Below, piece after piece: positions 1-29,735 of a DNA stretch of 29,735 nucleotides. The notes below the pieces were generated by a model, which searched no databases, was not told where the DNA came from, and saw only the letters and a program-made list of their open reading frames with translations. Source of the DNA: a virus; the IMG/VR virus record IMGVR_UViG_3300042546_000064, positions 1-29,735 of that record; one strand, written 5' to 3'. The translations under genes and the position numbers were made by a program. Position 1 is the stretch's first letter. Every line of letters begins with the position of its first letter.

Positions 1-127
1 ATTGGCTCAGGGTGTTCTTCTTTCTCTTTCTTAGATAAATCATTATAGTAGTTGAACACTTCCATCTGATCTGAGTATCTTTTTATTTCTTTAAAGTTCA
101 AGACATTCAAAGGCTTAATGATATTGT
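1..127. repeat. Terminal direct repeat, left copy
   Basis: Bases 1-127 are identical to 29609-29735. The repeat lies inside the primase gene, and joining the two copies keeps one open frame. An overlap of exactly 127 bases is what a k=127 de Bruijn assembler leaves on a circular or circularly permuted molecule, so it is more likely an assembly overlap than a biological terminal repeat. Unit length is 29,608 bp. Confidence 0.95.
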
Positions 128-1319
128 CGATACTTGGAGTCTTACCTATACCAGCTCTACCTACTACAGCTAACCAAATTACACCAGGCTCAGTCCATCC
201 TTTTTTAACTTCTATCTCATGAGTATTTCCAACACAAACAGATATTAACCAAAGTAAACTACAGCCCATGTAGTCAATATTAGCATCTAGCTTGTTGTTA
301 CATTCTAAGATGTAATGCTGTATCTCATCAGGAAAGATATCTAATGGAAAGTTGATTCCTGAGATAGGTAATGGTTTCTCAATCTTTGGCTTATTCTCTT
401 CAATTTCTTTCTTTCTTCTAGATCCAAATCCTTGCTCATAAAGGTCTTTAGTAGCTTCTTTAAAGTCACCATTGTGCATCTTGTAAGCATAAGCCACAAA
501 TGGACTTATTAGCTTCTCATGTGGATAGACTGTACCAGTAGAGAATAGATACATGCACCCACTATCACGAAAGACACTACCTGAATGAGCAGAAGTTGCT
601 CCATGTCTTTTGATTAGATAGTGATCTTTCTTTTGTCCATTAGCTGGAATAAAAAAGTCATCTTGAATAACTGACCAAATATCTGTTTTATCATTAAAAT
701 CTTGCCAAGGTGTTACCTCATCATCTGAGTAAATCTTTGGCTCTTTCTTTGGCTCTTCAGGAGCTTTCTCAATGTGATTGTAAGCTGAGGATAAATTCCA
801 AAGTGTCTGTCTATCTTCATCTGTAATAAATTCTAATTGAAAGTAAGACCTTGTATTGTCTAACTTTTTACCAGGATAAACAAAGACATAGCCACCAGTA
901 CCTCTAGTCTCAATTACAGCCTCTTTATGACCTTTTAACTTAGCTATCTTTGAGTTCCCTACTACTCTCTTAGACTTGTATAAAATGTGATAGCCACCAC
1001 TTTTAGTTACATAGACAGAAAACTTTGACTCAAAGTCTAAGATGTTATCTTTAAGAGTCTGATAGTATTCTTTCCAAAACTGGTCCTTCTCAAGTTGTGT
1101 TGAGAATACCTTAGTGTCAACATCAATGACCTCTAATGATTCAAAGCCAGTTACTATTCCTATACCTTTTGTAGACGGCTTTCTTAAGTTGATTAGGAAT
1201 TGTTCTTCAGTTAGTTTTGTTGATTGACATTCTTTCCATGTATGATTAGGGATTTTATCATCCCCTATAGTTATAACTGAAAAGTAATCTAAAAAATTTA
1301 ATGCTTGTAGTTCTTCCAT
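1..1319 (-). CDS. Primase-polymerase/helicase, N-terminal part (continues at 29608)
   Basis: This is the first 439 codons of a 748-residue protein cut by the window edge; the rest is at 28681-29608. It probably primes and unwinds phage DNA. Residues about 45-160 look like an archaeo-eukaryotic Prim-Pol domain: the acidic motif VIDVDTK (D66, D68), SGGYH (H111), then IETRGTGGY (E137). A Walker A motif GRAGIGKT (residues 387-394) opens a DUF3987-type helicase region. The ATG at 1319 is chosen because it is the first in frame and the leader RNA ends there. It is the first gene behind the promoter at 1451-1480 and beside the putative origin. Family assignment is from motifs only, but all three Prim-Pol motifs are in order and correctly spaced. 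Confidence 0.9.
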   Translation of the reverse strand, partial: MEELQALNFLDYFSVITIGDDKIPNHTWKECQSTKLTEEQFLINLRKPSTKGIGIVTGFESLEVIDVDTKVFSTQLEKDQFWKEYYQTLKDNILDFESKFSVYVTKSGGYHILYKSKRVVGNSKIAKLKGHKEAVIETRGTGGYVFVYPGKKLDNTRSYFQLEFITDEDRQTLWNLSSAYNHIEKAPEEPKKEPKIYSDDEVTPWQDFNDKTDIWSVIQDDFFIPANGQKKDHYLIKRHGATSAHSGSVFRDSGCMYLFSTGTVYPHEKLISPFVAYAYKMHNGDFKEATKDLYEQGFGSRRKKEIEENKPKIEKPLPISGINFPLDIFPDEIQHYILECNNKLDANIDYMGCSLLWLISVCVGNTHEIEVKKGWTEPGVIWLAVVGRAGIGKTPSIDNIIKPLNVLNFKEIKRYSDQMEVFNYYNDLSKKEKEEHPEP

Positions 1320-1447
1320 TCCGCCCAATGTTGTTTAAAATAATAAAGCCCATTAATTTTAAGCTGGTGCGGAGCTGTCAAACTAATGAGCCTTAAATAA
1401 GTTCTTTGTGACTAACAAGTTGAATTCCGCACAATCAACTTTCACGT
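1320..1447 (-). ncRNA. Structured 5' leader of the primase mRNA (kissing-loop candidate)
   Basis: About 125 nt separate the promoter from the primase ATG with no ORF. On the minus strand hairpin H1 pairs 1441-1435 with 1423-1417 (AAGTTGA/TCAACTT); its 11-nt loop contains GTGCGGA. A 12-bp stem with two wobbles pairs 1395-1384 (TAAGGCTCATTA) with 1355-1344 (TAATGGGCTTTA). It encloses hairpin H2, AGCT-CCGCACC-AGCT (1376-1362). The H1 loop GTGCGG (1432-1427) is complementary to the H2 loop CCGCAC (1372-1367). GGGCGGA directly before the ATG could pair with the same TCCGC. Structure is derived by eye; a regulatory role is inferred. It matches no riboswitch class I know. Confidence 0.6.
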
Positions 1448-1450
1448 GTA

Positions 1451-1480
1451 CAAATATAGTAATTTTTCTTTAATTACAAA
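1451..1480 (-). promoter_or_regulatory. Bacteroidota-type promoter of the primase/replication operon
   Basis: On the minus strand the -33 element TTTG (1480-1477) lies 18 bp from the -7 box TATATTTG (1458-1451), matching the Bacteroidota consensus TTG-N19-TAnnTTTG. Transcription would start near 1447-1444, just before hairpin H1 of the leader. The extended box TATATTTGTAC is shared with two boxes at 4430-4437 and 4512-4519. Confidence 0.75.
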
Positions 1481-1483
1481 TTT

Positions 1484-1664
1484 ATTTTAGGTGTAAACTA
1501 CTGTAAAGTGACTTTACACCTGACTTTACAGTAACTTTGTAGTGTCTATAAGGGTTGTAGCCATTTTAGGTGTAAAGTTTACAGTAAAACTGATTTTAAA
1601 AAAATTTTTTAATTTATTTTTTTTTTTACCTACTGTAAAGTCACTTTACACTTTACACTTTACA
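1484..1664. other. Putative replication origin: TGTAAAG/CTTTACA iterons plus AT-rich tract
   Basis: The region has two 17-bp near-palindromes, TGTAAAGTGACTTTACA (1502-1518) and TGTAAAGTCACTTTACA (1634-1650), a shorter one TGTAAAGTTTACA (1571-1583), a single ACTTTACA (1523-1530), and CTTTACA three times in tandem at 7-bp period (1644-1664). ATTTTAGGTGTAAA occurs twice (1484-1497, 1563-1576). Between clusters lies an almost pure A/T tract (about 1585-1628), a good unwinding element. It sits between a DnaA-domain-IV-like gene and the primase promoter. Origin function is inferred; the clusters could also be operators. Confidence 0.65.
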
Positions 1665-2043
1665 CCACTCTTTCTAAGTATTGGTCATTAGCTATTCTCT
1701 CCTTAATTATCCTTAAATCTGTGGTGTTGTTGCAATTGATAACATCCTCAAAAATAGAGTACTTAGGTAGTTCAATTGGTGCTTCACCAGGATAGAGATA
1801 GTCCTTAATTGGTGCAATTATGTTATCATAAATCTTGTCACAATTTTGAAATTGATTGTCAACTTTTAGTCCATTAATGACAGTTGCATGGTGTTTGTCC
1901 ATCAATCTACCAATCTCTGACAGATTCATTCCTATTTTTTGTAGCTCAGAATAAACATAAGCTCTTTTGTAGATTAAGTCTCTATCTCTACAGCTGGTTG
2001 TCAGATCGTAAAGGTCAATCATGTATTTGATTTTTTCTATCAT
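1660..2043 (-). CDS. DnaA domain IV-like DNA-binding protein
   Basis: This 127-residue protein has a segment, LSEIGRLMDKHHATVINGL (residues 41-59), resembling the DnaA domain IV signature, in which EIGR is followed by a D/H-H-[AT]-T-V core. It lacks any AAA+ ATPase region, so it is a stand-alone binding domain. The C-terminal half is unassigned. The start overlaps the previous stop (ATGA), and the last codons run into the CTTTACA iterons. Position beside the iterons and just before the primase unit suggests it binds them as an initiator or autoregulator; this is inference. Real DnaA boxes (TTATCCACA) are not seen. Confidence 0.7.
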   Translation of the reverse strand: MIEKIKYMIDLYDLTTSCRDRDLIYKRAYVYSELQKIGMNLSEIGRLMDKHHATVINGLKVDNQFQNCDKIYDNIIAPIKDYLYPGEAPIELPKYSIFEDVINCNNTTDLRIIKERIANDQYLERVV

Positions 2044-2285
2044 GACAATTGTTTCTTAGAGTCAATATTCTTAAAAATGTCAGAGTCAGAGTCTATCCTT
2101 CCAGTAGCCTTGATAAAGTCTACCTCTAGCTTAGCTGAGTTGATGATAACAGATCCAATGGAGCTGATAGCCTTTGCCTTATCTACCTCTTCTTTAATCT
2201 GTTCATTACTTAAAGACTCATCATTAAGTCTTTCTAGTGCTGCAAACATGTGGTCACGTAGATCACTGATTTTGTTTCTTGCCAT
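2040..2285 (-). CDS. Conserved small phage protein, helical
   Basis: An 81-residue, soluble, mostly helical protein beginning MARNKISDLRDHMF, with an acidic/basic helix (residues 15-40) and the segment IINSAKLEVDFIKATG. I recall proteins of this form in many tailed phages, but know no function. Its start lies 23 nt inside the end of the HNH gene and its stop overlaps the next ATG (ATGA), so translation is probably coupled. The neighbouring HNH and DnaA-like genes suggest a DNA-metabolism role, which is only inference. Confidence 0.8.
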   Translation of the reverse strand: MARNKISDLRDHMFAALERLNDESLSNEQIKEEVDKAKAISSIGSVIINSAKLEVDFIKATGRIDSDSDIFKNIDSKKQLS

Positions 2286-2886
2286 TTATTTTCTTGTTTA
2301 TTTTACTTGTTAATTTAATTACTTCTTGTATTTCTTGGGGGAATCTTTGGATACTATTCCTTATGACATTGTCCTTCATACTTATGCATTCTAAGTTTTC
2401 TAGTTGACAGTTCCTGGTGTTACCATCTTTAAAAGTTACTATGTGCTTTTTAGGAATTGGTCCATTAGCATCAATCCATATTTTTTGATGGTAAAGAATC
2501 CACTTGCTATCTTTTATCTTGTAGTACAGATATACTCTACCACTTTGATCAGCATCTTTTCTCTCTACTATAGTTCCATCAGGCTTCCAGTTGTGAGGTC
2601 TATTACCTGGTTTAAACATTGTAGCTTTGACCTTCTCATAAACTTCTGTAGGCATTTCTTTACCTTTGTTGAATGGTGTATGTCCAGGTGTGAATCTAAA
2701 CTTTTTACCACCATTAATTAAATTCTGTCTACCTGATAACTCTGACCTTTTAAACTCTAGTGTCTTCTTAAGGCCCATTGTGAATGCTCTGTTAGCTACT
2801 TGAGAATAAGTCAATCCTAAGTCATCAGCAATACCTTGAGTCCTTTCATGAGGGAATCTTTGTCTTATGATTTCATTAGGTGTCAT
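2263..2886 (-). CDS. HNH endonuclease (homing-type)
   Basis: A 207-residue protein. Residues 1-45 resemble an HTH (IIRQRFPHERTQGIADDLGL). The next part carries two related F-x-PG-x-x-P motifs (FTPGHTPFNKGKE about 66-77; FKPGNRPHNW 91-100) common in phage HNH enzymes. The HNH_3-like core is YHQKIW (H133), IPKKH (H148), FKDGNTRNCQLENLE (152-166). It probably nicks or cuts double-stranded DNA. The gene has both coding overlaps expected of an operon member and is not inserted into another gene, so it may be a resident phage function rather than a mobile intruder. Confidence 0.88.
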   Translation of the reverse strand: MTPNEIIRQRFPHERTQGIADDLGLTYSQVANRAFTMGLKKTLEFKRSELSGRQNLINGGKKFRFTPGHTPFNKGKEMPTEVYEKVKATMFKPGNRPHNWKPDGTIVERKDADQSGRVYLYYKIKDSKWILYHQKIWIDANGPIPKKHIVTFKDGNTRNCQLENLECISMKDNVIRNSIQRFPQEIQEVIKLTSKINKKINGKKQNQ

Positions 2887-3122
2887 AACTCTTCTTTAAA
2901 TTCTGTTTCTAACCACTGTCTAAATGCTCTCTGTATGTTTACTTGCTGAGATTGTGCCTCAAGCTCTGCATCATGGATTATGATGTTATCAACCTTTCTG
3001 ACCTCATTGATAAACAAGTTAGCGTATCTTTTTGACTGGTGATAGATTTTAACATCTTCAATCAAGTCAGCCATTACTGGTAGTAGTGCTACTACTGCTA
3101 GGAGTTTTTGTTCTTGTGTCAT
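2883..3122 (-). CDS. Small protein with hydrophobic N-terminus
   Basis: A 79-residue unrecognised protein. Residues 5-20 (QKLLAVVALLPVMADL) are hydrophobic and could be a membrane anchor or signal segment; the remainder is helical and charged. ATG overlaps the stop of the preceding tiny membrane gene, and its own stop overlaps the HNH start, both as ATGA, which supports the exact boundaries. Confidence 0.75.
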   Translation of the reverse strand: MTQEQKLLAVVALLPVMADLIEDVKIYHQSKRYANLFINEVRKVDNIIIHDAELEAQSQQVNIQRAFRQWLETEFKEEL

Positions 3123-3241
3123 GGCTTTATATATTTTACAATTGTGTCAACATTAGCAATAGCCACTAACATTATTAAAATGAGTATTACTACTATGATA
3201 ATCGCATCATTTAGGAATTTCAATCTGTTGTCTAGTTTCAT
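3119..3241 (-). CDS. 40-residue single-span membrane protein
   Basis: A small ORF: a short charged N-terminus (MKLDNRLKFLND), one long hydrophobic helix about residues 13-29 (AIIIVVILILIMLVAIA), then a short polar tail. Both ends overlap neighbouring genes as ATGA (start at 3241 within the stop of the 3238 gene; stop at 3119 overlapping the 3122 start), which is strong support that it is translated. Function unknown. Confidence 0.75.
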   Translation of the reverse strand: MKLDNRLKFLNDAIIIVVILILIMLVAIANVDTIVKYIKP

Positions 3242-3468
3242 AGTGCTTGTATTTCTTGTTTAACTTCTTCATAGTAGTGTATATTACCGTTGTAGTTTAT
3301 ATCCCATTTAAAATTATTAATCATTAAATTCAATATCTCATCAACTGCAATTAAAGCGAATTGTTTGGCTGTTTTTCTTGCTTCAATTAATTCTAAATCA
3401 GTTATATCAAAAACTGATTTAAATATGAATTTATTAGCTAACTCTTTTGCTTTCTCTTTCGGTGTCAT
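3238..3468 (-). CDS. Conserved small early protein
   Basis: A 76-residue soluble protein starting MTPKEKAKELANKF. Proteins with this N-terminus (a helix, then a conserved aliphatic EAR/AKQFALIAVDEIL helix) are frequent in flavobacterial phages, but no function is known to me. It follows the previous stop by 6 nt and has an unusually clear GGAG four bases before the ATG, rare in this genome. Confidence 0.8.
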   Translation of the reverse strand: MTPKEKAKELANKFIFKSVFDITDLELIEARKTAKQFALIAVDEILNLMINNFKWDINYNGNIHYYEEVKQEIQAL

Positions 3469-3474
3469 AGCTCC

Positions 3475-3681
3475 TCAATTTTTAAGATTAATACTGGCCA
3501 TCTGTCCACTAGTAGTATGGCATGGTGTTGATCGTATGCCTTCACTATTTTGAAGGACTTGTCTCTCATTGTTACTTTGTAAGTTTTCATTTTTTGCTCT
3601 TAGGTAGTTAATATAAAGTAAGATGTTAAAGTGACCTCTCTTGGTCCAATAACTTTCAATATCAGCTAAGTTCATTGTCAT
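3475..3681 (-). CDS. Hypothetical early protein
   Basis: 68 residues from the ATG at 3681 (MTMNLADIESYW). A longer frame reaches a TTG at 3738 but would read through most of the zinc-ribbon gene, so the 3681 start (or 3675) with a 20-nt overlap is preferred. The protein is polar and helical (FNILLYINYLRAKNENLQSN). I do not recognise it. Low complexity at its end (STPCHTTSGQMAS) carries no motif. Confidence 0.6.
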   Translation of the reverse strand: MTMNLADIESYWTKRGHFNILLYINYLRAKNENLQSNNERQVLQNSEGIRSTPCHTTSGQMASINLKN

Positions 3682-3793
3682 CAATTTCTCCGTTATTACA
3701 TCCACACTCCTCTTCTGTGTAGTGAATTTCATTTCCAAATGTGCAGTAGTGTACTTCTACTACTCCATCACCATTGCAGTCAGGGCAAATCAT
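3662..3793 (-). CDS. 43-residue zinc-ribbon protein, DnaJ-like CxxCxGxG
   Basis: A tiny ORF whose residues 3-10 are CPDCNGDG, the repeat unit of the DnaJ zinc domain, followed by HYC (15-17) and a second cluster CGCNNG (30-35). Together they could bind one zinc. The start overlaps the previous stop as ATGA (3793-3790). The pattern of cysteines makes this frame convincing over the competing overlapping frame. DnaJ-type CxxCxGxG proteins of this size occur widely in phages without a J domain; role unknown. Confidence 0.75.
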   Translation of the reverse strand: MICPDCNGDGVVEVHYCTFGNEIHYTEEECGCNNGEIDDNELS

Positions 3794-4023
3794 AACTCAC
3801 AAGTTGTTTTGATGATTGTGTACTTCTTGTGCTTGAATGTGCTTAGGTTTCTCCTAATAGGAGGAGTAAGGTTGAACTCTTTAATCATCATGTTGTAAGT
3901 ATTCCAAATTGATTTCCATCTTGTTGCTGGCTCAGAGTCTTTACCAAATTGGCTTAGTGAAAATAGGTACATGTCCCAGCTTTTTTTCTCTTCTTGAATG
4001 ATGTGATTAATTAAATTTTGCAT
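3790..4023 (-). CDS. Hypothetical early protein
   Basis: A 77-residue soluble protein, rich in aromatic residues (SWDMYLFSLSQFG, TRWKSIWNTYNMM) with a basic C-terminus (TFKHKKYTIIKTT). Not recognised. It starts one base after the stop of the tiny membrane gene at 4025-4105 and ends in an ATGA overlap with the zinc-ribbon gene, so it is a firm operon member. Confidence 0.75.
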   Translation of the reverse strand: MQNLINHIIQEEKKSWDMYLFSLSQFGKDSEPATRWKSIWNTYNMMIKEFNLTPPIRRNLSTFKHKKYTIIKTTCEL

Positions 4024-4024
4024 G

Positions 4025-4105
4025 TTACTTTGATTTAAGGGTTAAAATTTTGATTGTTGCTACTATGCTGTATAGTATCAATAAATAAACGATTTTTCCT
4101 TCCAT
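4025..4105 (-). CDS. 26-residue membrane peptide, first gene of the early operon
   Basis: A tiny ORF: MEGK, then a hydrophobic span (IVYLLILYSIVATIKIL), ending LKSK. It begins about 25 nt after the predicted transcription start of the promoter at 4138-4168 and ends one base before the next ATG. The start region is A-rich, typical of Bacteroidota. It may be a leader peptide or a membrane effector. Confidence 0.6.
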   Translation of the reverse strand: MEGKIVYLLILYSIVATIKILTLKSK

Positions 4106-4137
4106 GTGTTTGGTTTTTTTTGTTAATAATTATAAAA

Positions 4138-4168
4138 CAAAGTTAAGAACTATTTTCACTTATGCAAA
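4138..4168 (-). promoter_or_regulatory. Early promoter, Bacteroidota type
   Basis: On the minus strand TTTG (4168-4165), a 19-bp spacer, then TAACTTTG (4145-4138), matching TTG-N19-TAnnTTTG. It precedes the operon 4105->1660. It lies just beyond the last of three terminators, so this operon is transcribed separately from the late region. Confidence 0.75.
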
Positions 4169-4199
4169 TTAATTAACATATTTTAACATATTGAAGTAT

Positions 4200-4223
4200 A
4201 AAAAAACCCACTCTGTAAGTGGG
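4200..4223 (-). terminator. Rho-independent terminator (third of three)
   Basis: On the minus strand CCCACT-TACAG-AGTGGG followed by seven T residues: a 6-bp stem with a 5-base loop, the strongest of the three terminators between the late and early operons. Confidence 0.85.
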
Positions 4224-4294
4224 CTGCTCAACTTTAGGTAATGAGATTGCAAGGACTTGCCTCTGACCATATCACTCACAATTTTTGCAAGGAT

Positions 4295-4338
4295 AAAAAA
4301 ACCCACTTAGTTTATATTCGTCAATACTCTTTAGTGGG
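4295..4338 (-). terminator. Rho-independent terminator (second of three)
   Basis: On the minus strand CCCACT (4338-4333) pairs with AGTGGG (4307-4302) across a 25-base loop and is followed by seven T residues (4301-4295). The stem is identical in sequence to that of the terminator at 4200-4223. The long loop makes it weaker alone. Confidence 0.6.
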
Positions 4339-4429
4339 GATTTGTCATAAGTTATACCTTTCAGCTTTCCTTTACACAGAAAAAGACCAGAGATGGGGCT
4401 GTAGCAGAACAGTCTCAGGTACTGTAGTA

Positions 4430-4437
4430 CAAATATA
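4430..4437 (-). promoter_or_regulatory. TATATTTG box; possible promoter of a small RNA
   Basis: A perfect -7 box with the extension GTAC, identical to the primase promoter box over 11 bases (TATATTTGTAC). No -33 TTG is visible at the right distance. It would start a non-coding RNA of about 130 nt ending at the terminator 4295-4338. Low certainty. Confidence 0.35.
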
Positions 4438-4438
4438 T

Positions 4439-4471
4439 AAAAAAAGGGATAACCTATCTCTAGATCATCCC
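4439..4471 (-). terminator. Rho-independent terminator (first of three)
   Basis: On the minus strand GGGAT (4471-4467) pairs with ATCCC (4450-4446), with a small inner ATCT/AGAT stem, followed by seven T residues. It is the first stop for late transcripts leaving the 4521 gene, and it would also end a roughly 65-nt RNA begun at the 4512-4519 box. Confidence 0.65.
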
Positions 4472-4511
4472 CTCTTGGGTGTTATTGTAACCAAACAATA
4501 TACATGCGGTA

Positions 4512-4519
4512 CAAATATA
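4512..4519 (-). promoter_or_regulatory. TATATTTG box downstream of the last late gene
   Basis: TATATTTGTAC on the minus strand, two bases beyond the stop codon at 4521. No -33 TTG is visible. The 4439-4519 interval has no credible ORF, so any product would be a short RNA. Confidence 0.35.
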
Positions 4520-4520
4520 C

Positions 4521-4796
4521 TTATTTTTTTCTTCTGAGAATTAATTTTATTAACTTTCCTACAAAGCCTGACTGCTCATTTACATCAATATTAACCTCAC
4601 CATTGGTTACTTGTACATCTACCTTGTCAGTGTCTATTTTAAGGCTCTTAGAGTCACTTTCTTTGTGAAAGTCTACGTCTATCTTAGGAGTGTCCACTTT
4701 AACCTCTGTAGTGCCATTTTTACGAGTAACTTTAACATCCACATTCTTAGTATCAATGTTGATATTAATGTCTTTTTTTTTCTTGGGTGTTTTCAT
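4521..4796 (-). CDS. Beta-repeat protein with cationic amphipathic tail
   Basis: A 91-residue protein with a lysine-rich start (KTPKKKKD), then four alternating hydrophobic/polar strands of similar pattern (NVDVKVTRK, EVKVDTPKIDVDF, LKIDTDKVDVQVT, EVNIDVNE) resembling beta-solenoid or adhesin-like rungs. The last 14 residues (FVGKLIKLILRRKK) look like a cationic amphipathic helix able to lie on a membrane. No family recognised. The ATG overlaps the endolysin stop by one base (TAATG). As the last gene of the lysis cluster it may assist lysis or disrupt membranes; inferred only. Confidence 0.7.
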   Translation of the reverse strand: MKTPKKKKDININIDTKNVDVKVTRKNGTTEVKVDTPKIDVDFHKESDSKSLKIDTDKVDVQVTNGEVNIDVNEQSGFVGKLIKLILRRKK

Positions 4797-5311
4797 TATG
4801 CTTCGTTATTACTTATTATTCCTTGACTTGATAAATTTACTACTCTTACATTGGATGGCTGAGCTATTTTCCACGCTGTTCTTCTAGCTTGATGCAATCT
4901 TGACTTAGCAATTCTCATCACATTCACCTGGTTGTTTTGGTTGCCACCTAGTACATGGTAGTGTGTTCTATCTTCACCAACATACAAGCCTACATGACCA
5001 CCACCATCTCTCTTGAATGTCAATACATCACCTAACATAGGAGTGCTTTCTTTTGTGCCATACTTAGCCCAGTTCAATGCCCACAATGGACCATCTACTA
5101 CCTCAACACCAGCTTTGTGTGCACAATAAGCTACAAATAGACCACACCAGGGGATTTCATCATTAGTGTATGCCTTAAGTCCAAGCTCAATGGCCCATGA
5201 TAAGATGATAGGGTTATGATTTTTACCTATAATCTCTCTAGTGCCTATCAAACTGACAGCTTGTACTAGGATTCTAGGACTAGTCTCTTGTTTTAACCAG
5301 TTATAATTCAT
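4796..5311 (-). CDS. Endolysin, TIGR02594/NlpC-CHAP-like peptidase
   Basis: A 171-residue protein with the pattern of the TIGR02594 cysteine peptidase family: PWCGLFVAYCAHKAG (catalytic C56), GDVLTFKRDGGGHVGLYVG (H106) and GGNQNNQV (N124). It probably cleaves peptidoglycan peptide bonds at the end of infection. No signal peptide is seen, consistent with release through a holin. Residues 1-50 are a helical lead region. It overlaps the tiny membrane gene upstream by 11 nt and the next ATG by one base. Confidence 0.85.
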   Translation of the reverse strand: MNYNWLKQETSPRILVQAVSLIGTREIIGKNHNPIILSWAIELGLKAYTNDEIPWCGLFVAYCAHKAGVEVVDGPLWALNWAKYGTKESTPMLGDVLTFKRDGGGHVGLYVGEDRTHYHVLGGNQNNQVNVMRIAKSRLHQARRTAWKIAQPSNVRVVNLSSQGIISNNEA

Positions 5312-5372
5312 AGTATAATATTACAATAAGTCCTAAAATAATACCACACAAAGCTCCTAACAAAAATTCCAT
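5301..5372 (-). CDS. 23-residue membrane peptide in the lysis cassette
   Basis: A tiny ORF: MEFL, a glycine-containing hydrophobic span (LGALCGIILGLIVILYY), ending EL. The start overlaps the upstream holin-like stop by one base (TGATG) and the stop lies 11 nt inside the endolysin start. That coupling supports translation. It may be a small holin, antiholin or spanin-type accessory. Confidence 0.65.
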   Translation of the reverse strand: MEFLLGALCGIILGLIVILYYEL

Positions 5373-5575
5373 CACTTTTGGACTGTTAACTGTGATAGTG
5401 TAGCTCCAATTGTACCAGCAGTGACTAAATAACCAGCAATAGTTAGCACTAATGGAGGTAATTCAAATGGAGAAGTCAATAATACAGCTCCAATACTACC
5501 AATAGTGATTGATAAGTTCCTTACTTTAAGCCAAAAATTAGGTGTTTTGGCACACCATCTGTCTCTTAGTGTCAT
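5372..5575 (-). CDS. Holin-like two-span membrane protein
   Basis: A 67-residue protein with a basic amphipathic N-terminus (LRDRWCAKTPNFWLKVRN) and two hydrophobic spans (about 22-35, SITIGSIGAVLLTS, and 41-59, PLVLTIAGYLVTAGTIGA). Size, topology and position directly before the endolysin fit a holin. ATGA overlap with the upstream gene. Holin sequences diverge too much for firm family placement. Confidence 0.65.
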   Translation of the reverse strand: MTLRDRWCAKTPNFWLKVRNLSITIGSIGAVLLTSPFELPPLVLTIAGYLVTAGTIGATLSQLTVQK

Positions 5576-5862
5576 TTTACTAGTTGTATTTCTATTAATT
5601 TTTTCACTGATTGTGTCAACTCACTAATGTGCTCAGCTAAATGCTTAATCTCTAGCTGTGTCATTTTCTCAATTGAGTCACTTCTAAACCTTGCCTCATT
5701 ATCTACTAGGTCAATCTTACCTTTAAGTTGACTTACATCAGCTATAATCTCTTTCTGTTCATTTACTACAGCCTTAATGTCACTATGTACATTCTTTAAA
5801 AAGTAACCTATTCCTGATAGTAGGATAGTTATTATAGTAAATGCTATCTCGTTGAATCCCAT
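5572..5862 (-). CDS. Membrane-anchored coiled-coil protein of the lysis cluster
   Basis: A 96-residue protein from ATG 5862, which overlaps the previous stop by one base (TGATG); a GTG at 5865 is less likely. Residues 6-23 form one transmembrane helix (AFTIITILLSGIGYFLKN). The rest is a long heptad-like helix (KAVVNEQKEIIADVSQLKGKI onwards). The layout, anchor plus coiled coil next to a holin, recalls phage XhlA-type or spanin-like accessories, though XhlA has its anchor at the C-terminus. Confidence 0.65.
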   Translation of the reverse strand: MGFNEIAFTIITILLSGIGYFLKNVHSDIKAVVNEQKEIIADVSQLKGKIDLVDNEARFRSDSIEKMTQLEIKHLAEHISELTQSVKKLIEIQLVK

Positions 5863-6428
5863 CACAAAATAAGTATTGAATTGTTATAACCATTCTCTCT
5901 CATACCTCCACATGGGCATCCACTATGACATTGACCGACACAATTGCATGAACAAGCATCAATCATAGGTCTAAGGTCAGTATCTCTGTTAGTAGGATCT
6001 GTGAAACCAGGATAAAGGTCTTTATTAGCTATAAGATATCTGATTAATCTCTGCTCATAAAATGATGCCTTCTGTGCGTAGTGCTCCATTCCAAATGCTA
6101 CCTCACTTCTGCTCACAGATGATGAGAAGTCACCAAATTGAGTCTGCAGTCCTTTGTTCTTTAACTGATAAGTCAATCCAAAGATAGCATCTTCTGCACT
6201 TCTCCATGCAATTACTGGCTGTATAAAGGTAACAAGTATCTCCTCATCATTGGTAAGAGTCTGAGCATTGTATGCAGCAAGTAAATAGTTGTAGTAAGTA
6301 GTGCCTAAGATAGGCATCACTCTAAGCTGTGCCTGAGTAGCTATGTATGGAGTAACATCAGTCACATCTACATTCGCTGTGATAGGTGTATTAACCTTAA
6401 GGTAAGTCTCTGTTATAAAATAGATCAT
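5862..6428 (-). CDS. Head-tail connector-like protein with Cys-rich tail
   Basis: 188 residues. The helical body with the segment FIQPVIAWRSAEDAIFGLTYQLKNKG resembles adaptor/connector proteins found after the portal in Bacteroidota phages (DUF6712-like in my memory). The C-terminus departs from that: residues 159-173 hold six cysteines (DACSCNCVGQCHSGCPCGG), a possible metal or disulphide cluster. ATGA overlap with the portal gene supports a joint head-completion role. Function is inferred from position and overall form. Confidence 0.6.
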   Translation of the reverse strand: MIYFITETYLKVNTPITANVDVTDVTPYIATQAQLRVMPILGTTYYNYLLAAYNAQTLTNDEEILVTFIQPVIAWRSAEDAIFGLTYQLKNKGLQTQFGDFSSSVSRSEVAFGMEHYAQKASFYEQRLIRYLIANKDLYPGFTDPTNRDTDLRPMIDACSCNCVGQCHSGCPCGGMRENGYNNSILIL

Positions 6429-7735
6429 AGTGTTGGTGTTTCAGTTGGCATTACGTCACCACCTTCTATAGGGGGTAAAGATGCAAGAGCTCTCACTTCA
6501 TTTGGAGTCATTGCACTAAGTACTTTTGTAGCCACCAATGGTGATAGTGAGTTAATTGCATCAGCTGTTTTACTAGCATCACCTTCAATCTCCACAATTG
6601 TCTCATTGATAATTTGAAAGTTGTTGATTGTGTATTCACCTGGTATCTTAGCGATCTCTAAAAGCTCATTAACTATCTCCTCAACTTGAGTTCTTAATGG
6701 CATTACTACATTCTTTTCAAAGATGACATAGGCTTGTTTAATATCAGCTCCACCACCTAATGAGCCAGTAGTGCGAACACCCATAAGTATAGGGTCAATG
6801 GTGTGAGCAAAACAAATCTGTTCAGTATTCAATGCTGATGCCTCATGGAACAGCTTATCATTGCCATTAGTAGGTAGTGATTCAATCTTTGGCAATTGGT
6901 CCGCTGAGTTAGCAAAGAATGCTACAGCCTTACCAGCATTAGCTGCACCTTTCAACCTATCAATTGTGTGCTTGATCATTGACTTCTCCTCTTCTGACTG
7001 TGGTCTCTTAGGAAACATCATAGCAAATGAAGGAAAGACACTATTTTGAATGTTACTCTTTGCAAAGTAGCTCAACTCACCACTAAGGAAAGCAAAATTT
7101 AGAGCACTAGTGTACTGTGGTAATGGATACCATTCTTGTCCTAGTGTCATAATCTCATAGACATACAACTGCTCTAGGTCTGAGTTAGTAGGATGGTATT
7201 TTTTTATAGATGTCACGTCAATTCTAGCTGACCAGTCATCACATAAAAAGTAAGTGACTTTATCTCTAGCAATTCTGACCTTCTCAGGTGATACATTGTA
7301 TATCTTATAAAGCTCTCTCTTAGCATTGTAGCACAATTTAAAGTAAACTCTGTGATGTACAGTCAACTGCTGAGCTATTGCTCTTTCTACTTTACCTAAC
7401 TTAATTTTCTTCTCAAAGGTGTATAGCTTTAACTTGTCCTCATTGGTCATTCCTTCACTCTTAAGAGTGTAGCCACCACCTACTGCTGAGTTGGTTTTAA
7501 AGTCCACTATTGCACCATGTAGAGGTGATGTGTAGTAGAGCTGATTAAGGAGCTCAGGAAATAAATTGTCCGAATTGAATGGAATGTAGCCAGCCACCTG
7601 GTGTCTACCATTGACATAAGGTAGTGACAAGTTAGCATCACCTACTCTACCAAATGGTGTACTGAAAGACTGATAGCCTTCTGTTATTTCTATACCTTTA
7701 GGCTTCTCGCCTATAAATCTACTATACCAAGCCAT
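6425..7735 (-). CDS. Portal protein
   Basis: A 436-residue protein with portal hallmarks: the early segment NQLYYTSPLHGAIVDFKTN (neighbourhood of the clip/wing start), a long central alpha/beta region, and the late segment ILMGVRTTGSLGGGADIKQAYVIFEKNVVMPLRTQVEEIVN typical of HK97/SPP1-like portals. It would form the dodecameric DNA channel at one capsid vertex. Length is usual for the family. Its place after the capsid and tail tube rather than beside terminase is unusual. Start overlaps the preceding stop (TAATG). Confidence 0.88.
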   Translation of the reverse strand: MAWYSRFIGEKPKGIEITEGYQSFSTPFGRVGDANLSLPYVNGRHQVAGYIPFNSDNLFPELLNQLYYTSPLHGAIVDFKTNSAVGGGYTLKSEGMTNEDKLKLYTFEKKIKLGKVERAIAQQLTVHHRVYFKLCYNAKRELYKIYNVSPEKVRIARDKVTYFLCDDWSARIDVTSIKKYHPTNSDLEQLYVYEIMTLGQEWYPLPQYTSALNFAFLSGELSYFAKSNIQNSVFPSFAMMFPKRPQSEEEKSMIKHTIDRLKGAANAGKAVAFFANSADQLPKIESLPTNGNDKLFHEASALNTEQICFAHTIDPILMGVRTTGSLGGGADIKQAYVIFEKNVVMPLRTQVEEIVNELLEIAKIPGEYTINNFQIINETIVEIEGDASKTADAINSLSPLVATKVLSAMTPNEVRALASLPPIEGGDVMPTETPTL

Positions 7736-8070
7736 TAGTCATAAATTGAGTTAATAATTGCACCAGCTACTACCATTCTACCCTCTTCAATCATATTCAA
7801 TCCAATTGGATTAAGTGTCGGTGTAGAGCTTTCATAGACCTTATATCTATACTGACCTTTAATAAAGTCAATATCTATAGGATCAGTGATAGTAAATAGG
7901 TTAAATCTTGAGGGCCACAATGAAGTGTCAACACCTTGCCAGTATATTGGGTTAGATGTTGTGTTAAACTCATCCTCAAACTCAAATAAATAGTAAGCAT
8001 TTGATAGTGTTGTGACCTCAGTTAAGGTCAGCACAAAGCTATTGGTTGAGTCTTTCTCAAGATAAATCAT
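7735..8070 (-). CDS. Hypothetical virion protein upstream of portal
   Basis: 111 residues from ATG 8070 (MIYLEKDSTNSFVLTLTE). A longer frame to 8127 would start inside the terminator at 8102-8130, and the late promoter element abuts 8070, so 8070 is chosen. The sequence is beta-rich (YYLFEFEDEF, YRYKVYES) and may be an Ig-like or connector domain. It overlaps the portal start (TAATG). Not recognised as a named family. Confidence 0.75.
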   Translation of the reverse strand: MIYLEKDSTNSFVLTLTEVTTLSNAYYLFEFEDEFNTTSNPIYWQGVDTSLWPSRFNLFTITDPIDIDFIKGQYRYKVYESSTPTLNPIGLNMIEEGRMVVAGAIINSIYD

Positions 8071-8100
8071 ACCTATATTGTACGATGTGAAAATTTTAAT
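8071..8100 (-). promoter_or_regulatory. Late promoter element TACAATATAGGT (portal/lysis unit)
   Basis: The core TACAATATAGGT occupies 8082-8071 and abuts the ATG at 8070. The element follows directly on the terminator 8102-8130, where a new promoter is needed. A weak upstream box (ATTAAA) sits 18 bases before the core. If TACAAT is the -10 hexamer, +1 falls on the A of ATG, giving a leaderless mRNA. Confidence 0.65.
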
Positions 8101-8101
8101 T

Positions 8102-8130
8102 AAAAAAAAAGCCTTACATTTCTGCAAGGC
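8102..8130 (-). terminator. Strong terminator after the tail tube gene
   Basis: On the minus strand an 8-bp stem (GCCTTGCA/TGTAAGGC, one wobble) with a GAAA tetraloop, followed by nine T residues. It lies 25 bases after the tail-tube stop. Confidence 0.9.
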
Positions 8131-8155
8131 CTCTTTATCTATGGAGAAGAATAGA

Positions 8156-8692
8156 TTATGGAGCTGGTGTAATTAGAGTATTTACAACATCAGGATTAAC
8201 TTGATAAGCTAAAAACTCATTTTCCGCAAGTAGAGTAATTGAATACTTAGAACCATCAGCTCTAGCTGTTCCTGAGCCTTCACCAGTAGCAGTCAACTGC
8301 AAGTATGGGAAAAACCAGTACAAGCCATTAGCATCTTGAACAATACCACTTAAGTACTGCTGACCTGAGCCTAACACCTTGATAGCACTAGACTTAACTG
8401 ACTCACGTCTGTGAAACATCAAGTTAATAGTCTGAGTCACAAATGAAGATCCGTTGATTAAGTCAATGTTTGACTCTTCAGTGTAGCTTGAAGTGTTACG
8501 TCTGAATTCAAACTCAATAAATGGATCAGCTCCACCTACTAAGTCTAAAACTTTGATTAAGTAATCATCAGTTGGTTCTAGTTCCAAAGATGTCATATCA
8601 ACATTATCTTGTTGATTGACATAAAATTTATAAATACCACCAGTGTTGTTATCACAACTCTTAAGGATGGTTTGAAGTGCATCACATGCCAT
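8156..8692 (-). CDS. Probable major tail tube protein
   Basis: A 178-residue beta-rich protein with a small N-terminal Cys pair (MACDALQTILKSC). Its C-terminal strand pattern GSKYSITLLAENEFLAYQV is like the final strands of Bacteroidota phage tail tube proteins. It is expressed between two terminators straight after the capsid gene, as expected for a high-copy structural protein. Alternative: another abundant head-tail protein. Family placement is from pattern and context. Confidence 0.55.
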   Translation of the reverse strand: MACDALQTILKSCDNNTGGIYKFYVNQQDNVDMTSLELEPTDDYLIKVLDLVGGADPFIEFEFRRNTSSYTEESNIDLINGSSFVTQTINLMFHRRESVKSSAIKVLGSGQQYLSGIVQDANGLYWFFPYLQLTATGEGSGTARADGSKYSITLLAENEFLAYQVNPDVVNTLITPAP

Positions 8693-8712
8693 GTCTTTTT
8701 ATGTTTTAAAGG

Positions 8713-8742
8713 TTAAAAATAGGGGAGTACTTACTACTCCCC
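8713..8742 (-). terminator. Terminator after the major capsid gene
   Basis: Perfect 8-bp stem GGGGAGTA/TACTCCCC with a 5-base loop, then TATTTTTAA on the minus strand. It lies 13 bases after the capsid stop and before the tail tube gene, where no promoter is evident. It is probably leaky and lowers expression of the next gene. Confidence 0.8.
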
Positions 8743-8754
8743 TTGTATTAATGT

Positions 8755-9690
8755 CTAGTCAAAACATACATTGTATACAACAATCTCTGCTGGGTTTGTG
8801 TAGTGGAAACCAGCTTTCAAGTTAGCACGAGTTCTTAAGTAAGGCTCAGCTACAGTGTCAGATAAATTTACAGCTCTCAATGCTTTTGAGTCACCTTCAG
8901 CATCAAATGCGTATACTAGGTTGTTTTTCAATGTCAATACAATAGTGTTGTCAGGCATACCTTCACAAACTACTACATTGATTCCTAAGAATGTCAAGCC
9001 TAATGGTAATGTCACATAAGTTTGTGTGTTACCTTGTGCTGCTTTCAACTCATAAGCATTAGCTACATTTGTTGATACATACAATCTTAATTCTGATTTT
9101 TTACGTACAATAGATGCTGGTGCAGCGTTAACTACAGCCTCTAATACTGTCAATACATTTGATGTAGAGATAGCTCCTGAGTATAAACCAGCTGCTAAGC
9201 CTTCATCACCACATAATTGAACTAAATAACCATTACACAAAGATAATAATGGATCTAAAGATGTTGTGTCACCTTGCCATCTTAACAACTCTAAGTCTTG
9301 ACCAATAACATTAGCCATTTCATTCCAGTAGTAAGACATGAAAGATGCAACTGTAAAGTCACCATTTGAGCCTTGAGACATTTGCAAAGCTAAGAAAGAC
9401 TGCTCTAAGTCAAATTGACAAAGTTGAGCCATAGCTGATAAAGGACATACATCAATGTCAATTGCATCTAATGAGTCAGTAGGAGCATTGAAGTTACAAG
9501 TAGATGCTTGTAATAAGTTACCAAAAGTTACATTAGCTAACTTAGTTTTGCTTTTGATACCTGGTAAAGTTCTAAAGTTGTTAGCAATGTCAGGACTTGA
9601 TAAGTATGCTTTAGAATAAAACTCATCAGGGTTTGCACACAAAAGTGCATTTGTTTCGATGTCTAGGTCGAATTTAAGGTTACGTGTCAT
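8755..9690 (-). CDS. Major capsid protein (HK97-fold, probable)
   Basis: A 311-residue protein following the protease/scaffold gene by one base and followed by a terminator, the usual setting of the shell protein. Features fit an HK97-like subunit: a polar N-arm, a long spine-helix region (LCQFDLEQSFLALQMSQG to NEMANVIGQDLELLRWQGD), and a P-domain/A-domain end (ELRLYVSTNVANAYEL, LTFLGINVVVCEGMPDNTIVLT, YLRTRANLKAGFHYTNPAEIVVYN). The FLGI-V-V and M-D-N-T-I-V-L pattern is common in these proteins. The start region is A-rich, with no Shine-Dalgarno. Confidence 0.85.
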   Translation of the reverse strand: MTRNLKFDLDIETNALLCANPDEFYSKAYLSSPDIANNFRTLPGIKSKTKLANVTFGNLLQASTCNFNAPTDSLDAIDIDVCPLSAMAQLCQFDLEQSFLALQMSQGSNGDFTVASFMSYYWNEMANVIGQDLELLRWQGDTTSLDPLLSLCNGYLVQLCGDEGLAAGLYSGAISTSNVLTVLEAVVNAAPASIVRKKSELRLYVSTNVANAYELKAAQGNTQTYVTLPLGLTFLGINVVVCEGMPDNTIVLTLKNNLVYAFDAEGDSKALRAVNLSDTVAEPYLRTRANLKAGFHYTNPAEIVVYNVCFD

Positions 9691-9691
9691 T

Positions 9692-10654
9692 TTATTTTGA
9701 TTTTGAAAATTTTACAAATTCTTTAAACTTTTCGTGTGCAGTTAATGCAACACTAGCTACTTCTTCTTCAGTCTCAACTGCTATAGATTCTTCAATCTGA
9801 TTTTTTAAACCAGCAATCATTGAAATAACTGAATTCATGTGCTCCTCTAATAAAGGTCTCACAATAGCAATAATAGCCTCAGCATCTACAGCTGGATCAA
9901 TAGCCATAGCTACTTCTTCTGTTTCAGCTTCTTCTGTAGCTTGAGCCTCAGCATCAGCTACTTCTTCTTCTTCCACAGCTGGATCTACTGATAACTCAGC
10001 CTCCATCTCTGTAGGTACATCTTTAATCTCAATAACTTCTCCGTCTTTTACAACATAGATTTTATCCTCGATTAGATGTTCTCCATCAGGTAATTTCATA
10101 GTATTTAATTTTAATTGTTCCGATAATTTCATACCTAAAAAGCCTTCTATAGAGTAACCAACCTGACCTGACTCTACAAGCTCATCATAGTAAGCTCTGT
10201 CTGTCACTTGACTTGTTAACATCAATGTGCCTTTAGGTACATCAATGCCATAAGTAGTGAATGCTTTGTCAGTCTTTGGACTATCTACTATCCAAGCCTC
10301 TAGGATGTAAGCTGGTACCTTTTCAGTTGCATCATGTTCTAAGTTAAAGATGTCTTTATTCTTTAGATTCTGCATGAACTTAGAATGTATCTGCTCAATC
10401 ACCTCAGCTGAGAATTGAACGTCATACTCTTCATCTGTATCCTCATCCATTCTATAGATTTTCATAGGTATCATTGATGGTGCAACTATTCTCATTTTTA
10501 CATCATCTTTGAATGCCATAGCTACATGAGAATTGAAAGCCATACCTTTAACCTTTATTGCTGGTTTAGATGTAAATGCAATCATTTCTATGCCTAAGTT
10601 TTCACCATCAGCATACTCATCCTCAATTGTTATCTTATAGACTGGTCTATCCAT
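9692..10654 (-). CDS. Prohead protease fused to scaffold (XkdF-like)
   Basis: A 320-residue protein. Residues 60-175 match the XkdF-type phage serine protease: FNLEHDATEK (H107), LEAWIVDSPKTDKA (119-131), a GTLMLTSQV strand, and GYSIEGF (S168), the probable catalytic Ser. Residues 215-290 are highly acidic (runs of E, A, V) with a final helical segment, as in a scaffold or delta domain. It would chaperone capsid assembly and then cut it away. No separate scaffold gene is present. Preceded by the late promoter element; divergent from the plus-strand chaperones. Confidence 0.82.
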   Translation of the reverse strand: MDRPVYKITIEDEYADGENLGIEMIAFTSKPAIKVKGMAFNSHVAMAFKDDVKMRIVAPSMIPMKIYRMDEDTDEEYDVQFSAEVIEQIHSKFMQNLKNKDIFNLEHDATEKVPAYILEAWIVDSPKTDKAFTTYGIDVPKGTLMLTSQVTDRAYYDELVESGQVGYSIEGFLGMKLSEQLKLNTMKLPDGEHLIEDKIYVVKDGEVIEIKDVPTEMEAELSVDPAVEEEEVADAEAQATEEAETEEVAMAIDPAVDAEAIIAIVRPLLEEHMNSVISMIAGLKNQIEESIAVETEEEVASVALTAHEKFKEFVKFSKSK

Positions 10655-10682
10655 GCCTATATTGTAAAAGTTGTTATATTTG
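10653..10682 (+). promoter_or_regulatory. Possible promoter for the plus-strand chaperone pair
   Basis: TATATTTG at 10675-10682 on the plus strand, 16 bases before the ATG at 10699. The -33 position holds ATG (10653-10655) with a 19-bp spacer instead of TTG, so the match is partial. It overlaps the minus-strand late element at 10655-10666, so the two directions may interfere. Confidence 0.45.
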
Positions 10683-10684
10683 TT
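10655..10684 (-). promoter_or_regulatory. Late promoter element TACAATATAGGC (protease/capsid unit)
   Basis: Core TACAATATAGGC at 10666-10655 directly abuts the ATG at 10654. The upstream box AACAAA begins 18 bases before the core, the same as at 23112-23141. No other promoter is visible for the capsid unit. Confidence 0.65.
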
Positions 10685-10698
10685 AAAAATTAAAATCT

Positions 10699-11244
10699 AT
10701 GGTAACAATATTAGGCATTGAAGTACCTAACCAATTGAATGAGTTAACGGTACAGCAATTTGAAACAATCACCACTATCCATGCTAATCCTGAGCTAGAT
10801 GCTATTGACAAGCATTTACAAGTGTTTGAATTCTTAGGAGTACCAACTATTGAATGGGACAATGTAGAGATTGAAGAGTTTAAAGAAATTGTAAGAAATT
10901 TCAATGACATTCAATCAAAGCCTGAGCTAGTGAACACATTAGAATTAGATGGCTACACTTATACTGCATTTGAGGACCAGTTCAAACTATCAGTAAAAGA
11001 TACTAAGCATATTGAGAAGATTATGCACTCCAAACATAAAGGATACATCTCTGAGTTATTAGCTGTTTTATTCAAACGTACTGACTTGACTAAGGCTGAG
11101 CACTATGTAGATGCACACATCAAGCTGAAAGCTAAGTTAATCAGAGAATTGAAAGCTGAACTAGCAGTACCATACCTGGTAGAGATTGGTCAGAAGTTAT
11201 CTAAACAAATGCCAAAGGATGTACCTACCGAAATCATGGAATGA
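10699..11244 (+). CDS. Tail assembly chaperone-like protein 1
   Basis: 181 residues, soluble and acidic. Architecture: ELTVQQFETITTI (N-terminal helix), FEFLGVPTIEWDNVEIEEFKEIVRNF, a central LELDGYTYTAFED strand pair, then a helical SELLAVLFKR end. The same order recurs in the next gene, so the two are paralogues. Proteins of this form sit before tape measure genes in other phages as assembly chaperones; here they are on the opposite strand from all other genes. Function is inferred. Start chosen at the first ATG, 16 bases after a TATATTTG box. Confidence 0.55.
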   Translation: MVTILGIEVPNQLNELTVQQFETITTIHANPELDAIDKHLQVFEFLGVPTIEWDNVEIEEFKEIVRNFNDIQSKPELVNTLELDGYTYTAFEDQFKLSVKDTKHIEKIMHSKHKGYISELLAVLFKRTDLTKAEHYVDAHIKLKAKLIRELKAELAVPYLVEIGQKLSKQMPKDVPTEIME

Positions 11245-11950
11245 GATTGATGTATTCCAATACAAAGAAGTAAGAGATTTATATAGCATTCAAGAAGTAT
11301 TCAATAGAGAGATTGAAATACTCGCTGCACTAGGTGACATTAACTCTGAGGATATTGAAGACTTAGATATTGAAGATGTCACTGTGATGCTGGCTGATAT
11401 CAAGTACATTAACTCAGAGCCATCTAAGAACTTTAAAAGACAGCTTGATGGCTATCACTATAAACCACTAGATAAGTTAACCATTGGTGAGTATATTGAC
11501 CTTGAGTTCTATTTCTCAAAAGACTACAATAAGCACATTGGTCACATTGCATCTATTCTTTATAGACAAAAGTCAGTCAATGAGTGGGGTGTGACTATCT
11601 ATGAGCCGTATGCATTCAGTCCAAGAGATAGACATGAGCTATTTGATGAGTATAAAATCAATGACATCTATGGAATTATTCCTGAGTTTATATCTTTCAG
11701 AGAAAACTTCATGGATACCTATGGTAATTTATTTCATGACAATACTGCTGATGATGATGATGATGAAAGACCTACCAACTCTCAAGAGTCTAAGGACTTA
11801 CAGCTTAAAAAGAGTGAAATCAAATGGGGATGGGAGAGACTAATCTACTCCCTATGCAATGAAGACCTAACTAAGTTTGAAGAGGTCACTAACTTACCAC
11901 TTATCATGACCTTCAATATGTTAGCAATGAAGAAAGAGTTAAACATCTAA
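11219..11950 (+). CDS. Tail assembly chaperone-like protein 2
   Basis: 243 residues from ATG 11219 (MYLPKSWNEIDVFQYKEV); an upstream TTG at 11186 is less likely. It overlaps gene 1 by 26 nt in the +1 frame. It shares its pattern with gene 1 (WNEIDVFQYKEVRDL, FKRQLDGYHYKPLDKLTIGEY, HIGHIASILYRQ). A patch of five Asp (ADDDDDE) separates the conserved part from a C-terminal helical domain ending TFNMLAMKKELNI. A frameshifted gpG/gpGT-type product is possible but no clear slippery heptamer is seen. Its end overlaps the convergent 11939 gene by 12 nt. Confidence 0.55.
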   Translation: MYLPKSWNEIDVFQYKEVRDLYSIQEVFNREIEILAALGDINSEDIEDLDIEDVTVMLADIKYINSEPSKNFKRQLDGYHYKPLDKLTIGEYIDLEFYFSKDYNKHIGHIASILYRQKSVNEWGVTIYEPYAFSPRDRHELFDEYKINDIYGIIPEFISFRENFMDTYGNLFHDNTADDDDDERPTNSQESKDLQLKKSEIKWGWERLIYSLCNEDLTKFEEVTNLPLIMTFNMLAMKKELNI

Positions 11951-12388
11951 TGGGTAGCCTACTTTAAATCCTTCAGGTGGATCAAGAGCCTCAAATGTGT
12001 ATGTGATTCTTTGATTCTTCTCAAGTATCTCAGCTACCTTAAGCATAGGATAACGCTTTGTTAACCATTCTGTGTACTGAGAGTATATTTCTGCTGTGAT
12101 TCCTGAGTTATTAAGCTCATTTGTGAACTGATTGACATAGTCTCTAGGTGTAATGACTCCACCATTCCATAAGAAAGCACCATTATTCAAGAAGATAAAA
12201 TAGTACATAGCCACTATCTGTATTTCTAACTTTTCAAAGCTGGTGATTTTAGCATTGATTCTGATAGATTCTACCAATGTACCTTGACCATCTACTATAT
12301 CATTTCTAAGTATCCTCTTAAGGATATTAGCCATCCTTCTCCTAGTCTTATAGAGCACATTAAACTCTCCGTTGTTAGCGTATGCCAT
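11939..12388 (-). CDS. Hypothetical late protein, possible neck/tail-completion factor
   Basis: 149 residues with a basic helical N-terminus (YKTRRRMANILKRILRN), then GTLVESIRINAKITSFEKLEIQIVAMYYFIFLNNGAFLW. The G-T-L-x-x-S-I...Y-x-x-F-x-x-N-G layout recalls HK97 gp10-like head-tail proteins. The C-terminus ends in GYPLDV. Assignment is weak. ATG overlaps the previous stop (TAATG). It is the last gene of the fibre unit and converges on the plus-strand chaperones with no terminator between them. Confidence 0.55.
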   Translation of the reverse strand: MAYANNGEFNVLYKTRRRMANILKRILRNDIVDGQGTLVESIRINAKITSFEKLEIQIVAMYYFIFLNNGAFLWNGGVITPRDYVNQFTNELNNSGITAEIYSQYTEWLTKRYPMLKVAEILEKNQRITYTFEALDPPEGFKVGYPLDV

Positions 12389-12564
12389 TAGATATAAAAT
12401 TGTTTAGTTTCAAAATTATAATAAATATCTTTTTGCTCAGGATTTTCAATTGTATACATTTCAGTAATTGCAACTTGACCATCTATAACAATGTCATCTT
12501 TCTTGCAAAACAAAACAAGCCCACTTTCTTTGTCAATTATTGTATATTGGTTTTCTCTTTCCAT
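12388..12564 (-). CDS. Small protein after the tail fibre
   Basis: 58 residues from ATG 12564 (MERENQYTIIDKESG); a longer frame reaches 12624 but would run inside the fibre gene. It is beta-rich: YTIIDKESGLVLFCKKDD, VAITEMYTIENPE, YYNFETKQFYI. Proteins of this pattern often sit right after fibre genes in Bacteroidota phages, possibly as fibre chaperones; function unknown. It starts four bases after the fibre stop. Confidence 0.65.
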   Translation of the reverse strand: MERENQYTIIDKESGLVLFCKKDDIVIDGQVAITEMYTIENPEQKDIYYNFETKQFYI

Positions 12565-12568
12565 AATC

Positions 12569-13810
12569 TTACATATTAGTAATATAACCCCCTGCCAAAT
12601 AAGCACTATCGCTAGCATTTGCAAGTGTTACAGATACATATAAATATTGATTTACCGTCCTATCTATTGCTATGACAGAAGCATCTACACTTGTTGCCAC
12701 TAAATCTGAAACTAACGTTGTTGATGTTGCTGTTATTATTAAGTTACCGCCATTATACTGGGGGTTTCTCATCATAGGTAACCACCTATTCCCTGCTGTA
12801 CCTACAAAAGTAGCTATCCTATCTGTTGTGCCAATTGGCATTGTTGCAGAAGTTGATAATTTAAGCGTAACCGTACAAGTTGATAATCCTCCAATTTTAA
12901 CGATTGGTGCAAAGAATTTTAATTGGTCTATTGTTTTTATTGAATTTGCTGGAATCATTAAAACTCCCACTTGTGTTTCACTTGTTGTTGCTGTCACTAC
13001 AGATGAAGGTGTGAAATCTAATCTAAAAAAGTTCAAGGTACTACCATCTGCCATCAAGAATTGACTAGATGTTCCACCAGTCTTGACCAATGTAGTAGCC
13101 TCTAATGTGCCAATGATTGTAGCAGCGTTACCACTACCTGATGTCTTATTGACTTTCAGTCCTTCATTAGCACCACCCTTAGTTATTAACAATCCTATAC
13201 CACTACCGCTTGTGTGATTAGCTGTAAGAGTATCTGTACTCCCATTGTGGTTAAATGTACCTTTACCAGCATCTAAATGAAACGTGCCTAAGTTTACATT
13301 TGCAGTAGCACCAGTGTAAGGAACAAATCCACTAACACTTGGTATATCAGCTGTAGTAGCTATAGTGTAGCTCCCAGTAGTTTTGTTAGGAAATTCTAGA
13401 GTGACATTGTTAGGTGAAGTGATATTTGTAGCTTTAAATTTACCAATAGAACCACCACCTCTAACAAATTCGATGTTATTACCAAATAAAAAAAGCTGTT
13501 CTCCAGTTGAATTGGTGCCTAACTCAAGGCAATTAGTAGATAAAACTGAATAATTATCTGGGCTTGAAATATCATCAAATGCCACAAATGAGCTTGTAGT
13601 GATAATTCCATTAGTAGTGTCATTTCCTATATCAGTAACTTGCTGTAAATTCTGACTACCACCACCGCCACCAGCATTGATAATCTCTTGACCAGTTATT
13701 GACTTAGTGATGTAGCCAGTGCCACTCAACTCACTAATCTCTAATAAATCTGTAGCTTGTAAGTTAGCTCCCTTAGGAGTCATCTGTGATATCTTCTGTC
13801 TACGTGCCAT
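12569..13810 (-). CDS. Tail fibre / receptor-binding protein candidate
   Basis: A 413-residue protein. The N-terminal 45 residues (KISQMTPKGANLQATDLLEISE) are the virion-anchoring segment typical of Bacteroidota phage fibres, followed by a GGGGG hinge (about 46-50), Thr/Ser/Asn/Gly-rich beta repeats (110-260, with VPYTGATANVNLGTFHLDAGKG, a pattern of fibre shafts) and a distinct C-terminal beta domain (270-413) that could bind the host surface. The late promoter element fills the 12-base gap before the ATG exactly. The C-terminus is the likeliest host-range determinant. Confidence 0.7.
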   Translation of the reverse strand: MARRQKISQMTPKGANLQATDLLEISELSGTGYITKSITGQEIINAGGGGGSQNLQQVTDIGNDTTNGIITTSSFVAFDDISSPDNYSVLSTNCLELGTNSTGEQLFLFGNNIEFVRGGGSIGKFKATNITSPNNVTLEFPNKTTGSYTIATTADIPSVSGFVPYTGATANVNLGTFHLDAGKGTFNHNGSTDTLTANHTSGSGIGLLITKGGANEGLKVNKTSGSGNAATIIGTLEATTLVKTGGTSSQFLMADGSTLNFFRLDFTPSSVVTATTSETQVGVLMIPANSIKTIDQLKFFAPIVKIGGLSTCTVTLKLSTSATMPIGTTDRIATFVGTAGNRWLPMMRNPQYNGGNLIITATSTTLVSDLVATSVDASVIAIDRTVNQYLYVSVTLANASDSAYLAGGYITNM

Positions 13811-13840
13811 AACTATATTGTATCAACCAGGTAAATTAGT
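13811..13840 (-). promoter_or_regulatory. Late promoter element TACAATATAGTT (tail-fibre unit)
   Basis: Core at 13822-13811, one base different from the others (GTT for GGT). It occupies precisely the gap between the TGA at 13825-13823 and the ATG at 13810. The upstream ACTAAT box lies inside the preceding gene. Confidence 0.55.
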
Positions 13841-14275
13841 TATTAAAGGCACTTGACAATTAGTCCAGTTGCTGATGTCAACATCTAAGGTCATTACCCA
13901 TCCAGCAGCATAGTCTAGTAGTTGGTTATTCAATGGAGTGATTGAAGGTGAGCCAACGATATCAAAGCTATAATCATTACTAAAATTAAAATAATTGATT
14001 AAGTCTACCAATATCTGATGACAGTCTGAAAGTATCACAGTGATGTTAGCTCTATCCTTTTGGATAATATCTAAGCAATAAACCTCTAAGCTGATAGTGT
14101 TCACATCCATTGTAGTAGATGCCACAATTGGAGTGATAAAAACTAAAGGATACCTCTCATCCTTAGTGGCAAAGTTAGGTAACTGCTCATTAAAGTCACT
14201 ACCTAATTTCTTTACTTGTAGGTGATCGTTGTAAAATGCTTCAATCTTGTTTATTAGGGCCTGATAACTTGTCAT
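13823..14275 (-). CDS. Tail protein, possible tail terminator
   Basis: 150 residues, beginning MTSYQALINKIEAFYNDH with a conserved-looking core: LPNFATKDERYPLVFITPIV, then ISLEVYCLDIIQKDRANI, and an end GWVMTLDVDISNWTNC. The size and beta-alpha-beta layout suit a tail-completion or terminator protein, and the gene follows the tape measure with an ATGA overlap. I know similar proteins in flavobacterial phages only as structural hypotheticals. Confidence 0.5.
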   Translation of the reverse strand: MTSYQALINKIEAFYNDHLQVKKLGSDFNEQLPNFATKDERYPLVFITPIVASTTMDVNTISLEVYCLDIIQKDRANITVILSDCHQILVDLINYFNFSNDYSFDIVGSPSITPLNNQLLDYAAGWVMTLDVDISNWTNCQVPLITNLPG

Positions 14276-16851
14276 AATTCAGCGTTTCTTTGGATTCGTT
14301 TAACTCTATTCTGTGTGCTTGTCATTTCTGTTTCACTAACTACAGCTGTGACTGTGAAGTTAGGTGTTGATTGGTCATTGCTATTGCCATTGTTGCCTAC
14401 ATTGTTAGCATTATTACTATTGCCAAATAAGTTAGGTGTTGCCATCTGACCAATGTTAGACTGTGTAGTGTTACCACTCACTGGTGTAGGAGCATTACCA
14501 CCCCCCTCAAAAGATGTGGATGAGATAGCTGAGATAGATGCTGCAGTTGCTGCTATGGATGCCGCTATTCTTATCCCTGATGCAATACCTAGAGTGAAGT
14601 CAGGTACTGATAAGATTGCTAAGATAGCTTGTGCTCCATTGATTGCAGCCATTGCTAGATTCATTTTCTTTTGTTGCTCAAATTGTTGCTTAAGTATAGC
14701 CTCTTCTTGCTTACTACCTTTCTCAACATTTTTCAACTTATTTCTAGTACTAATTTCTTGTACATTGGTGATAGCTCCTAGTGCTTGCTTAGTAGTCTCA
14801 AAGCCTTCATTGATATTCTTTAAAGTCTTAGCTTGAGCAGCCTCTTCTATCTCTTCAATCTTTTTAGCTGTAGCCTCTTCTGCTGTTATTTTAGCTTGTC
14901 TAAACTTCTCTCTAATAGCTTCCTTCTCAGTCTCTGATAGATTCAAGTTATTAAGCTCTGCTAATTTCTGTGCATCTAGTACAGCCAATTGTTTAGCTAA
15001 GAATTCATTATTAAGTCTTATCTCCTCGTCTTTATTGCCTTTAAATCTTTCAAGCTCAAAGGCTGCTAATGATAGAGCTGTCTCAATTCTTAACTTCTCA
15101 GCATCAATTAATTTCTTTGTCTTCTCAAAAGCTAAATCAGTCTTAGCCTTCTCAACTACACCCAAGTCAACTGCTAACTGGTCATTGATATTTTTAATCT
15201 CAATAGCTGTTAAGCCTTCTGTTTGTAGCTTAACCTTAGCCTCAGCTTCAAGTAGTTTAATCTTAGCATCTAATTTAGCCTCATCTGTACTAGCTGTTAA
15301 TAAGTCATTCTGTGCCTTAGCTAGATTCTCTTTATTGGTTGCATCAGTTACCTTCTTATTGTAGTCTTCTTGTAGTTTCTCTTGTTGTTTAAGTGTCTCA
15401 GCTCTGATGATTGTCAATTGGTCCTGACTAAGTTTAAATGCCTTAGCATTCTTAGCCATGTAGTCTACCTCTACCTGGAGTGCTTTCACCTCAGCATCTA
15501 CTCTTGACTGAGTACCCTCTTCTGTAGCTAATATCAATACCTTGTTTGAGTCCTTAGTAGCTTTTAATTTCTGCTCAAGTGACTTAACATAATTTTCATA
15601 GTTAGCCTTCTGTCTGTCAGCATTCTCTTTGCGTTCCTTCTCAGCTGTCTTCTTAGCCTCATCAGCAACTCTAGTATCAATCTTAGTAGCTTCATTAGCA
15701 TAGAATGCTATGGTGTTTAACTTAGCTTCTTCAAATCCTTTAGTAGATTGACCTAATACCTTAGCATTTCTAATCAAGATGTTAAGCTCTTTTATCTCTT
15801 TCTCTTTGTCAAGTTTAAGTTGTGCCTTAGCTCTTTCATTCTCATCAGTCATCAATCTCATTCTTGACTTGATAAGTAAGTCATTCTGTCTCTGATTGAT
15901 TTCAATGATAGCCTTAGCTCTAGCTCTTTCGTTCTCCTCTATTGCTTGATTGTTCTTTTTATACTCATCCTTGAGCTTCTCTCTATCCTTAATCTGCTCT
16001 TCTGTAAGCTCACCACCAGCATCTTCTATAGCTTGTAATGATTGGAGCTGTGCCTCAAGTGATGCCTGGTTGTTCTGTAGTCTCTGCTCTTCAATATCAA
16101 ATGATGACTTAGATGTGTCAATCTGTACACCGGTCAACTCCTCCATCATTGCTATCTCTTCTCTGCTCATTGTAGCAGTCATCTCAGCCACTTTCTTTCT
16201 ATTGGCAAAGGTTTCATTCATTGCCTCTCTCTTAGCCTCCTCAGTCTTCTTAACTACCTCAGCATTCTCTTCGGCTGCAAAACTTGTGAAACCTAACATA
16301 TCAGTCAAAGCCTTAAATCCATCAATGATTAGATTTATAGGAGCCATCAATGCCTTAAGTACAGCATCAAGTACACCAAAGTATTTAAGGACCATCACAA
16401 CTGCTGCAACTATAGCCACAATAGCAGCCACTAGTAAGAATATAGGATTAGCTAAGATTGTGATTCCTAACTTAACAAATGCTCCACCCATTGTCTTTAT
16501 GACACCAGTGAAGGCTTTGAAACCAGCTGATATCTCTTTTGGATTCACGTTACCTAGTGCACTGGCAAATACCTTAGCTTTTTGTTGTGCCTCTTCAAAA
16601 TCTAATGATAGTAATGAGTCTTTTATACCACCTAATGAGTTGCTGACTTGTTCAAACTTAGAGCCAGTAGCAAAGTTATTCACAGCTTCATTTGCATCTG
16701 ATAGCTTATCTTTCAGCTCACCAGCTCTTTGTGATAACTTGGCAATTGTTTCAGGATCGGTTGCATCAGCAATAGCACCCTTTAACTCTCTAAGTTCAGC
16801 TTTTATGGCACCTATGCCAGTTATCTTTAATGGTATTTCAACTTCATTCAT
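14272..16851 (-). CDS. Tape measure protein
   Basis: 859 residues. It starts with a helical bundle (ELRELKGAIADATDPETIAKL), has hydrophobic spans at about 125-175 (ILANPIFLLVAAIVAIVAAVV), then a long charged coiled-coil stretch of K/E/A-rich helices (about 210-700), a second hydrophobic part near 755-800 (IASGIRIAASIAATAASISAIS) and a disordered Asn/Gly-rich end. That is the tape measure layout. By the family rule of about 1.5 angstrom per residue the tail would be near 130 nm (inference), a siphovirus. Overlaps the upstream gene by 8 nt. Confidence 0.9.
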   Translation of the reverse strand: MNEVEIPLKITGIGAIKAELRELKGAIADATDPETIAKLSQRAGELKDKLSDANEAVNNFATGSKFEQVSNSLGGIKDSLLSLDFEEAQQKAKVFASALGNVNPKEISAGFKAFTGVIKTMGGAFVKLGITILANPIFLLVAAIVAIVAAVVMVLKYFGVLDAVLKALMAPINLIIDGFKALTDMLGFTSFAAEENAEVVKKTEEAKREAMNETFANRKKVAEMTATMSREEIAMMEELTGVQIDTSKSSFDIEEQRLQNNQASLEAQLQSLQAIEDAGGELTEEQIKDREKLKDEYKKNNQAIEENERARAKAIIEINQRQNDLLIKSRMRLMTDENERAKAQLKLDKEKEIKELNILIRNAKVLGQSTKGFEEAKLNTIAFYANEATKIDTRVADEAKKTAEKERKENADRQKANYENYVKSLEQKLKATKDSNKVLILATEEGTQSRVDAEVKALQVEVDYMAKNAKAFKLSQDQLTIIRAETLKQQEKLQEDYNKKVTDATNKENLAKAQNDLLTASTDEAKLDAKIKLLEAEAKVKLQTEGLTAIEIKNINDQLAVDLGVVEKAKTDLAFEKTKKLIDAEKLRIETALSLAAFELERFKGNKDEEIRLNNEFLAKQLAVLDAQKLAELNNLNLSETEKEAIREKFRQAKITAEEATAKKIEEIEEAAQAKTLKNINEGFETTKQALGAITNVQEISTRNKLKNVEKGSKQEEAILKQQFEQQKKMNLAMAAINGAQAILAILSVPDFTLGIASGIRIAASIAATAASISAISSTSFEGGGNAPTPVSGNTTQSNIGQMATPNLFGNSNNANNVGNNGNSNDQSTPNFTVTAVVSETEMTSTQNRVKRIQRNAEL

Positions 16852-19645
16852 AAACTCTAATTTCTATTGATGTGTTAACAAGCATATTGTCTGATGATGT
16901 AAAATTATCATAAGTATACAAAGTGATTGTATCCTCATCAAACCTTCTAGCAATTACTGTAGCAAAGTCACCAGTTCCAGCACTAACATCAGCTGAGCCA
17001 GTCACTATAAATGTCTTATCTAGTGTGAAGGAATCAATCAATTCTAGCTTATAGACACCAGTAGAAGTCCTTGAAAATGTAGGTATCTCACTAAATGTAT
17101 TCTCTAAGATAATTGCTGTAGGAGCACTAGTTCCTGATTGATTAAGCAAGGCTACATATTTCTTAAATGGTGCAACCACAGCTCCATTGATAGTGCCAGT
17201 GACTGTCAGGTTGTTTATAACCATACCATCATCACTCAATGTCTGACCATCACCTACTATGATTCCTTTTGTACCAGCTGTGACCACATTCCCCTTACCA
17301 AAGACTTGAGCATTCGCACCAGGTAAGATGACATTGTTGTTAAAAGTATTTCTACCTACCAATGCATCTACACCTACTCCTATCATGATGTCACCAAATG
17401 GTCTACCTAAGCCAGTCTTAAATGGAGCAAGGTCTATCTCAGTGTCAATGCTGATTAGCTCTACCTTAGTGAGCTGTCTTTGATTGCCATTATAATCTTG
17501 AATTTTGTTGATATTCCACCAGGAGTTATCAATATAAATCTTATCATTCAGCTTAAGTGATTGGATGTCTAGCTCAGTCAAGTCAAAGTAAGCTATCAAC
17601 ATTTTTCCTACATTAATCTGATTGACTGTCCTTCTCCAGTATAGATTGTATAGGTTGTTAGATGTCAGTGATATTGGCTCATAGAAGTAAAAGTCATTAG
17701 TGCCAAAGTTGATATCAAAGCTAGGAGTCAAAGCATTGTCAAAGTGTCCCAACATTGGATAGTCAGTCAAGCCAAATTCACCAGTTGTGCCAAAGTCTAA
17801 GATGTCAAATGGCTGACATGACTGCAAGCCACCATCATACAAGATGCGAATGTTAGTGTTAGGTGATGCTCCAATTATAGCTGGTACATAAGCTCCAAAT
17901 GATGTCAAGTATACTGGTGTTGGTGAGAATATCAACTCCTGAGTAGATACATCCTTCACGTATTCATTGTCAAAAGTATACTCTATCTGACCATAAATCT
18001 CGCTAGTAGCTTGAGTGTACATTGTGTTGAACTCATCAGTGTCAGGTGCATAAGTTAGCTTGAGCTTCTTATTAGTCAAGTCAGGAAGAAATATCAATTG
18101 TTGGTCCTTATCCTTAGCTAACTTTCTACTCCAATCCTTTTCAACTCCTGAGTCATAGTACTCATCTCTGTGTCTTAAGATTAGATTGTAAGGATTGTTA
18201 ACATCTTGCTCAACATACAAGTTGTACATCTGTAGGATAGACTTAATAAAGTCTGACTGTTTTATCTCTTTTGGTACGTATTGATTGATGTTAAGTGTAC
18301 TACCAATGACTTGTACATTGTTACTTGGTAGAATAACCATGTTGATTGATATCAAGTCAAGGACCACGTTGACTGGTGCTAATGTCGTTCCACTAAAAGT
18401 ATACCACAATGTATTATAAGGTAATTGTGTATCATCAGTATAACTGTATACAGGATAAATTTCAACACCTATCTCAAGAATTTGAATATCAGATGCATTA
18501 ATTCCAAAAATAACACCATTGACCACAGCTGGAATAGTCAAGGTGTCTGAGAATGATAAGATAGTAGTATTGCCATTAGGTAGTGGTGAGCCAGTAAAAT
18601 AATTAACAATAACACTTGATCCATAAACAATAATAGCATTAGTGTTACCAGCTACTTGTACTCTAGCATATACTCTATATTTTTTATATCCAAAATCTAA
18701 GAAAGTTCCTGGCGTTCTCAATCTAGCATTACCTCCACTTGTATTCTCTAATGTTATAGTTCCACCAATTGTTAAACCATAGGAGTAATTTTCGCCAGCT
18801 AAGGCATTAGTGCTAAATGGTGTTGAATATTCACCAGTAGTGGGGTTAAAGATATTCTGTGTATCTGTAAGCTCTGACCATCCTGAGTCTATAAGCTCCT
18901 CAAATGTATTGTTATAGCCAGTAGGTTGAACATAGCTTGTGGTCCATGTGTTGGTAGCCTCTACTCTATAGTCTTCATAATCTTGATTATTCTTGTCACC
19001 ATTGTAAGGAATCAACAACTTATCAAAGTGAGCTGAGTTTAACTCATTCCATGTGTATGTAAATCCAGCTACAGCAAAGATTCTATCCCAATATGTCTTA
19101 GCATAGATTGCTGGCTTGAAGTCATTAGCATTGAAGTCATTGTTAATGATATACGGCATCACATATTTGTAGCCATCTAGCACAGTGTTACTGAATGACG
19201 CTGCAATATTAGTAGAGCTAAACACATGATCTAAGTCAGAGAAGTCTAAGTCAGTCAAGTTCGCATTTGTGATGGCTGTGAAAAACTCAGCTCTGCTATC
19301 CTTGATTAGTACTTCATAGCTTACCTCATCCTCATACCTATTGTTACTCTGTACCTTGTTGACTGATACCAGTTGCAATAGTGCCTCATCTAAGATTGGT
19401 ACACCATTCTGAATGACTTGACACTTTGTTAAGGTGTTTAGATTGAATGTACCAGCTTCTATGTTGACATCATAGTAGTGGCCTAGTAGCTCGTTGTTGT
19501 TCTTAGTACCAGCAAGAGTAACAGTCTTTGAGAATGTACCCTTTCTAGAAGACAAGTCTCTTATGTCACCAATACTGAAAGTGATAGGTAGTGCAAGATT
19601 CTCAGATACATCAAGCACTCCATTAGGTAGAACTATTTTAACCAT
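16844..19645 (-). CDS. Large tail-tip / baseplate protein
   Basis: 933 residues. N-terminal segment ALPITFSIGDIRDLSSRKGTFSKTVTLAGTKNN (about 18-50) is highly typical of a large tail-tip protein of Bacteroidota phages. It continues with beta-rich domains, a region near 470-500 (IKQSDFIKSILQMYNLYVEQDV) resembling tail-hub structure, and a C-terminal repeat-rich fold (GVDALVGRNTFNNN, GANAQVFGKGNVVTAG; about 745-800). It probably closes the distal tail and carries receptor-facing parts. It lies between the 497-residue tail protein and the tape measure with 8-nt overlaps at both ends. Confidence 0.7.
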   Translation of the reverse strand: MVKIVLPNGVLDVSENLALPITFSIGDIRDLSSRKGTFSKTVTLAGTKNNNELLGHYYDVNIEAGTFNLNTLTKCQVIQNGVPILDEALLQLVSVNKVQSNNRYEDEVSYEVLIKDSRAEFFTAITNANLTDLDFSDLDHVFSSTNIAASFSNTVLDGYKYVMPYIINNDFNANDFKPAIYAKTYWDRIFAVAGFTYTWNELNSAHFDKLLIPYNGDKNNQDYEDYRVEATNTWTTSYVQPTGYNNTFEELIDSGWSELTDTQNIFNPTTGEYSTPFSTNALAGENYSYGLTIGGTITLENTSGGNARLRTPGTFLDFGYKKYRVYARVQVAGNTNAIIVYGSSVIVNYFTGSPLPNGNTTILSFSDTLTIPAVVNGVIFGINASDIQILEIGVEIYPVYSYTDDTQLPYNTLWYTFSGTTLAPVNVVLDLISINMVILPSNNVQVIGSTLNINQYVPKEIKQSDFIKSILQMYNLYVEQDVNNPYNLILRHRDEYYDSGVEKDWSRKLAKDKDQQLIFLPDLTNKKLKLTYAPDTDEFNTMYTQATSEIYGQIEYTFDNEYVKDVSTQELIFSPTPVYLTSFGAYVPAIIGASPNTNIRILYDGGLQSCQPFDILDFGTTGEFGLTDYPMLGHFDNALTPSFDINFGTNDFYFYEPISLTSNNLYNLYWRRTVNQINVGKMLIAYFDLTELDIQSLKLNDKIYIDNSWWNINKIQDYNGNQRQLTKVELISIDTEIDLAPFKTGLGRPFGDIMIGVGVDALVGRNTFNNNVILPGANAQVFGKGNVVTAGTKGIIVGDGQTLSDDGMVINNLTVTGTINGAVVAPFKKYVALLNQSGTSAPTAIILENTFSEIPTFSRTSTGVYKLELIDSFTLDKTFIVTGSADVSAGTGDFATVIARRFDEDTITLYTYDNFTSSDNMLVNTSIEIRVYE

Positions 19646-21131
19646 TGATTATGTCGTTATTACCTATCCTAACTTGAATAGATTGCTTGATTAGATTCTT
19701 ATTTCTTTGCTTGTAAACTTCAAAGGTGTTAGTAGTGACATTACAGCTAACATACTCAGTGCTCTCAGGAACGTGAATAACACAGCCATCCTCATCAAAT
19801 AGTACAGCTCCATCCTCTGTGATGTGATAAAGTACATTCTTGATGTATGTCTGTGGTGATGTTAGCAACTGTTGAAAATACTCTCCCTCAGCTTCTGTCA
19901 TGTAATTGGTAGATAAGTCATAGAGCTTAGTTACCTCAGTGTTTATGTTGACTGTACCTTGTTCATAACTTTTATACTGCCACTGGCCATCTACTACACT
20001 ACCAGGTACATCTTGATTATAAGTCTGTCTAGTGATGTTGCCTCTTTCATAAGCCTTAAGCTGGAAAGCAAAGCTACTCCATGAGCCTAATCTATCTAAG
20101 AACACAATGTGACTCTCTGAGATTAACATCCTTCTATCTATGTTCACCTTATACTTGATTGACTTTTGAGTCTGTGGAGAACCATCAACATACCATACCT
20201 CATAGCTTTTAGTGTCATTCTTTACTAATGGAGCTGTGCCACTAATCAATGTCAATAATCCATAGTTATTAGGACCAACTGCTACACCTTTGATAGTCTG
20301 ACTACCAGCTACTACCTTAGAGAATAAATCTCCATTATCATTCTGAAAGTATACCTTACCACTTGGTGCAACTCCAAAGCCTCTCATGTTAAGCCATAAA
20401 TCTTGACCAGGTGTTGAGCTAAATTCTTGAGGCTGGTCTGTTAGCCATTCCTTAGTAGTACCGTCAAGCTCATAGTCAGTCTCATCCCAGTAAGGAAACT
20501 CAAGCCATGAGTATACGCCATTAAACACAAATTTATCAAGTGTTGACTCTATGTCTAAGTCAATAGTCTTTCTCTTATCAGCATACTCAACAACTCCATT
20601 GATAGTAGCATCTGTGACTCCTGACCATAGAGCATTGATTGTGAAGTTAGTGGTGCCAGTGATAGCTATCACAGTGTGCAACCCTTCAACACCAGGATTC
20701 GCAACTCCACCATCAGCTTGAGTGATATTCACCTGGTCACCTACTTGAAATGGGTGTGTAGCTGTGATGCGAACATTGCCACTATTATCAGTCAGAGATG
20801 CTGTATAACTCATATCAAAGATATACTCCTCCCCAAATTTAACATCATAGCCAAAGTAACTATTAGACGCATCATAGAAAGTAGTGATTGAAGGATTGAA
20901 GTCAAAGCTCACTGAGTTGCTTAATAACTTAGATAGGTCTTGCTCACCATAGCCAGTGCCAAATGTAGGTAGTGCTTTGTAGTATCCTATCCTATCATTC
21001 GTAACTGAGTCAAACACCTCAAAGATGTATCTGAAGCCTGACTTATTCTTGTTAGTAGAGTCAATAATAAACTTGCACTCATTATAAGCTGGAGTGAAAT
21101 CTTGAGGCTGTGCTATGATTGTTTGTGCCAT
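19638..21131 (-). CDS. Tail structural protein, possible distal tail protein
   Basis: 497 residues, starting MAQTIIAQPQDFTPAYN. An N-terminal beta region (10-75: KSGFRYIFEVFDSVTNDRIGYYKALPT) precedes an inserted Ig-like or carbohydrate-binding stretch (115-185: VRITATHPFQVGDQVNITQ, with TNFTINALWSG), then a long beta domain to the end. Paired with the 933-residue protein, it may act as a distal tail component. Late promoter element directly before the ATG. Not a named family to me. Confidence 0.65.
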   Translation of the reverse strand: MAQTIIAQPQDFTPAYNECKFIIDSTNKNKSGFRYIFEVFDSVTNDRIGYYKALPTFGTGYGEQDLSKLLSNSVSFDFNPSITTFYDASNSYFGYDVKFGEEYIFDMSYTASLTDNSGNVRITATHPFQVGDQVNITQADGGVANPGVEGLHTVIAITGTTNFTINALWSGVTDATINGVVEYADKRKTIDLDIESTLDKFVFNGVYSWLEFPYWDETDYELDGTTKEWLTDQPQEFSSTPGQDLWLNMRGFGVAPSGKVYFQNDNGDLFSKVVAGSQTIKGVAVGPNNYGLLTLISGTAPLVKNDTKSYEVWYVDGSPQTQKSIKYKVNIDRRMLISESHIVFLDRLGSWSSFAFQLKAYERGNITRQTYNQDVPGSVVDGQWQYKSYEQGTVNINTEVTKLYDLSTNYMTEAEGEYFQQLLTSPQTYIKNVLYHITEDGAVLFDEDGCVIHVPESTEYVSCNVTTNTFEVYKQRNKNLIKQSIQVRIGNNDIING

Positions 21132-21161
21132 ACCTATATTGTATTTTTATTAGAATTCAAT
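21132..21161 (-). promoter_or_regulatory. Late promoter element TACAATATAGGT (tail unit)
   Basis: Core TACAATATAGGT at 21143-21132 directly abuts the ATG at 21131, in the 29-base gap after the terminase stop. Upstream box ATTGAA begins 18 bases before the core. Confidence 0.65.
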
Positions 21162-22312
21162 TAGAAGGATAGATAGCTGTCATCTGTGTAGTATTCCTTC
21201 TTGATGTATGTTGCAGCGTATCTGATAGCATCCATAGCATCATCCCAAAGTTTGACTGGCTCATCTGTTATTGTGTCACCTATTTTTTTCCACTTGTAAT
21301 TCTCATACTCTTTCTTGATTGCTGGATGGTCCTCACAGAATACACCAAAGGTCTTAATGTTATCTATCCCTTGCTTGACTACCTTGTTAGCATTCTCAAT
21401 GTAATAACCAGCTCTATCAATTTCAGCTATAGTCTCAGGCCTTGAGTAGTCAGCTAGTATATTGATGCTCTTCTCAATTCCTAACTGGTCCATTCTAGCG
21501 ATTAGGTCAGTAGTAGTCAAATAGCTCTCATAGATGACTGGCTCAATGTAGATGTCTTTGTCTCTCCAATAGACTCTGACCAATGCTGTAGGGTGATTAT
21601 AACCAAAGTCAAGCCCATATACATAGTCAGTGAACTTAGAAGGTCTATGCTTGACAAATGACCAATTGCTGTAGATGTTGCTCTTAGAGATAGCTTTCTC
21701 ACCTAGTGCATAAATCTGATATTGTGCCTCATCTGTCCGCTTCAAGTCTTCTATCTGTCTCTTAATGCTCTCAGGTAGGAAGGGATTGTCCTTGTAAGTT
21801 GACTTGATTAGGATTGACTCCTCAACTGGTAACTCATAAAGCCACGAATTGCTCTCAGATGGATTGTAGTCAAAGATTAGCTTTCCCTCTGTTCTCATGT
21901 TGAGCTGAGTGAAGTCATCATAGTACAACTCATTAGCTTCATTGCACCAGGCAAGGTCTCTCTTTCTACCTCTTATCTTTTGCTCATCATCAACTGAGAA
22001 AAATTCAACTATAGAGCCATTGCTAAATGTGTAGATGTGTTCAGACTTATTATGTCTAGCCACGTCATAAATTTCTAAGCTCTTCATGATCTCTAAGAAG
22101 TCTCTCATCACTGTAGCTCTCAATGCTGGGAAAGTTTTGCGAATGATTGATACTACCTTGTTAGGATTCTGTAAGCAATAGACTATTATCAGCTGACATA
22201 GTGAGTAGGTCTTACTTGACCTTGAGCCACCCTCATTGATTATAAACCTATGACTTGAGTCATTTAGTGCCTCGTGATTCTTTTGGAATATTACAGTTGA
22301 ATTTAGCTCCAT
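21161..22312 (-). CDS. terL: Terminase large subunit (PBSX/Terminase_3 type)
   Basis: 383 residues from ATG 22312 (a TTG lies six bases upstream). It carries the ATPase motor: Walker A GGSRSSKT (28-35) and Walker B DLAWCNEAN (119-127, E125). The RNase H-like nuclease shows YGLDFG (D235), ILADYSRPE (D288) and LWDDAMDAIRYAA (D357-D361). It packages DNA into the prohead and cuts it. The PBSX-like class is often associated with headful packaging, which agrees with a circular assembly; that is inference. It is 48 bases downstream of the small subunit. Confidence 0.95.
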   Translation of the reverse strand: MELNSTVIFQKNHEALNDSSHRFIINEGGSRSSKTYSLCQLIIVYCLQNPNKVVSIIRKTFPALRATVMRDFLEIMKSLEIYDVARHNKSEHIYTFSNGSIVEFFSVDDEQKIRGRKRDLAWCNEANELYYDDFTQLNMRTEGKLIFDYNPSESNSWLYELPVEESILIKSTYKDNPFLPESIKRQIEDLKRTDEAQYQIYALGEKAISKSNIYSNWSFVKHRPSKFTDYVYGLDFGYNHPTALVRVYWRDKDIYIEPVIYESYLTTTDLIARMDQLGIEKSINILADYSRPETIAEIDRAGYYIENANKVVKQGIDNIKTFGVFCEDHPAIKKEYENYKWKKIGDTITDEPVKLWDDAMDAIRYAATYIKKEYYTDDSYLSF

Positions 22313-22366
22313 AGACAAATCATACCACTATTAGTAGTATATATATTAATTTTATTTATAGATATA

Positions 22367-22792
22367 TTACTCTTTATTAGAAGTAATAATATTAACCTTT
22401 ATCTCTGAGATAGCTTCACCCTTTGTGGTAGTATCAACTCTCTCAGTCAGGTTATTTAGTCTCTGAGTTATGGATGGATTGTATTGTCCAACCATGCCAC
22501 CTGAGATTTGGTCTTCTCTGATTGTTCTCTTTATACGTGAACAGATGGCAACATATTCACTATATCTTTCTCCCCTATTCTCAAAATATTGGTCTATACA
22601 TCCAATAGCATCATAGCAATGGCAATAGAATCCTTCAAATGTCAATGGTCTCTCTAGTAGCTCAAATTCTGAAGTCCCATCTTTACCAACAAATGTGTGT
22701 TTTTTTCTAGGGTTATTCTTAGTCTCATTGACATAATTAGTGAACAACTCCCACATTGCCTCAGGAGTAGCTATGTACTTGTGCTTAGCCAT
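22367..22792 (-). CDS. terS: Terminase small subunit (gp3-like)
   Basis: 141 residues: an N-terminal segment ATPEAMWELFTNYVNETK, a central RPLTFEGFYCHCYDAIGCIDQYFENRGERYSEYVAICSRI and GGMVGQYNPSITQRLNNLTE, matching the DNA-packaging gp3-like small subunits seen in P22-type and Bacteroidota phages. It would recognise the packaging site and activate TerL. The start overlaps the preceding gene by 8 nt. A 54-base gap before TerL holds an ACTATTAGT palindrome and A/T sequence with no clear promoter. Confidence 0.82.
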   Translation of the reverse strand: MAKHKYIATPEAMWELFTNYVNETKNNPRKKHTFVGKDGTSEFELLERPLTFEGFYCHCYDAIGCIDQYFENRGERYSEYVAICSRIKRTIREDQISGGMVGQYNPSITQRLNNLTERVDTTTKGEAISEIKVNIITSNKE

Positions 22793-23096
22793 TACCTTCA
22801 GCTGAACTTATTAACTCTTCATCTCTTTTTTTGATCTCCTCTTGTAATCTTTCAACAAATTTCTTTGTGCGTTTCTTTTTAACTGGCACATCCTCAACTG
22901 CTGTATATTCAATAACAGTAGACTCAGGAGCTGTAGTAGTCACCACCTCTTCAAAGATGTGCTTAAGTCCAATTGTTTGGTAGTATTTCACTTTGCTAAG
23001 GTCAAGTTTATCAACTACAATAGTCTGAGTGCCTTTAAATCTGTCATAGATTTTCACTGTTTTACCTACAAATTCGGGTTTAATTGTGTATTCCAT
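22785..23096 (-). CDS. Hypothetical protein upstream of terminase
   Basis: 103 residues. The N-terminal half looks like a small beta barrel (YTIKPEFVGKTVKIYDRFKG, TIVVDKLDLSKVKYYQTIG). The C-terminal half is a charged linker with a basic patch (VPVKKKRTKKFVERLQEEIKKR). It is the first gene of the terminase unit. Its ATG lies 15 bases after the late promoter element, unlike the other four units. No function recognised; nucleic-acid binding is possible from the basic patch. Confidence 0.7.
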   Translation of the reverse strand: MEYTIKPEFVGKTVKIYDRFKGTQTIVVDKLDLSKVKYYQTIGLKHIFEEVVTTTAPESTVIEYTAVEDVPVKKKRTKKFVERLQEEIKKRDEELISSAEGNG

Positions 23097-23100
23097 AATT

Positions 23101-23640
23101 TTAGTCTTTATACCTATATTGTATCTCTTTTATATTTTGTTTTATTTCTTTGATTAAAAAGAATGCTGATGTGCTGTTGATGTCAAAGTACTTAGCCAGT
23201 GCTGTCTGAGTAGAATGTCCTTTATCATAGTATGCCTCAAATATAATCTTTTTTATCCTATCATCCAAAGAGTTACGGTATATCTCTACCATTGCCTTCT
23301 TAAAGTTATAGCTCTCTTCTAAGTTTACTTTGTGCTCAATATCTGAGGAGTCATCTAATGAGTCACCTAGATACTCATGTGATCTATAGATGTCATCTTT
23401 TTTAGTCCTTGAGCCTTGAGTCCATATCAGCTCATATTTGATTGTGTTGAGTAGATAGCTCTTAGCCTTGTCTTCTGTGACCTCATCCATATCTAGCTTA
23501 ACACAATGAAGGTAAGCATTATTGATGACAGCATCAGCTTCTATAGAGCTAGGAATTTTGAGTCGTTGAATGAAGTGCTTTGTGTATTTGAGCACCTCTG
23601 TGTAGTTTTTTTGAATGTATTGGTCAAGCATTCTTTTCAT
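23101..23640 (-). CDS. Sigma-factor-like protein (phage-encoded, ECF size)
   Basis: 179 residues from ATG 23640 (23631 is possible). A longer frame to 23706 overlaps the previous gene and is not preferred. Residues about 13-75 resemble sigma region 2 (SIEADAVINNAYLHCVKL to SYLLNTIKYELIWTQ). After an acidic linker (DSLDDSSD), residues 125-170 resemble region 4 (LDDRIKKIIFEAYYDKGHSTQTALAKYFDINSTSAFFLIKEIK, an HTH). No ATPase or other domain is present. It lies at the head of the late region, and a late promoter element is embedded in its 3' end, which suggests it directs late transcription. Family assignment is by pattern. Confidence 0.6.
   Translation of the reverse strand: MKRMLDQYIQKNYTEVLKYTKHFIQRLKIPSSIEADAVINNAYLHCVKLDMDEVTEDKAKSYLLNTIKYELIWTQGSRTKKDDIYRSHEYLGDSLDDSSDIEHKVNLEESYNFKKAMVEIYRNSLDDRIKKIIFEAYYDKGHSTQTALAKYFDINSTSAFFLIKEIKQNIKEIQYRYKD
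23112..23141 (-). promoter_or_regulatory. Late promoter element TACAATATAGGT (terminase unit)
   Basis: Core at 23123-23112, inside the 3' end of the sigma-like gene. Upstream box AACAAA is the same as at 10655-10684. Here the ATG (23096) is 15 bases further on, so the element is not tied to the start codon: evidence for a transcription rather than a translation signal. Confidence 0.6.
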
Positions 23641-23827
23641 ACCAGGATAAAAAGTCTTTATACCACACTTTCCTTCTAACTGTAGAGCAAAAGCATTCTT
23701 TGTCAATAACTTTAGTCTGAGCCACTTTAATCTGTTTGAGTTGATTAAGTGACCTCTTAGTCATTATTTCACTCTCAGGTAGATTAATTATAGACTCTAT
23801 GAGTTGTATATCAGTTTCTGTAAGCAT
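23624..23827 (-). CDS. Small Cys/Arg-rich protein upstream of the sigma-like gene
   Basis: 67 residues from ATG 23827 (MLTETDIQLIESI); the track-length frame to 23911 is mostly within the preceding gene. Ends ECFCSTVRRKVWYKDFLSWYEKNA: a C-x-C followed by R-R-K-x-W-Y-x-D-F-x-x-W-Y, a pattern I have seen at the ends of small phage proteins in this position. Overlaps both neighbours (31 nt before, 17 nt after). Function unknown. Confidence 0.6.
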   Translation of the reverse strand: MLTETDIQLIESIINLPESEIMTKRSLNQLKQIKVAQTKVIDKECFCSTVRRKVWYKDFLSWYEKNA

Positions 23828-24024
23828 ACTGCTGTGAGTGAAGTGGCACAAGCCACTGTGAATGATTGTGAGTAGATGAATGCAGTCCAAAATGACATAC
23901 ACTTCCAGCATCCTAGAGCAGTATGTAGCCAGTCAGGTAGAATAAATCTATCAATGAAGTTCTGAATGGGCTCGAAGTTAGTAAACCACCAGGTAGCTAC
24001 TAATGGTGTTATGTATGCTATCAT
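23797..24024 (-). CDS. Small membrane protein with CWKC motif
   Basis: 75 residues with hydrophobic stretches (ITPLVATWWFTNF near 5-17 and CMSFWTAFIYSQSFTVACATSLTAV 42-66) and the pair GCWKC (38-42). C-x-x-C membrane proteins of this size are common in Bacteroidota phage late regions. It is the first gene after the possible terminator at 24052-24068. No promoter is evident before it. Confidence 0.65.
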   Translation of the reverse strand: MIAYITPLVATWWFTNFEPIQNFIDRFILPDWLHTALGCWKCMSFWTAFIYSQSFTVACATSLTAVCLQKLIYNS

Positions 24025-24051
24025 GTTGTAAAGTTAGTTAATATTTATAAA

Positions 24052-24068
24052 GGGAGCTATTAACTCCC
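24052..24068 (-). terminator. Possible weak terminator after the HTH gene
   Basis: On the minus strand GGGAG-TTAATAG-CTCCC (5-bp stem), followed by TTTATAAATATT, overlapping the stop of the HTH gene. The T run is interrupted, so termination may be partial. It would separate the replication operon from the sigma-like/late region. Confidence 0.5.
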
Positions 24069-24293
24069 TTGATTTATGTACCACTTAAACCACTTCTCAT
24101 AGAATGAGTCTTTAACAGTATTGCCAGTCAGAAACCTAGACAATTGCGATCCATTGACTCCAATGTCCTCAGCTATGTGAGTCTGCTTGTATCTGTTAGT
24201 GATTCTGACGTTAGTCTGTTCTATCATCCACTCTTTGACTGAGAAGTTTTTATCTGTTAAGATAGTGATAGTATGCATCTTTGACAAATCCAT
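24060..24293 (-). CDS. Small HTH DNA-binding protein
   Basis: 77 residues from ATG 24293 (or 55 from ATG 24227, which removes the overlap with the membrane gene). Residues 33-62 form an HTH: RYKQTHIAEDIGVNGSQLSRFLTG, with the A-E-D-I-G-V-x-x-S-x-L-S-R-F pattern of XRE-like domains. C-terminus is aromatic (FYEKWFKWYINQ). As the last gene before the late region it may control the early/late switch or the operator at 26785-26798. Role inferred. Confidence 0.65.
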   Translation of the reverse strand: MDLSKMHTITILTDKNFSVKEWMIEQTNVRITNRYKQTHIAEDIGVNGSQLSRFLTGNTVKDSFYEKWFKWYINQGS

Positions 24294-24429
24294 AGATAAA
24301 GTAAATTAGTATTATTATTGAGACAATTGTGACTCCTTTTTTGCCTAAGAAGGTATACATTCCATAGAAGAACAGAACAAAGAATGCTAAAATGCATAGC
24401 ATTACTATGATGTACTTAACTAATCTCAT
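24250..24429 (-). CDS. 59-residue two-span membrane protein
   Basis: A small ORF: MRLVKY, hydrophobic span (IIVMLCILAFFVLFFYG), a GKKG turn, a second span (VTIVSIIILIYFIYGF), ending YHYLNR. ATG overlaps the previous stop (TAATG, 24429). The end overlaps the HTH gene by 44 nt if that starts at 24293, a reason for slight caution. Function unknown. Confidence 0.6.
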   Translation of the reverse strand: MRLVKYIIVMLCILAFFVLFFYGMYTFLGKKGVTIVSIIILIYFIYGFVKDAYYHYLNR

Positions 24430-24710
24430 TAGAATAACTTAGATTTTACCTCAAGTACATTCAATGTGTTGTAGTGAGTTTCTTTGTATGCTTTACCTCT
24501 TAATTCAAACACAAGCTCTACTGTATCATTCACCTGGATAAAATCTAGTAGATATATCTTATCATTCACTAATTGGAATTTAACCTCTTGCGGATACTTA
24601 TCATCAGGATCTCCTACCTTGAGGATAAATTCTTGCACTCTAAATGTTTCAGTTACTTGTTTTGCGGGCAGTTTACTGATGATTGCTCCTTCTGTTTTAA
24701 ATTGATTCAT
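24429..24710 (-). CDS. DUF3127 OB-fold ssDNA-binding protein
   Basis: 93 residues from ATG 24710, one base after the preceding stop. The sequence follows the DUF3127 pattern: FKTEGAIISKLPAKQVTETFRVQEFILKV, then YPQEVKFQLVNDKIYLLDFIQVNDTVELVFELRGKAYK, ending YNTLNVLEV, with the characteristic RGK-type turn. These OB-fold proteins are Bacteroidota-specific and occur with recombination genes, probably binding ssDNA. It lies beside the Erf and exonuclease genes. Confidence 0.8.
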   Translation of the reverse strand: MNQFKTEGAIISKLPAKQVTETFRVQEFILKVGDPDDKYPQEVKFQLVNDKIYLLDFIQVNDTVELVFELRGKAYKETHYNTLNVLEVKSKLF

Positions 24711-24711
24711 A

Positions 24712-24900
24712 TTATTTGTTTTTGATATAATCACTTAATTGTTTCTCTTCATGCTTGATAGCTTTCTTTACATTTTTTAGAATTTTTTTAGATAACTCTA
24801 TATTATTAATTGTAAATTCTTTCTTTACATGTAGCTCTTGAATTAAAAGCTCTTGACCTTCAATCCATAAATCTACTGACTTTTTAAAATCTTTATTCAT
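24712..24900 (-). CDS. Small coiled-coil protein
   Basis: 62 residues, lysine/glutamate-rich and nearly all helical (MNKDFKKSVDLWIEGQELLIQELHVKKEF to LKNVKKAIKHEEKQLSDYIKNK). No motif recognised. It is the first gene behind the attenuator-like hairpin at 24922-24982 and ends one base before the DUF3127 gene. Confidence 0.7.
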   Translation of the reverse strand: MNKDFKKSVDLWIEGQELLIQELHVKKEFTINNIELSKKILKNVKKAIKHEEKQLSDYIKNK

Positions 24901-24921
24901 ATTGTTGTTTAATTGTTACTT

Positions 24922-24982
24922 AAAAAACCCCTCCTTGTTATTCACATCAGTTTTAACTTCCCAGGTTTTAACTTTGGAGGGG
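24922..24982 (-). terminator. Hairpin with T run: terminator or attenuator
   Basis: On the minus strand CCCCTCC (24982-24976) pairs with GGAGGGG (24934-24928) across a 41-base loop, followed by six T residues. The loop holds AAGTTAAAAC twice (24974-24965, 24959-24950). It splits the 25000 gene from the 24900 gene in the 99-base gap, which has no ORF. The GC-rich stem is strong for this AT-rich genome. A regulated attenuator is inferred from the large loop. Confidence 0.65.
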
Positions 24983-24999
24983 TAGACTTTGCCGAGCCT

Positions 25000-25212
25000 C
25001 TATACTACTTTTTCAGGGAATGGGACCTCAAGTCTCATTTTTGCTACTTCAATCTCTGCTCTTATTGTTAGAGCTTTTGCATAGTCATCAGCCATAGCTG
25101 CTACAGATGAATGAGGATGTACGTACTCAGCTTCATACCCATTTCCGATTGCTGATAACAAGCCTTGCATTGCTGCGATCATTGCTTGTTGGTAAAATTC
25201 TTTTTCAGTCAT
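25000..25212 (-). CDS. Small conserved phage protein
   Basis: 70 residues: MTEKEFYQQAMIAAMQGLLSAIG, then SVAAMADDYAKALTIRAEIE. The pattern (an N-terminal FYQQAMIAAMQG helix, AADDYAKAL) is one I have seen repeatedly as a small protein in recombination operons of many phages; function unknown. ATGA overlap with the gene before it. Confidence 0.75.
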   Translation of the reverse strand: MTEKEFYQQAMIAAMQGLLSAIGNGYEAEYVHPHSSVAAMADDYAKALTIRAEIEVAKMRLEVPFPEKVV

Positions 25213-25385
25213 TTTGATAATTTATATAGGTTTAAAAATCGTGCTGTAGTGCACTTGAATTCATTTATTGAGTTATCTGTAGTAGCTTTAGTTACTTGAT
25301 AAACCACCATTCCAGCCTTATCTGAGATTGGCATCACTAACTGTTCTCTAGTTAGGTTCTTGTACGTTTTGTTTAGTTCAATCAT
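25209..25385 (-). CDS. 58-residue hypothetical protein
   Basis: A small ORF beginning MIELNKTYKNLTREQLVMPI. Beta-rich middle (KAGMVVYQVTKATTD) and a basic end. Start and stop overlap both neighbours as ATGA (25385-25382 and 25212-25209), strong evidence that it is a real gene. Not recognised. Confidence 0.7.
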   Translation of the reverse strand: MIELNKTYKNLTREQLVMPISDKAGMVVYQVTKATTDNSINEFKCTTARFLNLYKLSK

Positions 25386-25564
25386 TTCTTAAAGTTTAAA
25401 TTGTTAAATTCTTCTTTGCTTACCTTTCTGATGTCTAGCTGATCATGATGTTTTGTGAGCATTATACAATAGTCATGTCCTAGTTTATTGAATTTAATAG
25501 CTGAGTATCTAGCATACTTGAGATTCTCTAGGCTTGACTCAATAATGAAGTAGGATTTTTCCAT
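25382..25564 (-). CDS. 60-residue hypothetical protein
   Basis: A 60-residue protein, MEKSYFIIESSLENLKYARYSAIKFNKLG, followed by DYCIMLTKHHDQLDIRKVS. Soluble, mixed alpha/beta. No motif recognised. Its ATG overlaps the exonuclease stop by one base (TAATG), so it is likely co-translated with the recombination module. Confidence 0.7.
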   Translation of the reverse strand: MEKSYFIIESSLENLKYARYSAIKFNKLGHDYCIMLTKHHDQLDIRKVSKEEFNNLNFKK

Positions 25565-26184
25565 TACTTACAGTTTAATTGTACAAAATATTCATTGTAG
25601 TACTCAGTACAAGCCAAAAGACGTTCTCTAATGGCTTCTTCTGTAGAAATGTTGCGTTCATACTGAAGTACTGTGATTCTCTTCTTAGGCTCAATGTGAG
25701 ATACTTTGTGGATAGATTTATTATCCCAGTCAGATAGTAGAAAGTCATCAGTGTCAATCATGCAGTAGATTAACTCAGCTGATTCCTTGTCACATAGCAT
25801 CATGTACCCTCTCAACTGCCATTCATAATCTTTATTGATTCCTTCTGCTGCTATAGCTGGGAACGTCTCTAAGGACCATGAAGTCTTGATGTCAATGATT
25901 GAATTGTCCAGGATGATGTCAGGTGTACCAATTAGACAGTCATTCTCAATAGTATCTTCATTCTTGATGTAAAATGTATCTCTAATCTGATTGACTAACT
26001 CAATAGACTCATGCTCCCAGTCAGTGCCTTTCTGCATTGCTTTTGTAGATACAAATGAATTGTAGCCAAAGAAGTCCTCTTTTGCCTTGTTAGCTATGTA
26101 AGACTTAGTAGTCTGACTCAATACTTCTGACTTAGTGCGTGACTCAGTCATTAATTTTCCTAGTGATGATGGGTGCCATTTCAT
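25564..26184 (-). CDS. Lambda-exo/YqaJ-like recombination exonuclease
   Basis: 206 residues with PD-(D/E)XK exonuclease motifs in order: GTDWEHESIELV (E57/E59), LIGTPDIILDNSIIDIKTS (D89, D98, K100), and YEWQLRGYM (Q123). This is the layout of lambda exonuclease and YqaJ-type enzymes, which resect double-stranded DNA ends to ssDNA for annealing. It follows the Erf-like gene with an ATGA overlap, forming a typical exonuclease/annealase pair. Confidence 0.88.
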   Translation of the reverse strand: MKWHPSSLGKLMTESRTKSEVLSQTTKSYIANKAKEDFFGYNSFVSTKAMQKGTDWEHESIELVNQIRDTFYIKNEDTIENDCLIGTPDIILDNSIIDIKTSWSLETFPAIAAEGINKDYEWQLRGYMMLCDKESAELIYCMIDTDDFLLSDWDNKSIHKVSHIEPKKRITVLQYERNISTEEAIRERLLACTEYYNEYFVQLNCK

Positions 26185-26744
26185 AATGCTTGTAATTGTT
26201 GTTTGGTTAAATTGAAATCTGTTTTTAATTTTTCTGCTGTGTACTTTCCTGACTCAATTGACTTAAGAGCTTCTTTAAATCTGTCATCTGTTAGCGTTGG
26301 TTTTTCAGCTACTGTAACTGGTTCTAATGATTCAACACCATCATTCTCAGTGATGTCATAGGCTGATTGATAAAGATACCTTCTATTGTAAGTGATAGTA
26401 GATCCTAATCTTTGGATAGCATCAACTACAGATGTACCACCACCTTTCGCTAACATTTCAGCATCAACATAAGGAATGATAACTTCATAGAAATCAGTTT
26501 TGTCATCTGAATTAACTAATGTTAGTACACAAATTCCTTCATTCTTTAAGAATTTAGGATAAGCATTTACTCCATACTTAGCATTTAATTCATTAACAAT
26601 AGGCATGAAATCTGTAAGCTCATGGTACCTAAATCCAGAGAATTTGTTAAGTCCTGATTTTGGAATTTTACGCTTACTAATTTCCAACTTAATTGCAGCC
26701 ATCCTAAGATGCAATGTTGGTAGTTTTTCTTCTTGGTTTTGCAT
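26181..26744 (-). CDS. Erf-family single-strand annealing protein
   Basis: 187 residues. The core FSGFRYHELTDFMPIVNELNAKYG and the later GSTITYNRRYLYQSAYDITEND (LGSxxTYxRRYxL is a hallmark of Erf-type annealases) identify the family. It anneals ssDNA exposed by the adjacent exonuclease during replication and repair. C-terminal residues 150-187 form a helical, charged tail. Own promoter at 26766-26795. Confidence 0.88.
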   Translation of the reverse strand: MQNQEEKLPTLHLRMAAIKLEISKRKIPKSGLNKFSGFRYHELTDFMPIVNELNAKYGVNAYPKFLKNEGICVLTLVNSDDKTDFYEVIIPYVDAEMLAKGGGTSVVDAIQRLGSTITYNRRYLYQSAYDITENDGVESLEPVTVAEKPTLTDDRFKEALKSIESGKYTAEKLKTDFNLTKQQLQAL

Positions 26745-26765
26745 ATATATTTATTTAATTGTTTA

Positions 26766-26795
26766 CAAATGTAATAATTTTATTTAGTTGTGCAA
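26766..26795 (-). promoter_or_regulatory. Promoter of the recombination module
   Basis: On the minus strand TTG (26795-26793), 19-bp spacer, TACATTTG (26773-26766), matching TTG-N19-TAnnTTTG. The transcription start would be about 15-20 bases before the Erf ATG at 26744. The box TACATTTGTAA resembles the primase box. Confidence 0.75.
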
Positions 26796-26798
26796 CTA
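26785..26798. repeat. Inverted repeat over the -33 of the recombination promoter
   Basis: TAGTTG-TG-CAACTA: 6-base arms with a 2-base centre, covering the -33 element at 26793-26795. Binding here would block the promoter, so it could be an operator for the phage HTH protein. Short enough that chance is possible. Confidence 0.4.
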
Positions 26799-26799
26799 T

Positions 26800-27006
26800 T
26801 TAGAATAAAAATAATTGAATATACCACCATCTAGGAGGAATTACTTGACCGATTAGCTTATCATCCTTGTGATCTTCACCATCCCAAATGACTTGAGTTA
26901 CTTTGTAATATTCCACTCCACCAAATCTATTTATTTTCACTACGTCACCTACAAAGTAGCAGTCACCATCCTCTGTATCTTTTATTTTATCTCCTATTTT
27001 CAGCAT
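26800..27006 (-). CDS. Small SH3-like/beta-barrel hypothetical
   Basis: 68 residues from ATG 27006 (MLKIGDKIKDTEDGDCYFVG; another in-frame ATG is at 27012). All-beta pattern: IGDKIKDTEDGDCYFVGDVVKIN, VEYYKVTQVIWDGEDHKDD, ending in a hydrophobic run (RWWYIQLFLF). KIGDKI starts suggest an SH3-like or KOW-like barrel. It overlaps the upstream small gene by 20 nt. Function unknown. Confidence 0.65.
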   Translation of the reverse strand: MLKIGDKIKDTEDGDCYFVGDVVKINRFGGVEYYKVTQVIWDGEDHKDDKLIGQVIPPRWWYIQLFLF

Positions 27007-27157
27007 CTTCATTCAGTTTCATACACATTTCACAATATTTAATCAATTTATCCAGTGCTATCCCTATCTCAGTAGGGTGCGGTTGTGGTATTGTACCTTC
27101 ATTGTCACGTCTCCATGCTTGAAAGTTCTTAATGAAATCTAAGTCTTCTTGTGTCAT
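26987..27157 (-). CDS. 56-residue conserved small protein (FQAWRR type)
   Basis: A small ORF starting MTQEDLDFIKNFQAWRRDNEG, followed by IPQPHPTEIGIALDKLI. This F-Q-x-W-R-R ... P-x-P-x-E-I-G-x-A-L-D pattern recurs in small proteins of many tailed phages, whose function I do not know. ATG overlaps the VRR-NUC stop (TAATG), the stop lies inside the next gene. Confidence 0.75.
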   Translation of the reverse strand: MTQEDLDFIKNFQAWRRDNEGTIPQPHPTEIGIALDKLIKYCEMCMKLNEDAENRR

Positions 27158-27633
27158 TATAATTGATTTAATTGATTATACCATTCAACAAATGAGTCAA
27201 AGTCTCTAGCAATGTAGTAGATACCTTTTGCACTCTCTATCTTTTCTTGATACTGTTTCTGTGCATCTGACTGCCTATCTTTTCCATACTTCACTTCGAT
27301 CTTGACTGACTTACCATTGATAGTAGCTGAGATGTCAGCTGTGCCCTTAGTACCTTGTCCTGATGTCCACTTACCGGGTAACTGCTTTGTGTAAGCTATC
27401 TCACCAGTTCCTACTTGTATCTTGTTACCTTCTCTGTACTGTCCCTGATTACCTATCCTCTCAGCTTGATTGCCAGTAGCATTGATGTAAAAGATAATAG
27501 ACTTAGTCAGGCTATTAGCTGAGTTATCTGACCAATCTGTAGATGGTAGATAGTTAGGATTCATACTAGGATACTTAGCTTTAAGAGTCTCAAGCTCTAA
27601 TGCTTTGAGTTTTGCTTTGTTTTCTTTGGTCAT
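27157..27633 (-). CDS. VRR-NUC-like PD-(D/E)XK nuclease
   Basis: 158 residues. The C-terminal half matches the VRR-NUC core: GTKGTADISATINGKSVKIEVKYGKDRQSDAQKQYQEKIESAKGIYYIARD, with D100, E113-V-K115 and Q125. VRR-NUC enzymes are structure-specific nucleases, often Holliday-junction resolvase-like, in phages acting on replication intermediates. The N-terminal half is variable. It starts 5 bases after the PP-loop gene. Confidence 0.82.
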   Translation of the reverse strand: MTKENKAKLKALELETLKAKYPSMNPNYLPSTDWSDNSANSLTKSIIFYINATGNQAERIGNQGQYREGNKIQVGTGEIAYTKQLPGKWTSGQGTKGTADISATINGKSVKIEVKYGKDRQSDAQKQYQEKIESAKGIYYIARDFDSFVEWYNQLNQL

Positions 27634-27638
27634 AGTTA

Positions 27639-28466
27639 TTAATTAAATGAGCACACACATTTGTCATCATCTGTGCTAAAATTCATTGTTAAGTTTTGTG
27701 GTAATTGTGACAATTTAACCAAATCATTGATAGATTTATGACCTCTAAATGATGTAGTACTATGTTTCTGTTCTTGTTCATTAAACCAGTCAATAAAACG
27801 TGTGCCAAATCTAATATTTTCTACTAAATTACTATCTGATTTCTTCCAGCACAGCTCACAATTACCATATTTTCCATGTAGATTTAACTTAAATTCTTGC
27901 TTATCCCAGTATTTATTCAAATCTAATTGAGATACTGGTGAGTCAAAATCAGTTAATAAAGGATAAATTCTTTTTTTATCTTCTTTAATTTCAGCCCAGC
28001 TTATTCTCTTAGGCATGTCTTCTTTCCTAAAGCCTATAGCTATTTTATAGTTGTTAACTCCAAAAATATCATCACATAGTTTTTTTGCTGGTGTTGTTTT
28101 TAAATTCTCAGAACAATATGGAGCATTTTGATTAGGCATCCCTTTAAAAATACCTTTTGTCTTATGCTCTATCATGTTTGAAAAAGTCTGAGCACTCATG
28201 TCTAATTCATTATAACTTACAATTTTATATTTTATTCCAGTTCCTAAGTCATTAGAATAAATCCCTTCAATTTTTATTATAGGAATTTGCCAATATTTCT
28301 CAATGTTATCTAAAAACTGTATTGTCTCAGGTCGTTCCATTCCAGTATTACAAAAGACATATACTTTATTAAAATCTTTATACTTATTACTCATCTGAAT
28401 GTGTCGTGCCATCATAGCTGATGACCTACCACCTGAGATAGTCACCATTAAGTTTTCTTTGGTCAT
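27639..28466 (-). CDS. PP-loop ATPase of the PAPS reductase family
   Basis: 275 residues from ATG 28466, which overlaps the preceding stop as ATGA; a frame to 28514 would overlap it by 52 nt. PP-loop motif MVTISGGRSSAMM (SGGRSS 11-16) with FCNTGMERPETIQFL (39-52), the nucleotide alpha-hydrolase fold of PAPS reductases. Cysteines C118 (APYCSEN), C203/C206 (GNCELCW) and C270/C272 (CVCSF) could hold a cluster. It is not a clear metabolic PAPS reductase; in a replication operon it may thiolate or modify nucleic acid or nucleotides. Function inferred. Confidence 0.8.
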   Translation of the reverse strand: MTKENLMVTISGGRSSAMMARHIQMSNKYKDFNKVYVFCNTGMERPETIQFLDNIEKYWQIPIIKIEGIYSNDLGTGIKYKIVSYNELDMSAQTFSNMIEHKTKGIFKGMPNQNAPYCSENLKTTPAKKLCDDIFGVNNYKIAIGFRKEDMPKRISWAEIKEDKKRIYPLLTDFDSPVSQLDLNKYWDKQEFKLNLHGKYGNCELCWKKSDSNLVENIRFGTRFIDWFNEQEQKHSTTSFRGHKSINDLVKLSQLPQNLTMNFSTDDDKCVCSFN

Positions 28467-28684
28467 ATTTCTAAGTATATCATTTGTAACAATAACTCTT
28501 TTAAACTTAGACATGGACTTAATGACTCTATATCTTCTCTTTCGGTCACAGTACCAAATGAGCCTTTAAAATTAGTAGTAAAGGACAATATAGTAAAGTG
28601 TCCATTGTACTTAAGGTTAGCTATTACACACACTGTAGACATCAACTCATTGACATCCATTTGTTCCATCATTTTTTTATTCAT
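28463..28684 (-). CDS. Hypothetical protein between primase and PP-loop gene
   Basis: 73 residues. Beta-rich centre (ANLKYNGHFTILSFTTNFKGSFGTV) and an ending LSLKELLLQMIYLEI. No family recognised. It overlaps both neighbours by four bases (ATGA), so it belongs to the primase operon. Confidence 0.7.
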   Translation of the reverse strand: MNKKMMEQMDVNELMSTVCVIANLKYNGHFTILSFTTNFKGSFGTVTEREDIESLSPCLSLKELLLQMIYLEI

Positions 28685-29735
28685 TTCTCTTCTATTTTTT
28701 TAATTAAATTTATTACTTGCTGTCTACTTATACCTAACTGCTCAGCTACTTTTGTTCTGTTAAAGTTACTATCTGACTTGTAGATAGATAACAATTTGTC
28801 ATAGGTAGTCTCAGCTCCTTTCATAGCTGATTTAATATCTTTCAATTCAGCTGCTTCAATCTTTATTTTTTTAGCATTCATGATAAAGTAGTTACTTAAC
28901 TTCTCAGCTTTAAGAATACTATCCTTAGATACTTCTAACACATTAACTTTCTCATCAAAATTGCTTGAGAATAAATGAATTAAAAGAGCAAATCTTGGGA
29001 TATAACTCTTTTGCTTAGGATACATAGACTTAAGATATTCATTCTCCTCATCATTGTTTTGCTCCTTAGTTATTCTGTTAAAGATTCGCTTCCATTCTTC
29101 TTTGGCTTCTTGTTTAAATTTAACTGTGTTAGTAATTATTTTACCATCATTATCTCTCTTAATGAATGCACTCTTTAAACCTTGATAAAATCTAGTGATA
29201 GTGTTGCTATACCACATGATATCAGCTATGTGCATTTCGTTCTCATTGTACTCCTCAACTTTTGCATCAGGAAAGCTCAATAACATTCTATCTAAGAAAC
29301 CATTGTCTTTATTCTCATCAGTTGCAAATTGATTAAAGATACTTGGCTGTATACCACCTAACACTGGTATAAATGGTCTCTCAATAAAAGATCCTTTCCT
29401 AGTCATTCTATTCACAGATACTGACTTGCTAGACCAACATGATAGCCAAAATTCCAAATCAGATCCAGCTCTATACTTATTCATATCTTTAAACCATCCA
29501 GCAAGCTCATCTTTAAATACTCCTACAGAATTATCTGACTCCTGGTGTAAGTCAACTAATGCCTCTAATGTAATATCATTAGCAATAAACTGAGTCTTCT
29601 TAGGTTTAATTGGCTCAGGGTGTTCTTCTTTCTCTTTCTTAGATAAATCATTATAGTAGTTGAACACTTCCATCTGATCTGAGTATCTTTTTATTTCTTT
29701 AAAGTTCAAGACATTCAAAGGCTTAATGATATTGT
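28681..29735 (-). CDS. Primase-polymerase/helicase, C-terminal part (starts at 1319 across the junction)
   Basis: The final 345 codons (residues 404-748) of the protein opened at 1319; 29608 continues at base 1. The apparent start near 29718 is only an in-frame TTG (residue 404). The part shows DUF3987 traits: VGVFKDELAGWFKDM (Walker B-like DE), FWLSCWSSKSVSVNRM, PVLGGIQPSIFNQF and GFLDRMLLSFP (an arginine in the sensor position). The last 30 residues form an HTH, NRTKVAEQLGISRQQVINLIKKI, likely for DNA binding. Stop overlaps the next ATG (ATGA). Confidence 0.92.
   Translation of the reverse strand, partial: NIIKPLNVLNFKEIKRYSDQMEVFNYYNDLSKKEKEEHPEPIKPKKTQFIANDITLEALVDLHQESDNSVGVFKDELAGWFKDMNKYRAGSDLEFWLSCWSSKSVSVNRMTRKGSFIERPFIPVLGGIQPSIFNQFATDENKDNGFLDRMLLSFPDAKVEEYNENEMHIADIMWYSNTITRFYQGLKSAFIKRDNDGKIITNTVKFKQEAKEEWKRIFNRITKEQNNDEENEYLKSMYPKQKSYIPRFALLIHLFSSNFDEKVNVLEVSKDSILKAEKLSNYFIMNAKKIKIEAAELKDIKSAMKGAETTYDKLLSIYKSDSNFNRTKVAEQLGISRQQVINLIKKIEEK
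29609..29735. repeat. Terminal direct repeat, right copy
   Basis: Identical to bases 1-127. Coordinates 29609-29735 equal 1-127 of the circle, so features here duplicate those at the left edge. Confidence 0.95.

Follow-up and report, generated by a model that had tools for sequence, protein, structure and literature searches.

A short leader RNA with two hairpins whose loops are complementary lies between the promoter and the first replication gene on the minus strand of the window, the whole 29,735-nucleotide stretch of viral DNA analysed here, and leaders of this architecture stand before replication operons, or before other early ones, in dozens of relatives, cultured Flavobacterium phages included. 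The loop of hairpin 1 carries a short word and the apical loop of hairpin 2 the matching antiword. Judged from the comparison of relatives, it is close to certain that the element is an RNA and that its base pairing is real; attenuation by the leader is likely, and a trans-acting role in immunity is a further step that we infer. Taken as a whole, the account in which the leader RNA attenuates the replication operon through loop-loop pairing, possibly with pairing in trans between leaders of the same word, has in our judgement an even chance of being right.

Read along the minus strand, the window contains a promoter, hairpin 1, the terminator-like hairpin 2, a U-rich tract and the sequence GGGCGGA-AUG that opens the primase-polymerase gene (Table 1). 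The original prediction had described two hairpins with complementary loops, a 12-bp stem enclosing the second, a GGGCGGA directly before the AUG repeating the core of the first loop and a leader that begins at the predicted transcription start. All of these elements were recovered, the promoter placing the start at the foot of hairpin 1. Hairpin 1 is 5′-terminal in the relatives too, and about 34 of 40 inspected leaders have a TAnnTTTG box, its end lying between 7 nt inside and 12 nt upstream of hairpin 1 and mostly 1-9 nt upstream. On the whole minus strand of the window GCGGAAU occurs only twice, in loop 1 and at the start codon. Hairpin 2, with an apical loop of 7 nt (CCGCACC), has the form of an intrinsic terminator, that is, a stable hairpin with a U-tract directly after it. 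This tract is interrupted in the window, which would count against attenuation there, and is an unbroken U-run in most other leaders. A generic terminator scan returned no site, because it admits loops of 3-8 nt only. The terminator-like character of hairpin 2, the hypervariability of the word, the exchange of the leader as a cassette and the lack of a third word copy in most relatives had all been overlooked in the original prediction; because hairpin 2 is terminator-like, control of transcription is the more general reading. Attenuation by a leader peptide was considered and rejected, the small ORF at 1445-1383 not being conserved in the relatives when inspected by eye.

Table 1. Features of the leader in the window, in order of transcription, and second leaders in related loci.
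Feature	Position	Strand	Description and basis
Bacteroidota-type promoter	1451..1480	(-)	TTTG 1480-1477, 18-nt spacer, TATATTTG 1458-1451; read from sequence
Hairpin 1 (sensing hairpin), predicted 5′ end	1408..1445	(-)	MFE fold; pair counts in 16 relatives
Hairpin 1 clamp	1445-1442 with 1411-1408	(-)	GUGA/UCAC; MFE fold
Hairpin 1 stem	1441-1435 with 1423-1417	(-)	AAGUUGA/UCAACUU; MFE fold
Word 1, loop of hairpin 1	1426..1432	(-)	GUGCGGA; complementary to antiword; compensatory changes in relatives
Hairpin 2, terminator-like	1344..1396	(-)	MFE fold
Hairpin 2 lower stem	1396-1384 with 1356-1344	(-)	12-13 bp; every position paired in 15 distinct relatives, G-U exchanges among them
Hairpin 2 apical stem	1376-1373 with 1365-1362	(-)	AGCU/AGCU, 4 bp; internal loop beneath
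Antiword, apical loop of hairpin 2	1367..1373	(-)	UCCGCAC; 7 bp with word 1, alternatively 5 contiguous bp with the start-site word
U-rich tract, immediately after hairpin 2	1332..1346	(-)	UUUAUUAUUUUAAAC; from sequence, intrinsic-terminator-like
Word 2, abutting the start codon	1320..1326	(-)	GGGCGGA; covaries with word 1 and antiword; AUG 1319-1317
Start of replication gene	3..1319	(-)	Primase-polymerase with DUF3987 helicase domain (Pfam PF09250, PF13148); C-terminal part at 28681-29718
Second leaders with other words	L133:8044-8125, L132:6583-6675, L224:5211-5295, L286:11671-11759		Before HNH/NUMOD4-like or GIY-YIG-like genes

In this phage record the minus strand carries nearly all larger genes. 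The two window ends divide the DUF3987 helicase part of the primase, the N-terminal half lying at 1-1319 and the C-terminal half at 28681-29718, which suggests a circularly permuted, nearly complete genome. Iteron-like TGTAAAG/TTTACA repeats (1490-1660, minus strand) lie between the leader promoter and a gene (1660-2043, minus strand) for a DnaA-domain-IV-like helix-turn-helix (PF08299, below the cut-off); the corresponding repeats of relatives use other words (TGTTACA, TGTGAAA). Repeats and protein are possibly a replication origin and its binder. An 81-aa ORF at 2040-2285 (minus strand) matches PHROG 2044, whose label "RNA polymerase beta subunit" is at odds with this size and looks wrong.

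On the sequence of the window alone, the case for a kissing loop is only moderate. The loop complementarity is equalled in 70 of 5000 dinucleotide shuffles and the fold z-score of the leader is -1.66, so that the complementarity, which the original prediction held to be unlikely by chance, is no more than moderately improbable when taken alone. It is the relatives that decide the case. The shuffles are what speaks for a chance match beside an ordinary terminator of the upstream gene, and we regard this explanation as practically negligible: it is refuted by the cognate/swapped and reversed-sequence controls, by the covariation of pairs and by the word changes in relatives described below, and the hairpin lies downstream of a promoter and not at a gene end.

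A primase-based scan of IMG/VR yielded 41 relatives. Among primases 92-99% identical to that of the window two leader alleles were found, GUGCGG/CCGCAC/GGGCGG and AUGCAG/CUGCAU/AUGCAG (loop 1/loop 2/start-site copy), in which all three sites change jointly. The pairing of the antiword with loop 1 and that with the start site each contain two pairs with double changes, and both exceeded all 500 shuffles in covariation score and percentage paired, a count that is not a probability since the sequences are related. The arms of hairpin 1 are not alignable across the alleles by MAFFT, and covariation within this hairpin was judged by eye and with the detector described below. Relatives in which complementarity is lost from an otherwise conserved leader, named in the original prediction as its refutation, were sought and found in a weak form only: in L008 and L022 loop 1 has become GGGCGGA, which retains 5 contiguous bp with the antiword.

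The lower stem of hairpin 2 varies among the relatives through G-U exchanges, as expected of an RNA rather than a DNA element. The DNA pattern of this stem also led to the same leader before other genes and with new words, as GUUCGG/CCGAAC/GUUCGGGA-AUG in L051 and GUUGCAG/CUGCAAC/GUUGCAG-AUG in L052 and L057. An origin or primase recognition site, with the hairpins formed in single-stranded DNA, would fit the neighbourhood of iteron-like repeats, a DnaA-domain-IV-like gene and primase. We consider it very improbable, given the G-U exchanges, a polarity fixed with the promoter and the U-tract, and the presence of leaders upstream of endonuclease genes at a distance from the origin.

Remote primase relatives (53-72% identical, from a profile scan) share the plan and carry other words, among them the word/antiword pairs GAUACCAC/GUGGUAUC, GCCUGGAA/UUCCAGGC, GGGUGAGA/UCUCACCC and UGCACUAC/GUAGUGCA. 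Pairing specificity was assayed in 24 leaders with different words, the representatives being picked after the words were seen, one per word, and the terminator blind to complementarity. Cognate pairs reached a mean score of 18.75 and 7.3 bp, each with at least 6 bp, as compared to 11.9 and 5.0 bp for the 552 swapped pairs, and the best of 20,000 partner permutations scored 14.3. A detector combining leader, promoter box and downstream ORF matched 77 times in 562 kb of related loci; the reversed sequences gave 1 match and the antisense strand none. The 20 of 85 loci in which it found no match represent contig ends, mismatched leaders (e.g. L239/L241) or operons starting elsewhere. No clear leader was seen at the primase genes of Cellulophaga phages, Polaribacter phages or the Manatee Spring record L140, and a DNA similarity search of phage records with the leader gave short chance matches only. 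The covariation check in relatives, with compensatory changes over many words, strongly supports the kissing loop proposed originally.

Word and antiword fill their loops, which have median sizes of 7.5 nt in hairpin 1 and 7 nt in hairpin 2, and the words are 58% G+C as against 31% in their loci. Hairpin 2 usually has a purine-rich internal loop below an apical stem of 3-4 bp. Loop sizes and internal loop together give the leader the shape of natural kissing hairpins. For kissing antisense regulators it has been proposed that flexible interior loops beneath the apical stem are a general principle of their design (PMC4878617). The internal loop is often AGUA opposite GAA, the loop-E (bulged-G) consensus (L049, L051, L092, L105, L129), and is perhaps a fixed bend or a protein site.

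The main rival to attenuation is a structural or protein-binding role exerted in cis only, in which the kissing loop joins the hairpins and either protects the 5′ end of the early mRNA or shapes a site for a phage or host protein, such as a NusG-paralogue antiterminator or a Rop-like kissing-loop binder, the words being free to drift as long as they match. Geometry, 5′-terminal position and the purine-rich, often loop-E-like internal loop all suit a fixed three-dimensional fold, and it is complementarity alone, and no particular word, that is conserved. Such a role has no need of a U-tract beside the hairpin, and it leaves unexplained both the third word at the AUG and the wholesale promoter-to-AUG replacement between near-identical phages. 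We hold it to be a serious but minority possibility, at somewhat over a quarter of the weight.

The detector recorded 46 word strings in 85 non-redundant leaders, a count that depends on the detector and includes overlapping strings (e.g. GGTCAG, CTGGTCAGAG and TCGGTCAG); about 40 truly different words is our estimate. Words differ in 40 of the 79 pairs whose downstream proteins are at least 80% identical. The phages L224 and L227 are 94% identical in the gene and 90% upstream of the leader, and only about 45-48% in the leader core blocks, the drop in identity spanning exactly the stretch from the -7 box to the AUG. The converse is found between the window and L020, where the leader is 98% identical and the gene 76% (nucleotide). 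Together these cases indicate that the leader moves as a unit with the promoter and the start codon as its ends, and that it is swapped as a cassette between near-identical phages. This hypervariability can also stem from compensatory drift and recombination, with no need of action in trans.

Cultured carriers display the same variation. The closest found are Flavobacterium phages: mumin6-1 and mymlan6-1 have the word GTGGAACG before a helicase+VirE operon, filifjonk9-1, lillamy9-2 and tooticki6-1 have GTGAGACG before a TOPRIM primase operon, and morran9-1 has GTGAGAAG. The leaders of mumin6-1 (GTGGAACG/CGTTCCAC) and filifjonk9-1 (GTGAGACG/CGTCTCAC) are nearly identical, with two compensating base differences each in word and antiword. 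Within Muminvirus (L287/L290 versus L286) whole replication modules have been exchanged, TOPRIM primase against helicase+VirE, while the leader stayed nearly the same and its word changes are compensated. Lytic growth is described for the Mumin-type isolates (PMC7077304), so that immunity as known from lysogens does not apply to them directly. A prophage origin of the carriers was considered and seems improbable, the check having returned no more than one MAG contig from GTDB genomes and, in 299 Bacteroidota genomes, four weak helicase matches. A leader with primase (L139:3051-3141) was seen on a contig of a MAG named 'proteobacterium', probably a misbinned Bacteroidota phage contig.

The operons opened by the leader are unrelated in their replication genes, which are prim-pol/DUF3987 in the window, a VirE-like helicase in L049 and L051 that resembles a protein annotated 'vire al domain', and, in L057, a DnaD-like loader with a helicase-like gene behind it. 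Where the primase is not first in its operon, the leader sits before the operon's first gene. In some phages a second leader with a different word is present, often before an HNH/NUMOD4-like or GIY-YIG-like endonuclease gene, the gene kinds being judged from their sequences. The leader is accordingly not confined to replication genes, which would count against a role specific to replication. One word of these second leaders, GTCGTCG, is shared by unrelated phages.

The words with a third copy no more than about 15 nt from the AUG are GUGCGGA, AUGCAG, GUUCGG, AAGUGGAA, GGGCAU, ACGGUCA, ACAACCG and GUUGCAG. Third-copy matches of at least 6 nt occur for 5 of the 46 words, as compared to 0.04 expected from swapped words, and the copy is missing from most other leaders. 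The original prediction took the leader to be a switch in which the antiword pairs with either loop 1 or the start site. For the subclass of the window, in which the three sites change together, and for the six further words with a third copy, this arrangement is a true feature, with the start-site helix in what would be direct competition with the kissing helix for the antiword. As the core of the leader it did not stand, because the third copy is absent from most relatives and the switch is therefore an add-on. A translation switch acting purely in cis, the antiword resting on loop 1 with the start codon free or on the start-site word with the codon covered, and a factor or the timing of transcription deciding between the two states, would draw on the triple covariation in the clade of the window and on the third copies of the six further words. 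The many leaders lacking that copy speak against such a core function, and in the window the start-site helix (5 contiguous bp) is weaker than the kissing helix (7 bp). We consider this switch, taken as the main function, rather improbable.

We return to attenuation. Structure, loop-loop pairing, position between promoter and replication or early genes, hypervariability with exchange, and the covarying third word all come from sequence comparison. Beyond this we infer a working terminator, an effect of pairing on termination, the direction of that effect and action in trans. Transcription would start at hairpin 1, whose loop would display the word of 6-8 nt, and some 40 nt further on the polymerase would make the terminator-like hairpin with the antiword in its apical loop. 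Kissing of the two loops may then set how frequently transcription ends at the U-tract, with a leader RNA of some 100 nt as the product, or continues into the replication genes. A strong promoter with a terminator-like hairpin within about 100 nt of it, ahead of essential genes, would be meaningful only where termination is regulated or the terminated RNA has a task, and an attenuator governed by loop-loop pairing is the simplest reading. Because word and antiword sit in separate loops, pairing between two leader RNAs is possible, and leaders from sister copies or co-infecting phages could base-pair in trans with a same-word leader that is still being transcribed. The phage would in this way sense its own amount and dampen its replication genes, as copy control or as exclusion of same-word phages; the amount of leader RNA as a copy measure would explain both the diversification of words and the swapping of whole leaders. 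In the subclass of the window the word copy at the AUG could let the antiword cover the start codon as well, adding a translational arm. The route from pairing to changed termination is not evident, since kissing and the terminator hairpin are topologically compatible, and MFE folds of the leaders revealed no alternative stem or separate antiterminator. A more far-reaching and clearly more tentative reading, to which we give less than a third of the weight, is a widespread and hitherto undescribed RNA barcode system of Bacteroidota phages with one exchangeable kissing code per replication or early operon, in which the same code would repress in trans and different codes would coexist. Codes would then diversify and be swapped as cassettes under negative frequency-dependent selection.

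Loop-loop recognition is well known from the kissing-loop antisense RNAs of ColE1 (RNAI/RNAII) and R1 (CopA/CopT), and the C4 antisense RNA of P1/P7 (Rfam RF01695) is made from a leader and acts on the mRNA downstream. The present leader resembles C4 as a possible leader-derived antisense on downstream mRNA, and differs in having no sequence or covariance-model match to it. With pT181-type attenuators it would share a promoter-proximal attenuator of a replication gene. It differs from the pT181, ColE1 and R1 systems in that the partner loop lies in the same transcript. Neither an opposite-strand countertranscript nor an antiterminator was found, as judged from the MFE folds and from inspection by eye of the plus strand opposite the leader, where no TAnnTTTG box was seen. 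The Rfam 15 covariance models gave no match at gathering score in the window or in 16 related loci, and the best hit of a permissive Rfam search with the leader was BTnc060 (19.4 bits, cut-off 228.9).

A precedent is the CI RNA of P4, which by pairing with seqA upstream and seqC downstream brings transcription to an end ahead of the replication genes (PMC4825925). Both are untranslated leaders before a primase/helicase operon, premature termination is the proposed output here also, and in the subclass of the window the antiword is complementary to an upstream and a downstream copy. The differences are that two kissing hairpin loops carry word 1 and antiword here, the latter in the apical loop that belongs to the terminator itself, that the third copy is mostly absent, that the hosts are Bacteroidota, that the known isolates are described as lytic and that Rfam gives no match. 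Kissing antisense RNAs resemble the leader in their loop-loop recognition, in a loop size near 7 nt, in the interior loops beneath the apical stem and in a loop specificity that can be changed freely (PMC4878617). In extrachromosomal mycobacteriophage prophages a non-coding RNA is tied to replication and incompatibility and is required for replication initiation (PMC7157519), a likeness in that an RNA is linked to phage replication; the parts of that account available to us describe no kissing terminator leader. No description of the present leader was found in the open-access papers searched. It would work like known kissing-loop attenuators and P4 immunity, and we assign it to neither, because trans action and processing are hypothetical and a countertranscript was not found.

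These observations suggest a sequence-specific RNA switch on phage replication, and perhaps an immunity or compatibility tag. If this is true, many uncultured and cultured Bacteroidota phages would control their replication genes by a small RNA with a specificity of 6-8 freely changeable bases, and would offer dozens of attenuators that differ from one another, a library supplied by nature, for a phylum important in gut and aquatic habitats. They would also provide a testable model of how lytic phages compete or coexist by means of RNA; cultured phages that differ in their words and share the same two Flavobacterium strains as hosts exist already.
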